Source: an uncultured Pelagibacteraceae bacterium (GTDB lineage Bacteria; Pseudomonadota; Alphaproteobacteria; Pelagibacterales; Pelagibacteraceae). Taken from it: a stretch of 64,000 nt of DNA. Under the pieces are notes generated by a model. That model did not search any database and was not told the DNA's origin. It worked only from the letters and a program-made list of their open reading frames with translations. The stretch is from contig CACDUS010000007.1 of the NCBI GenBank assembly GCA_902555945.1, forward strand, positions 1 to 64,000, read 5' to 3'. Both the position numbers and the translations under genes were made by a program. Numbering within the stretch: the stretch's first letter is position 1; each line of letters starts with the position of its first letter. Positions 1 to 64,000 of this stretch are shown here, one piece after another.

Positions 1-41
1 TGTATCATATGAAAATATAGTGACAGATTTTGTGGTTCATA

Positions 42-64
42 AGGTTGTATTAAATAAACAACCT
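42..64 (-). terminator. Weak hairpin downstream of rpsT
   Basis: Positions 42-48 (AGGTTGT) are complementary to 58-64 (ACAACCT) across a 9-base loop, 15 bases past the rpsT stop. No T-tract follows on the minus strand, so this may be an mRNA 3'-end stabiliser rather than a factor-independent terminator. The first 78 bases contain no gene that I can support. Confidence 0.3.
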
Positions 65-78
65 GAGGTATTCTTCAA

Positions 79-339
79 TTAAAGCGCTGCAATCTTTTTT
101 GTAAGTCTAGAAACATTCCTAGAAGCATTTTGTTTTTTTATTATTCCTGATTTTGCAATTTTCATTAGCTCTGAATTCAACTTAGGTAAGAATTTTAAAG
201 CCTCAGATTTCTTTTTAGTTTCAATTAATAAGTTCATTTTTTTAAGAGCATTTCTATATCTACTTTTTCTAGCTTTATTAACAGCCGTTTGTTTAGATAT
301 TCGCCTAATTCTCTTGATTGCAGATTTTGTATTTGCCAT
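79..339 (-). CDS. rpsT: 30S ribosomal protein S20
   Basis: Small-subunit ribosomal protein S20, which binds 16S rRNA during assembly. The 86-residue product starts with the family signature MANTKSAIKR and is rich in Lys/Arg along its helices, as expected. A longer reading frame begins at 402, but its extra 21 residues have no family counterpart, and a good promoter lies at 349-377, so the ATG at 339 is chosen. It is followed on the left by the window edge; in related alphaproteobacteria dnaA is the usual neighbour, which would fit here but is not visible. Length is normal for S20. Confidence 0.95.
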   Translation of the reverse strand: MANTKSAIKRIRRISKQTAVNKARKSRYRNALKKMNLLIETKKKSEALKFLPKLNSELMKIAKSGIIKKQNASRNVSRLTKKIAAL

Positions 340-348
340 ATGCGCTGG

Positions 349-377
349 GGTATAACTTGAGAATTTATATTGGTCAA
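349..377 (-). promoter_or_regulatory. Candidate sigma70 promoter of rpsT
   Basis: On the minus strand TTGACC (377-372) and TATACC (354-349) are separated by exactly 17 bases. Transcription would begin near 342, only a few bases before the rpsT ATG at 339, so the message would be almost leaderless. This placement also argues against the longer upstream start. The AT-rich background makes chance matches to the -10 box likely, but the -35 box and spacing are good. Confidence 0.5.
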
Positions 378-389
378 TGAAATAATTTA

Positions 390-1253
390 TTATTTTTGAC
401 AAATATTACAAAAAAAAGACGATCGGTTAGAAATAATTTTTTTTTGAATAGTTCCTTGGCATCTTGATCTTTTACAACTTAATCCACGTCTTTCATAAAC
501 TTTAAAATTTTTCTGAAATTTTCCTTTTTCACCATAAATATTTTGAAAATCTTTTATGCTTGATCCACCTTTTTTAATAGCATTTGATAAAACCTTTCTT
601 GAATTAACAACAAGTTTTTTACACTCTTTTTTCTTTATCAAATATCCTTTTTTGTCAGGTTTTATATTGCTTAAAAACAAAATTTCATTTGCATATATAT
701 TTCCAATTCCTGAAACAAATTTTTGATCAAGTAAAAAATTTTTAATATTTCTCTTTTTTCCTTTTAAAAAAGAAAAAACATATTCATAATTAAATCTTGA
801 TTGAAATGGCTCTGGACCCAAATTAGAAAATCTTTTCTTTAATAGATATAAATTACCTACAATTTCGAAAAAACCAAACCTTCTTGGATCATTATATATA
901 ATCTTCAAATTTTCAAAAATAATTTCTACATGATTATGTTTTTTTGGTAAAATTGGAGAATTATAAAAACTAGTATTTGTGATAATGTCTTTTTTATTTT
1001 TATTTACAATATGCAGTGTTCCTGACATTCCAAGATGTAATAAACAATAACAACCACTAGATAAGCACAAAATTAAATACTTCGAAAATCTTTTAACTTT
1101 GATTATTTTTTTTCCCTCTATAAAATTTGCAAAATTCAACGGAATTTTAAATCTTAAATTTCTATTTCTAATAATTACTTTTTGTACCTTTTTTTGTTTA
1201 ATTTTTTTACTTAATGATTGTCGTACAATTTCTACTTCTGGTAATTCTGGCAT
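390..1253 (-). CDS. mutM: Formamidopyrimidine-DNA glycosylase (MutM/Fpg)
   Basis: Base-excision repair glycosylase/AP lyase that removes 8-oxoguanine and formamidopyrimidines. The protein begins MPELPEVE, giving the catalytic Pro2 and Glu3, and has the helix-two-turn-helix segment around GIGNIYANEILF (about residues 182-193). The C-terminal zinc finger is of the C-X4-C...C-X2-C form (CKRSRC, then CNIC) and ends in the usual QK. At 287 residues it is a normal length. It lies 50 bases upstream of rpsT on the same strand and is divergent from ubiE with only about 30 bases between start codons, which must hold both promoters. Confidence 0.97.
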   Translation of the reverse strand: MPELPEVEIVRQSLSKKIKQKKVQKVIIRNRNLRFKIPLNFANFIEGKKIIKVKRFSKYLILCLSSGCYCLLHLGMSGTLHIVNKNKKDIITNTSFYNSPILPKKHNHVEIIFENLKIIYNDPRRFGFFEIVGNLYLLKKRFSNLGPEPFQSRFNYEYVFSFLKGKKRNIKNFLLDQKFVSGIGNIYANEILFLSNIKPDKKGYLIKKKECKKLVVNSRKVLSNAIKKGGSSIKDFQNIYGEKGKFQKNFKVYERRGLSCKRSRCQGTIQKKIISNRSSFFCNICQK

Positions 1254-1284
1254 TTAATACTATATTGATAGTATATTTTTTTTT

Positions 1285-1989
1285 ATGCAACAATATCTAC
1301 AAAATAAAAAAGGACTAGTCCAAAAAGTTTTTGATCAAGTTTATGATCAATATGATCTCATGAATGATTTTATGTCATTAGGTATTCATAGAATATGGAA
1401 AAAAAGTTTACTAAATATGATGAATCCATCAAAGAACCAAAAATTAATAGATGTTGCATGTGGTACAGGAGATATAGCTAAACTCTATTTAGAATATGTA
1501 AATGAATTATCAGAAATTACTTGTGTAGATCCAAACAAAAGTATGATTAATAAAGGTAAAGAAAAATTAAATGGATACAAAAATTTAAAATGGCTGATTT
1601 CTCCTGCAGAGAAGCTACCTGTAATAGATAATTCATTTGATTTTTATACTATAAGCTTTGGTTTACGTAACACCAAAGACTTAAATAAATCTCTAACAGA
1701 AGCTCATCGAGTTTTAAAACCTGGTGGGAGATTTTTATGTCTTGAATTTTCAAAAATACAAAATTCAAACTTAAATTATATTTATAGAAATTATTCAAAA
1801 ATTATACCAACTATAGGAAAATATATTGTTGGTGAAAAACAACCTTATGAATATCTTATAAAAAGTATAGAAAACTTTGTAAATCAAGATGAACTACTTG
1901 ATTTAATGAAAAAGCAAAATTTTAAAAATTGTACTTACAGAAATTTATCTGGAGGTATCGTTTCAATACATAGTGGATGGAAATTTTAA
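1285..1989 (+). CDS. ubiE: Ubiquinone biosynthesis C-methyltransferase UbiE
   Basis: SAM-dependent methyltransferase that methylates the benzoquinol ring in ubiquinone synthesis. The SAM-binding glycine motif DVACGTGDIAKLY is at about residues 57-69 and the family motif YDLMNDFMSLGIHRIWK is near residue 23. Length of 234 is slightly short but typical. The stop codon overlaps the ubiB ATG by one base (TAATG), so both are translated from one message. It opens a plus-strand run that continues through coaBC, dut and the E1-like gene. Confidence 0.96.
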   Translation: MQQYLQNKKGLVQKVFDQVYDQYDLMNDFMSLGIHRIWKKSLLNMMNPSKNQKLIDVACGTGDIAKLYLEYVNELSEITCVDPNKSMINKGKEKLNGYKNLKWLISPAEKLPVIDNSFDFYTISFGLRNTKDLNKSLTEAHRVLKPGGRFLCLEFSKIQNSNLNYIYRNYSKIIPTIGKYIVGEKQPYEYLIKSIENFVNQDELLDLMKKQNFKNCTYRNLSGGIVSIHSGWKF

Positions 1990-3557
1990 TGATTAAAAAA
2001 TTATTAATTCTTTTTAAACTTGGAAGAAAAGTTGCCAAATCTGATATATTAAACATAATATCAAAATTTCAAGAACCTCCTCTTATAATAAAAATCTTAT
2101 TTAAAGTTTTATCGTTTTCCTTTTCTGAAAAAAAACAAATAGTTAAAAATTCAGATTTAGGAGAAAGACTTTCTAACTCACTAGAATCGATGGGTACAAC
2201 TTTTATTAAACTTGGTCAGTTTTTAGCTACAAGACCAGATATTATTGGAGAAGAATTATCAAAAAAATTAGAAAATCTTCAAGATAAACTTCCTCCATTT
2301 TCATTATTGCAAGCAAAAGAAATAATTAAAAATGATTTGGGTAATGATACATATGATTCAATAATAGATTTAAGTGAACCTATTGCAGCTGCCTCTATAG
2401 CACAGGTACATAAAGCTCAAATTAACGATAATGGTACAATTAAAGATGTAGCAATAAAAATACTTAGACCAAATATCAAAAAAGTATTTAACGAGGAAAT
2501 AGATGCAATGATACTTTTTGCTTTCTTAGTAGAGTCATTCATAAAGAAAACGAAAAGGCTAAAATTAGTTGAAGTTGTTTTTTTATTAAAAGAAATTACA
2601 AATCTTGAAATGGATTTAAGATTTGAGGCAGCAGCTGCTAATGAATATGCTGAAAATACAAAAAATGATGTAGGTTTTAAAGTTCCTAAAATTTATTGGA
2701 ATTATACAAGTGAAAATGTAATGACTTTGGATTGGGTAGATGGAGTATCAATACGAGAAACACAAGAATTAAAAAACAAAAACTTTAATACAAAAAAAAT
2801 TGCTGAAGATATTATTCAAAATTTTTTAAGACATGCTGTAAGAGATGGTTTTTTTCATGCAGATATGCATCAAGGAAATATTTTTATAGATAATGATGGA
2901 TATATAGTGCCAATTGATTTTGGCATAATGGGAAGATTAGATAAAATGAGCAAAAGATTTTTGGCAGAAATATTATTTGGGTTTATTCAAAGAGATTATC
3001 GCAAAGTGGCTGAGGTCCATTTAATCGCAGGTCTTGTTCCTAAAGAGGTTCCAATAGATGATTTAGCGCAAGCATTAAGATCAATTGGAGAACCAATTTT
3101 TGGTCAAGCAGTGAAGGATATTTCAGGTGGAAAATTATTAAAGCAATTATTTGATGTAACCGAAAAATTTAATATGCAAACTCAGCCTCAACTTCTAATG
3201 TTACAAAAAACTATGGTTGTTGTTGAAGGGGTAGCAAGAAAATTAAATCCTGATACAAATATTTGGACAACTTCAAAACCTGTTCTAGAAAGTTGGCTTA
3301 AAGAAACAAAAGACCCAATGACAAAGATAAACGAAACACTTCAAAACACATCAGAAGTAATCAAAAGATTACCAGAATTTCCTGAAATAATGGATAAGGC
3401 TAACCAAGCTCTAACTTATTTAGCTAGCGGACAGATACCTCAAAACTCTAACACTTATACTGCTTTGAATACTCAAAAATCTGAGATGATAGCTTTTAGA
3501 AATCAATCTATTATTGGTTTATTAGTTCTTGTAATTTTAGGACTATTGGTATTTTAA
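1989..3557 (+). CDS. ubiB: Ubiquinone biosynthesis atypical kinase UbiB (ABC1/ADCK family)
   Basis: Protein-kinase-like ATPase needed for ubiquinone synthesis, membrane associated. The ABC1 signature KLGQFLATRPDI is near residue 72, the lysine motif VAIKILRP lies near residue 155, and the catalytic-loop-like HADMHQGNIFI and the following DFG motif are near 290-310. A hydrophobic C-terminal segment (SIIGLLVLVILGLLVF) provides the membrane anchor. An ATG four codons upstream at 1977 is possible, but the ATG at 1989 gives the usual one-base TAATG coupling with ubiE. The product is 522 residues. Confidence 0.95.
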   Translation: MIKKLLILFKLGRKVAKSDILNIISKFQEPPLIIKILFKVLSFSFSEKKQIVKNSDLGERLSNSLESMGTTFIKLGQFLATRPDIIGEELSKKLENLQDKLPPFSLLQAKEIIKNDLGNDTYDSIIDLSEPIAAASIAQVHKAQINDNGTIKDVAIKILRPNIKKVFNEEIDAMILFAFLVESFIKKTKRLKLVEVVFLLKEITNLEMDLRFEAAAANEYAENTKNDVGFKVPKIYWNYTSENVMTLDWVDGVSIRETQELKNKNFNTKKIAEDIIQNFLRHAVRDGFFHADMHQGNIFIDNDGYIVPIDFGIMGRLDKMSKRFLAEILFGFIQRDYRKVAEVHLIAGLVPKEVPIDDLAQALRSIGEPIFGQAVKDISGGKLLKQLFDVTEKFNMQTQPQLLMLQKTMVVVEGVARKLNPDTNIWTTSKPVLESWLKETKDPMTKINETLQNTSEVIKRLPEFPEIMDKANQALTYLASGQIPQNSNTYTALNTQKSEMIAFRNQSIIGLLVLVILGLLVF

Positions 3558-3565
3558 TTCTTTCG

Positions 3566-4765
3566 ATGAATATTTTGAACAATAAAAAAATCTTATTAAT
3601 TATTTGTGGGGGAATAGCTGCTTATAAGAGTCTTGAAATAATAAGATTACTAAAAAAAAAAGGAGTAATCATAAAAACTATTCTTACCAAAAGTGGTTCT
3701 GAATTTGTAACACCTCTTTCAATTACCTCTTTATCTCAATCAAAAGTATATCAAGACTTATTTAGTTTAGAGAATGAAGCAGAAATGGATCATATTAGCC
3801 TTTCAAGATGGGCAGATCTTATCCTTATCTCACCTGTAACAGCTAATACAATATCTAAGCTTGCAAATGGAAATTCTGATGATTTAGCTTCTACAGTTGC
3901 ACTTGCTTCAAATAAAAAAATTTTTATTGCACCTGCAATGAATGTGAGAATGTGGGAACATAAATCTACTAAAGAAAATATAAATAAACTTAAAAGATAT
4001 AATTATAAATTAATTGGCCCTGAAATAGGTGATATGGCATGTGGCGAATACGGTGAAGGGAAAATGTCAGAACCAGAAAAAATAGTAAATGAGTTAGAGA
4101 ATTATTTTAAAAATTTAAGAATTAATAATAAATATAAAGCAATTGTAACTGCAGGACCTACCAATGAATATATTGATCCTGTAAGATTTATTTCTAATAA
4201 ATCAAGTGGTAAACAAGGATATGAAATTGCAAAATCATTGTTAAAGAATGGTTTTGATACAACCTTAATTTCTGGCCCAACAAATTTAGAAATAAATGAT
4301 GATATTAACTTGATAAAAGTTGAAACAGCTGAAGAAATGTTTCAGGCAACACTTAACTGTTTACCTGCAGATGTTGCAATATTTTCAGCTGCTGTAGGTG
4401 ATTATAAAGCTAAAGAAGCTTCTAAAGAAAAAATTAAAAAAATAGATAAATTTAATTTAGAATTGGAGAAAAATGTAGATATTTTAAATTATATTTCTAA
4501 TCATAATTCTTTGAGACCTAGACTTGTAATTGGATTTGCTGCAGAAACTAATAATTTAGAGAAATATGCTAATGAAAAACTGAATGAAAAAAATTGTGAT
4601 TGGATAATTGCAAATGATGTATCTAATAAAAAAATTGGATTTAATTCAGATTTTAATGAAGTCTCAATTTTTTATAAAAATAAAAATTCTGAAAAACTTA
4701 AATACAAACCTAAATCTGAAATTTCAGATGAAGTAGTTGAAAAAATTATTAATCATTTGAATTAA
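3566..4765 (+). CDS. coaBC: Bifunctional phosphopantothenoylcysteine decarboxylase / phosphopantothenate-cysteine ligase
   Basis: Two steps of coenzyme A synthesis from 4'-phosphopantothenate. The N-terminal flavoprotein half shows CGGIAAYKS (residues 11-19), PAMNVRMWEH and the substrate-clamp cysteine motif in GDMACGEYGEGKM (about 155). The C-terminal ligase half starts near residue 190 with AGPTNEYIDPVRFISN and SSGKQGYEIA. The 399-residue length is normal for the fused enzyme. The TAA stop overlaps the dut ATG by one base, and ubiB ends 8 bases upstream, so it sits inside the same operon. Confidence 0.96.
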   Translation: MNILNNKKILLIICGGIAAYKSLEIIRLLKKKGVIIKTILTKSGSEFVTPLSITSLSQSKVYQDLFSLENEAEMDHISLSRWADLILISPVTANTISKLANGNSDDLASTVALASNKKIFIAPAMNVRMWEHKSTKENINKLKRYNYKLIGPEIGDMACGEYGEGKMSEPEKIVNELENYFKNLRINNKYKAIVTAGPTNEYIDPVRFISNKSSGKQGYEIAKSLLKNGFDTTLISGPTNLEINDDINLIKVETAEEMFQATLNCLPADVAIFSAAVGDYKAKEASKEKIKKIDKFNLELEKNVDILNYISNHNSLRPRLVIGFAAETNNLEKYANEKLNEKNCDWIIANDVSNKKIGFNSDFNEVSIFYKNKNSEKLKYKPKSEISDEVVEKIINHLN

Positions 4766-5202
4766 TGGTTAAAGTTTTAATAAAAAAATTAAGTCCTGCT
4801 GTTCAATTACCAACATATAAAACTAATGGTGCATCTGGCATGGATTTAATGGCTTTTATAGAAAAACCAATTAATTTAGAATCAGGTAAATCTTGTCTTG
4901 TTCCAACTGGCTTATCAGTTGCATTCCCCAAAGAATATGAAATTCAAATTAGGCCAAGATCTGGCTTAGCAGCAAAAAATAATATTAGTGTTTTAAATAC
5001 TCCAGGAACTATTGATAGTGATTATAGAGGGGAAATTAAAATTATTTTATTTAATCACGGGAGAGAAAATTTTATGATTAATAACAAAGATAGAATTGCT
5101 CAAATGGTATTAACTCCAATTATAAAAATGGAATTAGAAGAAACAAACGAACTTCCAGAGTCTATAAGAGGCGAGGGAGGCTTTGGATCAACTGGCAAAT
5201 GA
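4765..5202 (+). CDS. dut: Deoxyuridine 5'-triphosphate nucleotidohydrolase (dUTPase)
   Basis: Hydrolyses dUTP to dUMP and pyrophosphate, keeping uracil out of DNA and feeding dTMP synthesis. All trimeric dUTPase motifs are visible: RPRSGLAAKN, the uracil-binding loop NTPGTIDSDYRGEI, RIAQMVL, and the C-terminal flexible arm RGEGGFGSTGK. The product is 145 residues, standard for the family. It overlaps coaBC by one base and the next gene by four bases (ATGA), a conserved alphaproteobacterial coaBC-dut arrangement. Confidence 0.97.
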   Translation: MVKVLIKKLSPAVQLPTYKTNGASGMDLMAFIEKPINLESGKSCLVPTGLSVAFPKEYEIQIRPRSGLAAKNNISVLNTPGTIDSDYRGEIKIILFNHGRENFMINNKDRIAQMVLTPIIKMELEETNELPESIRGEGGFGSTGK

Positions 5203-5945
5203 TAAATAGTTTGAATAAATCTCAAGTAGAAAGATTTTCAAGACAATTAGTTTTAAAAAATATAGGTCCTAAAGGACAAAAGAAAATTATGTCCTCTAAA
5301 GTTTTAATTGTTGGTGTTGGTGGTTTAGGGTGCCCTGCTGCAGAAAATTTAGTAAGAGCTGGTATTGGCACCATAGGTTTAATAGATAATGATATTATCA
5401 GCCTTTCAAATATTCATAGACAAAGTTTATTTAATTCTAAAGACATTAAAAAAACAAAGGTTAGTGTGGCAGCAAACAAACTAAAAAAAATAAATCCACT
5501 AACAAAAATTAAAACTTATAAATCAAGACTTAACGAAAATAATATTGAAAAGATAATAAAAAATTATGAACTTATTGTTGATGGTTCTGACAATTTTAAA
5601 ACTAAATTCTTAATAAATGATTACTGTATGAAATTAAAAAAAAAATTAGTGACTGGCGCTATTAGTAAATTTGATGGCCACATATTTACTTTTGATTTTA
5701 ACAATCAAAAGACAGCATCATTAAAAAATTTTTATCAAGAGAAAGAGATTTCTGATGATTTTTTAAATTGTGAATTTGAAGGAGTTCTTGGTACTACTGC
5801 ATCAATAGTGGGTACTACCCAAGCAAATGAAGCCTTGAAAATGATAATGGAAATCGGTCAAACCTTGAAAAACCAAATATTAATTATTGATCTATTAAAT
5901 CTTAATTTTAGAAAAGTTAAATTTAAAAAAAGTAAGATAAAATAA
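5199..5945 (+). CDS. ThiF/MoeB/HesA-family E1-like adenylyltransferase
   Basis: E1-like enzyme that adenylates the C-terminal Gly-Gly of a sulfur carrier such as ThiS or MoaD. The nucleotide-binding GVGGLGCPAAENLV, the following acidic position in LIDNDIISLSNIHRQ, and the GSDNFKTKFLINDYC segment are clear. The conserved acceptor Cys region is NCEFEGVLGTTASIVG near residue 190. The two CxxC zinc pairs of MoeB are absent and there is no rhodanese domain. I cannot decide between ThiF and MoeB by eye. Start overlaps the dut stop by four bases (ATGA), implying coupled translation. Confidence 0.85.
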   Translation: MINSLNKSQVERFSRQLVLKNIGPKGQKKIMSSKVLIVGVGGLGCPAAENLVRAGIGTIGLIDNDIISLSNIHRQSLFNSKDIKKTKVSVAANKLKKINPLTKIKTYKSRLNENNIEKIIKNYELIVDGSDNFKTKFLINDYCMKLKKKLVTGAISKFDGHIFTFDFNNQKTASLKNFYQEKEISDDFLNCEFEGVLGTTASIVGTTQANEALKMIMEIGQTLKNQILIIDLLNLNFRKVKFKKSKIK

Positions 5946-5949
5946 GATA

Positions 5950-6393
5950 ATGAAAAAAATTTTTTTTCTAATATTAATTTGGTTTTTCTTTTTATCTAAT
6001 GCTATTTCAAAAGAAATTTTTCTTTCATTAAAAAAAAATAAGGTTAACGTAAGATATGGACCCAGCTTTGAGTCACCAATTAAATATATATATAAAAAAG
6101 TTCATTTACCAATAAAACAAATTGATAAGAAAGAAAATTGGAGAAGAATTATAGATGCCAAAAATAATAGTGGATGGATACATTGGTCTCAATTGAAAAA
6201 AATCAATTCCATAATTCTTTTAGAAGACAAAATTTTGTTTAAAAGTCCCTCAAATTTTTCAAAACCTGTAGCAAAAATCAAAGAAGGTAGACTTTTATTA
6301 GTTCAAAAATGCGATGGTGAATGGTGTAAAGTCAAAACTGAAAAAATCAAAGGTTGGGTTAAAAAAGATAATGTTTGGGGCTTGATTAATTAA
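5950..6393 (+). CDS. Exported SH3-domain protein
   Basis: A 147-residue protein with an N-terminal signal peptide (hydrophobic FFLILIWFFFLSNAIS, probable cleavage near residue 20). It contains two bacterial SH3-like repeats: the first around KVNVRYGPSFESPIKYIYKK...GWIHWSQL, the second around KSPSNFSKPVAKIKEGRLL...GWVKKDNVWG. Such domains usually bind cell-wall peptides in the periplasm; no catalytic domain is attached. It closes the ubiE operon, four bases after the E1-like gene, and its 3' end overlaps the convergent DUF3501 gene by 8 bases. Confidence 0.85.
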   Translation: MKKIFFLILIWFFFLSNAISKEIFLSLKKNKVNVRYGPSFESPIKYIYKKVHLPIKQIDKKENWRRIIDAKNNSGWIHWSQLKKINSIILLEDKILFKSPSNFSKPVAKIKEGRLLLVQKCDGEWCKVKTEKIKGWVKKDNVWGLIN

Positions 6394-6985
6394 AATCAGC
6401 TGACAATGATTTCACTGTTGCTTCATTCAATTTTGTTGAATGTGAATATTCATCATGGTCAATTCCAATTTCTATTGATAACGAATTCGATTTAAACTTT
6501 CTTATTTGCTCATCACTAAATTTAAAGTGGATAAATTGAACTGATGAAGCTTTTCCTTCTGCTGAAGTTCTATCTACATCTTTCTCTGGAATGGCTTTGA
6601 TTAAATCACCACCAACTTTCATATAAACTTTTTCTTCTATTCCACCTACTTTACCTAAAAAGGCAGCTCTAGAGACAGGATTATCAATTTCAAACATTAG
6701 TGTTGCTGTCAGTTCTTTTCCATTTGGAACTAAAGGATTGTAAGCTGATAACTCATCTTTTAATTGTTCATCACCACCTTTTTCAATGTAAAGCATTTCT
6801 TGAACTTGAGCTAACATTGTTTCAAAACTTTCAAAATAAAATGTTGCGTAAGGTCCTAAGGGAACTCTTCTATCTTTTTTAAATTCAACAATACTTTTTC
6901 TTAATTCTTTTCTCTGTTTTGTATAAACATCTATAGGCATGATGTCTTCTTTTTGGATTATTTTTTTTTCTTTTGACATGTTCAT
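6386..6985 (-). CDS. DUF3501 family protein
   Basis: A 199-residue soluble protein with the features I associate with DUF3501: a PLGPYATFYFESFETMLAQVQEML segment near the N-terminus and a conserved helical/beta C-terminal part ending with DHDEYSHSTKL. Function is unknown. In many proteobacteria this family sits directly after a rubrerythrin and an Fe-S oxidoreductase, exactly as here, so a role in the same redox or peroxide-defence module is inferred. It overlaps the Fe-S gene start by four bases (ATGA-type). Two ATGs lie at the start (residues 1 and 3); I keep the first. Confidence 0.8.
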   Translation of the reverse strand: MNMSKEKKIIQKEDIMPIDVYTKQRKELRKSIVEFKKDRRVPLGPYATFYFESFETMLAQVQEMLYIEKGGDEQLKDELSAYNPLVPNGKELTATLMFEIDNPVSRAAFLGKVGGIEEKVYMKVGGDLIKAIPEKDVDRTSAEGKASSVQFIHFKFSDEQIRKFKSNSLSIEIGIDHDEYSHSTKLNEATVKSLSADFN

Positions 6986-8313
6986 AATTTATAACTTTTA
7001 GCCATTAATTCGATAGGGTGTAGTGCCTCATCATTTGAAATATTTGTATCTGCTTCTAATTGTTTTAAATGTTTCCCTGCTAATGGACAATCCGATGCCA
7101 TATATTTATTATTTTTAGTTTTTATTTGTCTAGCTGTAGGTCTTCCAACTTTGACTGCTAAATCATGTGTTTCTTTCATAACACCGAAAGTTCCTCCGTG
7201 ACCAGCACATCTTTCTACTACGTCAATTTTTATATTAGGAATTAATTTTAACATGTCTCTAGCCTTAATACCCATATTTTGAGCTCGTGCATGGCACGCA
7301 TGATGAACCGTAACTCCACCATCTATTTCTTGTAAACCATCAGCTAATCCCTCATTGTTAGAAATATCAACTACGTATTCATCAATATCCATTACATTAG
7401 CTGACAGTTTATTTATATTTTCATCGTTAGGAAGCAAAAGCGGCCATTCAAATTTTAACATTAAACCACAACTAGCTGTAAGAGTAATTACTTTATAACC
7501 TTTGTCTATCCATTCTATTAAATCTTTTGAAACCTTTTTGGCTTGTTCAACTACCTTTGGTAAATCTGCTTGTTCCAAAAACGGCATTCCACAACATCCA
7601 GGATATGCCTCTTGAACCTCAACCCCATTTTTCTTCAATACTTTTAATGCTGCAACACCTGTATTTTTTTTATTAAAATTTACAAAACAGGTTGAATAAA
7701 TCACAACTTTTCTGTCACTTTTCTTACTTTCGTAATTTATTTTATCAATATTTTTTTTAAAAAAATTAGTAAAAGTTTCTGAATTATATTTTGGAAGTTG
7801 AACTCTAATATCTATACCTGCAATTATTTCTAAAACTTTTCTGAACAATTTATTTTTGATATTGGACATCCAATTAATTAAACCTGAAAACATCACACCA
7901 ATTTTAGAATTTCTATCTATTTCAGCTAATTGTCTAGGGACAGCAGGTAATTTACCTTGTTTCTTTTGTGCCATTCTATATCTCAGCATTAAGTGAGGAA
8001 AATCTAGATCGAAATCATGTGGAGGTACGTAAGGACATTTGGTCATAAAACACATATCGCACAATGTACATGCATCCACAACTGGAGCAAATTGATCGCT
8101 TGATAAGCTTTCTACATCCTCGTTTTTTGACTCATCAATCATGTCAAAAAGTTTTGGAAATGAGTCACAAAGATTAAAACATCTTCTGCAACCATGGCAA
8201 ATATCAAACACTCTTCTCATCTCAGAGTCTAATTTTTCTGGATTCAAAAAATCTGGACTTTCAAAATCTATTGGATGCCTTATAGGAGCTTCCGTGCTTC
8301 CTTCTTTACTCAT
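6982..8313 (-). CDS. Fe-S oxidoreductase with two 4Fe-4S clusters and CCG domains (GlpC/HdrD-like)
   Basis: A 443-residue electron-transfer protein. Two 4Fe-4S ferredoxin motifs are near the N-terminus (CHGCRRCFNLC at about 39-49 and CTLCDMCFMTKCP at about 81-93). Two CCG-type cysteine-rich domains follow (PGCCGMPFLEQ near 240; HHACHARAQN and the variant CAGHGGTFG near 340-375). This layout is that of heterodisulfide-reductase-related subunits and GlpC. The partner is not proven, but rubrerythrin upstream and DUF3501 downstream suggest it feeds electrons to, or takes them from, a peroxide-detoxifying diiron protein. Its ATG overlaps the stop of a 32-residue membrane ORF. Confidence 0.85.
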   Translation of the reverse strand: MSKEGSTEAPIRHPIDFESPDFLNPEKLDSEMRRVFDICHGCRRCFNLCDSFPKLFDMIDESKNEDVESLSSDQFAPVVDACTLCDMCFMTKCPYVPPHDFDLDFPHLMLRYRMAQKKQGKLPAVPRQLAEIDRNSKIGVMFSGLINWMSNIKNKLFRKVLEIIAGIDIRVQLPKYNSETFTNFFKKNIDKINYESKKSDRKVVIYSTCFVNFNKKNTGVAALKVLKKNGVEVQEAYPGCCGMPFLEQADLPKVVEQAKKVSKDLIEWIDKGYKVITLTASCGLMLKFEWPLLLPNDENINKLSANVMDIDEYVVDISNNEGLADGLQEIDGGVTVHHACHARAQNMGIKARDMLKLIPNIKIDVVERCAGHGGTFGVMKETHDLAVKVGRPTARQIKTKNNKYMASDCPLAGKHLKQLEADTNISNDEALHPIELMAKSYKL

Positions 8314-8408
8314 ATCACTAAATTCATTATTAAAATTAAAGCAACTGAAAGCATAATTGCAGGTTCATTACACCAATCTTTTATTGTTTGTACTAATTGC
8401 TCTATCAT
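8310..8408 (-). CDS. 32-residue single-span membrane peptide, unrecognised
   Basis: Below usual ORF cut-offs. It reads MIEQLVQTIKDWCNEP, then a hydrophobic span AIMLSVALILIMNLVI to the C-terminus, so an amphipathic N-terminal helix followed by one membrane helix. Its TGA stop (8312-8310) overlaps the ATG of the Fe-S oxidoreductase (8313-8311) in the ATGA arrangement typical of translational coupling. It lies downstream of rubrerythrin and its hairpin. The Fe-S oxidoreductase has no obvious membrane segment, so this peptide could be its anchor; that is inference. No strong ribosome-binding site precedes it. Confidence 0.6.
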   Translation of the reverse strand: MIEQLVQTIKDWCNEPAIMLSVALILIMNLVI

Positions 8409-8430
8409 TTTTTGTAAATTTTAAGATCTT

Positions 8431-8455
8431 TTAGTGGGCGATAAACGCCCACTAA
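8431..8455 (-). terminator. Perfect 10-bp hairpin after rubrerythrin
   Basis: TTAGTGGGCG (8431-8440) pairs perfectly with CGCCCACTAA (8446-8455) around a 5-base loop. It begins 9 bases past the rubrerythrin stop. There is no T-run after it in either direction, so it is more likely a 3'-stabilising or partial terminator that sets a lower level for the downstream membrane peptide, Fe-S and DUF3501 genes than for rubrerythrin. Confidence 0.65.
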
Positions 8456-8464
8456 TTAAATATA

Positions 8465-8881
8465 TTAGCTAATAGATTCTAAAGTTTTTTGAAATTTACC
8501 AGCGTGAGATTTTTCAGCTTTTGCTAATGTTTCAAACCAATCAGCAATTTCTTCAAAACCTTCTTCTCTTGCAGTTTTTGCCATACCTGGATACATGTCT
8601 GTATATTCATGTGTTTCACCAGCTACTGCTGACTCTAAATTTGCTCTAGTCTCACCAATTGGCTTACCAGTTGCTGGATCACCAACTTGTTCTAAATACT
8701 CTAGATGTCCATGAGCATGACCTGTTTCACCTTCAGCAGTTGATCTAAAAACTGTAGCTACATCGTTGTAACCTTCAATATCAGCTTTTTGAGCAAAATA
8801 TAAATATCTTCTGTTTGCTTGGCTTTCACCTGCAAAAGCTGCTTTTAAGTTTTCTTCTGTCTTAGTTCCTTTTAATGACAT
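8465..8881 (-). CDS. rbr: Rubrerythrin (diiron domain only)
   Basis: Ferritin-like diiron protein of the rubrerythrin family, associated with peroxide reduction. The iron-ligand carboxylate/histidine motifs are AFAGESQANRRYLYF, STAEGETGHAHGH, SAVAGETHEYTDMY and LAKAEKSHAGKF. At 138 residues it has no cysteine at all and lacks the C-terminal rubredoxin domain, so it needs an external electron donor; the neighbouring Fe-S oxidoreductase is a natural candidate. A strong AAGGAG ribosome site lies 6 bases before the ATG (8893-8888), unusual in this window, suggesting high expression. Confidence 0.92.
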   Translation of the reverse strand: MSLKGTKTEENLKAAFAGESQANRRYLYFAQKADIEGYNDVATVFRSTAEGETGHAHGHLEYLEQVGDPATGKPIGETRANLESAVAGETHEYTDMYPGMAKTAREEGFEEIADWFETLAKAEKSHAGKFQKTLESIS

Positions 8882-8938
8882 TTTAATCTCCTTATTTGAT
8901 TTTCTAAGTATATAGTTCTTATAATGTAGAAGTCAATA

Positions 8939-8960
8939 GTTTAGAATAATTATAATGTAT
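8939..8960. promoter_or_regulatory. Candidate Irr/Fur-type box upstream of rubrerythrin
   Basis: The plus strand carries TTTAGAATAATTATAATGTA from 8940, in the 104-base gap between the irr stop and the rubrerythrin start. Two close relatives of the same sequence occur between irr and fabA. TTTAGAA resembles a half of the Irr/iron control element described in rhizobia. The composition here is AT-rich, so the match is suggestive only. Confidence 0.4.
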
Positions 8961-8985
8961 AATTTAAACTACTGATATTATTAGA

Positions 8986-9414
8986 TTATTTTTGATTTTG
9001 ATTATCAGTTGCAACTTTTATTAAAACTTCAACTGAATTAATTTTTTTTCCTAAAATATTTTTTTTGATTTTTGGTGTCTCAACAACTTCATCAGTGCAA
9101 TCAATTAACTCATTTGTATCCTGGTCAAAAAAGTGATGGTGGCTAGTTGTGTTAGTATCAAAATAACTTTTATCACTATTTATAGAAATCTCTTTTAAAT
9201 AACCTTTGTTTTTAAATGCATGAACTGTGTTATAAACTGTTGCTAAGGATATTTTTTCATTAAGTTGTTCTGAAATATCTTTTGCAAGGTCGTTAATTGT
9301 AAAATGAAAAGTCTTTTCTCTATCAAACAATACCTCACAGATCTTAAGCCTTTGCTTAGTAGGCCTTAGTCCCGAAGATCTCAATTTATCAGTAAATTCA
9401 AGCTTTTTTGACAT
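8986..9414 (-). CDS. irr: Fur-family iron response regulator Irr
   Basis: A 142-residue Fur-superfamily DNA-binding repressor. The winged-helix part covers residues 1-85, with LRPTKQRLKICEVLF and the recognition segment KISLATVYNTVHAFKNKGYLKEI. The dimerisation domain contains SHHHFFDQDTNELIDC; the His triplet is the haem-binding feature of Irr. Linkage to fabA-fabB-fabI on the opposite strand is the classic alphaproteobacterial irr neighbourhood and supports Irr over PerR or Fur. A second Fur homologue lies at 24410. Two similar AT-rich boxes upstream suggest self-regulation. Confidence 0.85.
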   Translation of the reverse strand: MSKKLEFTDKLRSSGLRPTKQRLKICEVLFDREKTFHFTINDLAKDISEQLNEKISLATVYNTVHAFKNKGYLKEISINSDKSYFDTNTTSHHHFFDQDTNELIDCTDEVVETPKIKKNILGKKINSVEVLIKVATDNQNQK

Positions 9415-9435
9415 ATAATTTATAATAATTCTAAA
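9415..9435. promoter_or_regulatory. Candidate Irr-type box directly before irr
   Basis: Read on the minus strand it starts TTTAGAATTATTATAAATT and ends at the base before the irr ATG. It is one of three related sequences near irr and rubrerythrin. Its position over the irr translation start would suit autorepression. Assignment rests on similarity to the other two copies and on the rhizobial iron control element. Confidence 0.4.
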
Positions 9436-9440
9436 CTTTA

Positions 9441-9461
9441 TGTATATTATAATTATCTAAA
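9441..9461. promoter_or_regulatory. Second Irr-type box in the irr-fabA gap
   Basis: On the minus strand the sequence is TTTAGATAATTATAATATAC, differing from the rubrerythrin copy by one missing A and one G/A change in the first 19 bases. It lies in the 71-base divergent gap between irr and fabA, about 26 bases from its partner box, so one regulator could act on both genes. Confidence 0.4.
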
Positions 9462-9485
9462 ATCAAGTAATAAGGTGATCAATTT

Positions 9486-9986
9486 ATGAAAAAAAACTCA
9501 TATTCTTATGATGATCTTATAAATTGTGGAAATGGGGGGCTCTTTGGCCCTGGAAATGCCAAATTACCACTTCCTCCAATGCTTATGTTTGATAGAATTA
9601 CAGAAATTAATGATAATAATGGTGCTTTTAAAAAAGGGTCACTAAAAGCGGAATTAGACATTAAAAAAGACCTTTGGTTTTTTGATTGTCATTTCAAGGA
9701 AGACCCTGTAATGCCAGGTTGTCTTGGGCTTGATGCTATGTGGCAGCTGGTTGGATTTTATCTGGGTTGGATAGGTAATCCTGGAAAAGGAAGAGCATTA
9801 GGAGTTGGAACAGTGAAGTTCACAGGAGAAGTATTACAAAATGTTAAATTAGTAACATATGTGATTGATATGAAAAAAATTATGTCTCCTGGTGGAACAA
9901 CAGTTGGTCTAGCTAATGGAGTTGTTTTAGCTGATGGTAAAAAAATATATTCAGCAGAAAATTTAAAGGTAGGATTGTTTAAATAA
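9486..9986 (+). CDS. fabA: 3-hydroxydecanoyl-ACP dehydratase/isomerase FabA
   Basis: Dehydrates 3-hydroxydecanoyl-ACP and isomerises trans-2 to cis-3-decenoyl-ACP, the branch point to unsaturated fatty acids. The catalytic histidine lies in [23 protein letters not shown], with the catalytic Asp in GLDAMW (about residues 70-84), and [20 protein letters not shown] follows. The 166-residue length is normal. It is preceded by an AAGGTG ribosome-binding site, overlaps the fabB start by one base, and diverges from irr. Confidence 0.97.
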
Positions 9987-11197
9987 TGAGAAGAGTTGTT
10001 ATTACAGGCCTGGGTATTGTTTCTTGTCTTGGAAATAATCAAGAAGAAGTCCATCAATCACTTTTAAACTCAAAATCAGGAATTACTTTTTCTGAAGAAT
10101 ATAAAGAACACAATCTCAAAAGCCATGTTCATGGAAAACCTAATATTAAACTTGAGGATCATGTTGATAGAAAAACAATAAGGTTTATGGGGTCAGGTTC
10201 AGCTTATAATTATATTGCAATGAAAGAAGCAATTAAAGACTCTGGCTTAGAGGAAAATGAAGTAAGTAATTTTAAAACTGGAATTATAATGGGTTCTGGT
10301 GGTCCTTCTATTGAAAATGTAATTTTAGCTGCAGATAAAACTAGAGCTAAAACTCCAAAATTAATGGGTCCTTTTATTGTGCCAAGAACAATGGCAAGTA
10401 CTGCCTCGGCAACCCTTGCTGTGCCCTTTAAAATAAAAGGAACTAACTATACGATGAGTTCTGCATGCGCAACTAGTGGACACTGCATTGGAAACTCTAT
10501 GGAATTAATTCAAATGGGTAAACAAGATGTTGTATTTGCTGGTGGTAGTGAAGAAATTCACTGGGCAATGACTGCGATGTTTGATGCCATGACTGCTCTA
10601 TCTTCAAAATACAATGACTCACCAGAGACAGCATCAAGAGCTTATGACAAAACTAGAGATGGATTTGTTATCGCAGGTGGTGGTGGAGTTTTGGTTCTTG
10701 AAGAATATGAACATGCAAAAGCTAGAGGAGCAAAAATATATGCAGAATTAACTGGTTATGGAGCAACTTCAGATGGATATGATATGGTGGCACCATCTGG
10801 AGAAGGAGCTGTAAGATGTATGAAAATGGCAATGGCTACAGCTAAAAATAAAATTGATTATATCAATACTCATGGAACATCTACACCAGTAGGAGATATT
10901 ACAGAACTAAAAGCAGTTAAAGAAACTTTTGGAACTAATATTCCAAAAATAAGTTCAACAAAATCTTTGTCAGGTCATCCTTTAGGTGCAGCCTCAGTTC
11001 ACGAAGCAATATACTGTTTGATTATGATGAAAAATAATTTCATTACAGGATCTGCTAACATCACAGACATGGATGATGATGCTAAAAAATTTCCTATAGT
11101 TTCAAAAACTGAAACTGGAACAACTTTAAATGCAGTAATGTCAAATAGTTTTGGTTTTGGTGGAACCAATGCTGCACTAATTTTTGAAAAGGTCTAA
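9986..11197 (+). CDS. fabB: 3-oxoacyl-ACP synthase I FabB
   Basis: Beta-ketoacyl-ACP synthase that elongates unsaturated acyl chains made by FabA. The thiolase-fold catalytic triad is visible: Cys in [13 protein letters not shown] (about residue 163), His in [11 protein letters not shown] (about 298) and His in [11 protein letters not shown] (about 333). It ends with the [12 protein letters not shown] motif. Length 403 matches FabB. The ATG overlaps the fabA stop (TAATG) and fabI starts two bases after its stop, so the three genes form one operon. Confidence 0.97.
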
Positions 11198-11199
11198 TT

Positions 11200-11985
11200 A
11201 TGAGTTTAATGAAAGGTAAAAAAGGATTGATCATGGGAGTTGCCAATGAAAGATCTATAGCTTGGGGTATTTCACAAAAACTAGCTGAGGCTGGTGCAGA
11301 GCTTGCATTTACTTATTTAGGAGATGCCTTAAAAAAAAGAGTTATTCCTTTAGCTGAAAAGTTAGATTCAAAAGTAACATTTAGTTGTGATGTTGAAAAA
11401 AAAGAAGAAGTAATAAAATTATTTGAGGATATAAAATCACAGTGGGGTGAAATTGATTTTGTTGTCCACGCAGTTGCTTTTTCAGATAAGTCAGAATTAT
11501 CAGGTGAATATTTAAATACTACAAGAGAGAATTTTTTAAGAAGTATGTTGATTTCATGTTTTTCATTTACCGAAGTAGCAAAAGAAGCATCAAAAGTGAT
11601 GAAACAAGGTGGGAGTCTTCTTACGTTGACCTACGAGTCCACCAAAGCTATTCCTAATTATAACGTAATGGGTGTTTGTAAATCTGCGTTAGAAGCTAGT
11701 GTAAAATACCTAGCTAGAGATCTGGGCTCCAAAGGTATGAGAGTAAATGCAATTAGCGCTGGACCTATTAAAACACTAGCAGCGTCAGCAATTGGTGATG
11801 CTAAATTTTTATATAAGTGGAATGAAGACCATTCTTTCCTTAAGAGAAATGTAGATATTCATGATGTTGGAAACTCAGCATTATATCTATTAAGTGATCT
11901 TGCAAATGGTGTTACTGGCGAAATTCATTATGTTGATGCAGGATATAATAAGGTTGGAATGCCTGATCCTAAAAATATAACATAA
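11200..11985 (+). CDS. fabI: Enoyl-ACP reductase FabI (NADH)
   Basis: Short-chain dehydrogenase-fold enzyme that reduces enoyl-ACP in the last step of each elongation cycle. The FabI-type cofactor segment GVANERSIAWGI is at residues 13-24 and the catalytic Y-X6-K is YNVMGVCK (about 157-164). The ISAGPIKTLAASAIGD loop near 190 is also typical. Length is 261. It ends the fab operon; a short repeat-protein frame follows five bases later. Confidence 0.97.
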   Translation: MSLMKGKKGLIMGVANERSIAWGISQKLAEAGAELAFTYLGDALKKRVIPLAEKLDSKVTFSCDVEKKEEVIKLFEDIKSQWGEIDFVVHAVAFSDKSELSGEYLNTTRENFLRSMLISCFSFTEVAKEASKVMKQGGSLLTLTYESTKAIPNYNVMGVCKSALEASVKYLARDLGSKGMRVNAISAGPIKTLAASAIGDAKFLYKWNEDHSFLKRNVDIHDVGNSALYLLSDLANGVTGEIHYVDAGYNKVGMPDPKNIT

Positions 11986-11990
11986 TTTTT

Positions 11991-12287
11991 ATTAAAAGAA
12001 TTTACTGCTTAATTATTCTCATAATTTTTTTAAATAGTAGTGCTTGGGCTGTAATTGCTGACTTCTCAATTAAAGTAACTAGTTCATCTATTCTTGCGGA
12101 TATATCGGTATATAAAACATCTAGCTCTATTTTGGCAGATGAGTCCTGGTACAATGCAGGTTCATGCTCCGGATTTGGAGATGTTTCTGTGTATTTCACA
12201 AGTAGTTCAATACTTGCAGACAAATCAATTTATTTTACTTCCAGCTCTATACTTGCTGACAAAACAGTTTGTTTCACTAATTATTAA
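11991..12287 (+). CDS. Small secreted repeat protein, apparent ATT start, unrecognised family
   Basis: An open frame of 98 codons not found by ATG-based calling. It begins ATT AAA AGA (Met/Ile-Lys-Arg), then the hydrophobic CLIILIIFLNSSAWA, a good signal peptide with cleavage after AWA. The mature part has about five 13-residue repeats of the form xS[VI][YK]xTSSSILAD, one of them variant (SWYNAGSCSGFGD), and ends KTVCFTNY. The TSSSILAD units use different synonymous codons each time (TCATCTATTCTTGCGGAT, AGCTCTATTTTGGCAGAT, AGTTCAATACTTGCAGAC, AGCTCTATACTTGCTGAC), which shows selection on protein sequence. No ATG, GTG or TTG lies upstream in frame before a stop at 11970. It abuts the pnp stop with no gap. 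It recalls small repeat families such as DUF6150, unverified. Confidence 0.7.
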   Translation: MKRIYCLIILIIFLNSSAWAVIADFSIKVTSSSILADISVYKTSSSILADESWYNAGSCSGFGDVSVYFTSSSILADKSIYFTSSSILADKTVCFTNY

Positions 12288-14360
12288 TTATTCAGCAGCC
12301 TGTTTCATAGATAGTTTTACTTTACCTCTATCGAAACCAATCACTTTAACTTTTACTTCGTCACCTTCTTTAACAACATCGGTAACTTTAGCTACTCTTT
12401 TATCTGCTAGCTCTGAGATGTGAACAAGTCCATCTTGTTTTCCTAAAAAATTAACAAATGCACCAAACTCCATAATCTTCATAACTTTACCTGAATAAAT
12501 TTTATTTAGTTCAGCTTTTGCAGTGATATCTTTAATCATTTGCATAGCAATGTTTCTAGACTCTTCATCTGGAGCAGCAACTGTTACAACACCTTCATCA
12601 TTTACATCTACTTTTGCACCTGATTTTTCAACTATCTCTCTTATCGTTGCGCCACCTTTTCCAATCACAGCCGCAATATCTTTTTTATCAACGTTAATTT
12701 TTTCCATTTTTGGAGTGTGTTTTCCAACTTCTGCTCTTGATGCTGATAGTGCTTTATTCATTTCTCCTAAAATATGAACTCTTCCATCTTTAGCTTGACT
12801 TAATGCCTGCTCCATAATTTCAAATGTAATACCAGTAATTTTAATATCCATTTGAAGTGAAGTAATTCCATTTTTAGTTCCTGCAACTTTAAAATCCATG
12901 TCTCCTAAATGATCTTCATCCCCTAAAATATCCGAAAGGACACTAAAATCATCACCCTCTTTAATTAAACCCATTGCTATACCTGCAACTGGCTCTTTTA
13001 TCGGCACACCAGCATCCATTAAGGCAAGTGAAGTTCCGCAGACCGTAGCCATTGAAGATGAGCCATTAGATTCTGTTATTTCAGAAACAACTCTAAAAGT
13101 ATAAGGAAATGCTTCTTTAGACGGTAATGAAGAGTGAATAGCTCTCCAAGCTAATTTACCATGTCCTATTTCTCTTCTACCAGTTCCAATTCTTCCTGTT
13201 TCTCCAACTGAGAATGGTGGAAAGTTATAGTGAAGCATAAATCTCTCTTTTTGTAGTCCATCTAGACTCTCAATTCGTTGTTCGTCATCAGATGTACCTA
13301 AAGTAGCTGTTACAATTGCTTGTGTTTCTCCTCTAGTAAATAAAGCAGAACCATGAGTTCTCGGTAAGATACCAACTTCACAAGAAATAGGTCTAACATC
13401 TGATAATCCTCTTCCATCAATTCTATTTTTGTTTTTTAGTATGTCTGTTCTTACAATTGATTTTTCTATCTTTTTAAGCTCAGAATTTACGTCTAGATCT
13501 GTATAGTTTTCATCCTCTTCATAAAGCTTTTTAGCCTTATCTGTGATCCCTGAAATTTGATTTGATCTATCTTGTTTATCTCTTGTTGCAAAAGCTTTTT
13601 TAAGATCTTTTGTAAATGTTTCTTCTAGTTTTTTCTTAACTTCTGATAGATCTTTCTTTTCAACAGTCCACTCAGGTTTTCTACACTCTTTTGCAAGTTC
13701 CTCAATCATTTCAATTACTGGAACAAAACCTTCATGACCAAATTTAACAGCATTTAACATTTCTTCTTCTGTTAAACCGCTTGCCTCAGATTCGACCATA
13801 AGCACAGCATCTTTTGTACCTGCTACTACTAAATCTAATTTTGATTTTTCTAATTCTGCTTTAGATGGATTTAAAACATATTTTCCATCTACAAAGCCAA
13901 CTCTTGAAGCACCTACAGGGCCCATAAATGGCATTCCTGATATAGCTAAAGCTGCTGAAGATGCAGTGATTGATAAAATATCTGGTTCATTTTCTTTATC
14001 GTATGAAATTACTGTTGGTAATAACTGTACTTCATTTTTAAATTCATCTGGAAACAAAGGTCTGATTGGTCTGTCAATTAATCTAGAGATTAATGTTTCG
14101 CTCTCAGTTGGTCTTGCTTCTCTTTTAAAATATCCACCTGGAATTTTTCCAGCTGCATAATATTTTTCTTGATAATTTACAGATAATGGAAAGTAATCCA
14201 TATCAGGATTTACTTTTTTTGCTCCTACTACTGTTGCTAGTACGACTGTTTCTCCACATGTTGCAATTATTGCACCGTCTGCCTGTCTTGCTACTTTACC
14301 TGTTTCTAAACTTATCTTCTTTCCCGCTACTTCAATTTCCTTCTTGTATACTTTAAACAT
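12288..14360 (-). CDS. pnp: Polyribonucleotide nucleotidyltransferase (PNPase)
   Basis: Phosphorolytic 3'-5' exoribonuclease of the RNA degradosome. Two RNase PH domains cover about residues 1-230 and 310-540, separated by the helical PNPase domain. The second holds [19 protein letters not shown] and the catalytic-site [18 protein letters not shown]. The KH domain ([19 protein letters not shown], near 565) and S1 domain ([15 protein letters not shown]...GLVHISEL, near 625) close the protein. Length 690 is normal, without the long C-terminal tail seen in some relatives. It follows rpsO by 57 bases. Confidence 0.97.
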
Positions 14361-14363
14361 TTC

Positions 14364-14400
14364 ATTTCCATTTCGTTTCGTTCGTTTCGTTCCATTCCGT
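14364..14400 (-). repeat. Purine-rich CGAAA-type repeats in the pnp leader
   Basis: The minus strand between rpsO and pnp reads as overlapping GAACGAAACGAACGAAACG units with GGAA interspersed, a low-complexity, nearly all-purine tract ending just before the pnp ATG. It may serve as an unstructured ribosome loading site. I see no hairpin of the kind that controls pnp in enterics. Confidence 0.5.
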
Positions 14401-14417
14401 TCTATCTATCTTGACTT

Positions 14418-14666
14418 CTATTTTCTTAAATTCAATTTCGACAGTACATTTTTGTAAGAATCCATTTTATTCCTCTTTAAGTATTCTAACAATTTCTTTC
14501 TTCTATTTACCGCTCTCAACAATCCAACAGATGAATGTTTGTCTTTTTTGAATTGCTTAATATGTTTAGAGAGAGTTTCAATTTTCTCTGTTAGCAAAGC
14601 GATCTGAATCTCTGAAGATCCAGTATCTTTATCGTGCATTGCTAATTCTTGTGCCTTTTTGTTCAT
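14418..14666 (-). CDS. rpsO: 30S ribosomal protein S15
   Basis: Primary 16S rRNA-binding protein of the central domain. The S15 core is clear: KDTGSSEIQIALLTEKI near residue 13, then the rRNA-binding HKQFKKDKHSSVGLL-like helix-loop (HIKQFKKDKHSSVGLL) and NRRKKLLEYLKRNKMD. At 82 residues the N-terminus is about six residues shorter than usual. A purine-rich AGGAAGAAAGAGG precedes the ATG. The standard rbfA-truB-rpsO order is kept except that truB is missing. Confidence 0.96.
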   Translation of the reverse strand: MNKKAQELAMHDKDTGSSEIQIALLTEKIETLSKHIKQFKKDKHSSVGLLRAVNRRKKLLEYLKRNKMDSYKNVLSKLNLRK

Positions 14667-14678
14667 GCCTCTTTCTTC

Positions 14679-15047
14679 CTATTTATTTGTTTGTTTTATT
14701 AAGTTTTCTATTTTTTCCGCATACTCAAAAGATTCGTCTTTTCTAAAAAGTACTTTTGGTAAAAATTTCATAACCACTTTTTGTGATAAAATTTTTCTTA
14801 TTAAAAATGAGTATTCCTTTAAAACTTTAATTGTCTCCTCTGCATCCTTTCCTCCTAATGGAAGAACATATGCTTTTGCAATTTTTAGATCTGGACTCAT
14901 TCTCACTTCCGTAACCGTAATAGTGTTTGTTTCTAAATTCGGTACCTTAGCCTCATTTCTTATAAAAATCATGCTTAAAGACTGCTTAATCATTTCTCCT
15001 ACTCTAAGCTGTCTTTGAGATACTGGTTTTCCTATTCTATCTGCCAT
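14679..15047 (-). CDS. rbfA: Ribosome-binding factor A
   Basis: Late 30S maturation factor of KH-like fold, acting on the 5' end of 16S rRNA. The start MADRIGKPVSQRQLRVGEMIKQSLS and the segment TVTEVRMSPDLKIAKAYVLPLGG are typical, as is the VVMKFLPKVLFRKDESFEYAEKIE end. The 122-residue length is on the short side but complete. It overlaps the infB stop by one base and stands 12 bases before rpsO. Confidence 0.95.
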   Translation of the reverse strand: MADRIGKPVSQRQLRVGEMIKQSLSMIFIRNEAKVPNLETNTITVTEVRMSPDLKIAKAYVLPLGGKDAEETIKVLKEYSFLIRKILSQKVVMKFLPKVLFRKDESFEYAEKIENLIKQTNK

Positions 15048-17266
15048 TAAATTGACCTCTCTGTAGATGTAACACTAAATGCCTCTATAGTATCATTTTT
15101 TTGAAAATCCATATAATCTTTAACTGTAATTCCACATTCTTGTCCACTAGTTACTTGTTTCACTTGGTTTTTTTCTCTAAATATTGTTCCAACTTTTCCA
15201 GTATAAATTATTGCACCATCTCTAATAATTCTAACTTCAGAATTACTGCTGATTTCGCCATCTGTCACTTTTGAACCTGCTACTTTTCCTGCACCTGAGA
15301 CTTTAAAAATTTCTAAAATTTGAGCTGTACCTGTAATTGCTTCTTTAACTTCTGGCGCCAATAAACCTGACATTCTTTGTTTAATGTAATCTAAAACCTC
15401 ATAAATTATATTATAAGAAGAAATTTTAATCTTTTCATTTTCAGCAAGTTTTTTAGCTTCTTTGCTTGGTTTAACATTAAAAGCTATCAAAACTGCATTA
15501 GAAGCTTTTGCTAATGTTACATCAGTCTCAGTTACCATTCCTATATCTGACAAAATAATTTTTGGTTTTACCTCATCATGTTCAATTTGGCTGATTGCAT
15601 TTTTTATTGCTTCTGATGACCCGTGAACATCAGATTTTATTATCAAATTTAATTCTTCAGATGATTTATCTGAAAAAGCTGACTCCTGAGTTGCAAATGT
15701 CAAAGGATTTTTACCACCTTTGCTCTCCTCAGCTCTATTTTCACTTAAAGATTTTGCTTCTTTTTCGTTATTAAGAACTATGAAATCATCACCAGCTTTT
15801 GCTGCTCCATTAATTCCTAAAATTTCTACAGGTGTAGATGGTAAAGCTTTGTTAATATTTGTTCCTTTATCATTTATGATTGCTCTTACTTTTCCCCATC
15901 TCAATCCACATACAAAAAAATCACCTTTTTTCAAAGTACCAGTTGTAATGATAACTGTTGCAACAGGTCCTCTTCCTATATCAATCTTTGATTCTAAAAC
16001 TATTCCAGTAGCTTCAGACTCAAAATCTGTTTTCAAATCTAAAATTTCAGCTTGTAAGCTTATTGCTTCTAGGAGTTTATCCAAATTAAGTTTAGTTTTA
16101 GCAGATATTTCAACCATTAAAGTATCTCCTGATAAATCTTCTGCTATTAATTCATATTCTAACAACTGGTTTTTAACTTTTTGAGGGTCTGCATCTGGTA
16201 AATCACATTTATTAATGGCAACTACTATAGGTACGTTTGCAGCCTTTGCATGTTTAATAGACTCTACTGTTTGAGGTTTAACTCCATCATTAGCAGCAAC
16301 TACCAATACCACAATATCTGTAAGTTTAGACCCTCTTGCTCTCATTTCTGTAAAAGCTGCGTGCCCTGGAGTATCTATAAATGTTAACTTGTTTGAATTA
16401 TTTTCAATTTGGTAGGCTCCAATATGTTGTGTTATACCTCCAAATTCGCCTGATACTACATTCGCACTTCTCAAAACATCCAGAACTGAGGTTTTTCCAT
16501 GATCAACATGGCCCATTACAGTTATTATAGGAGGTCTATTTTTTAAATTTTCAGATCTTGATTCTTTAATTTTCTTAATTATTTCCTCAGTCTTTTCTTC
16601 ACGAATTGGATTATGTCCAAACTCTTTTACTAAGTATTCAGCTGTGTCTGCAGCTAAAGTTTGATTTATCGTAACCGTTACCCCCATTCCAAAAAGATGT
16701 TTTATTACATTGCTAGATTGTTCAGCCATTCTATTTGCAAGTTCTCTAACTGTAATTGCCTCAGGGATATTAACATCTCTTTTTATTGATTTTTGATTTT
16801 CTTTATTTTCTTCTTTATTCGCATTTTTTAATTCTTTTTGTCTTGCTCTTTTAACTGAAGCCAAACTTCTTTCTCTTGTTTCTATCTCATCACTTAATGC
16901 TCTTGATACAGTAAGTTTAACCTCTCTTTTTTTTGTTCCTAATTTTGATTTTTTTTCTTTAGTATCAACTTCAGCTTTTAATCTCTTAGTCGCTCTTTGT
17001 TCAGCTAGTTTTCTTTTTTCAAAATCACTAGTAATTGTTGATGTTTTGTTAGAAAAATTAATTTTTGGTTGACCCGCTCTTTTATCATTAAAAAATGAGG
17101 ATTTTTTTTCAAAAGATTTATTAATATTGCCTTTGTTGATATTCTTATTATTTTGATTGCTGATTACAACTGTCTTTTTTCCGTGTGATTTTGAAGTATC
17201 AAGCTTTTTAAATGGATTTTTTTTCGAGCTTCCAGAAATAGTAAGTTTTGTTTTTTTGTTCTCCAT
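15047..17266 (-). CDS. infB: Translation initiation factor IF-2
   Basis: GTPase that brings initiator tRNA to the 30S subunit. The first 160 residues are a charged, low-complexity Lys-rich linker. The IF2 N-like segment EAITVRELANRMAEQSSNVIKHLF follows near 170. The G domain has GHVDHGKT (about 250), DTPGHAAF and NKCD, and the EF-Tu-like and C-terminal fMet-tRNA domains follow. The full length of 739 residues is short for alphaproteobacteria because the N-terminal region is reduced. It lies 10 bases after nusA; the usual ylxR between them is absent. Confidence 0.97.
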   Translation of the reverse strand: MENKKTKLTISGSSKKNPFKKLDTSKSHGKKTVVISNQNNKNINKGNINKSFEKKSSFFNDKRAGQPKINFSNKTSTITSDFEKRKLAEQRATKRLKAEVDTKEKKSKLGTKKREVKLTVSRALSDEIETRERSLASVKRARQKELKNANKEENKENQKSIKRDVNIPEAITVRELANRMAEQSSNVIKHLFGMGVTVTINQTLAADTAEYLVKEFGHNPIREEKTEEIIKKIKESRSENLKNRPPIITVMGHVDHGKTSVLDVLRSANVVSGEFGGITQHIGAYQIENNSNKLTFIDTPGHAAFTEMRARGSKLTDIVVLVVAANDGVKPQTVESIKHAKAANVPIVVAINKCDLPDADPQKVKNQLLEYELIAEDLSGDTLMVEISAKTKLNLDKLLEAISLQAEILDLKTDFESEATGIVLESKIDIGRGPVATVIITTGTLKKGDFFVCGLRWGKVRAIINDKGTNINKALPSTPVEILGINGAAKAGDDFIVLNNEKEAKSLSENRAEESKGGKNPLTFATQESAFSDKSSEELNLIIKSDVHGSSEAIKNAISQIEHDEVKPKIILSDIGMVTETDVTLAKASNAVLIAFNVKPSKEAKKLAENEKIKISSYNIIYEVLDYIKQRMSGLLAPEVKEAITGTAQILEIFKVSGAGKVAGSKVTDGEISSNSEVRIIRDGAIIYTGKVGTIFREKNQVKQVTSGQECGITVKDYMDFQKNDTIEAFSVTSTERSI

Positions 17267-17276
17267 ATTTCATACC

Positions 17277-18830
17277 TCAATCTCTATAAACTAGGTTTCT
17301 TGCACTCATTATTAAATTATCAGCCTCTTCTCTTGATAATGCAAAATCCTCTAAATAACCTTGTATCTTAACTTTTTCACCTTTTATTACATCAAAACTA
17401 CCTGTCAGTTCATCTGAAGCTAAATCAGCAAAGTCTTGTAGATTTAATATTTTTTTTTCACCTAGTGTAACTAGCATTCCAGGAGTTAATCCTTTTAAGT
17501 TAATTAAAGAATCATCTAATCCTAACTCTTTTATTTTTTGAGAAATATCTTCTTGATCTTTTTGATAGAATTCTTTTGCACGCTCAATAAGAGCTTTAGC
17601 AGTTTCCTCTTCAATTCCCTCAATTTTAGTTAAATTTTCTTCTGAGCTATCTTTTATATCATCAATAGTTGAAAAACCTTCTGCAACAAGTAGTTGACCT
17701 AATGTTTCGTCCAACTCTAGATTCTTAACAAAGTTGTCTGTTTTTTCTTTGAACTCTAATTGTCTTCTTTCAGAGTCTTCCTGATCAGTCATAATGTTGA
17801 TTTCAAAATTTAAAAGCTTAGTTGCCAATCTAACATTTTGTCCTCTTCTACCAATAGCTTTACTTAAATTTTCTTCAGTTAAAATTACATCTAGTTTCTT
17901 TCTTTCTAAATCGACATTAACTCTTTGAACATCTGCGGGTGATAGTGCATTAGAAACTAATATTGCAGGATCTTCAGACCAATTAACAATATCAATTTTT
18001 TCACCCTGTAATTCATTCACAACTGCTTGAACTCTTGAGCCCCTCATTCCAACACAAGCTCCAACTGGATCAAGTGATGAGTCAACAGCCTTGACACAAA
18101 TTTTTGCTCTACTTCCAGGATCTCTTGAAGAAGATTTAATTTCTATTAATCCATCATAAATTTCGGGTACTTCTTGAACAAAAAGTTTTTCCATAAATTT
18201 TGGATGAGCCCTAGATAAGAAAATTTGTTGTCCTCTTGGCTCTCTCCTAACATCGCTACAATATGCTTTCACTCTATCTCCAGCTTTAATATTTTCTCTT
18301 GGTATTAATTCATTTTTTTGAATAATTGCCTCTGTCCTTCCCAAATCAACAATTACATTCCCAAATTCTAATCTTTTTACAATTCCACTTAAGATTGTAT
18401 CTTTTTTATCAATAAAATCATTGTATTGCCTTTCTCTCTCAGCTTCCCTTACATTAGAATTAATTACTTGTTTTGCAGTTTGAGCGGCAATTCTTCCAAA
18501 ATCAAATGATGGTAATGGTTGCAAAACTTCATCACCTACCTTTTTTTCTTTATTTGTTTCATTTAATTTAATTGCATCCTCTAACTTAATCTCAACATTT
18601 AAGTTTTCAGGATTTTCTGAGATAGTTAATTTTCTAAAAATTTCTATATCTCCATTTTCTCTATTAATTAAAACTTTGATTTCATTATCTTGACCAAATT
18701 TAGATTTAGCCGCTTTAGCAATTCCTGTTTCCATTGAACTGATTATAAGTTCTTTATCAATCGACTTTTCTAAAGCTACAGCTTCTGCAATTCTAAGTAA
18801 CTCTAACTTGTCAGCTCTTCTATTTAACAT
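17277..18830 (-). CDS. nusA: Transcription termination/antitermination factor NusA
   Basis: RNA polymerase-associated elongation factor. From the N-terminus: RNAP-binding domain (MLNRRADKLELLRIAEAVA), S1 domain near 130-200 (SGIVKRLEFGNVIVDLGRTEAI), two KH domains (VGACVGMRGSRVQAVVNEL and KAIGRRGQNVRLATKL), and two C-terminal helix-hairpin-helix acidic repeats after residue 350. The ATG at 18830 is chosen because a longer frame to 18869 would translate the metK terminator itself (its first residues MGSGPFFF are the hairpin and T-run). The product is 517 residues. The usual rimP upstream is missing. Confidence 0.96.
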   Translation of the reverse strand: MLNRRADKLELLRIAEAVALEKSIDKELIISSMETGIAKAAKSKFGQDNEIKVLINRENGDIEIFRKLTISENPENLNVEIKLEDAIKLNETNKEKKVGDEVLQPLPSFDFGRIAAQTAKQVINSNVREAERERQYNDFIDKKDTILSGIVKRLEFGNVIVDLGRTEAIIQKNELIPRENIKAGDRVKAYCSDVRREPRGQQIFLSRAHPKFMEKLFVQEVPEIYDGLIEIKSSSRDPGSRAKICVKAVDSSLDPVGACVGMRGSRVQAVVNELQGEKIDIVNWSEDPAILVSNALSPADVQRVNVDLERKKLDVILTEENLSKAIGRRGQNVRLATKLLNFEINIMTDQEDSERRQLEFKEKTDNFVKNLELDETLGQLLVAEGFSTIDDIKDSSEENLTKIEGIEEETAKALIERAKEFYQKDQEDISQKIKELGLDDSLINLKGLTPGMLVTLGEKKILNLQDFADLASDELTGSFDVIKGEKVKIQGYLEDFALSREEADNLIMSARNLVYRD

Positions 18831-18845
18831 AATTTTATTAACTCC

Positions 18846-18872
18846 AAAAAAAAATGGGCCAGAGCCCATTTT
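18846..18872 (-). terminator. Rho-independent terminator after metK
   Basis: On the minus strand AAAATGGGC (18872-18864) pairs with GCCCATTTT (18859-18851) around a 4-base loop, and a run of nine T follows (18854-18846). This is a strong canonical terminator, located 57 bases past the metK stop and 16 bases before the nusA ATG. It would separate metK from nusA or act as an attenuator within the long operon. Confidence 0.8.
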
Positions 18873-18928
18873 GATAATTCAACAATGTACCAGGAATATA
18901 TAAAAGTTTTTTAATTATTCAACATAAA

Positions 18929-20098
18929 CTATTTAGAAAAAATGTTTTTTTTATCAGTATTTTCCCATGAAAATGTACCATCTTTCTCTGGTATTCTTCC
19001 AAAATGTCCATAGGAGGCTGTTTTTTCATATATTGGTTTATTTAAATTAAGCATTTCTCTAATGCCCCTAGGACTTAAATCAAAATTTTCTTTAATTTTA
19101 GAAACTACAAATTCATTTTTATTAATATCATCATCAAAGAGATCTACATAAATTGATAAAGGTTTTGATACACCAATTGCATAGGCTAATTGGATCAAAC
19201 ACTTGTCTGCAATTTTTGACGCCACGATATTTTTAGCTATGTATCTTGCAGCATAGGCAGCAGACCTATCTACTTTTGTGGGATCTTTGCCCGAAAAAGC
19301 ACCACCACCGTGTGGTGCAGCACCACCATATGTATCAACAATAATTTTTCGTCCAGTTAAACCACAATCTCCATCAGGTCCTCCGATTACAAAATTTCCA
19401 GTAGGATTTACGTAAAATTCATTTTCATCAAACCCTTCCATAAATTCTTTTGGAATTGAATTTAACATATATGGTCTTAGTAAATCTCTTACATCATTTT
19501 GGTTCACGTCTGGTGAATGTTGCGAAGAAATTACAACAGATTTAACTTTTTGGGGCTTTCCATCAACATATTCAAAAGTAACTTGGCTTTTAGAGTCTGG
19601 TTCAATATTTTTAAGTTTTCCAGACTTTCTATCATCTGCCATTAATTTTAAAATTTTATGTGAATAATGAATTGGTGCTGGCATTAGAACATCTGTTTCG
19701 TTACATGCATAACCAAACATTATACCTTGATCTCCAGCGCCTTCGTCTTTATTTCCAGATGAGTCAACTCCCATCGCTATATCTGTTGATTGTGAATGTA
19801 AATGACTTTCTATTTTAGTGGCTTCTCTCCAAGTAAAACCATTCTGGTCATAACCAATATCCTTTATGCAATTTCTTACTTTTGCAATTATCTTATCTTT
19901 ATTTATTTTAGGACCTCGAACCTCACCAGCAAGAACGACTTTATTAGTAGTTGTAAGTGTTTCACAAGCTACTCTCGAATATGGATCAGCTGATAAATAA
20001 GTATCAACTACCATATCGGAAATTCTGTCAGACACCTTATCTGGGTGACCTTCAGATACCGACTCACTTGTAAAAAGAAAATTTTTTAACTTACTCAT
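18929..20098 (-). CDS. metK: S-adenosylmethionine synthetase
   Basis: Makes S-adenosylmethionine from methionine and ATP. Signature motifs: [20 protein letters not shown] at the N-terminus, [12 protein letters not shown] near 117, and [27 protein letters not shown] near 262. Length 389 is normal. A GTG immediately precedes the ATG at 20098; I chose the ATG. The start overlaps the lnt stop by 8 bases. No SAM riboswitch is visible before it, and there is no room for one. A terminator follows the gene. Confidence 0.97.
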
Positions 20099-21635
20099 CA
20101 CTGAACCTATTAAATGAAAATATCAAAAAAATATACAATAAAATTAAAGTTATAAAAATTGAATTACCAAAGGTTGAAAAAATTGTTTTATCTAAATCTC
20201 TTCTATTATTAAAATCAATATAGCCAGTTTCTCCATAATCTATCTTTTTTTCAATTTGGCCTAAAGGATTAATAATTGCTGCCATTCCATTATTAGATGA
20301 TCTTAATAAATGTTTTCCATTTTCAATTGCCCTAAATATACTGTGTGAAAAATGTTGATCTGGCCCAATAGATTTACCAAACCATCCATCCTCGGAAATA
20401 TTTAAAATAAAGTTAAAATTAAAATTATCAGTTAAATATCCACTATAAATAATTTCATAACAAATGAGTGGTAGAAATTTTATTTGTTGATTACTCTTCT
20501 CTAATTGAAAAATTTTTCTTTTATTTCCCCTACTAAATGATCCAAAATCATTGGTAATGGCTTTAAAACCAATTTTATTTAAAATATTTTCAAAAGGAAT
20601 AAATTCACCAAATGGTACTAAATTAATTTTATCATAACTATCAATTAAATTTAATTTATTATCAAACATAGAAAAAGAGTTAAAAAATTTATTTCTGTTT
20701 GTATTAATTTCTCTTCTATTAATTCCTAAGCCTAATAAATGATTTTCATCAAAATGTTTTTTAATAATATCATCATATAAAATGAGTTGATCCTGATAAG
20801 TGTTAGGGATTATACCCTCAGGCCAAATAAATAAAATCTTTCTTCCTTTTTCTGGCGAACTAATTGAAATCAGTTCATTGATAACAACTTCTGTTTGAAT
20901 GTTATTATAAAATCTATCAAGAGTAATATTTGAACCAATCAATCTTATAGTATATGGATTTTCTTTTAATGTTTTATTTATATATTTATTTTCTTGAAAA
21001 TTACCGTAAAGGATAAATAAGATTGGTAGAAGTATGAATATTATACACACAATTATTTCTTTTTTTGATTTCTTAAAAATAAACAGTGCTGGAACTGTAA
21101 AAAGACTTATCACAATTAAGTTTAATGAATAAGTTCCGATTATAGATATAATGCTTATAAAATCTAAATTTTTAGAAAAACTATAAACAATAAGATTCCA
21201 TGGAAAACCAGTTAAAATAATTCCTCTGACAAATTCAATAAGGCCAAATAAAAGTGAAAATAAAAAAAATGCACTTAAAATATTTTTTTTATTAACAATG
21301 TAAAAAATAAGAGTAATAAGCGCATAAAATAATCCTAAAAAAGCAGGTATTACAACTAAAGCAATCGGTATTAAAAAGTTAAAATTTTTATCAAAGGTTA
21401 AAGAAATTGTAATCCAATATAAATTAGTAGAAAAATAACCAAAACCAAAAAGCCAACCATAATAAAAGAAAGATTTTTTTGATTCATTTTGAACTGATTT
21501 TTTAAATAAAAAAATAAAAAAAATACTAAAAGTAAAAAAATTTATCAAAAAAAAATTAAATGGTGGAAGACTTAAGGAAGAACAGCTTCCTAAAATAATC
21601 AACAAAAACGATTTAAATATATAATTTTTTTTCAA
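20091..21635 (-). CDS. lnt: Apolipoprotein N-acyltransferase
   Basis: Integral membrane enzyme that adds the third acyl chain to lipoproteins. The first 200 residues form five or more hydrophobic helices. The C-terminal nitrilase-like periplasmic domain shows the catalytic Glu in [10 protein letters not shown] (about 275), Lys in [16 protein letters not shown] (about 338) and Cys in [12 protein letters not shown] (about 390), with NISEDGWFG following. A last membrane helix ends the protein. Length 514 is normal. It starts one base past the ybeY stop and overlaps metK by 8 bases. The usual corC between ybeY and lnt is absent. Confidence 0.95.
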
Positions 21636-21636
21636 T

Positions 21637-22098
21637 TTAATTTAATGATTTTTCAACAAATCTAAAAATTTTTTCTTCTTCATTCAACATTTTGATATAA
21701 TCTTTACGTTTAACGTGGTCATAACCTAACAAATGTAAAAATCCATGAATAAAAATTCTTATTGTTTTTTTTTTAAAATTATCATTGTTCAAATTTATCG
21801 GCTTGTTCATATAATTAAAACTAATTATGATATCACCTAAATATATTTCTTTTAAATTTTTTATCTTTTGTTCAAATGGAAAAGAGAGAATATCAGTGTG
21901 TTTATTCTTATTTCTAAATTTTTTATTTAAAATTTTAATTTTTTTATTATTTGATAATAATAATGTTAAATAAACTTTTTTATCAGTAAACCTGAATTTT
22001 TTTGGAAAATATTTGCAAATCCTAGTAAATAATTCATCTTTTTTCTTTAATTTTTTTGACCAAGATTTTTCATCTGAAAGTACATTAACTTTTATCAT
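21637..22098 (-). CDS. ybeY: rRNA maturation endoribonuclease YbeY
   Basis: Metal-dependent endoribonuclease for 16S rRNA 3' maturation and ribosome quality control. The zinc-binding H-X3-H-X5-H motif is HGFLHLLGYDH (about residues 113-123), preceded by TDILSFPFEQ and LGDIIISFNYM. The Met at 22098 (MIKVNVLSDEKSW) is preferred because the 11 residues upstream lie inside ybeZ and are not family-like; it gives a 14-base overlap with ybeZ. The product is 153 residues. Confidence 0.94.
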   Translation of the reverse strand: MIKVNVLSDEKSWSKKLKKKDELFTRICKYFPKKFRFTDKKVYLTLLLSNNKKIKILNKKFRNKNKHTDILSFPFEQKIKNLKEIYLGDIIISFNYMNKPINLNNDNFKKKTIRIFIHGFLHLLGYDHVKRKDYIKMLNEEEKIFRFVEKSLN

Positions 22099-23086
22099 TA
22101 TTGTTATAAGCCTTAACAATTTTTGATACAAGAGGATGCCTCACAACATCGGAGTGATCAAAATCTACAACAGAAATCTCATTTAAATGAGATAGTATTT
22201 TTTTTGATCTTTCCAAACCTGATGAATTTTTATTTGGTAAATCAATCTGAGTAGGATCTCCATTTACTACTATTTTAGAATTTTCGCCTATTCTTGTAAG
22301 AAACATTTTAATTTGTGTATCCGTAGCATTTTGTGCCTCATCTAAAATTGCAAATGAATTTTTTAAAGTTCTTCCACGCATAAAAGCAAGAGGTGCAATT
22401 TCGATGTCTCCAATTTCTATCATTCTTTGAATCTTTTCGAAATGAAACAAGTCATATAAAGAGTCATATAGAGGTCTTAGATATGGGTCAACTTTCTCCT
22501 TCATATCTCCAGGTAAAAAACCCAGTCTCTCACCTGCTTCGACAGCTGGTCTGGATAAGATAATTCTTTCTATTTTTTTTTCTAATAACATCGTTAAACC
22601 AACTGCAACTGCCAAAAATGTTTTACCAGTTCCAGCGGGTCCAGCTGAGATAATTATATCATTTTGACGAAGTGCCCTTACATATTCTTTCTGCTTTTCT
22701 GATCTTGGTATAATTGATTTTTTTGGAGTTTTTATTATATCTGTAATATTAGTATTTTTTACTTTTTCATTAATCATAAATTGATCAACAGAGGATAAAA
22801 TATCTTTTTGTTCTATACTTCCATTATTAATGAATTGATTGACTAAAAATTGAATTGCATTTTTAACTATTTCATTTTTTTCGGCTGTAGATTTAATCAA
22901 AATAGAATTTCCTCTGGAATATATATTTGAATCAGTTATTTTTTCTAATTCCTTAAGATTTTTATTAAATTCTCCAACTACACCCATAAGCAAATCATTA
23001 TCGTGAAAAATGACACTTAAGGAGTCATTCTCAGAGTAAACAAATTTTAAAGAAGATTGAATATTTTTTTTTATTGTATTGCTCAA
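22085..23086 (-). CDS. ybeZ: PhoH-like ATPase YbeZ
   Basis: P-loop ATPase that works with YbeY in rRNA processing. Walker A is SAGPAGTGKTFLAVAVG (about 153-169) and Walker B is FAILDEAQNAT, followed by FLTRIGENSKIVVNGDPTQIDLP. The N-terminal part (1-130) carries the KH-like fold with weak sequence conservation. At 333 residues it matches family length. It lies two bases downstream of miaB and overlaps ybeY, in the conserved miaB-ybeZ-ybeY order. Confidence 0.95.
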   Translation of the reverse strand: MSNTIKKNIQSSLKFVYSENDSLSVIFHDNDLLMGVVGEFNKNLKELEKITDSNIYSRGNSILIKSTAEKNEIVKNAIQFLVNQFINNGSIEQKDILSSVDQFMINEKVKNTNITDIIKTPKKSIIPRSEKQKEYVRALRQNDIIISAGPAGTGKTFLAVAVGLTMLLEKKIERIILSRPAVEAGERLGFLPGDMKEKVDPYLRPLYDSLYDLFHFEKIQRMIEIGDIEIAPLAFMRGRTLKNSFAILDEAQNATDTQIKMFLTRIGENSKIVVNGDPTQIDLPNKNSSGLERSKKILSHLNEISVVDFDHSDVVRHPLVSKIVKAYNNNDKS

Positions 23087-23088
23087 AC

Positions 23089-24417
23089 CTATGCTACTCT
23101 TTGTTCTGAATTGCTTAAATTTTCACCAATCAAAGTATTTTGGTTACTATTTTTAATTTTTACTTTAATTTCATTTCCCATATCTTGTTCATTACCATCA
23201 AAAATGACTGAAGTCATGTATTCAGATTTACCAAAAAATTTATTGTTATTTTCTGTTTTATTTTCAACTAAAACCTTTATTTCCTTGCCTTCAAGAGACT
23301 TATTCATAACAATTTGATGATCAAATAATTGTCTTTGAACTTTTTCTAATCTCTTAAGAGATATCTTTTTATCTATAAGATCTAAATTAGATGCTGTTGT
23401 CCCAGGTCTTGGACTAAAGATAAATGAAAAAGAATTTATAAACTTTATATTCTTAATCAAATCAAAAGTAGCTTCAAAATCTTTTTCCTCTTCCCCAGGG
23501 TAAGCAATTATAAAGTCACTTGAAAATTCTATTTTTGGATTAATAGTTTTAAGTTTTTCAAATATATTAATATAATCTCTTATTAAATGTTTTCTATTCA
23601 TTAGTTTTAATATTTTATCAGATCCACTTTGAACAGGTAAGTGGACTAATGGCATTAATTTTTTTGAAATAGCATATAAATTTATCAAATCCTCTGTCAT
23701 ATCTTTTGGATGAGAGGTTGTATATCTAATTCTTTTTATCTCTGGTATTTTTTCAATTTCCAAAATTAAATTTGATAACCTGAAATTTTGATTACAGTAA
23801 GCATTTACATTTTGACCTAATAATATAATTTCACGAACACCATTTTCTGACAAAATTTTCGCTTCATCAATTATTTCATTAAATGGTCTAGAATACTCAG
23901 GTCCCCTTGTATATGGAACCACACAAAAATTACAGAACTTATCACAACCCTCTTGTATAGTTAAAAAAGAAGATACTTTTGAGGATAAATTTTTTATCTT
24001 ATCTAAGTAATTAAATTTTGAGACAGCATCAAATTCTGTATCATCAATTTTTTTTTGTTTTACTAAAAATTCCTCAATTTTATTATTTATTTTATGATAG
24101 GATTGTGGTCCAATAATAATATCTATATAGGGTTCCCTTTTTAACATCTCTTCATTTTCTGCTTGTGCAACGCAGCCGGCAATTATTACAAGTGGTTTTT
24201 TTTTAAATCTGAAATTTTTTTTTACTCTTCCAATTTCGTGATAAACTTTTTCTTTTGCTTTTTCCCTTATATGACAAGTATTCAACAAATAACAATCGGT
24301 CTCATCAAGATTTTCCGTCTTGGTAAAACCTATTTTTTTTACAGTATCAAATATCCTATTAGAGTCATATTCATTCATTTGACATCCAAAAGTTTTAATA
24401 AATATTTTTTTATTCAT
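23089..24417 (-). CDS. miaB: tRNA-2-methylthio-N6-dimethylallyladenosine synthase MiaB
   Basis: Radical-SAM methylthiotransferase acting on i6A37 of tRNAs. The N-terminal UPF0004 domain begins KIFIKTFGCQMNEYDSNRI; its auxiliary cluster cysteines include Cys in GCQMN, LLNTCHIRE and IIAGCVAQ. The radical-SAM motif is CDKFCNFCVVPYTRG near 155, and a C-terminal TRAM domain follows residue 370. The Met at 24417 (MNKKIFIKTFG) is chosen; the frame extends eight residues further upstream into fur. It overlaps fur by 8 bases. Confidence 0.96.
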   Translation of the reverse strand: MNKKIFIKTFGCQMNEYDSNRIFDTVKKIGFTKTENLDETDCYLLNTCHIREKAKEKVYHEIGRVKKNFRFKKKPLVIIAGCVAQAENEEMLKREPYIDIIIGPQSYHKINNKIEEFLVKQKKIDDTEFDAVSKFNYLDKIKNLSSKVSSFLTIQEGCDKFCNFCVVPYTRGPEYSRPFNEIIDEAKILSENGVREIILLGQNVNAYCNQNFRLSNLILEIEKIPEIKRIRYTTSHPKDMTEDLINLYAISKKLMPLVHLPVQSGSDKILKLMNRKHLIRDYINIFEKLKTINPKIEFSSDFIIAYPGEEEKDFEATFDLIKNIKFINSFSFIFSPRPGTTASNLDLIDKKISLKRLEKVQRQLFDHQIVMNKSLEGKEIKVLVENKTENNNKFFGKSEYMTSVIFDGNEQDMGNEIKVKIKNSNQNTLIGENLSNSEQRVA

Positions 24418-24829
24418 CTTTTGAGTCAATTTTAACACCATATAACTCTAATTTATGATCAACTAGTTTATAACCATATTTTTCTGCAACTTTTTTCTGT
24501 AATTTCTCTATTTCATCATCAACAAATTCTATAATATCTCCAGTTTTTACGTCGATAAGATGATCATGATGGCCTTCATTTAATTCTTCATATCTCGCTT
24601 TACCACCTTTAAATTCATGCTTTGTAAGAATGCCAGACTCTTCAAATAATTTAACTGTTCTATAAACAGTAGCAATACTAATCTTGGCATCAATTTTAGA
24701 AACCCTCTTATAAAGTTCATCTACATCTGGATGATCCGTGGCCTCAGACATCACTTTTGCGATTATACGTCTTTGATCAGTAAGTTTTACGCCTTTTGAA
24801 AGACATTTTTGTTCAATGGTTTCTGTCAT
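24410..24829 (-). CDS. fur: Fur-family metalloregulator
   Basis: A 139-residue Fur homologue with the winged helix LTDQRRIIAKVMSE...ISIATVYRTVKLFEESGIL (residues 16-70) and the metal-binding EGHHDHLIDVKTGDIIEFVDDEIE region (about 88-112). No CxxC zinc pair is present, as is common in alphaproteobacterial Fur/Mur. In alphaproteobacteria this position (between tsaB/rimI and miaB) is held by Fur, often acting as the manganese regulator Mur; which metal it senses cannot be told from sequence. It is the second Fur-type regulator here after irr. Confidence 0.9.
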   Translation of the reverse strand: MTETIEQKCLSKGVKLTDQRRIIAKVMSEATDHPDVDELYKRVSKIDAKISIATVYRTVKLFEESGILTKHEFKGGKARYEELNEGHHDHLIDVKTGDIIEFVDDEIEKLQKKVAEKYGYKLVDHKLELYGVKIDSKDE

Positions 24830-24837
24830 AACTTATT

Positions 24838-25224
24838 TTAACTTAAATAAATAGGATTAATCAAATTTTTTTTAACTTTTAATTTTTTACACAGTTTTGG
24901 TACATTTTCGTATTTAACATCAATTTTTTCTTCAAAATCATCAAAGCTGAAACAATAATAATCAATTTTATTTACCATATGAAAGGCTTTGACAATAGAA
25001 AGTGAATTTCTTATTCCAGCAAAGCTACCTGGTCCTTTATTTACGTAAATTTCTGATATTTGTTTTAAGTTTAAGTTTTGTTTAATCAAAAATTCATTGA
25101 TTAATAATGTTAATTTTTCATAATTATTTTTGGTATTTTCAAATTTAATACTATAGGTAGTATCTTTATTAATAATCATGAGAAATATTTTATTTTTTGC
25201 TGCATCTATAATTAGTCTAGTCAT
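24838..25224 (-). CDS. tsaB: Short TsaB-like tRNA t6A modification protein
   Basis: Homologue of TsaB (YeaZ), partner of TsaD in threonylcarbamoyladenosine synthesis. The N-terminus RLIIDAAKNKIFLMIINKD and the strong motif VNKGPGSFAGIRNSLSIVKAF (about 66-85) are typical. At 128 residues the C-terminal half of the usual 200-230 residue protein is missing; the frame is open to its stop, so it looks naturally shortened rather than broken. The rimI gene that normally follows is absent. Its first 47 bases overlap the divergent deacetylase gene. Confidence 0.82.
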   Translation of the reverse strand: MTRLIIDAAKNKIFLMIINKDTTYSIKFENTKNNYEKLTLLINEFLIKQNLNLKQISEIYVNKGPGSFAGIRNSLSIVKAFHMVNKIDYYCFSFDDFEEKIDVKYENVPKLCKKLKVKKNLINPIYLS

Positions 25225-26230
25225 ATTACAATTTTCTTTTTTAGTTAATTCTAATTCTCAAGAAAATAATATCAAATATTATTCCGATGATAATGGTGTT
25301 TTATCATTAATGTATCATCGTTTTAATGAAAATAAATATCCATCTACTAATATCAAAATGAATATATTTGATGAACATATGAAAATAATAAGAAATCTAG
25401 GTTACGATTTTTATGATCCAAAAAATTTTTTAAAAGAATTTGATAATCCAAAGAATAATAAAAAAATTCTAATTACTATAGATGATGGATTTAAATCTTT
25501 TTATACTGAGGCATGGCCTTATCTTAAAAAAAATAAAATTCCATTTATATTATTTGTTTCTACAGAACCTGTTGGGAGAGCTGGTTATATGACATGGGAT
25601 GAAATCAAAGAAATTAATAAATCAGAAATAGGATATATTGGTCATCATTCACATACTCATGAATACTTAATTGATATGAAAGAATCTGAATTTATTGAAG
25701 ACATAGAAACTGCAACAAAAATTTTTAAAGAAAAACTAGGATATAAACCTTCAATTTTTTCATACCCTTTTGGTGAATATTCCTTATTTATGAAAAACTA
25801 TATTGAAAAAAATTTTGAAATTGCTTTTGGACAACATTCTGGAATTATTGATAGAAATAAAGATAAATTTGAATTGCCAAGGTTTCCAATTAATGAAAAG
25901 TATGGTGAATTAAAAAGATTCAAATCATTAATTAATTACAGTCCGTTAGAATATAAATCATTAAAACCTGCTGAAAAAATGATTAATAATAACAACCCAC
26001 CAAAATTAATTGTTGAATTTTTTGACGAACAAAAAAACATAAAAAATATTAATTGTTATTCCAATGATGGTGGTAAATGGAAAAAATCAAATTTAAAATT
26101 TGAGCTTAACACTATGATAATTCAATTTGAAGAAATCTTTATTCCAAGAAGAGGAAGAGTTAATTGTTCACTAAATGATAATGGTAAATGGAGATGGTTT
26201 GGAACTCAGTTCACAATAAAAAAAAATTAA
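25178..26230 (+). CDS. Exported polysaccharide deacetylase family protein
   Basis: NodB-type carbohydrate esterase domain protein of 350 residues. An N-terminal signal sequence or anchor (ILFFAASIISLVILQFSFLV) precedes the domain. Metal and catalytic motifs are ITIDDGFKSFY (the DD pair, near 98), GHHSHTHEYL (near 155) and FSYPFGEYS (near 195). About 110 further residues include WKKSNLKFEL- and GKWRWFG-like beta segments of unknown role. Substrate is unknown; peptidoglycan or surface glycan is likely. The start lies 47 bases inside tsaB on the opposite strand, but the signal peptide supports it. The 3' end overlaps the next gene by four bases. Confidence 0.87.
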   Translation: MRNILFFAASIISLVILQFSFLVNSNSQENNIKYYSDDNGVLSLMYHRFNENKYPSTNIKMNIFDEHMKIIRNLGYDFYDPKNFLKEFDNPKNNKKILITIDDGFKSFYTEAWPYLKKNKIPFILFVSTEPVGRAGYMTWDEIKEINKSEIGYIGHHSHTHEYLIDMKESEFIEDIETATKIFKEKLGYKPSIFSYPFGEYSLFMKNYIEKNFEIAFGQHSGIIDRNKDKFELPRFPINEKYGELKRFKSLINYSPLEYKSLKPAEKMINNNNPPKLIVEFFDEQKNIKNINCYSNDGGKWKKSNLKFELNTMIIQFEEIFIPRRGRVNCSLNDNGKWRWFGTQFTIKKN

Positions 26231-27300
26231 ATCAGACTCTCTAATTCGATACTAGAAGGAAGTAATTTTGCATCATCAAAATCTTTTAAATTATTTTGTT
26301 TTATGATTTTTTGTAAGACCTCAACATATTTATCCCCAGTTTCAGCATACTCATCTAAATATTCTGCTAAAACTAAACTGTCTAAATTTTTTCCTTGATC
26401 TCTTAATTGCGCCCTTGCTTTTCTAAAATCTTTATAAGATGAGTGAGTATTTAAATTTCTTTGATATGCTCTTACTGAAGCTTGCAAAACATTAAATTTC
26501 ATAACTTTGTGACCTTCGTTTTTATCCGAATCTTTAGGCTTAAGTCCCTCACCAGACCAAGTCCATTGACCAAACAAAGCATTTCCCTCTTGAGCAAATC
26601 TAGATGTTCCCCATCCAGTTTCTTTTGCAGCTTGAGCTAAAGCAAGAGATACTGGTATCTCATCCATTCTTATTTTTAAAATTGATAAATCTTTTGATGA
26701 AACTCCATACTGTTTGAATTTTTTTTCCAACCATTTTAATTCTAGCTTCGTATTATTACTTTTATTAATAATTGTAAAAAGTCTTTTTCGATCCAATCTT
26801 ATATTATTATTTTCTTTCAAGATTAAAGGCAAAACTATTTGTATAAAAAATTCTTTTCTTTTTTTTGTATTTTCTATCATCTTTATTTCTTGAGGTAGCA
26901 ATGTTAAAGCAACTGGCTTGACTAATTTCTTTTCTCTTACATCGTTAAGCGTATAATTTGTGTCCTCAAATAGTTGTTTAATTGTTGATGCATTCAACCT
27001 AACTGTATCAACTTCCAAATCATTTAGAGTGAATATGTCTCGTAACAAATCATTTTCATCTAATGCATCTTCAATATCCTCAACACCATTTTTTTTTTGA
27101 TTTAATGTATATGCTAAAACTTTTTTTGAATTATTTTGAAATGAATTTAAATCTTTATTAGTAAAATTTATTAATAATGGGGCAGAATAAAAGAAGAAGA
27201 TCACAAATATTGAACTTATAAAAACTCTTGGCAAGGAACCAATACTTTTTTTATCAAAAAATTTTAGAATTTTTATTTTTGAAAAATGATTTTTTATCAT
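26227..27300 (-). CDS. Membrane-anchored glucosaminidase-domain protein (Bax-like)
   Basis: A membrane segment (VFISSIFVIFFFYSAPLLINF) lies near the N-terminus and the catalytic-type domain is at the C-terminus: SLALAQAAKETGWGTSRFAQEGNALFGQWTW, with the Glu in KETGWGTS, then KVMKFNVLQASVRAYQRNLNTH and YAETGDKYVEVL. This is the arrangement of E. coli Bax and related peptidoglycan N-acetylglucosaminidases. I use the Met at 27300, five residues into the frame, to avoid an 11-base overlap with nfuA, but the start at 27315 is possible. The product is 357 residues. Confidence 0.85.
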   Translation of the reverse strand: MIKNHFSKIKILKFFDKKSIGSLPRVFISSIFVIFFFYSAPLLINFTNKDLNSFQNNSKKVLAYTLNQKKNGVEDIEDALDENDLLRDIFTLNDLEVDTVRLNASTIKQLFEDTNYTLNDVREKKLVKPVALTLLPQEIKMIENTKKRKEFFIQIVLPLILKENNNIRLDRKRLFTIINKSNNTKLELKWLEKKFKQYGVSSKDLSILKIRMDEIPVSLALAQAAKETGWGTSRFAQEGNALFGQWTWSGEGLKPKDSDKNEGHKVMKFNVLQASVRAYQRNLNTHSSYKDFRKARAQLRDQGKNLDSLVLAEYLDEYAETGDKYVEVLQKIIKQNNLKDFDDAKLLPSSIELESLI

Positions 27301-27304
27301 AAAT

Positions 27305-27850
27305 TTAAATAGCAATAACCTTTTTCACTTCAGGTATATAATGACACAAAAGATTTTGTACTCCTTGTTTTAATGTCATTGTGGAACTAGGACATCCTGA
27401 ACAACTTCCTTGCAACTGCACCTTAACAGTTCCATCTTTAAATTCCTTAAACTTTATATCACCACCATCTTTCGCAACTGCTGGTCTTATTTTTTGGTCT
27501 AATATTTTTACAATTTTTTTTTCAATATCTTTTAAGTTTCCGGGAGTATTTGTATTTATTAATTCTTTATCAATTACACATTCATTGCCATTTTGATAAA
27601 AATCATTAATCAAAGAAATAGCTACATGTTTTATTTCATCCCAAGTTGTGTTGTCATATTTATTTATAGATATAAAATCTTTTCCTAGAAAAATACCCTC
27701 TACTCCATTAACAGAAAGTAAATTTCTAATTAATTCATTATTAGTGTCGTCTTTTTTTGTAATTTCGAACGAGCCATTGTTAGAAACAATTTTACCTGGC
27801 AAAAATTTAAGTGAATTTGGATTCGGTGTAGTTTCTGTTTGAATAAACAT
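27305..27850 (-). CDS. nfuA: NfuA-type iron-sulfur cluster carrier
   Basis: Fe-S scaffold/carrier. The N-terminal Nfu-N domain starts MFIQTETTPNPNSLKFLPGK and the C-terminal NifU-like domain has the cluster-binding CSGCPSSTMTLKQGV near residue 151. The 181-residue length fits the alphaproteobacterial type that carries Nfu-N rather than the A-type-like domain of E. coli NfuA. It precedes the glucosaminidase-fold gene on the same strand. Confidence 0.94.
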   Translation of the reverse strand: MFIQTETTPNPNSLKFLPGKIVSNNGSFEITKKDDTNNELIRNLLSVNGVEGIFLGKDFISINKYDNTTWDEIKHVAISLINDFYQNGNECVIDKELINTNTPGNLKDIEKKIVKILDQKIRPAVAKDGGDIKFKEFKDGTVKVQLQGSCSGCPSSTMTLKQGVQNLLCHYIPEVKKVIAI

Positions 27851-27903
27851 AGTTTATATATAGTCAATTATTGTAAAATTAAAACTTGATAATATAAAAT
27901 ATC

Positions 27904-28905
27904 TTAAAAACCTATTATTTCATGAATTTTTTTAATTTTTTTTGAAGCAATCTCATCTGCTTTCTGTGCTCCATCTGATAAAATTTTATCAATATAATTT
28001 TTATCATTTAATAACTTTTTTATTTCAACAGCGAGTGGTGAAATTTTATCAACTAAAACTTGTGTTAAAGTATTTTTGAAATCAGAAAAATTCTTACCTG
28101 AAAATTCATTTATTGATTTTTCTAAACTTGCTTCAGTTAAACTAGAGTAAATTCCTAATAAATTTCTTGCTTCTGGTCTATTATCTAAATCTTTAATCTC
28201 CGATGGCATTGGTAAAGGATCAGTTTTTGCTTTTTTTATTTTATTTACAATTTGATCTTTTTCATCACGTAAATTTATTCTACTTTGATCTGAGATCTCT
28301 GATTTACTCATTTTTTTGGAACCGTCTTTAAGACTCATTATTCTTGAAAATTCTTTTTGTATTAATGGTTCAGGAGCAATTAGAAAGTTTTCAACTTTAA
28401 AATCATTATTAAATTTTTGAGCAATATCTCTACAAAGTTCTAGATGTTGTTTTTGATCATCACCCACAGGAACATGTGTTGCATCATATAATAATATATC
28501 CGCTGCCATCAAAACTGGATATGAATATAGTCCTATGCTCGCCTTCTCTTTATCTTTTCCAGCTTTTTCTTTAAATTGTGTCATTCTATTTAACCATCCC
28601 ATTCTAGCGGTACACCCGAGTATCCAAGCAGCCTCTGAGTGTGCACTTACTTGTGATTGATTAAAAATAATACTTTTGTTTGGATCAATTCCGCTAGCTA
28701 AAAAGGTTGCTACAGTTTCTCGAATGTTATTTCTTAATTCCTTTGGATCTTGATTTACTGTTATGGCATGTAAGTCGACCACACAAAAAACACACTTATT
28801 TTCTTTACTATTATTAAGTTGAACAAAGTTTTTTATTGCTCCCAAATAATTGCCTAGATGAAGATTGCCAGTAGGCTGGACACCAGAAAAAATTTTTTTT
28901 TCCAT
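27904..28905 (-). CDS. trpS: Tryptophanyl-tRNA synthetase
   Basis: Class I aminoacyl-tRNA synthetase. The HIGH-type motif is [12 protein letters not shown] (residues 11-22) and the KMSKS motif is [11 protein letters not shown] near 197. [33 protein letters not shown] is the typical TrpS core. Length 333 is normal. It starts three bases after the murJ stop, and the murJ-trpS-nfuA order is typical of alphaproteobacteria. Confidence 0.97.
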
Positions 28906-28908
28906 AAG

Positions 28909-30438
28909 TTAGTATCTTAATTGAAGATCTTTATAATTAAAAGCTTTGATAAAAAACGATACAATTAAATAGAAACAGAAAGCTAATAAAACTGATAAAA
29001 TTAAATAAAAGGATTTAAAATTATAATCATATAATAACTGATTTTGAAATAAAACAATAAGATACTTAAAAAATATACCCATAGAAATTGAAGCTAAAAC
29101 TATTTTAAAAAAACTTTTAATAAAGATACTATTAAACTTAAACAAATTTCTATTTTTTAAATAAATAAATAAAACTATAGAATTAAACCAGGATGAAATA
29201 GATGTTGCAATTGGAATAATTATAAAACCCATACTTTTAAAGTAATAGAGACTTATTAAAATATTTATAATCACTGAAATTAAAGAGATATAAAATGGTG
29301 TTTTAGTATCATTATTTGCAAAAAAGAAAGTGGAAAAAACTTTTATGAACGCAAATGCTGGCAAACCTAAGCCAAAATAGTAAAGTGCTTTTGCAGAATT
29401 CAATACTGCCTCGTTGCTAAAAGAACCATAACCAAACAAGGCTGAAATAATTTCCTCAGAACCAATAAATAATGCAACTAAAGCTGGCAAACTTAAAAAC
29501 ATACTTAATTCGAGTGCCTTATTTTGTATTTTTAAAACTTTATCTTTTTTTTTAAAATAGATATGTTTTGAAAGTTGTGGAAGAACAACTACACCAATTG
29601 CAATTCCGGCAAGTGCTAAATTAATTTGATAAATTCTATCAGCATAATAGAGATATGAGACTGCACTTGTTTGAAAAGAAGCAATAATCGTTCCTACAAG
29701 AATATTTATTTGGGTAACACCTGATGAAAAAATACTTGGTAGTAGTTTTTTAAAAAAAATTTTTATTTTATTGTCAATATTAAATTTAAAACTTACTTTA
29801 AGTGTAAAAAATTTTCCTACAAATTTATATAAAAAAATAAATTGTATTAGACCAGCTATTGATACACCAAAAGATAAATAATAAACTAATTCATCACCAA
29901 AATATTTTCCTAAAAAAAGAATTAATATCATTATTATGTTTAGAATAATTGGTGCTGCAGATGCGGCAGCAAATTTGTTATGTGAATTCAATATTCCTGC
30001 AAAAAAAGAGGACAAACTCACAAACATCAAAAAGGGGAAAGTTATTCTTGTTAAATCTACTGCAATTTTTATTTTTTCACTGTCTTCAACAAATCCTGGT
30101 GCTATCAAATTTACAACTACCGGCATAAAAATTTCAGCAATTAGAACTAAAAGCAATAATGCTAAAAATAACAAATTAAAAATTTTGTTAGCAAAAATAT
30201 TTGATTTTTTTTTGCCTTTAACTAATTCTGAGGTGTAGCTAGGAACAAAAGCTGCATTAAAAGTTCCTTCAGCAAAAAGTCTTCTAAAAGTGTTTGGAAT
30301 TCTAAAAGCTACAAAAAATGCATCAGCCAAAAAACTTGTACCAAGAAAAATGGCAATCAATATATCTCTTAAATAACCAAGTAATCTGCTGATTATAGTA
30401 TAAAATCCAAAAGTCCCTGTTGACTTAACTAAATTCAT
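28909..30438 (-). CDS. murJ: Lipid II flippase MurJ
   Basis: Polytopic MOP-superfamily transporter that flips lipid II. The N-terminus MNLVKSTGTFGFYTIISRLLGYLRD and DAFFVAFRIPNTFRRLFAEGTFNAAFVP are characteristic, with conserved Arg residues for substrate charge. About 14 hydrophobic segments span the 509 residues. It is divergent from maeB across 129 bases and followed directly by trpS. Confidence 0.96.
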   Translation of the reverse strand: MNLVKSTGTFGFYTIISRLLGYLRDILIAIFLGTSFLADAFFVAFRIPNTFRRLFAEGTFNAAFVPSYTSELVKGKKKSNIFANKIFNLLFLALLLLVLIAEIFMPVVVNLIAPGFVEDSEKIKIAVDLTRITFPFLMFVSLSSFFAGILNSHNKFAAASAAPIILNIIMILILFLGKYFGDELVYYLSFGVSIAGLIQFIFLYKFVGKFFTLKVSFKFNIDNKIKIFFKKLLPSIFSSGVTQINILVGTIIASFQTSAVSYLYYADRIYQINLALAGIAIGVVVLPQLSKHIYFKKKDKVLKIQNKALELSMFLSLPALVALFIGSEEIISALFGYGSFSNEAVLNSAKALYYFGLGLPAFAFIKVFSTFFFANNDTKTPFYISLISVIINILISLYYFKSMGFIIIPIATSISSWFNSIVLFIYLKNRNLFKFNSIFIKSFFKIVLASISMGIFFKYLIVLFQNQLLYDYNFKSFYLILSVLLAFCFYLIVSFFIKAFNYKDLQLRY

Positions 30439-30532
30439 AAATCATATTAGTCTTAATTTTACCCTAATTGTACACTTATTATCAGAATATATAGATCAAA
30501 TATTCCAAATAATAATAAATATACAAAATAGA

Positions 30533-30538
30533 TATAAT
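30533..30538 (+). promoter_or_regulatory. Candidate -10 box of maeB
   Basis: A perfect TATAAT occurs 29 bases before the maeB ATG at 30568, in the 129-base divergent gap with murJ. No convincing -35 box sits 16-18 bases upstream, so this is only tentative in such AT-rich DNA. I see no small gene in the gap. Confidence 0.3.
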
Positions 30539-30567
30539 TAGTTTTGGTTTTAGTATGGTTAAATAAA

Positions 30568-32850
30568 ATGAAAAAGACAAAAATTGATCACTACACAGAT
30601 AAGGAAGCTTTAGATTTTCATAGTCACAAAAAACCTGGGAAGATTGAAATATCTTCTTCAAAAAATATGACTACAAAAAGAGATCTTGCTTTAGCATATT
30701 CTCCTGGTGTAGCAGCTCCCGTCCGAGCAATCAGTGAAAATCCTGAGGCTGCTTTTGATTATACCAGTAAAGGAAATCTTGTTGCTGTTATAAGTAATGG
30801 ATCAGCAATTTTAGGTATGGGGAATTTGGGAGCTTTGGCATCCAAACCAGTAATGGAAGGTAAAGCAGTTTTATTTAAAAGATTTGCAGATATAGATTCA
30901 ATCGATCTAGAAATAGATTCAGCAGATCCTGAAGAAATAATTAATAGCATAAAAAATTTTGCACCAAGTTTTGGTGGAATAAACCTTGAAGATATTGCAG
31001 CACCAGATTGTTTTGTTATTGAAGAAAAACTTAAGGAAATATTAGATATACCCGTCTTTCACGATGATCAACATGGAACTGCTATAATCACCACAGCTGC
31101 TCTAATTAATGCATTAGATATCAGCAAAAAAAAAATTGATGAAATAAAAGTGGTTGTAAATGGTGCTGGAGCTTCAGCAATGGCATGCACAAATCTGTTC
31201 AAAAAAAGTGGAGTTCCACAAAAGAATATTACTATGATTGATAGAAAAGGAGTAATTTTTAGAGGAAGAGAAAATTTAAATCAATGGAAATCAAGTCATG
31301 CAATAGAAACAAAAGATAGAACATTAGATGATGCTATTAAAAATGCAGACGTATTTTTAGGTTTATCTGCAAAAGGTGCTTTAACTAAAGATATGGTTAA
31401 AAAAATGGCTAAAAATCCAATTATATTTGCATGTGCTAATCCAGATCCAGAAATTACACCTGAAGAAATTGAAGAAGTAAGAGATGATGCAATTATTGCA
31501 ACAGGGAGATCAGATTATCCCAATCAAGTAAATAATTTAATTGGATTCCCTTATATTTTTAGGGGCGCATTAGATGTAAGATCAAAAACTATTAATGAAG
31601 AAATGAAAGTTGCAGCTGCGCACGCTATCGCAAGTTTAGCAAAAGAAGATGTGCCTGATGAAGTTGTTGCTGCAATGGGAGGGGAAAGACCTCATTATGG
31701 TAAAGAATATATAATTCCATCAACATTTGATCCAAGATTAATAAGTGTAATACCTTCAGCTGTAGCTAAAGCTGCAATAGATACTGGTGTAGCAAGAAAA
31801 AAAATTGAAGATTTTGATTTATATAAAGAACAACTAAAACAAAGATTGGATCCCACTGTCACAATAATGCAGGGTGTACATAGTTATATTAAGAAGAAAC
31901 AAAAAAAAGTTGTTTTTGCTGATGGGGAAGATGAAAACACTCTTAAGGCAGCCATAGCGTTCAAAAATTCAAAACTCGGAATACCAATTTTAGTTGGAAA
32001 AGAAGAGTTAATAAAAAATCAAATAAAAAAAATTGGCTATAATGAAAATTTTGATATTGAGATAGTTAATTCAAAAGATACAACTAAAAGAGAAAAATAC
32101 GTAAAACATTTATTTAAAAAACTCCAAAGACAAAAAGGCATGTTGGAATGGGATTGCGATAGATTAATCAGAAATGATAGAGTAATTTGGTCTTCTTGTA
32201 TGGTTGCTTGTGGTGATGCAGATGCAATGGTAACTGGTAATACAAGGAGATATTCGGCATCCCTTGATAAAATAACACAAGTTGTGGAACCGAGAGCTGG
32301 GGAAATTATGTTTGGTTTAAACTTAATAGTTAATAGAGGAAAGACTATATTTATCTGTGATACCTCTGTCATAGAATATCCAGACGCAAAGCAACTAGCA
32401 GATATGGCAAAATCAGCAGCAAGAGTTGTAAGACTTTTTGGTTTTGATCCTAAAGTTGCTTTTTTATCCCACTCAACATTCGGTCAACCAGCTACTGATA
32501 GAACTAAAAGACTAAGTGATGCTGTTGAAATACTCAAAAAAGAAAAAGTTAACTTCAAATTTGATGGTGAAATGCAACCAGATGTAGCTTTAGAGGAAAT
32601 GTATAAAGAACTTTACCCATTTTCTGAAATTGTTGGAAATTCAAATGTATTAATCATGCCAAGTCAACACAGCGCAGCAATTTCATATAAAATGATTAAA
32701 TCTATGAGTAGGGCAAAAGTTATTGGACCATTACTAATTGGTTTAGGCCTCCCCATTGAAATTGCACCACTAAGAACTTCAACCTCCGAAATAATAAATT
32801 TAGCCTCCATAGCAGCTTACTCTGCTGATGTAATTGACTATAAAAAGTAA
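30568..32850 (+). CDS. maeB: NADP-dependent malic enzyme with phosphotransacetylase-like domain
   Basis: Oxidative decarboxylation of malate to pyruvate. The malic domain includes RDLALAYSPGVAAPV, KPVMEGKAVLFKRF and FHDDQHGTAIITTAALINAL; the NAD(P)-binding part has VVNGAGASAMAC. After about residue 430 a phosphotransacetylase-like domain follows (VVFADGEDENTLKAA ... VVEPRAGEIMFG ... QPDVALEEMYKELYPFSEIVGNSNVLIMPS). In MaeB enzymes that domain binds acetyl-CoA for regulation and is not catalytic. The frame extends to 30544, but MKKTKIDHYTDKEALDFH at 30568 is the family start. Length 760. Confidence 0.95.
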   Translation: MKKTKIDHYTDKEALDFHSHKKPGKIEISSSKNMTTKRDLALAYSPGVAAPVRAISENPEAAFDYTSKGNLVAVISNGSAILGMGNLGALASKPVMEGKAVLFKRFADIDSIDLEIDSADPEEIINSIKNFAPSFGGINLEDIAAPDCFVIEEKLKEILDIPVFHDDQHGTAIITTAALINALDISKKKIDEIKVVVNGAGASAMACTNLFKKSGVPQKNITMIDRKGVIFRGRENLNQWKSSHAIETKDRTLDDAIKNADVFLGLSAKGALTKDMVKKMAKNPIIFACANPDPEITPEEIEEVRDDAIIATGRSDYPNQVNNLIGFPYIFRGALDVRSKTINEEMKVAAAHAIASLAKEDVPDEVVAAMGGERPHYGKEYIIPSTFDPRLISVIPSAVAKAAIDTGVARKKIEDFDLYKEQLKQRLDPTVTIMQGVHSYIKKKQKKVVFADGEDENTLKAAIAFKNSKLGIPILVGKEELIKNQIKKIGYNENFDIEIVNSKDTTKREKYVKHLFKKLQRQKGMLEWDCDRLIRNDRVIWSSCMVACGDADAMVTGNTRRYSASLDKITQVVEPRAGEIMFGLNLIVNRGKTIFICDTSVIEYPDAKQLADMAKSAARVVRLFGFDPKVAFLSHSTFGQPATDRTKRLSDAVEILKKEKVNFKFDGEMQPDVALEEMYKELYPFSEIVGNSNVLIMPSQHSAAISYKMIKSMSRAKVIGPLLIGLGLPIEIAPLRTSTSEIINLASIAAYSADVIDYKK

Positions 32851-32851
32851 A

Positions 32852-33445
32852 TTAATTTTTTTGAATTCTTAACTCATCTACAAGAAGAATACTTGCAATA
32901 ACATCTTGAACATCTTTAATATTTTTAGCTTCTTCTAAAACACTCTCTTTTTCATCAGAAGTAATTGCTATACCATAAAGATAAATTTTCTTTTTGTATG
33001 TATCTATTTGATAATTAGTTGCTTTAATATTTTTATTCACAATTAAGGCAGTTCTTAATTGAGATGTTATCATGAGATCTTTAGCAGATTGTTTAAAATT
33101 GAATTCCTCTTTAACTTTAATGTCATTCCTAACTGATCTTACACCATCAGTTTCCCATGCCATTTTAGTTAATTTAAGTTTTTCTTCTGGGTCTTCAACT
33201 TTTCCAGTTAAAAATATTCTACCATCGAGGACTTTAGAATTTACAGAAAATAAATATTTTTTATCTAATAGTAATATTCTAGCAGACAAATTTTTTTGCA
33301 TTATTGAGTCATCTATTTGAGTTCCAACTGACCTCGGATCAAAAGCTACACTTACACCTGTCCCAAAAAGTCCTTTTGATGAAACCCCTACACAACCTGA
33401 CAACAAAATTAAAAGTAATAATATTTGAAAAAATTTATTTTTCAT
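32852..33445 (-). CDS. BON-domain lipoprotein
   Basis: A 197-residue lipoprotein: signal sequence with lipobox LLSGC (Cys near residue 17). Two BON domains follow, with FSVNSKVLDGRIFLTGKVEDPEEK...VRSVRNDIKV and TNYQIDTYKKKIYLYGIAITSDEKESVLEEAKNIKDVQDVIASI. Homologues (OsmY/DolP type) act at the outer membrane or in envelope stress; a DolP-like role is inferred. Its start overlaps rsmI by 11 bases, as in the rsmI-lipoprotein arrangement of many proteobacteria. It ends two bases from the convergent maeB. Confidence 0.85.
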   Translation of the reverse strand: MKNKFFQILLLLILLSGCVGVSSKGLFGTGVSVAFDPRSVGTQIDDSIMQKNLSARILLLDKKYLFSVNSKVLDGRIFLTGKVEDPEEKLKLTKMAWETDGVRSVRNDIKVKEEFNFKQSAKDLMITSQLRTALIVNKNIKATNYQIDTYKKKIYLYGIAITSDEKESVLEEAKNIKDVQDVIASILLVDELRIQKN

Positions 33446-34298
33446 TTTTAATTTTTATACAATAATTATAAATTTCTTTTTTTGGTATTTTTTTGTCTTT
33501 ATTTACCAGACTTACTATTTCTTTAATTGTTAATTTATTTATCATTTTGTTAATAATCTTTTTATCTGATTCACTTAAAATTTGTAAATTTTTTTTATCT
33601 TTATGAATTTCCGAAATCACTATAGTTAATTCTCCTTTTAAATTTAGATCTGATAAATCAATTTTATCAATTTCTAATCTAATAAATTCTTCAAAATATT
33701 TTGTCATTTCTTTACAAATAAGAATTTTTCTACCCAAAAAATTTTCTTTAAGTAATGGGACTATTTTGTTGATCTTTTTTGAAGAAATAAAAAATACTAT
33801 GGATGAGTCTAAGTTTGATAATTTTTTGAAATCTTCTTCAATCTTTTTTTTCTTATCTGGAAAAAATCCATAAAAAAAGAATTTTTCTGAAAAACCACTT
33901 ACTGATATTGCTGCTGCTACAGATGTAGGACCTGGAATCGGTATAATATTAATATTGTTTCTAATACACTCATTCACTAAAATAGATCCAGGATCAGATA
34001 TTGCTGGAGTTCCTGCATCTGAAATTAAAGAAATTACCAAATCATCATTTAAAAGTTGTAATATCTTATCGATATTTTTTTTTTCATTAAATTTATGATT
34101 TGAAATAAGTTTAGATTTAATTTGATATTTATTTAACAAATTTCTTGAAACTCTGGTGTCTTCACAAAGTATATAGTCTGAATTTTTTAGTATATTAACT
34201 GCTCTTAAAGTTATATCACTTAAATTGCCTATTGGAGTTGATACCAAATAGAGCCCTTTTTTAATTTCTTTACTAATAGATTGAGAATTTGTAACCAT
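33435..34298 (-). CDS. rsmI: 16S rRNA (cytidine-1402 2'-O)-methyltransferase RsmI
   Basis: SAM-dependent 2'-O-methyltransferase of the tetrapyrrole-methylase fold, acting on C1402 in the decoding centre. Motifs: LVSTPIGNLSDITLRAV, LCEDTRVSRNLL, SLISDAGTPAISDPGSILV and IPIPGPTSVAAAISVSG. Length 287 is normal. It lies divergent from the LpoA-like gene over 32 bases and overlaps the BON lipoprotein. The usual yraN neighbour is absent. Confidence 0.95.
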   Translation of the reverse strand: MVTNSQSISKEIKKGLYLVSTPIGNLSDITLRAVNILKNSDYILCEDTRVSRNLLNKYQIKSKLISNHKFNEKKNIDKILQLLNDDLVISLISDAGTPAISDPGSILVNECIRNNINIIPIPGPTSVAAAISVSGFSEKFFFYGFFPDKKKKIEEDFKKLSNLDSSIVFFISSKKINKIVPLLKENFLGRKILICKEMTKYFEEFIRLEIDKIDLSDLNLKGELTIVISEIHKDKKNLQILSESDKKIINKMINKLTIKEIVSLVNKDKKIPKKEIYNYCIKIKNEK

Positions 34299-34330
34299 AA
34301 TTTCAAATAAAATAATATAATATCATTAAA

Positions 34331-35485
34331 ATGAATAAAATTTTTAAAATTCTTGTAGTAATTTTTTTAACTTTATTCAGTAGTAACTACTTTTTTGTTT
34401 ATGCTGAAGAAAAAATAAAAATAGGTTTACTGGTACCCATAACTGGTGATAATAAAAATTTAGGACAACAAATTGTTAAATCTACTAGAATCGCTTTAAA
34501 TGAGATTGGAAGTGATAAAATAGAAATATACCTCAAAGATACAAACTCTGATCCTAATCAAACCTTAAAAGCTGCTACTGAACTAAGAGATATTGGAGTC
34601 AAGATTGTTATTGGTCCAATTTTTTATAAAAATTTAATTTATTTAGATGAAATTTCAGAATTAACTTTCCTATCACTTACAAATAAAACTGTTAACTTGC
34701 CTAAAAATGTAATCAGTGCAGGTATAAATGCAACTTCACAATTAAATACCATTAAAAAATTCATTGAGTTGAATGAAATTAAAAAAACTCTCTTCTTAAC
34801 ACCTGACCTTGATTATGAGGTAGAGATAAAAAAAGCAATAAAACAATCAAAGTTAAAGGTTAGTAAACATTTTATATATGACACAGAACCTACAAAACTA
34901 ACTGCTCAAATTGAAAAAATTACGAATTATAAAGTTAGAAAACAAAATTTAGATGATGAAATTAAAAGAGTAGAAAACTCAGAGCTCATTGATAAAGAAA
35001 AACAATTGGAAAAATTAAAGAAGAGATACACTATAGGAAATGTAAATTTTGACTCTGTAATTATTTCTGATTTCGATGAAAATCTTAAAAGTGTTATTAC
35101 TTCTCTTTTATACACAGATGTTTCACCGGAAAAAAAGTTTTTTATAGTTTTTAATCAATGGTTTGATCAAAGTATAATAAGTGAAAAAAATTTACAACCT
35201 ATCTATTATCCATCTATAAACAAAGAAAATCTAGAAAATTTTGAAAATCAATTTAATTCCGAATTTAAAGAGTATCCTAATCATTTGTCATTATTAAGTT
35301 ACGATCTTGTTGGACTAATATATTATCTTTTCTCAAAAAATAATTTAACAGAAAGTGATAAAATTTTTAAAAAAGAAAATTCTTTTAAAGGAAAAATTGG
35401 AATTTTTGATATAGAAAACAATAAAATCAATCACAGACTTAATTTTTATCAAATTACAAATGGTGAGCTTAAAAAAATCTTTTGA
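34331..35485 (+). CDS. Periplasmic LpoA/LivJ-fold protein (penicillin-binding protein activator-like)
   Basis: A 384-residue exported protein with signal peptide (FKILVVIFLTLFSSNYFFVYA, cleavage near 25) and a type I periplasmic-binding fold: KIGLLVPITGDNKNLGQQIVKSTRIALNEI, then IYLKDTNSDPNQTLKAATEL and IVIGPIF. No lipobox cysteine is seen. It is not next to ABC permease genes. Adjacency to rsmI matches the alphaproteobacterial LpoA/YraM-like penicillin-binding protein activator, which is my preferred role. It overlaps the convergent rdgB by 17 bases. Confidence 0.72.
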   Translation: MNKIFKILVVIFLTLFSSNYFFVYAEEKIKIGLLVPITGDNKNLGQQIVKSTRIALNEIGSDKIEIYLKDTNSDPNQTLKAATELRDIGVKIVIGPIFYKNLIYLDEISELTFLSLTNKTVNLPKNVISAGINATSQLNTIKKFIELNEIKKTLFLTPDLDYEVEIKKAIKQSKLKVSKHFIYDTEPTKLTAQIEKITNYKVRKQNLDDEIKRVENSELIDKEKQLEKLKKRYTIGNVNFDSVIISDFDENLKSVITSLLYTDVSPEKKFFIVFNQWFDQSIISEKNLQPIYYPSINKENLENFENQFNSEFKEYPNHLSLLSYDLVGLIYYLFSKNNLTESDKIFKKENSFKGKIGIFDIENNKINHRLNFYQITNGELKKIF

Positions 35486-36071
35486 TTTTTTTGAATGCTT
35501 GATATCTGTGATCTAATTTATATTTTTGTGATGGTTTCATTTCAGCAAATGTTTTCTTTCTTTTCTTGGGAATAAAAATTGGATCATAACCAAATCCATT
35601 TTTACCTTTAGCGACATTTGAAATATAACCTTCCACTGTACCTAAAACACATGCAATTTCTTCATTCAAAAAACTTAAAGATAGCGCACAAACAAAACGA
35701 GCTTTTATTTTTTTATTTTTCCAATTTTTATCTTTAATATTTAATTCTCTAAAAACTCTTTTGATTGCTTTATTAAAATCTGCTTTAGCACCACCCCATC
35801 TTGAAGAATAGATCCCAGGTTTTTTATTTAAAAGATCAATTTCCAAACCTGAGTCATCAGCCAAACAAATAAGATTTGTTTTTCTTGAAAAATATTTTGA
35901 CTTTATTAATGAGTTTTCCTTAAAAGTCTTTCCATCTTCTCTAGGACTTTTAAGTTTAAATTTTGCAGTAGAATGTGTTTTAATATGTTTGGGTAGTAAA
36001 TCCCTTATTTCTCTTAATTTTCCTTTATTATTTGTGCCTATAAGTATTTGTTTAATTTTTTTATTTTGCAT
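35469..36071 (-). CDS. rdgB: Non-canonical purine NTP pyrophosphatase (RdgB/HAM1)
   Basis: Hydrolyses ITP, dITP and XTP to the monophosphates. Motifs: IGTNNKGKLREIRDLL at the N-terminus, LADDSGLEIDLL, SSRWGG, and the catalytic GFGYDPIFIPKKRKKTFAEM near 160. Length 200 is normal. It is divergent from grpE; the rph-rdgB-hemW cluster seen in relatives is reduced to this single gene. Confidence 0.95.
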   Translation of the reverse strand: MQNKKIKQILIGTNNKGKLREIRDLLPKHIKTHSTAKFKLKSPREDGKTFKENSLIKSKYFSRKTNLICLADDSGLEIDLLNKKPGIYSSRWGGAKADFNKAIKRVFRELNIKDKNWKNKKIKARFVCALSLSFLNEEIACVLGTVEGYISNVAKGKNGFGYDPIFIPKKRKKTFAEMKPSQKYKLDHRYQAFKKIKRFF

Positions 36072-36101
36072 CTAGAAATTTTTAATTTTCTTACCATATA
36101 A
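36072..36101 (+). promoter_or_regulatory. Possible RpoH-type promoter of grpE
   Basis: CTAGAAA (36072-36078) followed after 13 bases by TACCATAT (36092-36099) resembles CTTGAAA and CCCCATAT at the right spacing, just before the grpE ATG at 36108. The match is weaker than that at dnaK, and both boxes have mismatches. Confidence 0.3.
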
Positions 36102-36107
36102 GTGTTC

Positions 36108-36749
36108 ATGGAAAAAGACCAAAACCAAACCACAGAAAAAAACTCACCTAGAGAAAGTGAAAATGAAGAATTTATCAAAAATAACTCTGAGGAAAAATCT
36201 GAGGATAACGAGGATATTAAGAGTAAAGAAAAAGAACAAAATCCTGAAGAACAAATTTTAAAATTAGAAGATAAACTTGCAAGAACTTTTGCTGAAATGG
36301 AAAATCAGAGAAGAAGATTCGAAAAAGAAAAAGAGGAAGCTTATGAATATGGTGGATTCGTCTTTGCAAAAGAAGCTTTAAACCTTATTGATAACTTAGA
36401 AAGATCTAAACAAGTTTTACAAAATGATGAGAATTTAAAAGACTCTGATGCACTTAAAAAAATGCTTGAACACTTTGAAATTATTTATAAAGACCTTCTT
36501 TCTGTATTTTCGAAAAATAATATTAAGCCAATAGAATGTTTGAACAAAAAATTAGATCCAAATTTTCATCAAGCAATGATGGAAATTGAAGATAGTCAAA
36601 AAGAACCAGGTACAATTGTACAAGAAATACAAAAAGGCTTTACTATCAAAGATAGACTGTTGAGACCCTCTTTAGTCGGTGTCTCAAAAATTTCAGAAAA
36701 AAAAGATAAAAATATGAAGGAAAATGTAGAAAATTTAAAGGAGAAATAA
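36108..36749 (+). CDS. grpE: Nucleotide exchange factor GrpE
   Basis: Releases ADP from DnaK. The first 55 residues are highly acidic and disordered. A long coiled coil (EEQILKLEDKLARTFAEMENQRRRFEKEKEEAYEY) precedes the beta domain with NIKPIECLNKKLDPNFHQAMMEIE and KGFTIKDRLLRPSLVGVSK. An in-frame GTG at 36102 lies two codons upstream; the ATG at 36108 is the likelier start. It ends 60 bases before dnaK. Confidence 0.95.
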   Translation: MEKDQNQTTEKNSPRESENEEFIKNNSEEKSEDNEDIKSKEKEQNPEEQILKLEDKLARTFAEMENQRRRFEKEKEEAYEYGGFVFAKEALNLIDNLERSKQVLQNDENLKDSDALKKMLEHFEIIYKDLLSVFSKNNIKPIECLNKKLDPNFHQAMMEIEDSQKEPGTIVQEIQKGFTIKDRLLRPSLVGVSKISEKKDKNMKENVENLKEK

Positions 36750-36761
36750 TGAACATCTCAA

Positions 36762-36789
36762 CTTGTAGAATTAATTTTAACCCCTATAT
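36762..36789 (+). promoter_or_regulatory. Heat-shock sigma (RpoH) promoter of dnaK
   Basis: CTTGTAG (36762-36768) and CCCCTATAT (36781-36789) are separated by 12 bases. This matches the sigma32 consensus CTTG..., spacer, CCCCATNT in E. coli and the CTTG/CCTATNT form of alphaproteobacteria. The run of C is conspicuous in this AT-rich DNA. It would give dnaK-dnaJ their own heat-inducible transcript within the grpE-dnaK-dnaJ cluster, starting about 10-15 bases before the dnaK ATG. Confidence 0.75.
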
Positions 36790-36809
36790 GAAGAAAGAGA
36801 AATAGAAAT

Positions 36810-38735
36810 ATGAGTAAGATAATTGGAATAGATTTAGGTACTACAAATTCATGTGTTGCTATCATGGAAGGTAGTCAGGCTAAAGTAATAGAAAACTCAG
36901 AAGGCGCTAGAACTACACCTTCAGTAGTTGCTTTTACAGAGGAAAATGAAAAATTAATAGGTCAACCTGCAAAAAGACAAGCGGTGACAAATCCTGAAAA
37001 TACTATTTTTGCTGTCAAAAGATTAATTGGTAGAAACTTCGAAGACTCTACAGTTAAAAAAGATATCGAAGCTGCACCATTTAAGATAGTTAATTCTGAC
37101 AAAGGTGATGCATGGATTGAAGCAAAAGGAGAAAAATATTCTCCATCTCAAATCTCAGCTTTTATTTTGCAAAAAATGAAAGAGACAGCAGAAAAATATT
37201 TAGGACAACCAGTTACTAAAGCTGTGATAACAGTGCCAGCATATTTTAATGATGCTCAAAGACAGGCAACTAAAGATGCAGGTAAAATTGCAGGACTTGA
37301 AGTATTAAGAATAATCAATGAACCTACGGCTGCTTCTTTAGCTTATGGTTTAGATAAAAAACAAAATAAAAAAATTGCTGTATATGATTTAGGTGGAGGA
37401 ACATTTGATGTTTCAATTTTAGAGTTAGGTGATGGTGTTTTTGAAGTTAAATCTACAAATGGTGATACCTTTTTGGGAGGAGAAGATTTCGATAATGCAG
37501 TCGTAGAATACTTGATTGCAGAATTCAAAAAGGATAGTGGAATTGATTTAAAATCAGACAAGCTAGCATTACAGAGATTAAAAGAAGCTGCTGAAAAGGC
37601 CAAAATTGAATTATCTGCTGCAGAACAAACAGATATTAATTTACCATTTATAACAGCTGATAAGACTGGACCTAAACATATTAATTTAAAGATGACTAGA
37701 GCAAAACTTGAAGCTTTAGTTGAAGACTTAATTGCTAGAACAATACCTCCGTGTAAAACAGCATTAAAAGATGCTGGTATATCAGCAAGTGATGTTGATG
37801 AGGTAGTAATGGTTGGTGGTATGACTAGAATGCCAAAAGTAATTAATGAGGTCAAAAACTTTTTTGGCAAAGAACCGAATAAAAGCGTTAATCCTGATGA
37901 GGTAGTAGCAATGGGAGCAGCTATTCAAGCAGGTGTACTACAAGGTGATGTTAAAGATGTTTTATTATTAGATGTAACACCTTTATCTTTAGGTATTGAA
38001 ACTCTTGGAGGAGTATCAACAAAATTAATTGAAAAAAATACAACTATCCCAACAAAGAAAAGCCAGGTTTTTTCTACAGCAGAAGATAACCAACCTGCAG
38101 TTTCAATAAGAGTTCTTCAAGGAGAGAGGGAGATGGCAACAGATAATAAATTACTTGGTAATTTTGAGTTAGTTGGTATTGCCCCTGCACCTAGAGGTGT
38201 TCCACAAATAGAGGTTACTTTTGATATTGATGCAAATGGAATTGTTAATGTTTCAGCTAAAGATAAAGGTACGGGTAAAGAACAAAAGATTCAAATACAA
38301 GCTTCTGGAGGCTTGAGTGATGAGGAAATTGAAAAAATGGTTAAAGATGCTGAAGCTAACAAAGAAGCTGACAAAAAGAAAAGGGAGTCAGTTGATGTTA
38401 GAAATCAAGCAGATACTTTAATTCATTCTACTGAGAAAAATCTTAAAGAACATGGTTCTAAAATTTCAGATGCTGAAAAAAAAGCAATAGAAGATGGATC
38501 AGCTGCGTTAAAGGAGTCTTTAAAAACTGAAAATATTGAGGATATTAAAAAAAAGACTGAAGCACTCGTGCAAGCTTCAATGAAACTTGGTGAAGCAATT
38601 TATAAATCACAACAAAATACAAAACCAGATTCTAAAAAAGAAGATGGCAAAGATGAAAAGGGAAAAAAAGACGATAATGTTGTTGATGCGGATTTTGAAG
38701 AAGTAAAAGACGAAAATAAAGAAAAAAGCGCTTAA
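36810..38735 (+). CDS. dnaK: Chaperone DnaK (Hsp70)
   Basis: ATP-dependent chaperone. The N-terminal ATPase domain starts [14 protein letters not shown], with [34 protein letters not shown] and [13 protein letters not shown]. The substrate-binding domain has [14 protein letters not shown], and the helical lid ends in a charged tail finishing near [15 protein letters not shown]. Length 641 is standard. A 28-base RpoH-type promoter lies just upstream. dnaJ follows after 28 bases. Confidence 0.99.
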
Positions 38736-38763
38736 CTGACATCTATTTGTCCAGGTTATATAC

Positions 38764-39903
38764 ATGGCTAAGAGAGATTATTATGATGTCCTGGGCGTTA
38801 ACAAAAGCGCAAGCCCTGAAGAACTTAAATCTGCTTATAGAAAATTAGCAGTAAAATATCATCCAGATAAAAATCCAGGAGATAAATCAGCTGAGGATAA
38901 ATTTAAAGAGGCAAGTGAAGCTTATGGAGTTCTTTCGGATAAATCCAAAAAAGAAAACTATGACAATTTTGGACATGCAGCGTTTGAAAATGGCGGTGGA
39001 GGTCAAGGAGGATTTGGTGGATTTGGAGGATTTAGTGGTGCAGATTTTTCAGATATTTTTGAAGACTTTTTTGGTGACTTCGGTGGTGGGGGTAGACGAA
39101 GTTCAAGAGGTCGAAACTCAAACAACAGAGGTTCAGATCTAAGGTATGATCTTTCAATTACATTAGAAGAAGCTTATTTGGGAAAGAAACAAAATATACA
39201 ATTCTCAACCTCTGAAAAATGCAACACTTGCAAAGGAAATGGGTCAAAACCTGGTACAAGTCCTGACACGTGCACATATTGTGGTGGGAATGGAAGAGTA
39301 AGATCCAATCAAGGTTTTTTTACGGTTCAACAAACTTGTCCTCAATGTGCTGGAAGTGGAGAGGAAATAACCAATCCATGTTCAGATTGTAATGGACAAG
39401 GAAATAAACAAGCTTCAAAAAAAATATCCGTAACCATCCCCAAAGGTGTAGATGATGGTACAAGAATAAGGCTTGCTGGAAAAGGTGAAGCTGGAACAAG
39501 AGGTGGTGCAAGTGGGGATCTTTACTTATTTATAAATATAAAATCTCATGAATTATTTAAAAGATCAGATGTAAATTTGTTTTTTGAATTTCCAATTTCA
39601 ATAGCAGATGCAGCTTTAGGGACAACAATAGAAATACCAACAATCGATGGTAAAAAAGCTAAGATAAAAATACCTGATGGAACGCAAGATGGTAAACAAT
39701 TTAGATTAAAAGGTAAAGGAATGCCTTTTATGAGAAGAGGTGATTATGGTGACTTATATGTTCAAGTCAAAACAGAAGTCCCAGTTTTTTTAAACAGAGA
39801 ACAAAAAGAATTATTAGAAAAATTTAGAAAGATTGAAAATGAAAAATCTAATCCTAGCATAAAAAAATTCTTTCAAAAGGCAAAAAGTTTTTGGAATAGC
39901 TAG
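38764..39903 (+). CDS. dnaJ: Co-chaperone DnaJ (Hsp40)
   Basis: Type I Hsp40 that stimulates DnaK. J domain with the HPD motif (YHPDKNPGD) at residues 31-39, a Gly/Phe-rich region near 75-115, four CxxCxGxG zinc repeats ([32 protein letters not shown]) at about 150-215, and two C-terminal beta domains ([19 protein letters not shown]). Length 379 is normal. It follows dnaK by 28 bases and is followed by a small membrane protein 3 bases on. Confidence 0.98.
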
Positions 39904-39906
39904 GAA

Positions 39907-40074
39907 ATGAATTTAGAACAGATAATTCCTGCTATTTTCTTGATAGCAGTTTTGATTTTGGTAATTCCAGGTTTTTTAAGATTTAATTCAAAGCCAAAAC
40001 AGTTTATTAAAAATTTACTCATTTGGTCTGTAATTGTTCTCTCTATTGTGTTAGTTTCATTTCTTATCTTTTAA
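39907..40074 (+). CDS. 55-residue two-helix membrane protein
   Basis: A short frame with two hydrophobic helices, IIPAIFLIAVLILVIPGFL (residues 6-24) and LLIWSVIVLSIVLVSFLIF (37-55), joined by a basic loop (RFNSKPKQFIKN), i.e. a hairpin with a positively charged turn. It begins with ATG three bases after the dnaJ stop and its TAA overlaps the dapB ATG by one base (TAATG), so it is within the operon and probably coupled to dapB. I do not recognise the family. Confidence 0.75.
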   Translation: MNLEQIIPAIFLIAVLILVIPGFLRFNSKPKQFIKNLLIWSVIVLSIVLVSFLIF

Positions 40075-40850
40075 TGAAAAAAATAAATTTAGCTGTCACT
40101 GGATGTATGGGTCGGATGGGCCAGCAAATTATTAAGTCTATTAAACAGAATAAAAATTTTAAATTAGTAGCTCTTACGGAAAATAAAAAAATAAACAAAA
40201 AAATTAATGGAATTCAGGTTAATCTAAATAGTGAAAAAGAGCTAAAAAAGGCAAGTTTGATAATAGATTTTACCAGCCCACAATGTACTTTTCAAATTCT
40301 TAGAATAGCAGCAAAATTAAAAAAAAGAGTTGTAATTGGAACCACAGGATTTACGAAGAAGGAAGAAAATTTGATTAAGAAATATTCGAAAAAGATTCCA
40401 ATTTTAAAAGCTGGAAATATGAGCTTAGGTATTAATCTTTTAATGTATATTACAGAAATTGCCTCTAAATCTCTTGGTAAAAAATTCTTAAGTAAAATTT
40501 ATGAAGTTCATCATAAATATAAAAAAGATTATCCGTCCGGAACTGCATTAATGTTAGGAAAAGGAATTGCGAAAGGTAAAAATAAAAATCTTTATAGTTT
40601 AATAGGAAAAAAATATTTGAATAAAAAAAAATTTCCATATGGAAATAAAATAAATTTTAATTCTATTCGAAAAGGGCAAATTATTGGAGAACATGAAGTT
40701 AAATTTTCTAGTGGAAAAGAAATAATTACTTTAAACCATGAAGCTTTTGACAGAGCTTTATATTCAGAAGGAGCTTTATCAGCTGCAAAATGGTTAATAA
40801 ATAAAAGACCAGGACTTTATTCAATGCGAGACCTTATGAATTTTAAATAA
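40074..40850 (+). CDS. dapB: 4-hydroxy-tetrahydrodipicolinate reductase
   Basis: NAD(P)H-dependent reductase in lysine and meso-diaminopimelate synthesis. The Rossmann motif NLAVTGCMGRMGQQI is at residues 4-18, IDFTSPQ and VIGTTGFTKKE follow, and the substrate-binding EVHHKYKKDYPSGTALMLG lies near 147. The ATG at 40074 (MKKINLAVTG) is the true start; an upstream frame at 40023 translates the small membrane gene in the wrong frame. The product is 258 residues and overlaps nth by one base. Confidence 0.96.
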   Translation: MKKINLAVTGCMGRMGQQIIKSIKQNKNFKLVALTENKKINKKINGIQVNLNSEKELKKASLIIDFTSPQCTFQILRIAAKLKKRVVIGTTGFTKKEENLIKKYSKKIPILKAGNMSLGINLLMYITEIASKSLGKKFLSKIYEVHHKYKKDYPSGTALMLGKGIAKGKNKNLYSLIGKKYLNKKKFPYGNKINFNSIRKGQIIGEHEVKFSSGKEIITLNHEAFDRALYSEGALSAAKWLINKRPGLYSMRDLMNFK

Positions 40851-41503
40851 TGAATGAAATTCAAAGAGCTTTAATAATTTCAAAAATTCTTAATAAAACT
40901 TATCCTAAAATAAAAGTACCTCTTAAAAGCAGAAATGTTTTTACACTATTAATATCTGTTTTACTTTCTGCCCAATGCACTGATGTAAATGTTAATAATG
41001 TTACAAAAAATATTTATCCAAAATATTATAAACCAAAACATTTTAAAAAACTCGGAAGAAAAAAAATTGAAAAATTGATAAAAAAAATTGGTATTTTTAG
41101 AATCAAAGCTAAAAGTATCTATAATTTATCAAAATTATTAATAGAAAAACATAAAGGCAAAGTTCCGAAAACTTTTGAAGAATTAGAAAAACTTCCAGGT
41201 GTTGGTCATAAAACTGCAAGTGTAGTTATGTCACAAGGGTTTGGTTTTCCCGCATTTCCTATCGATACACATATTCACAGATTAGCTCAAAGATGGGGAC
41301 TAACAAATGGAAGAAATGTCATTCAGACAGAAAAAGATTTAAAAAGATTATTTCCCAAAAAAAATTGGAATAAACTACACCTTCAAATTATTTATTATGG
41401 TAGAGAATTTTGTAAAGCTCGTGATTGCTATGGATTAACTTGTAAAATTTGCACTACTTGTTATCCTAAAAGAAAAAAACCTTTAATAACTAAAAAAGCA
41501 TAA
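40850..41503 (+). CDS. nth: Endonuclease III
   Basis: DNA glycosylase/AP lyase for oxidised pyrimidines. The helix-hairpin-helix LEKLPGVGHKTASVVMSQGFG carries the catalytic Lys, and the catalytic Asp is in PIDTHIHRLAQRWGL. The C-terminal cysteines read FCKARDCYGLTCKICTTC: five cysteines spaced C-X4-C-X4-C-X2-C-X2-C, not the standard C-X6-C-X2-C-X5-C, so the 4Fe-4S site is rearranged or differs. Length 217 is normal. It overlaps the dapB stop by one base. Confidence 0.94.
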   Translation: MNEIQRALIISKILNKTYPKIKVPLKSRNVFTLLISVLLSAQCTDVNVNNVTKNIYPKYYKPKHFKKLGRKKIEKLIKKIGIFRIKAKSIYNLSKLLIEKHKGKVPKTFEELEKLPGVGHKTASVVMSQGFGFPAFPIDTHIHRLAQRWGLTNGRNVIQTEKDLKRLFPKKNWNKLHLQIIYYGREFCKARDCYGLTCKICTTCYPKRKKPLITKKA

Positions 41504-41504
41504 T

Positions 41505-42434
41505 ATGAAAGTTCTAGGCATAGGTAATGCAATTGTTGATGTAATTTGTAAGGTAAACGAAGAATTTATATCCAAAAATAATCTAACTAAAGGCACAATG
41601 AAATTAATCTTTGATGATAATGAGTTCAAAAATTTATTATCTAATTTACAAATTGAAAAAACAATTTCTGGTGGGTCAGTTGCAAATTCAATCGTTGGCT
41701 TATCCCAACTTGGTAATGATGTAGGATTTATTGGAAAAATTTCAGAAGATAATTTAGGAAATAAATACGAAGAAGGATTAAAAAAAGAAAATGTAAAATA
41801 TTTTTACTCAAAAAAAGATGAAAAACTACCAACGGGTACTTGTTTAATTTTAGTAACCCCAGACTCGGAGAGAACTATGTGTACATTTCTAGGGATAGCG
41901 GGACAAATAAATGAAAATGACATTAATTTAGAAGCAATAAACGAAAGTGAGTTAATTTTTTTAGAGGGTTATTTATGGGATGAAGGAAATCCAAAAAAAG
42001 CTTTTGATAAAGCAATTATAAATTCAAACAAAGTTGCTATGTCACTCTCTGATCAATTTTGTGTTGATCGCCATAAAACTGATTTTTTAAATCTAGTAAA
42101 AAACAAATTAGATATAACTTTTGCAAATGAAGGTGAGATAATGTCTCTAATTGATGCCAAAAAATTTGATGAAGTAATTAACTTTGCAAAAGAATTAAAA
42201 AAACATTTAGTCATAACAAGAGGAAATAAAGGGGCTATTTCGATCAATAATAATGAAATTTCTGAGGTTGGAATTAAGGATAATTTAAAAATTGTAGATT
42301 TAACTGGAGCAGGAGATTTATTTGCCGCTGGTTACCTTCATGGATTAATTAATAAATCATCTCAAAAAGAATGCTTGGAAAAAGGAACAGAATTGTCATC
42401 AAAAATTATTCAACAAATAGGTGCTAGACTTTAA
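41505..42434 (+). CDS. PfkB-family sugar/nucleoside kinase (adenosine kinase-like)
   Basis: Ribokinase-fold kinase. Substrate-site residues appear in GIGNAIVDVICKV and SGGSVANSIVGLSQLG; PfkB signature 2 with the catalytic Asp is VDLTGAGDLFAAGYLHGL near 270. TGTCLILVTPDSERTMCTFLG is typical of the adenosine kinase/inosine kinase branch in alphaproteobacteria. Substrate cannot be fixed by eye. Length 309. It begins two bases after nth and its 3' end overlaps arfA by 11 bases. Confidence 0.88.
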   Translation: MKVLGIGNAIVDVICKVNEEFISKNNLTKGTMKLIFDDNEFKNLLSNLQIEKTISGGSVANSIVGLSQLGNDVGFIGKISEDNLGNKYEEGLKKENVKYFYSKKDEKLPTGTCLILVTPDSERTMCTFLGIAGQINENDINLEAINESELIFLEGYLWDEGNPKKAFDKAIINSNKVAMSLSDQFCVDRHKTDFLNLVKNKLDITFANEGEIMSLIDAKKFDEVINFAKELKKHLVITRGNKGAISINNNEISEVGIKDNLKIVDLTGAGDLFAAGYLHGLINKSSQKECLEKGTELSSKIIQQIGARL

Positions 42435-42543
42435 TTTTTTTTGAATTTCTCTTAAAACTTCCTTTCCCTTTTTTAGGTTTAATAACACGCGGCTTATATT
42501 TTTTGGTAAACAAATTTTTTGCAATTAGATTTTTTTTTTTCAA
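42424..42543 (-). CDS. arfA: Minimal ArfA-type alternative ribosome-rescue factor
   Basis: A 39-residue basic protein with TTG start (42543-42541), too short for usual ORF calling. NLIAKNLFTKKYKPRV, then IKPKKGKGSFKR, aligns without a gap to the E. coli ArfA core as I recall it (NAIEALLHDPLFRQRV, then EKNKKGKGSYMR), sharing the RV and KKGKGS[FY]xR elements. ArfA frees ribosomes stalled on non-stop mRNA by recruiting RF2. The protein ends ten residues after the motif, lacking the long hydrophobic tail that E. coli removes by RNase III cleavage. The TTG overlaps the TGA of the winged-helix gene (TTGA), implying coupled translation. Confidence 0.85.
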   Translation of the reverse strand: MKKKNLIAKNLFTKKYKPRVIKPKKGKGSFKRNSKKIKV

Positions 42544-43109
42544 TTTATTTTATAACCATTTTTTGAACTTAATATGAAATTGTCATCATTAAATTTGTCT
42601 TTAATTTTTTTTCTCAACCTATAAATATGAGTTTCTACAGTATGTGTTTCTAGTTCGGACTCATAGTTCCAAACATCTTTTTCAAGTTTATTAATATTAA
42701 CCGGAAGACTAGAGTTTTTTAAATACAATATCAAATTAGCCTCTCTCTCGGTAAGATTTAATTTAATTTTATCTTTTGAAATTTCTCTCGAATTTAAATT
42801 TAATTTATAGGGCCCTATTTCTTTTTCTGATTGTATTATAAAATTATTTTTTAATAGATGAAGATTAATAGATTGGATAATTTTAGTTATTTTTATAGGA
42901 GTCTTGTCTATAACAATATTCATATTATTTTCTAAATTTGATATTTTTTCATTGGAGATAATTAAAAAATTTGAATTTGAATCTTTAATTTTTTGATTTA
43001 AATTTTTTTTATCCGCATAGTCTAGTTCAAGATTAAGAAAATCTTTAATTTCATTTAAAATTGCAAATAATTCTTTAGAATCAAAAATAATTATTTTTTT
43101 TAAATTCAT
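42540..43109 (-). CDS. OmpR-type winged-helix regulator with degenerate receiver
   Basis: A 189-residue regulator. The C-terminal DNA-binding domain (about 100-189) is of the Trans_Reg_C type: INLTEREANLILYLKNS-like segment (KLNLTEREANLILYL), VETHIYRLRKKI and NFILSSKNGYKIN. The N-terminal 95 residues have receiver-like alternation (KKIIIFDSKELF, FLIISNEK, KTPIKITKIIQSI), but the phosphoacceptor Asp at the end of strand 3 is replaced (ISNE) and the acidic pair is incomplete. It probably works without phosphorylation; no kinase gene is nearby. It is divergent from the L,D-transpeptidase by 13 bases and coupled to arfA downstream. Confidence 0.8.
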   Translation of the reverse strand: MNLKKIIIFDSKELFAILNEIKDFLNLELDYADKKNLNQKIKDSNSNFLIISNEKISNLENNMNIVIDKTPIKITKIIQSINLHLLKNNFIIQSEKEIGPYKLNLNSREISKDKIKLNLTEREANLILYLKNSSLPVNINKLEKDVWNYESELETHTVETHIYRLRKKIKDKFNDDNFILSSKNGYKIN

Positions 43110-43122
43110 ATATAATTAAAAT

Positions 43123-43617
43123 ATGACAATTATTATCAAAAATAAAGAAACACTTATTTATGATGATTTTATATTCAGATGCTGTTTAGGCAAAAAAGGC
43201 ACAGCTCGACATAAAAAAGAAGGTGATAAAAAAACACCAATAGGAACTTTTAGTATAGAAAATCTTTATTACAGAAAAGATAAAATAAAAAAACCTATAA
43301 CTAATTTAAAATGTATACCAATTCAAAAAAACATGGGTTGGTGCGATGATATCAAAAATCAAAAAAATTATAATAAGTTAATAAAAGTTAAAAAAAATAT
43401 TCGACATGAAAAACTTTTTAGAAATGATCAAAAATATGATCTTTTGATACCAATATCATATAATAGAAAAAAGAGAGTTTTAGGTAAAGGAAGTGCAATT
43501 TTTATTCATCTAACAAAAAATTATAATAAAACGGATGGTTGTATTGCTTTAAAAAAAAATGATTTTTTAATTTTATTAAAATTAATTAATAAAAAAACAC
43601 AAATTAAAATATCTTAA
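43123..43617 (+). CDS. L,D-transpeptidase (YkuD) family protein
   Basis: A 164-residue YkuD-fold protein. The catalytic His and Cys are in AIFIHLTKNYNKTDGCIALKKND, the H...[ST]xGC arrangement. An earlier segment, GKKGTARHKKEGDKKTPIGTFSI, matches the conserved GD.+TP.G.F motif. There is no clear signal peptide, which is unusual for a periplasmic cross-linking enzyme but typical of the short alphaproteobacterial form. It overlaps the yggS 3' end by four bases and diverges from the winged-helix regulator. Confidence 0.88.
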   Translation: MTIIIKNKETLIYDDFIFRCCLGKKGTARHKKEGDKKTPIGTFSIENLYYRKDKIKKPITNLKCIPIQKNMGWCDDIKNQKNYNKLIKVKKNIRHEKLFRNDQKYDLLIPISYNRKKRVLGKGSAIFIHLTKNYNKTDGCIALKKNDFLILLKLINKKTQIKIS

Positions 43618-44264
43618 TTTCTTGAACCAAAAATCTTTGAACCAATTCTTAAATAAGTTGCAGAATTTTTAGCAGCCTCAATATAATCTGAGGTCATTCC
43701 CATACTTAAATCTTTTAAATTTAAATTAGTATTTAAATCATACATTTCTTCAAAAAAGTATTTTGAATTTGTATTAAGTGGAGGAATGCACATTAAACCT
43801 ATAACATTTAATTCTAAATCTTTACAAAAATAGTAAAAGTTTTTTAAATTTTCTTTTGAGATTCCTGATTTTTGTTTTTCATTTCCGATATTTACTTGAA
43901 TAAATATTTTTATCTTTTTATTTTGTTTTTTTTGTTCCTCTGATATTTTTTTTGCAAGTTTTTCATTATCAACAGAATGAATATAATCAAAAAGTTTGAC
44001 AGCAAATTTAACTTTATTTGTCTGAAGTTTGCCAATTAAGTGTAACTTAATATTAGGAAAATTTGATTTTAAATCTGTCCATTTATTCATGGCCTCTTGA
44101 ATCTTGTTTTCACCAAAATGAGTATGGCCATATTCAATTAATGGCATTATATCTTTTACTGGAAATGTTTTACTGACAGCAATTATGATAGGTAAAGAAT
44201 TTTCTTTAATTTCTAGTTTTAATTCTCTATTTATATCTTCAAGGTTTTTAATAGTTTTATGCAT
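43614..44264 (-). CDS. yggS: YggS-family pyridoxal phosphate homeostasis protein
   Basis: PLP-binding TIM-barrel protein of the alanine racemase N-terminal fold. The PLP Lys is in IIAVSKTFPVKDI (about residue 32), followed by HFGENKIQEAMNKW, LHLIGKLQTNKVKF, and the phosphate-binding LSMGMTSDYIEAAKNSATYLRIGSKIFG at the end. It has no known catalytic activity and maintains PLP and amino-acid balance. Length 216 is normal. Its ATG abuts the divergent ThiE-like ATG: both lie in the palindrome ATGCAT (44259-44264). Confidence 0.93.
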   Translation of the reverse strand: MHKTIKNLEDINRELKLEIKENSLPIIIAVSKTFPVKDIMPLIEYGHTHFGENKIQEAMNKWTDLKSNFPNIKLHLIGKLQTNKVKFAVKLFDYIHSVDNEKLAKKISEEQKKQNKKIKIFIQVNIGNEKQKSGISKENLKNFYYFCKDLELNVIGLMCIPPLNTNSKYFFEEMYDLNTNLNLKDLSMGMTSDYIEAAKNSATYLRIGSKIFGSRN

Positions 44265-44804
44265 GAATTAATTCCAAAATATTATTATTTTATTGATAAA
44301 TTAGATATCGAAGAAATTAAAAATTTAAACAATAAAATAGCTATAATTTATAGAAATTATCAAAATAAACCAAAAAATAACGAAATTAAAAAATTTTATA
44401 ATTTTTGTAAAAAAAAAAAGATAAAATTTTTAATTTCAAATTATTTTGACATTGCAATAAAATATAATTTAGATGGATTTTATATTCCTTCTTTTAATAA
44501 CAAATTCTATGTTAAAAAAATTTTCTTTAAAAAGAATTTTTTAATTGTAGGATCAGCACATAACATTAAAGAAATAAAGTTAAAGGAAAGACAAAATGTT
44601 AAATTAATTTTTTTGTCTCCACTATTTAAAACAGAAAAAAAAAATCATTATCTAGATATAATTAAATTTAATACTCTATCTAAAACATCAAAAAAACCAA
44701 TAATTGCTTTAGGCGGTATAAATCTTAAAAATATCAAAAAATTAAATATGACTCGTGCTTTTGGATTTTCGGGTATAAGTCATATAAAAAAAATTATAAA
44801 ATAA
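44259..44804 (+). CDS. ThiE/TenI-like thiamine phosphate synthase family protein
   Basis: A 181-residue TIM-barrel protein with the order of TenI/ThiE motifs: YYFID near the start, FLISNYFDIAIKYNLDGFYIPS (normally the D-G-x-H-L region, here with IPS), VGSAHNIKEIKL, LIFLSPLFKTEKKNHYLDI and PIIALGGINLKNIKKL near 150. Several ThiE substrate residues are changed, so it may be a TenI-like or reduced ThiE protein in the thiazole branch. It is followed six bases on by the TPR-sulfotransferase gene. Confidence 0.75.
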   Translation: MHELIPKYYYFIDKLDIEEIKNLNNKIAIIYRNYQNKPKNNEIKKFYNFCKKKKIKFLISNYFDIAIKYNLDGFYIPSFNNKFYVKKIFFKKNFLIVGSAHNIKEIKLKERQNVKLIFLSPLFKTEKKNHYLDIIKFNTLSKTSKKPIIALGGINLKNIKKLNMTRAFGFSGISHIKKIIK

Positions 44805-44809
44805 TTTTA

Positions 44810-46345
44810 ATGAATTCAGATATTAATAAGGAAATAGAAATAATTGTAAATAGATTTAAAAGTGGTGATTATAAATTTACAATAAATAAAACAACAATAT
44901 TATTAAAAAAGTTTCCCCACAATGATATGTTGTGGAATATTAAAGGACTAAGTTTACAAACAATTGGAAACGTTAGAGAGTCAATTCAGTGTTTTTTAAC
45001 TTCTATAGATATAAATTCAGGTAATATAGCTGCTAGAAATAATCTTGGTAATTCTTACAAATATGCAAATCAATATAACCTTGCTAAAGAATGTTTTGAA
45101 GAATGTATTAAAAAAGATCCTAATTACACAGCATCAATAGTTAATCTGGCAAATTTAAAAGTTATTATTAATGATTATGAGGGAGCAATAAAACTTTATA
45201 ATAACGTATTAAAAAGTGATGAAAATGTGGAGTCAGTTTATATAAATTTAGCACAAGCATATCAAAGTACTAAAGATTTTAATAAATCGTTAGAAATTAT
45301 TCATAAAGGGATCAAAAAATATCCTAAACAAACCAAACTCGACAAATTATTGAGTATCCAGACTAATTATATTAATGATGAAACTCATTTGAATGAAATG
45401 ATTAATAAAATCGATAATAATTTAAATGACGATCAAAAAATAAATTTATTTTTTGCAATTGGAAAAGCCTACGAAGATAAAAAAGATTATTCGAACTCAT
45501 TTAAATATTATTCAAATGGAAATGATTTAAAAAGAAAAAAACTTAGATTTAATATAAAAGACAAAATAAAACTTTTTAATGAATTAAAAGAATTTTTTAA
45601 AAATCGCACATTAAAAGTGAAAAATATTTCAAAATTAAACAATAAGGTAATATTTGTGTTTGGATTACCAAGATCTGGTACTACTTTGGTTGAAAACATT
45701 ATATCAAGTCATAAAAAAGTAACAGGTATGGGTGAAATAAATTATTTGAATAAATTTTTTAATCTTAATTTTATTAAAAACGATCAATTAAATATTGATT
45801 TTATTAATGATTTTTTAAAACATGATTTACAAAAATATTATTTTGAATTCATTAAATTTTTTAACATTAAAAATGAAATTATTACTGATAAAAGTCTCAA
45901 TATATATTGGTTTTTAGGTTTTATCGATATTTTTTTTCCAAATGCAAAATTCATTCATTGTCAAAGAAACCCTAAAGATAATTGTTTATCAATATATAAA
46001 AATCTATTTGAAGACGGGCAAGGATGGAAATACAATGAATCAGAGCTTATTGAATACTATAAATTGTATAAAGAAATAATGGAATTTTGGAACTCAAAAT
46101 TGAGTCGGAAAATTTTAAACATAAAATATGAAGATCTTGTTAATGAAAGTAACAAAAATATAAAAAATTTAATTAAATTTTGTGGCTTAGACTGGGATGA
46201 GAATTGTTTAAATCATCATAAAAATAATATGCCAATTAAAACTTTAAGCTTAAATCAAGCCAACAAGCCAATTTATAAAACTTCAATAAATTCATCAAAA
46301 AATTTTGAGCAATATCTAAAAGAGATTTTTAATAGTTTTAATTGA
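44810..46345 (+). CDS. TPR-sulfotransferase fusion protein
   Basis: A 511-residue cytoplasmic protein. Residues 1-230 are tetratricopeptide repeats (for instance NIAARNNLGNSYKYANQYNLAKECFEEC). The C-terminal half is a sulfotransferase: the 5'-PAPS loop VFGLPRSGTTLVENIISSH is near 283 and the 3'-phosphate motif CQRNPKDNCLSIYKNLF near 384. Such TPR-sulfotransferases are frequent in marine SAR11-type genomes and probably modify a glycan or peptide; substrate unknown. It converges on the porin gene and ends at a strong terminator. Confidence 0.88.
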   Translation: MNSDINKEIEIIVNRFKSGDYKFTINKTTILLKKFPHNDMLWNIKGLSLQTIGNVRESIQCFLTSIDINSGNIAARNNLGNSYKYANQYNLAKECFEECIKKDPNYTASIVNLANLKVIINDYEGAIKLYNNVLKSDENVESVYINLAQAYQSTKDFNKSLEIIHKGIKKYPKQTKLDKLLSIQTNYINDETHLNEMINKIDNNLNDDQKINLFFAIGKAYEDKKDYSNSFKYYSNGNDLKRKKLRFNIKDKIKLFNELKEFFKNRTLKVKNISKLNNKVIFVFGLPRSGTTLVENIISSHKKVTGMGEINYLNKFFNLNFIKNDQLNIDFINDFLKHDLQKYYFEFIKFFNIKNEIITDKSLNIYWFLGFIDIFFPNAKFIHCQRNPKDNCLSIYKNLFEDGQGWKYNESELIEYYKLYKEIMEFWNSKLSRKILNIKYEDLVNESNKNIKNLIKFCGLDWDENCLNHHKNNMPIKTLSLNQANKPIYKTSINSSKNFEQYLKEIFNSFN

Positions 46346-46354
46346 AATAAAAAA

Positions 46355-46382
46355 AAACGGCCCTTATAAAAAAGGGCCGTTT
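46355..46382. terminator. Bidirectional rho-independent terminator
   Basis: AAACGGCCCTT (46355-46365) pairs with AAGGGCCGTTT (46372-46382) over a 6-base loop, giving an 11-bp stem. The flanking A-run on the left and T/A-rich right side provide usable U-tracts for both strands. It lies between the convergent TPR-sulfotransferase and porin genes, 10 bases after the one and 22 after the other. Confidence 0.9.
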
Positions 46383-46404
46383 ATTAAATTTAAATTTATC
46401 TAAA

Positions 46405-47409
46405 TTAGAATGCTAAAGATAAATTAACTTCTGTTCTGTCTTCTGAGTAAGTGTTACTTGTAGAAGATCCATCAGTATTATTTTGTTGAACCTTAACAGA
46501 TGCACCACCCATTGAGTATGCAACAGCGATACCATCTTTATCAGATGACTGGTCAACGTTACCAGATGTTTTCGCGTATGTTACTTCATGGTTATTGAAA
46601 GAAACAGATAAATTTTCATTTACTGCAAATACAATACCGAATGCTTCCATTTGGTGCATATCATGACCAGCAGCACCACCACTTGTTTCACCTTGAGTGT
46701 AACCAAGAGTTACAGGACCAACAGTGTAGTTAGCATAACCAACAACAGTTTCGATATCAGTTGATGTAGATGTACCATCTTTAACATCTGTTTCACTCAT
46801 ACCAACACCAAAGTCTAAACCGTCAACTAATGTTGCGTTAGTTATTCTAAATGAAGTGTTTGAACCATCGATAGAAGTTCCAGGAGCACCTGTTACACCA
46901 TCAGCAGTTCTTGAATCATCGATTTCAGTATCCCAAGCAGCTGCAATTCCAAAACCAGCAACAGTATTTGAATATTCAAATACGTTTTGTGATCCAGTCA
47001 TTGTTAAGCCAACGCCTGCAGCGATACCATCCCAAGATTCTTCCCAAGCAGTTGGTGACTTATCGTCAATTGCCGCAGCACCATTTCCACCTGTACCTTG
47101 GTCGAACTTGATTTTACCCATATCTCCCATGTCAACGTTGAAGCTGTTAGAAGCATAAGCTCCACCACCAGCATCAATAGCTGCAAAGAATGATACAGTC
47201 ATTCCATTTACATCACCAGATCCATTAAATGATAAATCTGATGCTGAACCAAATGGGTTACCAGTAGAATTACTGTTAGCCTCATCTAGGTCCTCAGCTG
47301 TATATGTAAGATTTGCTGAACCTGATACAGATAATTCACCTGCATTAGCAGCAAACGCTACTAGTGAACCAGCTAATGCTGATACACCTATTTTCTTTAA
47401 GTTATTCAT
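46405..47409 (-). CDS. Major outer-membrane porin
   Basis: A 334-residue porin. The signal peptide MNNLKKIGVSALAGSLVAF...ANA is cleaved near residue 23. The mature protein alternates Gly/Ser/Thr-rich beta strands such as VSGSANLTYTAED, GMTVSFFAAIDAG and KIKFDQGTGG, and ends with a C-terminal Phe (EVNLSLAF), the Bam-recognised outer-membrane signature. A perfect AAGGAG lies 8 bases before the ATG, rare in this window, fitting very high expression. Codon use is less AT-biased than neighbours, with many GCA/GGT. It is probably trimeric. Confidence 0.9.
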   Translation of the reverse strand: MNNLKKIGVSALAGSLVAFAANAGELSVSGSANLTYTAEDLDEANSNSTGNPFGSASDLSFNGSGDVNGMTVSFFAAIDAGGGAYASNSFNVDMGDMGKIKFDQGTGGNGAAAIDDKSPTAWEESWDGIAAGVGLTMTGSQNVFEYSNTVAGFGIAAAWDTEIDDSRTADGVTGAPGTSIDGSNTSFRITNATLVDGLDFGVGMSETDVKDGTSTSTDIETVVGYANYTVGPVTLGYTQGETSGGAAGHDMHQMEAFGIVFAVNENLSVSFNNHEVTYAKTSGNVDQSSDKDGIAVAYSMGGASVKVQQNNTDGSSTSNTYSEDRTEVNLSLAF

Positions 47410-47417
47410 AATAATTA

Positions 47418-47444
47418 CTCCTTATTTAATTAATTAATTAATTA
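47418..47444 (-). repeat. Porin ribosome-binding site and TTAA tandem repeat in the 5' UTR
   Basis: The Shine-Dalgarno AAGGAG (47423-47418, minus) is directly preceded by four-plus tandem TTAA units (47426-47444). The unit is self-complementary and prone to slippage, so copy-number change could shift the leader structure. The whole 183-base gap to the next gene holds no other coding sequence. Confidence 0.6.
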
Positions 47445-47592
47445 TGATGCTGGATTTCTACCAATAGATCCTGAAAATAGGCCACAAATTTAACAAATAC
47501 TGTGTTTTTTTATTAATATGTTGCATAAATATCACATTTTATTTGTTTAAATATTCAATTTTTAGACTAATTGTTTTTCTAAGTCATAATTT

Positions 47593-48180
47593 ATGAAAAA
47601 AACTTTTGCACTTAAAAAACTACTTTTTTTATTCTTAATCCTCACACTCTTGTCTGAATGTGGCATTTACAGAAAAACAGACTCGAGGAAAGTTCCTTAT
47701 AATGTGAAAGATAGAGTTCAAAAAAATTTAGAGGAAGGTAGAAGAATAAAATTTGGCAAAGGTAGATCAGGTGGTGGAGTATTTGATTTTGCATCATCAA
47801 ATGAAATGTGGAGAGCAACAATAGAAATTTTAGATTTTATTCCACTAAACAACGCTGATTATGGTGGCGGTATAATTATAACAGATTGGTATAGTGAAAA
47901 CAATAATGACTCGGACTCCTTAAAAATAATGATAAGATTTTTGTCTAATGAAGTAAGGGCTGATGGCTTAAAAGTAACTGTTTATAAAAAAAAATGTAAA
48001 CTAAATAATGGTATTCAAAGTTGCTCTACTCAAATTGACAATAGTGAAATTGGACAAGAATTAAAATTAGCTATTTTAAAAAAAGCTGCAATATATAAAA
48101 CTGAGTCGCAAAAAAAAGAAAAAGAGGATTTTAATAAAAACAGAAGAGCTACAAACAGAGATAGAGACGGCCAAGATTAA
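47593..48180 (+). CDS. DUF3576 lipoprotein
   Basis: A 195-residue protein with signal sequence (LLFLFLILTLLSEC) ending at a lipobox-type Cys near residue 23. The DUF3576 core includes GGGVFDFASSNEMWRATIEILDFIPLNNADYGGGIIITDWYS, then IMIRFLSNEVRADGLKVTVYKK. Function is unknown. It stands upstream of leuS and lptE, its standard alphaproteobacterial location, so a link to the outer membrane is likely. Lipobox (LLSEC) has Glu at -1, which is atypical, so the lipidation is inferred. Confidence 0.83.
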   Translation: MKKTFALKKLLFLFLILTLLSECGIYRKTDSRKVPYNVKDRVQKNLEEGRRIKFGKGRSGGGVFDFASSNEMWRATIEILDFIPLNNADYGGGIIITDWYSENNNDSDSLKIMIRFLSNEVRADGLKVTVYKKKCKLNNGIQSCSTQIDNSEIGQELKLAILKKAAIYKTESQKKEKEDFNKNRRATNRDRDGQD

Positions 48181-48210
48181 ATAAACTTTTCAAATTACCC
48201 TTTTTTTATT

Positions 48211-50766
48211 ATGGAAAGATATAACTTTAAAGAAATTGATTTCAAATGGCAAAAAATTTGGGAAGAAAAAAAAGTACATAAATCTAGTATAGATAAATCT
48301 AAAAAAAAATTTTACTGTTTAGAGATGTTTCCATATCCCTCTGGAAAAATTCATATGGGGCATGTCAGAAATTATACAATTGGAGATATTCTTGCTCGGT
48401 ATAAGAAAATGCAAGATTTTAATGTTTTGCATCCTATGGGCTGGGATTCTTTCGGTATGCCAGCCGAGAATGCTGCAAAGCAGAACAAACTAGATCCAAA
48501 AATTTGGACTGAAAAAAATATCGACACAATGAAATCTCAATTAAAAAAACTAGGACTTTCAATTGATTGGGATTATGAAATTTCAACATGTTCTGATGAT
48601 TATTATAAACATCAGCAAAAATTATTTTTAGATTTATATGATAAAGGTTTAGTCTACAAAAAAGAAAATTATGTTAATTGGGATCCTGTAGATGAAACAG
48701 TTTTGGCTAATGAACAAGTTATTGATGGCAAGGGCTGGAGATCTGGAGCAATAGTAGAGAGAAAAAAATTAAGTCAATGGTTTTTCAAAATCTCCAAATT
48801 TTCAGATGAGTTATTAAAAGGTTTAGATAATTTAAATGAATGGCCTTCAAAAGTTAAAACTATGCAAAAAAACTGGATTGGAAAATCTTTTGGTTGTGAA
48901 ATTGATTTTAAAATTATTGGAAATGATAATATAAACTCGGTAAATGTTTTTACTACTAGACCAGATACCTTATTTGGCTGCTCTTTTTTAGCACTTTCTA
49001 TTGATCATCCTTTTTCAAAATTTTATGAAAAAGATGAGAATTTTCAAATATTTAAAGAAGAATGCTCAAAAACTGGAACAACTGAGGAAGCTATAGCGCA
49101 AGCAGAAAAATTAGGTTTTAAAACAAACCTAATGGCTCTCAATCCATTTGATAGTCAAAAAAAAGTTCCTGTATTTTTTGCTAATTTTGTATTGATGGAC
49201 TACGGTTCAGGTGCAATTTTCGGAAGTGCAGGGCATGATCAAAGAGACTTAGATTTTGCCAAAAAATATGATCTTGATGTAATACCTGTTGTAAAACCAC
49301 TAGACCACAAAGGTGAATTTTCAGTTGATAATGAAGCTTATACTGGTCCAGGTATTATTTTTAATTCAAAGTTTTTAGATGGATTAAAAGCACCCGACGT
49401 ATCGGTGTTAAAAGCAATTGAAATTTTAGAAGAAAAGAAATTAGGGAAAAAGAAAGTCAACTTTAGATTAAAAGATTGGGGTATTTCTAGACAAAGGTAC
49501 TGGGGATGTCCTATTCCTATTGCTTACAATAAAAAAAATGAAATAATAAAAGTTCCTGAAAAATTATTGCCAATAAGACTACCTGAAAACATTGAACTAA
49601 ACACAAAAGGGAACCCATTAGAACACCAAAAAGAATGGAAAAAAATTAATATCAATAACAATTCTTGCACTCTTGAAACTGACACTTTAGACACGTTTGT
49701 AGACTCTTCATGGTATTTTTTGAGATTTTGTTCACCAAAAAATTCAAATGAGCCATTTGATATCGATGATGTCAAATATTGGATGCCAGTTGACCAATAT
49801 ATAGGTGGTGTAGAACATGCGATACTTCATCTTTTATATTCAAGATTTTTTATGCAAGCCATTAATCATAATAATAATGATTTTAATTTAACAGAACCAT
49901 TTAAAGGTTTATTTACTCAAGGTATGGTTTGTCATGAAACTTATAAAGATACTAAAAATAATTGGCTGAGCCCTGACGAAATTTCAACAGAAGATAAAAT
50001 AAACTATTTTAAAAAAGATAATCCTAAAGAAAAAGTAATTGTTGGACCATCCGAGTCCATGTCAAAATCAAAAAAAAATACAATTGATCCTGAGGAAATT
50101 ATAAAAAATTACGGATCTGATGCTGTAAGATTATTCATTGTATCTGACAGTCCGCCAGAAAAAGATATACAATGGTCAGAGGAAGGTATTAGTGCCTGTT
50201 ATAAATTTATTCAAAAATTATGGACTTTACATAAAAATATTTTAAAAAAAATTAATTCAAGCGATCATGATTTATCTAATAATGAAAATTTAGAGAGATA
50301 TACCAATGAATTTATTGATAAAGTTTCAACAAATCTAGAAAAATTTAGATACAATGTTATAGTTGCTAATTTTTATGAAATTTATAATTTTTTATCGAAA
50401 GAAATCAATAAACCGCTCAATATTTCATCACTTAGAAAAAATTATATTGATATTCTAAAAATTATGATGCCATTCATGCCCCATTATGCAAGTGAATGCC
50501 TCAATGAATTATCAATTGATACAATTAAAAAAATTACTTGGCCAAAAATTGATAAAACTTTGCTAAAATCTAAAACAGTAAATATAGTAGTTCAAATAAA
50601 TGGTAAAAAAAAAGAGGTTTTAGAACTTCAAAACGATGTTTTAGAGAGCGAAGTAATGAATATTATTTTAAAAAATGAAAAACTCAATAATCTTTTAGAT
50701 GGAAAAAAAATTTTAAAGAAAATTTTTGTAAAAAATAGATTAATAAATCTAATAATTAACAACTGA
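48211..50766 (+). CDS. leuS: Leucyl-tRNA synthetase
   Basis: Class I synthetase. HIGH motif is [16 protein letters not shown] near 45, CP1 editing domain has [19 protein letters not shown] near 245, and KMSKS-type motif is ESMSKSKKN near 618. The zinc-finger insertion is short. Length 851 is normal. Its TGA overlaps the ATG of lptE (TGATG). It lies between DUF3576 and lptE-holA as in relatives. Confidence 0.98.
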
Positions 50767-51218
50767 TGAAAAAAATTTTATTTGCTCTTACATTATTTTT
50801 AACGAGCTGCGGATATCAGGCAATAAACAAAATTGATAAAACTAATTTCATTGTTTCAAAATATGATTTTTTAGGAAACTCGCAAATTAACAAAATATTG
50901 AAGAGAAACTTCGATAAAAATAAAAAAAATGATAATCTACAGAACGAATTTGAAATAATTGTAAATAGCAAACTAATAAAATCAAATAATTCAAAAAATA
51001 GAGCTGGTGAAGTAACTAACCTAACAATACAAATTATTGTAGATTTAGAAATATCTCAGTATGGGAAAAAAATAAAAAATTTATCTTTAGCTGAAAGCAA
51101 TAATTATAACAATAATGATAATAAATTTGAATTGAAGCAATTCGAAAAAATTATAATTAATGATTTGGTTGATAAAATTATCAGACGAATAAACCTTGAT
51201 TTATCATCAATTAAATGA
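50766..51218 (+). CDS. lptE: LPS-assembly lipoprotein LptE
   Basis: A 150-residue lipoprotein with lipobox FLTSCGYQA (Cys near residue 16). The GYQAINKIDKTNFIV and LTIQIIVDLEISQYGKKI regions, and position between leuS and holA, identify it as LptE, the plug of the LptD outer-membrane translocon. Sequence conservation in this family is weak, so context carries much weight. The next gene overlaps by four bases (ATGA). Confidence 0.82.
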   Translation: MKKILFALTLFLTSCGYQAINKIDKTNFIVSKYDFLGNSQINKILKRNFDKNKKNDNLQNEFEIIVNSKLIKSNNSKNRAGEVTNLTIQIIVDLEISQYGKKIKNLSLAESNNYNNNDNKFELKQFEKIIINDLVDKIIRRINLDLSSIK

Positions 51219-52204
51219 TTTTAAAAAATTTTGAGTTAAATAAAATAAATATTAAGAAAAATAATTATTTTTTGTTACATGGAAATAATAAAGGTTTTAT
51301 AAATCAAGTAATTAAAGAAAATTTTATCAATAAGTTTAGTAGCAATATATATAATTATGATGAAAGTGAAGTTATCAATAACAAATCAAATTTTTTTGAT
51401 CAAATTTTAAACAATTCTTTTTTTGAAAATAACAAACTAATTATTATCTCTAGAACAACAGATAAATCTAAAGTTATTATAGAAGAAATTATAGATAAAA
51501 AAATTAGTGACATAGTTTTTGTATTTGTTGCAGACGTACTAGAAAAAAAGTCAAAATTAAGAAAATTTTTTGAGGATAATAAAAAAACTATATGTATTGC
51601 ATTTTATCCCGATACAAATTTGATATTAAGTAAAATTGCAAGTGAATTCTTTAGAGAAAGAAAAATATCAATTTCACAATCAAATATTAATTTAATTATT
51701 AGTAAATGTAATAATGATAGAGGAAATCTGGTAAATGAACTCAATAAAATTGAATTATTATCATTAACTAACAAAAAAATAACAACAGAAAATATTTTAC
51801 AATTAGTTAACTTAAATGAAAATCACAGTATTTTTAGTTTGGTTGATAATTGTTTACTAAAAAATCAAAAAAAAGTAATTGATATAGTCAATGAAAACAG
51901 TTTTGGGATTGAAGATTGCATCATTATTTTAAAAACTTTTCTAAGTAAAACAAAAAAATTATTAACACTTGCAAAAGAATTTGAAGCAAATAAAAATATT
52001 GATGAAACCATATCAAAAGCCAAACCTCCAATATTTTGGAAAGAGAAAGAAATGGTAAAAAATCAAATAATTAACTGGAGCCCTATGAAAATTAAAAAAC
52101 TTATAATCAATCTAAATGAAATAGAGTTACAAATAAAAAAAAATAACTTTAATCCAGTAAATATCACTTTAGATTTTATCTTAGAACAATCTGCAAAAAA
52201 TTAA
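51215..52204 (+). CDS. holA: DNA polymerase III delta subunit
   Basis: Clamp-loader subunit that opens the beta clamp. The start of the protein (NYFLLHGNNKGFINQVIKENF) corresponds to the degenerate P-loop region, and later segments RGNLVNELNKIELLSL and ILKTFLSKTKKLLTLAKEF fit domains II and III. Length 329 fits. It overlaps lptE by four bases and the convergent parB by four bases, the usual leuS-lptE-holA-parB layout. Confidence 0.9.
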   Translation: MILKNFELNKINIKKNNYFLLHGNNKGFINQVIKENFINKFSSNIYNYDESEVINNKSNFFDQILNNSFFENNKLIIISRTTDKSKVIIEEIIDKKISDIVFVFVADVLEKKSKLRKFFEDNKKTICIAFYPDTNLILSKIASEFFRERKISISQSNINLIISKCNNDRGNLVNELNKIELLSLTNKKITTENILQLVNLNENHSIFSLVDNCLLKNQKKVIDIVNENSFGIEDCIIILKTFLSKTKKLLTLAKEFEANKNIDETISKAKPPIFWKEKEMVKNQIINWSPMKIKKLIINLNEIELQIKKNNFNPVNITLDFILEQSAKN

Positions 52205-53046
52205 TAATTTTTTTTAATTATCTCAATGATTTTATTTAATTGATCTAGACTTTTATACTCAAAAATAATTTGTCCTTTATTATTTTTGTTATTTTTAATT
52301 TTAACATTTAAACCTATTTTGTCTGTAATTGTAGATTCAAGATTATGAATATTAGGATCTTTTAATCTTGTATATGATTTTTTTCTAGTTTTAAATATTT
52401 TAACAAATTTTTCAGATTGTCGAACAGACATTTTTTTTTCAATAATTTTATTCGCAACAAATAATGAGTTTTCTAGACCAACTAAAATTTTGGCATGTCC
52501 TGAAGACAATTTTTTATTCTCTATCAGTTCCAAAACTTCTTGAGGTAAGCTCAATAATCTCAAACTATTAGTTATATAGCTTCTGCTTTTACCAATGAAT
52601 TTTGATACTTTTTCTTGATCATATGAGAATTCATTAATTAACCTTTGATATCCCTGTGCTTCCTCTAAAGGATTAAGATCATGTCTTTGAACATTTTCAA
52701 CAATAGCAAACTCTAAGGATTTTAAATCATCTGCTTCAGTAACGACTACAGGAATGTCGTGTAACCCCGCTTTTCTTGCAGCTAACCATCTTCTTTCACC
52801 TGCTATAATTTCAAACTTTGAGCCTTCAGATTTTGATTTCCTAACTATGATTGGCTGTATTACTCCACGTTCTTTGATCGATTTTGTTAACTCATCTAAA
52901 TTTTCTTGATCAAAGTTCTTTCTTGGTTGATATTTGTTTGGAACAATTTCACTCAATAATAGTTTATTAGTTTTTGACTCAATTTTTGTCTCTCCGATTA
53001 AAGAAGATAAACCCCTACCCAGCCCTTTTTTAATTTGTGAACTCAT
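52201..53046 (-). CDS. parB: Chromosome partitioning protein ParB
   Basis: CTP-dependent DNA clamp that loads at parS and spreads. N-terminal KKGLGRGLSSLIGE (ParA-interacting), the CTP-binding motifs including EIIAGERRWLAARKAG, ENVQRHDLNPLEEAQGY, the helix-turn-helix GKSRSYITNSLRLLSLP, and a C-terminal dimerisation part. Length 281 is normal. It overlaps the parA stop by one base. A near-perfect parS sits within rsmG, 1.4 kb upstream. Confidence 0.97.
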   Translation of the reverse strand: MSSQIKKGLGRGLSSLIGETKIESKTNKLLLSEIVPNKYQPRKNFDQENLDELTKSIKERGVIQPIIVRKSKSEGSKFEIIAGERRWLAARKAGLHDIPVVVTEADDLKSLEFAIVENVQRHDLNPLEEAQGYQRLINEFSYDQEKVSKFIGKSRSYITNSLRLLSLPQEVLELIENKKLSSGHAKILVGLENSLFVANKIIEKKMSVRQSEKFVKIFKTRKKSYTRLKDPNIHNLESTITDKIGLNVKIKNNKNNKGQIIFEYKSLDQLNKIIEIIKKNY

Positions 53047-53840
53047 TACGCAGCACTTCCTATTTTATTTTCTTGAACAATAAATTCGTCAGTAAAACTA
53101 TAATAAGATTTACTCCCTGGACAATTTTTATCATAAATTAGAACTGGCATCCCATGTGAAGGTGCTTCAGATAATCTTACATTACGTGGTATAACTGTTT
53201 GATAAACTTTTTCCTTAAAATAATCTCGAGCTTCCTGCTCAACTTGTGAGGATAGTTTATTTCTTCTATCATACATAGTTAAAAGTATACCTTGTATTTC
53301 TAAATCAGGATTTAGATTTACTTTTATTCTTTCAATTGTTTTCATTAGCTGAGTTAAACCTTCCAATGCAAAAAATTCTGTTTGGAGTGGGACTAATAAT
53401 GAGTTAGAGGACACTAAAGCCATTACAGTCAATAAACTAAGTGACGGAGGGCAGTCTACGAGTATATAATCATATGATGCTCTAGAATCGTTTAAATACG
53501 CGGTTAATTTACTCTTCAAAATAAAGGCTCTATCTCTATCTCCTGCAGTTTCAACCTCTAGTCCAGACAAATCTACGTTCGAAGAAATTAAATCCAAATT
53601 TTCAAATTTAGTTTTCTTAATTACATCTGAGATTTTCATTGTCCCATTTAAAATTCCATATATTGTTTGATCTGATTTTTCTGTATTAGATAATCCTAAT
53701 CCAGTTGTAGCATTTCCCTGTGGGTCTAGATCTATTACTAAAATTTTTTTGCCTTGTTGAGATAATGCTGAAGCTAGATTTATAACTGTTGTTGTTTTAC
53801 CTACCCCGCCCTTTTGATTTATTATAGATATTATTTTCAT
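53046..53840 (-). CDS. parA: Chromosome partitioning ATPase ParA
   Basis: Deviant Walker-A ATPase that drives origin segregation. Walker A is QKGGVGKTTTVINLA (residues 8-22), followed by DLDPQGNATTGLG and the DCPPSLSLLTV switch region. Length 264 is standard. It overlaps rsmG by four bases (ATGA) and parB by one, so the three are translated together. Confidence 0.98.
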   Translation of the reverse strand: MKIISIINQKGGVGKTTTVINLASALSQQGKKILVIDLDPQGNATTGLGLSNTEKSDQTIYGILNGTMKISDVIKKTKFENLDLISSNVDLSGLEVETAGDRDRAFILKSKLTAYLNDSRASYDYILVDCPPSLSLLTVMALVSSNSLLVPLQTEFFALEGLTQLMKTIERIKVNLNPDLEIQGILLTMYDRRNKLSSQVEQEARDYFKEKVYQTVIPRNVRLSEAPSHGMPVLIYDKNCPGSKSYYSFTDEFIVQENKIGSAA

Positions 53841-54484
53841 GAAATTCTTTTTTTAATTTTTTTAATATTTAGAATAAATGACTCATTATTGGTTAAACTT
53901 TTTTTTTCTTCATAATCTAAATCCCACTCCCTAAGTGTATCGTTTAAAATTTTTTTTCCTGAGTTACCCATGAATAAAATTATGTTTTTATATTTTTTAA
54001 AATTTTGACTCACTAAATCCAGAATTACTGGCAAAGGTTTGAAAGCTCTTGACATTATCGTTCCCGTTTCAATATTTTTAATTGTAAAAATATCTTTTTG
54101 AATTATTTCTGTGTGCAAATTCAATTTTTTTGAGACTTCTTTCAAAAAAATGCACTTATGATGGCTTTTTTCATATAAATTAATTTTCATATCATTTTTT
54201 ATTTTTTTCATAAAAATTGCCACTATAAGACCCGGCAAACCCCCTCCACTACCTAAATCACAGGTTGTATTACAATTTAAATCAACAAAATCAATAATTT
54301 GGGCAGAATCTATAATATGTCTCTCTCTTATTTGTTCTTTTTCAAACATTTCCCTACTTATTATATTGATTTCCTTATTTTTCTCTTGAATCATAGAAAT
54401 TAAGGTTTCAAACTCATTACAAGTTTCACGTGAAACATTCAAGTTTGATATTTTGGTATAAGAATTTAAAATTTGGTTATCCAT
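53837..54484 (-). CDS. rsmG: 16S rRNA (guanine-527 N7)-methyltransferase RsmG (GidB)
   Basis: SAM-dependent methyltransferase for G527. The N-terminal helix ends NVSRETCNEFE and the SAM motif is CDLGSGGGLPGLIVAI near 76; the typical RERHIIDSAQI precedes it. C-terminal motif IMSRAFKPLPVILDL is present. Length 215 is normal. The codons for NVSRET contain the parS sequence. It overlaps mnmG by one base and parA by four. Confidence 0.96.
   Translation of the reverse strand: MDNQILNSYTKISNLNVSRETCNEFETLISMIQEKNKEINIISREMFEKEQIRERHIIDSAQIIDFVDLNCNTTCDLGSGGGLPGLIVAIFMKKIKNDMKINLYEKSHHKCIFLKEVSKKLNLHTEIIQKDIFTIKNIETGTIMSRAFKPLPVILDLVSQNFKKYKNIILFMGNSGKKILNDTLREWDLDYEEKKSLTNNESFILNIKKIKKRIS
54422..54437. 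promoter_or_regulatory. parS partition site inside rsmG
   Basis: AGTTTCACGTGAAACA matches 15 of 16 bases of the canonical parS TGTTTCACGTGAAACA and is a perfect 14-base palindrome in its core. It is the ParB loading site. It overlaps the rsmG codons for Asn-Val-Ser-Arg-Glu-Thr, so it is maintained under two constraints. It is 0.6 kb upstream of parA and about 9 kb from the putative origin. Confidence 0.93.
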
Positions 54485-56355
54485 TAAGCTATATGCTTAA
54501 TAGACTTTCTTTTGACGTGTGACAACAAAATATATACGGCTGCTGGAGTAATTCCATCTATTCTTAGCGCTTGACCCATAGTTTTAGGCCTAATTTCTTT
54601 AAATTTTGCCTTTACCTCATTAGATAGGCCTGAAAATTGATCATAATCAATATTATCAGGTATAGATAAGTTCTCATCTCTTTTAAAAGCTAGGATATCT
54701 GCTTTTTGCTTTTTTAAATATCCCCTGTAATGGGAATTGATCTCGATTTGATCATCGATTTCATTTCCATAATCAGGTATTTCAGGCCAAATTTCTCTAA
54801 TTTTTTTCATATTTACATTTTTTTGGGTTAATACTTCTTCAGCTGCTCTAAAAACTCCATCTTTAGCTATTTTTATACCAAATTTATCAGCTCTAGACGG
54901 TGAAATATTTAAATTAGACATTTGCAAAGAAATTTTGCTTAATTTTCCAAATTTATCTTCAAAAATCTCTTTTCTGTTGTTCGATATCAAGCCAATATTA
55001 ATTCCTTTATTTGTCAGTCTTAAATCAGCATTATCAGATCTTAGACTTAATCTATACTCAGCCCTAGATGTGAACATCCTATATGGCTCAGCGACCCCTT
55101 TTGTTACTAGATCATCGATCATTACTCCGATGTATGCATCAGATCTATCAAGGATAAAAGGTTCCATATTTTTTAGAGACAGAGCAGCGTTAATACCTGC
55201 TATAAGACCTTGAGCAGCTGCCTCCTCATATCCAGTAGTTCCATTTATTTGGCCAGCAAGATATAAATTTTTGATTTTTTTTGTCTCTAATGTTATAAAC
55301 AACTCTCTAGGATCAATGTAATCGTATTCTATAGCGTATCCTGGTCTAATAACCTTAACATTTTCTAAACCACTGATATTGTTGAGTATTTCATGTTGTA
55401 CAACTTCAGGCAAAGAAGTTGATATACCATTAGGGTAAATAGTGTGGTCGTTGAGCCCCTCAGGTTCTAAAAAAATTTGATGTCTGGTCTTATCAGCAAA
55501 TTTTACGACTTTGTCTTCTATAGAAGGACAATACCTAGGACCGACACCTTGGATACTGCCGGAATACATAGCACTCTTAGATAAATTTTTTTCAATAATC
55601 TTATGAACCTTATCGTTGGTATAAGTCATTGAACATGACACTTGTTTGTTTAAATTTTTTTTAGTTAGGAAAGAAAAAAAATATGGATTATCATCAGCAT
55701 ATTGTTTTTCTAAATTTTCAAAATTAATTGATCTAGAATCTAATCTAGGGGGTGTACCTGTTTTTAATCTTCCAATCTTAAAATTATATCTTTCTAACTG
55801 CTCACTTAAACCAGTACTTGGTTTTTCATTAAAGCGTCCTGCGGGTGTTTTCTCATCTCCAATATGTATCAAACCATTTAAAAATGTCCCTGTTGTAAGG
55901 ATTAGCTTGTTACAACTAACTTTGTTGCCATTTAATGTAATAAAACCATTTATTTCGTTATTTTTAAAAATAAACTGGATAACTGGATCTGAAAAAATGC
56001 TTAAATTACAATAGTTTACAAGTTTTTCTTGCATATATTTTCGGTATAATGACCTGTCGGATTGAGTTCTTGGACCTCTTACTGCAGGACCTCTACTTCG
56101 ATTTAACAGCCTAAATTGTATTCCAGACTTATCAGCTACATCGCCCATAACCCCATCTAAGGCATCGATTTCTCTTACTAAATGTCCTTTTCCTAAACCA
56201 CCAATGGCAGGGTTACATGACATTTCTCCTATAGTATTTTTGTTATGAGTGAATAGGGCAGTATTAATTCCTAGACGAGCTGATGCAGTGGCAGCCTCAC
56301 AACCTGCATGACCTCCACCGATTACTACTACATCAAAGAATAACTCTTTTTTCAT
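54484..56355 (-). CDS. mnmG: tRNA uridine 5-carboxymethylaminomethyl modification enzyme MnmG (GidA)
   Basis: FAD-dependent partner of MnmE in modifying U34 of tRNAs. The FAD-binding [20 protein letters not shown] begins at residue 9, with [21 protein letters not shown] near 48. [12 protein letters not shown] and [20 protein letters not shown] follow, and a C-terminal helical domain binds MnmE ([12 protein letters not shown]). Length 623 is normal. A 116-base leader precedes it after mnmE, enough for its own promoter; it shows no further gene. Confidence 0.98.
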
Positions 56356-56471
56356 GATGTAAATTTATATTCGATTAAAATATTTACAAGATTTGAGTTT
56401 TTTTTCTTAAATAAGCTATATTTATCAACGAAAATTAACTAAAAATGTTTAAAAATGCAGGAAAATTGCAT

Positions 56472-57803
56472 TTATTTACCAATACAAAAATCGTTGAAAA
56501 TACTACCTAATATCTCTTCTACATCTACTTTTCCAACTATCATACCCAGATGTCTAGTTGCCAACCTCAAGTCCTCAGCTGCTTTGTCAAAATCTTTTTT
56601 ATTGTTCTTTTCTAAAAAATTTTTCAAGTGATCAATGCATTGTACCAAGTGTTGTCTATGTCTTTCCCTGGTAATTAAAATATCTTCTTCAGATATAAAT
56701 TTATTTTTTAATTGGTCTTTTATTTTTTCTATGAGGTTATCAATTTTCAAATTATTTTTTAAAGATATTAAGACATGGTTAAATTTAGAAATTTCTTTAT
56801 CTAATTTTTCTTTTATTAGGTCGGATTTATTAACTACTAGTATTGCATCTTTTTTTAATAGATCATTCAAAAAACCGCTTAAATTGGGGTTTTTACCATC
56901 AATCACCACTAGTTTTAAGTCAGCATTTTCAGCTTTATTGAGTGATAATTTAATACCTTGTTTTTCAATTTCATCTTTTGAATCTCTTATACCTGCTGTA
57001 TCTGAAATAATTACAGGATAACCATCAATATTTAAATGTGTTTCGACAACATCTCTTGTCGTGCCAGCTATCTCAGAAACTATTGCAACTTCTCTATTTG
57101 ATAGATTGTTAAGCAGACTCGATTTACCTGCATTTGTTGGACCCACGATTGCAATTTTAAATCCTTCGCGAATGATTTCTCCAACTTTTTGATCATTCAG
57201 AATTTTATTAATCTCATTTAAAACCTCTGAGGAATCTTTTTTTATTTTTTTTAAATTTTCTTCTGGGAGATCTTCCTCTGGAAAATCTATTTTTGCTTCG
57301 ACATATGATAAAATTTTCAATAATTTTTCTCTTAGCTCATTAAATTTCTCTGAGGATTTACCTGTCATTATTTTTACTGCTTGTTTTCTTTGAATTTCTG
57401 TTTCAGCTGAAATTAAATCAGCAATACTCTCTGCTTTGAGTAAATTAATTTTCCCATTTTGAAATGCGAGCTTTGTAAACTCCCCAGGCTCTGCTAATTT
57501 ACAATTCTCAATATTTGATATTGCCTCTTGGACTGCCATAACCACTGCCTTTCCACCGTGAACATGAAATTCAGCCATATCTTCTCCTGTGTAGCTCTCA
57601 GGGCCAGGAAACCATATAATTATACCTTCATCAATCAGTTCAGAAGTGTTGATATTGTATATTTTTCGAAGGGTAGCCATTCTAGGAACTGGAATTTCTT
57701 TGTTTGTAAGTGTTTTAATTACTTTAACTGTATCTGGTCCTGAAACACGAATAATTGATACCCCAGAAGTACCTGGACCAGATGAGAGAGCATAAATTGT
57801 CAT
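56472..57803 (-). CDS. mnmE: tRNA modification GTPase MnmE (TrmE)
   Basis: GTPase that with MnmG makes 5-substituted U34. N-terminal TrmE domain begins TIYALSSGPGTSGVSIIRVSGP; the G domain has IVGPTNAGKSSLLN near 218, EIAGTTRD and ISDTAGIRD, and NKSD. The C-terminal CxGK motif (FNDFCIGK) is intact. Length 443 is normal. It starts 18 bases past the stop of the inserted glycosyltransferase gene. Confidence 0.97.
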   Translation of the reverse strand: MTIYALSSGPGTSGVSIIRVSGPDTVKVIKTLTNKEIPVPRMATLRKIYNINTSELIDEGIIIWFPGPESYTGEDMAEFHVHGGKAVVMAVQEAISNIENCKLAEPGEFTKLAFQNGKINLLKAESIADLISAETEIQRKQAVKIMTGKSSEKFNELREKLLKILSYVEAKIDFPEEDLPEENLKKIKKDSSEVLNEINKILNDQKVGEIIREGFKIAIVGPTNAGKSSLLNNLSNREVAIVSEIAGTTRDVVETHLNIDGYPVIISDTAGIRDSKDEIEKQGIKLSLNKAENADLKLVVIDGKNPNLSGFLNDLLKKDAILVVNKSDLIKEKLDKEISKFNHVLISLKNNLKIDNLIEKIKDQLKNKFISEEDILITRERHRQHLVQCIDHLKNFLEKNNKKDFDKAAEDLRLATRHLGMIVGKVDVEEILGSIFNDFCIGK

Positions 57804-57821
57804 ATCATATTATATCATCAA

Positions 57822-59483
57822 TTAGTGAGATGTATAAATTTCAAACAATTTATCATAAAAATTTTTTGAAAAATTTTTAGTATCCAAAAGAGTTGAACTT
57901 AGAGCATGTTTTCTCAAGTCTTCACCAATTTTTTCTATTTTGTTAGGTTCTTTATTAAATTCAATCGCTTTTTCATAATAATCGTTTTCATCATTAGCTA
58001 TAAAATTGTTCAAACCTAAATTCACGTTTATACTTTCACCACATCTTGAATTAAAATTATTTCCTCTCATTGTCAAAAATGGCTTACCCATTAAAATCGA
58101 CTCAAACGATGTTGTAACACCTGGATATGGAAAAGTATCTAATGTTAAGTTGAACTTATTATAAAACTCTAAATGATTTTTTTGATTTTCAATTCTATCA
58201 AAAAATTCAATTTTATTCTGAGAAACATTTTCATTCAGAAATTTCTGTTTTAAATTTTCTTTTAAATGATCACTATTGTGTATAGAAGATTTTAAGATTA
58301 ATTTGGAATTAGAATTATTTAATATTTTTGACCAAACTTTTATTGTTTGAGGTGAAATTTTTTGAAAGTTACTTAATGAACCAAAAGTAAAAATTTCATT
58401 ATTTTTAGAAACACTTAAATCAATTTCTGGTAAATTTTTAGGTTTACTTAAACAATTCCATATATCTGGCATATAAATAACTTTTTCAGAGTATAAATTT
58501 TCTTCATCTTTTTTAATCAAATTCTTGTCTGCAAAAATATAATCCATATTTTGAATCCCTAAAGAGTTACAATATCCTAACCACAAAATTTGTATTGGTG
58601 CACATCTTGCTCTAAAAGCATTAACTCTATTGCCATTAGTATATCCCGCTAAATCAATTAGAATATCAATATCATTTTTAACACAAAGTTCGATAAATTT
58701 TTCATCTGACAAATTTGATACATCATGCCAGTCATCAAATTTTTTTTTTAGTTCAAAACTTAAATTATCATATTGAGATGGTGGTAAATTGCTGAATGAA
58801 ATAAATTTAAATCTACGCTCAATGTCAGTGTTTATTATATCCTTTAAAAAAAAAGTTACTGAGTGTGTTTTAAAATCAGGTGAAAAAAAACCTAGATTTA
58901 TAATCTTTTTTTTTTTTAATATCTTATTTTTTACAACACTAAATGGTCTAGAAATTTGATCAAATTTTTTACAATAATTGAGATATTTATCTTGTTGAAT
59001 ATTTTGATGATAATTTATACTACCTAAAAATTTCGTCCAATTATTTACTGAATTTGGTGTCAAATCAGATAATTTTTCATAATAGTAAGTTGCTTTTATC
59101 ATATTTCCTAAAAAAAAATTTACTTTGCTTAGACCTTCGAGGATTTTAGGGTCATTTTTATTTTTTTGATAAGCTTCTTCTAAATGTTTATTTAAATCTA
59201 AGTATATGTTGGCTTTTAAACTTACTATGATCAGATTATATAAGGGCTCTAAATTTGATTTATCGCTTAAATATATTTTTTCAAAAAAAAAGGCCGATTT
59301 TTTATAATCCTTAATTTTTGACTTAGGATTTAAAGCCTTTGAAACGGCATAGATCATTTGGACATTAATTGGTAAATTCTCAAAATTTTTGAGATTTTCT
59401 AAAGTTGTTTCTAATTTTGAAAACTTTTTTTGTTCGTAAAGATTTTTAATTTTAGCTAAAAGATCTTTAGAAAGATCATTCAT
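57822..59483 (-). CDS. TPR-containing GT41-type (SPINDLY/OGT-like) glycosyltransferase
   Basis: An N-terminal TPR region (about 1-170) precedes a Glyco_transf_41 C-terminal domain: LGFFSPDFKTHSVTFFL, IDILIDLAGYTNGNRVNAFRARCAPIQILWLGYCNSLG, FGSLSNFQKISPQTIKVWSKIL and TLDTFPYPGVTTSFESILMGKPFLTM. These proteins transfer a sugar to Ser/Thr or another acceptor; the acceptor here is unknown. The ATG at 59483 is chosen; a TTG at 59492 would overlap the rho stop (TTGA). It interrupts the otherwise conserved rho-mnmE pair. Confidence 0.87.
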   Translation of the reverse strand: MNDLSKDLLAKIKNLYEQKKFSKLETTLENLKNFENLPINVQMIYAVSKALNPKSKIKDYKKSAFFFEKIYLSDKSNLEPLYNLIIVSLKANIYLDLNKHLEEAYQKNKNDPKILEGLSKVNFFLGNMIKATYYYEKLSDLTPNSVNNWTKFLGSINYHQNIQQDKYLNYCKKFDQISRPFSVVKNKILKKKKIINLGFFSPDFKTHSVTFFLKDIINTDIERRFKFISFSNLPPSQYDNLSFELKKKFDDWHDVSNLSDEKFIELCVKNDIDILIDLAGYTNGNRVNAFRARCAPIQILWLGYCNSLGIQNMDYIFADKNLIKKDEENLYSEKVIYMPDIWNCLSKPKNLPEIDLSVSKNNEIFTFGSLSNFQKISPQTIKVWSKILNNSNSKLILKSSIHNSDHLKENLKQKFLNENVSQNKIEFFDRIENQKNHLEFYNKFNLTLDTFPYPGVTTSFESILMGKPFLTMRGNNFNSRCGESINVNLGLNNFIANDENDYYEKAIEFNKEPNKIEKIGEDLRKHALSSTLLDTKNFSKNFYDKLFEIYTSH

Positions 59484-59488
59484 TTTAA

Positions 59489-60757
59489 TCAAGAAGGTTT
59501 ATTCATAGAATTAAAAAATTCTGCATTATTTTTTGTATCTTTTAATTTCGAGCTAATAAATTCAATTGCATCCATAGTTCCCATTGGAGCTATTATTCTT
59601 CTTAAAACATTCATTTTTTGAAGGTCATTTTTATCAAACAAAAGTTCTTCTCTTCTTGTCCCTGATTTTGTTATATCAATTGCAGGATATATTCTTTTAT
59701 CTGCAATTTTTCTATCAAGTACAGTCTCACTGTTTCCAGTTCCTTTAAATTCTTCAAAAATTACCTCATCCATCCGGCTTCCAGTATCAATTAATGCTGT
59801 GGAAATGATTGTTAAAGATCCACCTTCTTCAATATTTCTTGCAGCACCAAAAAATCTTTTGGGTCTTTGTAGTGCATTAGCATCAACACCACCTGTTAAA
59901 ACTTTTCCTGAACTAGGTATCACAGCGTTATATGCTCTCCCTAAACGTGTAATTGAATCTAAAAGAATAACTACATCTTTTTTATGCTCAGTAAGTCTCT
60001 TTGCTTTTTCTATAACCATTTCAGCGACAGCAACATGTCTTTGCGCAGGTTCATCGAAGGTAGAACTGATAACTTCTCCTTTAACAGTTCTTTGCATATC
60101 AGTCACTTCCTCAGGACGTTCATCGATCAACAAAACGATTAAATAACACTCTGGATAATTTTTAGCTATGGAATTAGCTATACTTTGCAAAATCATTGTC
60201 TTTCCAGCCTTTGGTGGAGAGATAATGATTGACCTTTGACCTTTACCAATCGGACTTACAAGGTCAATTAAACGAGGTGTTAAATCTTGTTTTTTGTCTG
60301 GTTTGATTGCCTCGACTTCCATGACAAGTTGTTTGTCAGGATATAATGGTGTTAAGTTATCGAAGGCTATTTTGTGTCTTGATTTTTCAGGTTCCTCAAA
60401 GTTTATCTTCGAAACTTGAAGTAAAGCGAAATATCTTTCACCTTCTTTTGGTGCTCTTACGGGTCCTTCTACCGTATCTCCAGTTCTTAAACCAAATTTT
60501 CTTATCTGACTTGGACTAACGTAAATATCATCAGGACCTGGGAGGTAGTTTGACTCCATCGCTCTTAAAAATCCAAAACCATCTTGCAATAATTGCAAAA
60601 CTCCTGCACCTGTAATTTCCTCTTTCTCAGCTACTTTTTTTAATATAGCAAAAAGAATTTCTTGTTTTCTTAATGTACTCGCATTTTCAATGCCCAACTC
60701 TTCTGCTTGAGTAATAAGCTGTTCAGACGATTTAAGTTTTAATTCTTGTATGTTCAT
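59489..60757 (-). CDS. rho: Transcription termination factor Rho
   Basis: Hexameric RNA helicase. RNA-binding cold-shock-like domain: [35 protein letters not shown]. Walker [14 protein letters not shown] near 178; Walker B and the Q/R loops: [16 protein letters not shown] and [19 protein letters not shown]. Length 422 is standard. A 64-base leader separates it from hemJ and contains an inverted repeat. Confidence 0.98.
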
Positions 60758-60765
60758 GATTTAAA

Positions 60766-60785
60766 ATTATTAAGGACTTAATAAT
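60766..60785. promoter_or_regulatory. Inverted repeat in the rho leader
   Basis: ATTATTAAG and CTTAATAAT flank a central GA, so DNA shows a 20-base dyad 8 bases before the rho ATG (60757). As RNA it would form an 8-bp stem with a 4-base loop. It may be a regulator site or part of rho autogenous control. The sequence is AT-rich, so chance is possible. Confidence 0.35.
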
Positions 60786-60821
60786 AAAATGAATATATAT
60801 ACTATTTAAAAATATTCAACC

Positions 60822-61256
60822 CTAGATTGGCTTAAAAATTGCTAAAAATACAACAATTATCAAAATTACAGTGGGAATTTCATTAATAGCTCTAAAGAAT
60901 TTTGCAGATTTTGTGTTTGTGGAATTTTTTAAATTATTAAGACATCTACCCAAATAATCATTGTATGCTGACAACAAAATTACTAGAATAATTTTTATTT
61001 GCATCCATAATTGAGAAAAAATTTCTATTCCATTGAGATAAATTAATATTAATCCAAAAATCCAAGTAAATATCATAGCTGGTCGCATAATGTAAAAGAA
61101 TAATCTTTTTTCCATCACCTCAAACACGTCCGTAATTACTTTTTTATCTTTGCTCTCAACATGGTAAACAAATATTCTTGGAAGGTATAAAAGACCAGCC
61201 ATCCAAGAAACAACCGCAATTAAGTGTAAACTTTTAAATAACAAATAACTATTCAT
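60822..61256 (-). CDS. hemJ: Protoporphyrinogen oxidase HemJ
   Basis: Small membrane protein of 144 residues with four hydrophobic helices, oxidising protoporphyrinogen IX. The conserved His is in SLHLIAVVSWMAGLLYLPRIFVYH, with MEKRLFFYIMRPAMIFTWIFG and the end NEIPTVILIIVVFLAIFKP. It lies between hemH and rho, overlapping hemH by 8 bases, consistent with haem synthesis. Confidence 0.92.
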   Translation of the reverse strand: MNSYLLFKSLHLIAVVSWMAGLLYLPRIFVYHVESKDKKVITDVFEVMEKRLFFYIMRPAMIFTWIFGLILIYLNGIEIFSQLWMQIKIILVILLSAYNDYLGRCLNNLKNSTNTKSAKFFRAINEIPTVILIIVVFLAIFKPI

Positions 61257-62283
61257 AACTTAAACAAGGACATTTCTTAAATTCATTTGGACACTGTATC
61301 TTTGGAGGAAAGAGCTTTCCATTAAAATCATATTCTTTTTTATTGATAATTAAATCAGACATTGCTTTTATATAATTAGTATTTGTCCCAAGTGCTGGTA
61401 CTCTTAAGTAATTTTTACAACCGTTTTTATCTGCTAATTCTTTATATTCTATATCCAACTCAACTAAAGTTTCAGAATGTTCTGACACAAAAGCAATTGG
61501 AACCAAAACTATATGTTTTCCTAATTTTGAATTTTCTATAATGATGTCTTCAGTTGATGGACCAATCCACTTTAAGGGACCAACTCGGCTTTGGTAACTT
61601 AATATCCAATCTAAATTTTCAATATTTAGTGCTTTAACAATTTTAGCAACCGATTGTTCTACCTGCCATTGATATGGATCACCTTTTTTAATATTTTTTT
61701 CAGGCAATCCGTGCGCTGAAAATATTAACTTAAAATTTTTTAAATTATTTATCTTTTTAATAATTTCATCTTTGTGTGCCAAAACAAAACTTTCATCAGT
61801 TGGATAACAACAAATTGTACTCGTTTTCACATTAAAATTATTTTTCAAACAAACATCATTCCATTCCTTAATTGAAGAGCCGGAAGTTGCTGCTGAATAT
61901 TGTGGATAAAGTGGCATTAAAATTATTTCATCAGGGTTGTAATTAATTACATCTTTAACAACGTTTTCAGCTCTTGGATGCCAACACCTCATGACTATAA
62001 AGCATTTATATTCAGATGCACTATCAGCCTTGTTTAACTTCAATTCTAGAGCTATGGCTTGTTCTTTTGTGAGTTTTAAAATTGGTGAAGATCCTCCTAA
62101 CTCACTGTAAATTTTTTTAGCTGTTGGAGCTCTTCTATTTGCTATTAATTTAGCTAAAGGATATCTAAAAAAACTAGGTAAATTTAAAATTGCAGGATCA
62201 TTAAATAAATTAAATAAAAAAGGTTCAACATTTTCTAATTTATCTGGACCACCTAAATTAAACAATATTACAGCTTTTTTCAT
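61249..62283 (-). CDS. hemH: Ferrochelatase
   Basis: Inserts ferrous iron into protoporphyrin IX. Start KKAVILFNLGGPDKLENVEPFLFNLFNDPAI; catalytic His in IFSAHGLPEKNIKKGDPY near 193; SYQSRVGPLKWIGPST near 233. Length 344. The C-terminus ends with a cysteine cluster (QCPNEFKKCPC), which could be a residual Fe-S site. It overlaps hemE by four bases (ATGA) and hemJ by 8. Confidence 0.96.
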   Translation of the reverse strand: MKKAVILFNLGGPDKLENVEPFLFNLFNDPAILNLPSFFRYPLAKLIANRRAPTAKKIYSELGGSSPILKLTKEQAIALELKLNKADSASEYKCFIVMRCWHPRAENVVKDVINYNPDEIILMPLYPQYSAATSGSSIKEWNDVCLKNNFNVKTSTICCYPTDESFVLAHKDEIIKKINNLKNFKLIFSAHGLPEKNIKKGDPYQWQVEQSVAKIVKALNIENLDWILSYQSRVGPLKWIGPSTEDIIIENSKLGKHIVLVPIAFVSEHSETLVELDIEYKELADKNGCKNYLRVPALGTNTNYIKAMSDLIINKKEYDFNGKLFPPKIQCPNEFKKCPCLSYE

Positions 62284-63284
62284 TTATGGTCTTTTACTAT
62301 GTTAACTAAATATTCTACCATATCTGGATTTGTTTCGGGCAATATTCCATGCCCAAGATTAAAGATATAAGGATGATCTTTGAAAATTTCTAAATACCTC
62401 ATTGTTTCTTTTTTTAAATTTTCTTTATCTGTTAATAAAACTTTTGGATCCAGTCCGCCTTGTACAGGAATCTTTAAAATTTTAGCTATCTCTTTAGGAT
62501 CCACATTATAATCGATACTGATTACATCGGGATTTACAATCTCGCAAAATTCTTTATAATTTTTTATTTCCCTTGGGAAACATATAACAGGTATGTTTAA
62601 CGACTTCACAAAATTAACCAAATTTAATGTAGGCGTATAAACGTAACTAGGTAAGTCTTTTTCCTCTAAAAGACCAGCCCAACTATCAAAGATCTGTATA
62701 ATGTTTGCACCATTATCAACTTGATTTTTTATATGTATTTTTAAAAATTTTTCGATAATTAATAGAATTCTATTTATTAAAAAGTCATCTTTGAAAAAAT
62801 TTTCTTTTAATTTTTTTTTAGGTGATTGTTGATTAATCATATAAACTAATAAAGTCCATGGTGCCCCAACAAAACCGATGGTATTTTTATTTTTTAATAA
62901 AGAGTTAGAACTAACTTTTTTTATCAATTTATAAATTTTGTGAGTTTTTTCTACGAAATCAATTTCATCAACTTTGGCAATATCATTTATATTTAATTCA
63001 CCAAGTCTTGGTCCAAAGTTTTTTTGAAATTCTACTTTTTGTCCTAATCCATAAGGAAGCATCAAAATATCAGAAAATACTATTGCAGCATCTAAATTAA
63101 ATCTTTTTAATGGTTGTAAGGTTATTTCACTAGATAATTCTTCATTTAAGCATAGCTCAATAAAATCTGTATTTTTGCTTCTTATTTCTCTAAACTCAGG
63201 TAAATATCTACCAGCTTGTCTCATTATCCAGATTGGATTTAAACTTGTATCGTTTTTATTAATTACTTGTTCTATTGGTGACAT
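62280..63284 (-). CDS. hemE: Uroporphyrinogen decarboxylase
   Basis: Decarboxylates uroporphyrinogen III to coproporphyrinogen III. The substrate-binding IWIMRQAGRYLPEFREIR lies at residues 18-35, with the Asp motif AAIVFSDILMLPYGLG, and IDYNVDPKEIAKIL...VQGGLDPKVLL later. Length 334 is normal. It is the first gene of the minus-strand haem-rho-mnm-par group and borders the putative origin, as in other alphaproteobacteria. Confidence 0.97.
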   Translation of the reverse strand: MSPIEQVINKNDTSLNPIWIMRQAGRYLPEFREIRSKNTDFIELCLNEELSSEITLQPLKRFNLDAAIVFSDILMLPYGLGQKVEFQKNFGPRLGELNINDIAKVDEIDFVEKTHKIYKLIKKVSSNSLLKNKNTIGFVGAPWTLLVYMINQQSPKKKLKENFFKDDFLINRILLIIEKFLKIHIKNQVDNGANIIQIFDSWAGLLEEKDLPSYVYTPTLNLVNFVKSLNIPVICFPREIKNYKEFCEIVNPDVISIDYNVDPKEIAKILKIPVQGGLDPKVLLTDKENLKKETMRYLEIFKDHPYIFNLGHGILPETNPDMVEYLVNIVKDHK

Positions 63285-63567
63285 ATAAATAATTAAATAT
63301 ATATAAGTTGTATTATTAGTATATCTTGTGAAATACGGTGATTATATTTAACAAACATTTTATAAACATTTTATCAACATTTAGAGCTTTCAAATAATTA
63401 AATATATATGAAAAATTGTAGCTTATTAGCAAATTTCTAAAAAAAGTGTAAAACTTTATACAGATATTTAATAATGTTAATAAAAACCTGGTTTTACAGA
63501 GTAAATTTTAAAATACTAAATTTTAAATATATGATTTAAATAATACAAAGTTATTAACGCTTAATAC
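63285..63567. other. oriC: Putative chromosomal replication origin (oriC)
   Basis: The longest gap in the window, 283 bases, very AT-rich and without a reading frame. It contains DnaA-box-like 9-mers TTATAAACA (63360-63368), TTATCAACA (63371-63379), TTATACAGA (63456-63464) and TTATTAACG (63551-63559). The first two lie in tandem in a 12-base repeat of ACATTTTAT. A long A/T block (63503-63543) could be the unwinding element. Its place next to hemE matches oriC of Caulobacter and Rickettsia. parS and the par genes are about 9 kb away. Boxes do not match TTATCCACA exactly. Confidence 0.6.
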
Positions 63568-64000
63568 ATGACTAATACTTATCAAATTTATCTTATTTCG
63601 GACTCAACAGGAGAAACTTTAGATAGAATATTTATGGCCATAAAAGCACAATTTAAAAATATAGATTACAATATTCATACATACTCATTTACTAGAACCG
63701 AAAATCAAATTTTAAAAATTTTATCCGAGGCTGAAAAAAGTCCTAGTGCTGTTATTTTATATTCTATTGTTGACAGTAATCTTGCCAAATATTTAGCAAA
63801 TACTAGTAATGATAAAAAAATACCCTGCTTCGGAGTATTGGGAGATCTTATTTTAAGTTTTTCTAAACTCTTAAATCAAAAAGCATCTCATCAACCAAGT
63901 GGTCAATACGCTTTGAACGAAGAATATTATGATAGAATTGCAGCAATTCAATTCACAATGAGCCATGACGATGGAAATCTTGTTAAAGATATAAATAAGT
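63568..64000 (+). CDS. ppsR: PPDK/PEP synthase regulatory protein (PpsR, DUF299), partial
   Basis: The frame runs off the right edge after 144 codons. It starts MTNTYQIYLISDSTGETLDRIFMAIKAQF, the standard N-terminus of the bifunctional kinase/pyrophosphorylase that regulates pyruvate phosphate dikinase or PEP synthase, and continues with FGVLGDLILSF, ASHQPSGQYALNEEYYDRIAAIQFTMSHDDG. The P-loop comes later in the family and is outside the window. It starts on the far side of the putative oriC, a known alphaproteobacterial arrangement. Confidence 0.93.
   Translation, partial: MTNTYQIYLISDSTGETLDRIFMAIKAQFKNIDYNIHTYSFTRTENQILKILSEAEKSPSAVILYSIVDSNLAKYLANTSNDKKIPCFGVLGDLILSFSKLLNQKASHQPSGQYALNEEYYDRIAAIQFTMSHDDGNLVKDINK

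Follow-up and report, generated by a model that had tools for sequence, protein, structure and literature searches.

The locus examined here raises the question of whether a frame without an ATG, GTG or TTG start can be a protein-coding gene and, if so, whether its protein is still made. It lies in a 64,000-nucleotide stretch (hereafter, the window; contig CACDUS010000007.1 of an uncultured Pelagibacteraceae bacterium), where the following features were assigned:

11200–11985, + strand: fabI (enoyl-ACP reductase), 261-aa ORF, upstream neighbour
11991–12287, + strand: frame of the 98-aa repeat protein P0001, lacking a normal start, first plausible codon ATT
11991–12050, + strand: signal-peptide-like leader (I/M)KRIYCLIILIIFLNSSAWA, with A-x-A (AWA) before the presumed cleavage site, by sequence; it aligns with the leader of the relative in genome G252 (below)
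12063–12101, + strand: repeat 1, FSIKVTSSSILAD, from the repeat analysis
12102–12140, + strand: repeat 2, ISVYKTSSSILAD, from the repeat analysis
12141–12182, + strand: variant unit ESWYNAGSCSGFGD of 14 residues, with W-x3-G-x-C-S as in the G252 relative
12183–12221, + strand: repeat 4, VSVYFTSSSILAD, from the repeat analysis
12222–12260, + strand: repeat 5, KSIYFTSSSILAD, from the repeat analysis
12261–12287, + strand: half unit KTVCFTNY and stop, with a second cysteine common to the G252 relative (K-x-x-C-x-T-N)
12288–14360, − strand: pnp (polyribonucleotide nucleotidyltransferase), 690-aa ORF, convergent neighbour

We take the flanking ORFs to be fabI and pnp, names carried over from an earlier, sequence-only reading of this DNA; among same-genus genomes fabI is 88–98% identical. 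The fabI stop is the TAA at 11983–11985, five bases follow, and ATT then stands at 11991, so that the coordinates agree with the placement between the two genes given in that reading. From 11991, 98 codons run with neither stop nor frameshift to a TAA at 12285–12287, which directly adjoins the pnp stop (reverse strand, from 12288). Upstream, the frame is closed by TGA at 11964 and TAA at 11970, and no ATG, GTG or TTG occurs in frame between these stops and the leader, or on to 12132. The earliest canonical in-frame start is the TTG at 12132, within repeat 2, which would give 51 residues without the leader. The absence of an ATG, GTG or TTG start had also been claimed from the sequence and is confirmed: the canonical start codon ahead of the leader by which we would recognize an expressed protein-coding gene is missing from the 11991–12287 frame. 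An Rfam search of 11800–12500 returned nothing useful.

Repeat architecture and past selection on the protein

P0001 consists of a leader, two 13-residue units, the 14-residue W/C unit, two further 13-residue units and a half unit, with SSSILAD at residues 31, 44, 71 and 84. Identity at period 13 in the mature part was 31, whereas no value over lags 5–29 exceeded 18 in any of 20,000 residue shuffles. The signal peptide with about five repeats proposed earlier is thus right as to leader and repeats but not as to their number, which comes to four exact units, one variant and one half unit. For the small solenoid or amyloid-like form hinted at in the sequence-only reading, two AlphaFold2 models had low mean pLDDT (39.7 and 33.9) and gave no usable fold.

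Codon comparisons between the units bear on whether the amino acid sequence had been selected. Within the TSSSILAD core, 48 comparisons comprised 15 identical and 33 synonymous codons (seven of the latter being AGY/TCN serine switches) and no replacement; the amino acids are kept, as the sequence-only reading had it, but its statement that nearly every codon had changed goes too far, given the 15 identical ones. When all four full units are compared, 58 codon pairs differ, 40 of them synonymously. Star-tree neutral simulation yielded mean synonymous fractions of 0.12 for the four full units and 0.15 for the core, and the observed fractions were reached in none of 2000 runs in either case. Moreover, amino acid identity between units was 54/72 in the sense frame, compared to 38/72 in the best antisense frame and 13–21/72 in the other four. 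Codon pattern, simulations and sense-frame conservation together therefore establish that the protein in this frame was at some time under protein-level selection, which upholds the selection inferred earlier. Open length by itself is weaker evidence than repeats and codons, with open runs of at least 98 codons arising in 19 of 5000 first-order Markov sequences. The selection signal goes back to the time when the repeats diverged and is no proof that the present copy is expressed.

A single relative found in the genus, with an ATG

We searched with P0001 in 399 same-genus genomes, counting its own; these sample a larger genus, and 58 of them are at least 90% complete. Matches at E ≤ 0.5 occurred in 34 of the 399 and, besides the window, the only open-frame match below E 1e-4 was in G252 (3.4e-6); because the genus was sampled and only 58 of the 399 reach 90% completeness, the gene may be a little more frequent than these numbers indicate. 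The G252 relative, P0002 (L039:1412–1801), is a 129-aa protein encoded elsewhere in its genome. The sequence-only reading had proposed tblastn to see whether relatives begin with ATG and conserve the repeats, and the one relative found does open with ATG and keeps the repeat layout.

Homology between the two was assessed on mature parts only, because leaders could mislead. The local score of 85 was reached in none of 5000 residue shuffles and none of 5000 repeat-column shuffles. In the mature alignment (A6), the two proteins have the homologous mature part, the W-x3-G-x-C-S and the K-x-x-C-x-T-N by which we delimit the group and, judged by these sequence features, they form a real protein group. 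Both run from a leader through two repeats, the W-x3-G-x-C-S unit and two more repeats to K-x-x-C-x-T-N. Unlike P0001, the G252 relative has an ATG start, units of ~17 residues, 15 extra C-terminal residues, a leader of a type common in the genus (last section) and other neighbours.

Several other candidates were set aside. A match in G634 (E 3.5e-4, five TGA) had no coherent frame, and we put one in the window's own genome (C7:72242, E 0.034, 31%) down to chance. Apart from the window and G252, 103 genomes have matches to A1; nearly all of these begin at the leader, and the longer one at L107 is an unrelated protein carrying that same leader. Searching viral_contigs with P0002 recovered L098 alone, through just residues 1–22, that is, the leader; Pfam gave only DUF5875 for P0002 (E 0.0066, below its cut-off). 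PDB sequences returned one match to P0001, a T-cell receptor chain (E 0.22) of no use, and PHROGs one at E 0.15. Nothing useful came from P0001 in NCBIfam and PADLOC, from P0002 in phages or from A6 in viral_contigs. Searches of genome_contigs, viral_contigs, phages and plasmids, sensitive to close relatives only, found no P0001 relative, and no second sequence of the window allele appeared in the searches made.

Distant likeness to DUF6150

Against PF19647 (DUF6150), P0001 scored 20.4 bits (E 5.3e-4), short of the 27-bit cut-off, and the window scored 19.3 bits in a genome search with that profile; the yardstick P0003 scored 50.8 bits. None of nine repeat-column decoys of P0001 matched DUF6150, their best match to any family being at E 0.014. 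Residue shuffles reached the score of P0001 against a Polynucleobacter protein 25 times in 5000, and that against an HMM of this protein 7 times in 1983; for repeat-column shuffles the corresponding figures were 432 in 5000 and 190 in 1990. By eye, the Polynucleobacter DUF6150 proteins (L132–L153) resemble P0001 in their 13-residue repeats with [VI]-Y-F-T ... A-D, a tryptophan in a middle unit, a leader and cysteines, although the cysteine positions differ. The profile match and the decoys suggest that P0001 is perhaps distantly like DUF6150, below the cut-off, but the direct comparison does not exceed repeat-preserving shuffles and three other same-genus places score slightly better with the profile; we leave P0001 outside the family.

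The leader-bearing form of DUF6150 was found at 22 loci, in Polynucleobacter or related betaproteobacteria, with an ATG in frame in each. Scores over the cut-off occurred in 3 of 398 phylum-level genomes, two with an obvious leader, and in 1 of 289 class-level genomes, with an in-frame stop. At L037 (G346, same class; 1501–1701, reverse strand), a DUF6150-type repeat protein has a leader and an in-frame stop and is apparently decayed. Places in three same-genus genomes (G023, G109 and G291) scored slightly above the window, one of them spanning three stops. We discarded the matches in 38 other same-genus genomes, all below the cut-off, 15 of the 41 matches listed holding stops. P0003 in plasmids, phages and viral_contigs gave nothing useful, nor did A3 in the PDB (best E 0.18, SIR2-like proteins), and a literature search on DUF6150 found none.

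The fabI/pnp junction as an insertion hot spot

We read 47 same-genus fabI loci, window included; fabI itself went undetected in 12 of 61 and 5 of 51 genomes, and loci were taken for 30 matches in each set. In 36 loci, again with the window, pnp was also in reach; in the other 11 it lay beyond the stretch, so these were left out of the gap lengths while the 1.5 kb behind their fabI was still scored. Stop-to-stop distance between fabI and pnp ranged from 38 to 1400 bp over the 36 loci (≤80 bp in five), and in those loci whose gap ORFs were listed, these differ much, with some recurring. Variable length and differing ORFs thus mark the junction as a hot spot of insertion in the genus, with accessory sequence gained and lost there and the window gene as one visitor. 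Scoring of six frames with phmmer and a profile detected no counterpart of the gene behind fabI in the 46 other loci (none below E 0.45) and recovered both the window and the G252 locus used as positive control. This absence rests on phmmer and hmmsearch because pooled tblastn of the fabI loci missed the known G252 relative, which tblastn on that locus alone finds at E 8e-11.

As a site, the convergent junction is hypervariable in the window (11986–12287) and at loci L069–L093 and L155–L175. A CCC-N(6–24)-GGG pattern, matched by sequence, is present in 10 of 36 gaps and not in that of the window; it is hairpin-like in L077, L080 and L155.

The ends of the frame might themselves reflect insertion, its start having been cut off and the host junction having supplied both first codon and stop to a captured fragment. 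The 7-base repeat TTATTAA at both ends (11989–11995 and 12281–12287), the presence of the pnp-side flank TATTAATTATTCAG in the gene-less L076 and L155 and the further 15 C-terminal residues of the G252 relative would all suit such an origin. However, shuffling the two 15-base ends gave a match of at least 7 in 651 of 5000 trials, so that we reject the repeat as an insertion sign beyond chance, and the KR after ATT suits a native leader start; we regard capture of a fragment as very unlikely.

Start loss versus initiation at ATT 11991

The ATG of the G252 relative aligns with ATT 11991, and the ATT is therefore most simply a lost ATG. Of three main readings of this codon (true loss, an AUU start and a wrong consensus base), true loss ranks first as the most likely.

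Were the gene functional, ribosomes that have completed fabI could start at the AUU of 11991, or at an AUA (11982) that overlaps the stop of fabI, at a low, IF3-dependent level. The ATT is well placed for this, being five bases past the fabI stop, followed by KR and a hydrophobic stretch and aligned with the relative's ATG, and the frame behind it is intact. Escherichia coli infC starts with AUU. The infC frame of the window's genome, read from sequence, opens with GTG, and there is therefore no local AUU precedent; moreover, structure at the start region is not unusual (z-score +1.14), and the sole relative uses ATG. Biochemically, AUU initiation is possible according to one in vitro study, in which the AUU/CAU pair gave a reduced yet nonzero full-length share of 31.1% (PMC10158994). 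Comparative data make AUU starts extremely rare, with one AUG-to-AUU switch among 61,358 reconstructed ancestral AUG starts in 36 genome groups (PMC5622118). A literature search for an AUU start codon in Pelagibacter found none. On balance, such a functional start is unlikely, and the AUU re-initiation suggested by the sequence-only reading was not borne out, the gene being absent behind fabI in the 46 other same-genus loci read, switches to AUU extremely rare and infC a GTG gene here. It is quite doubtful, too, that the locus offers a SAR11-type exported repeat protein made from AUU, coupled to fabI termination, as an IF3-sensitive natural non-canonical start in a junction where standard start-codon rules place no gene; if the AUU start were true, the rules on start codons applied to streamlined marine bacteria would have to be revised.

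The third reading places the fault in the consensus, which may be wrong or mixed at 11991–11993, with the cells carrying a normal start and an ordinary accessory gene. The A+T-rich source assembly (1.14 Mb) is in 26 contigs and 90.12% complete, and ATT is one base from the ATG that the relative has at the aligned place; yet the adjoining fabI and pnp frames are both intact, and we hold an error improbable.

A young pseudogene as the favoured explanation

We lean, without great confidence, towards a laterally acquired gene for an exported repeat protein at the fabI/pnp junction that is now most likely silent or expressed at trace level, a young and still intact pseudogene; the start-less gene is, in broader terms, probably either a young pseudogene or marginally expressed. 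The accessory gene, most likely a recent acquisition, would have been inserted between fabI and pnp so as to fit flush with both. Its product would have been exported by Sec and cut after AWA; in the periplasm the mature protein may have folded as a small structure of stacked, short beta-like repeats, with C59 and C94, the cysteines common to the G252 relative, perhaps joined in a disulfide. With the ATG expected from that relative replaced by ATT, the gene is most likely silent or at trace level, and the conservation among the repeats would be a record of selection before the start was lost. Since only 44 of 882 point changes in the frame create a stop, its intactness says little about the age of the gene. 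Against start loss stands the position of the ATT just past fabI, which could allow coupled re-initiation. The locus points to a small group of exported repeat proteins that canonical start rules miss, here in a junction that mostly holds different cargo across the genomes read.

A leader-coding DNA module in the genus

The leader of the G252 relative, MKKLLGIVVLGFLLSGNAYA, is close to that ahead of many other same-genus proteins. The underlying 60-base signal-peptide DNA module (consensus MKKLLGIVVLGLLLSGNAYA) precedes 25 mature-protein families that are unrelated by BLASTP at E 1e-3. Module genes were picked, among the loci read, on leader protein similarity alone, with 13 or more of 20 residues matching the consensus, which gave 32 distinct genes at 26 loci, 25 of the loci same-genus and one a viral-collection contig; examples are L039:1412–1471, L098:3001–3060 and L101–L126 (e.g. 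L111:1501 and L115:1501). Because loci entered through that leader, amino acid identity in it is a selection effect of sampling; codon identity and sharp edges are not. Identical L, G, V, S and A leader residues had the same codon in 2062 of 2784 comparisons (0.74, one gene per family) against 0.34 expected from codon usage in the mature parts of the same genes. Majority-base conservation was 0.84–0.95 in the 60 bases and 0.41–0.46 before them, and behind them 0.51, falling to 0.42–0.46; its edges, the ATG on one side and the presumed cleavage site on the other, are thus sharp. The window contains no copy of the first 29 bases of the module, even with up to 3 mismatches allowed.

By these features the DNA resembles a module that encodes a leader and has become attached to exported proteins unrelated to one another, which suggests leader exchange by recombination or copying. 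The module may reveal more about the way in which exported accessory proteins are put together in these bacteria; a literature search on SAR11 signal-peptide leader shuffling found none. Two or more leader-matching genes lie close together at G193:C1:48140–49147, G249:C9:37660–40027 and G309:C12:12299–12630, like arrays of exported accessory genes. In a viral-collection contig, L176 (IMGVR_UViG_3300025425_002733), the first 29 bases of the module recur exactly at 286–314, ~290 bases before a 557-aa ORF that is, by impression, integrase-like.
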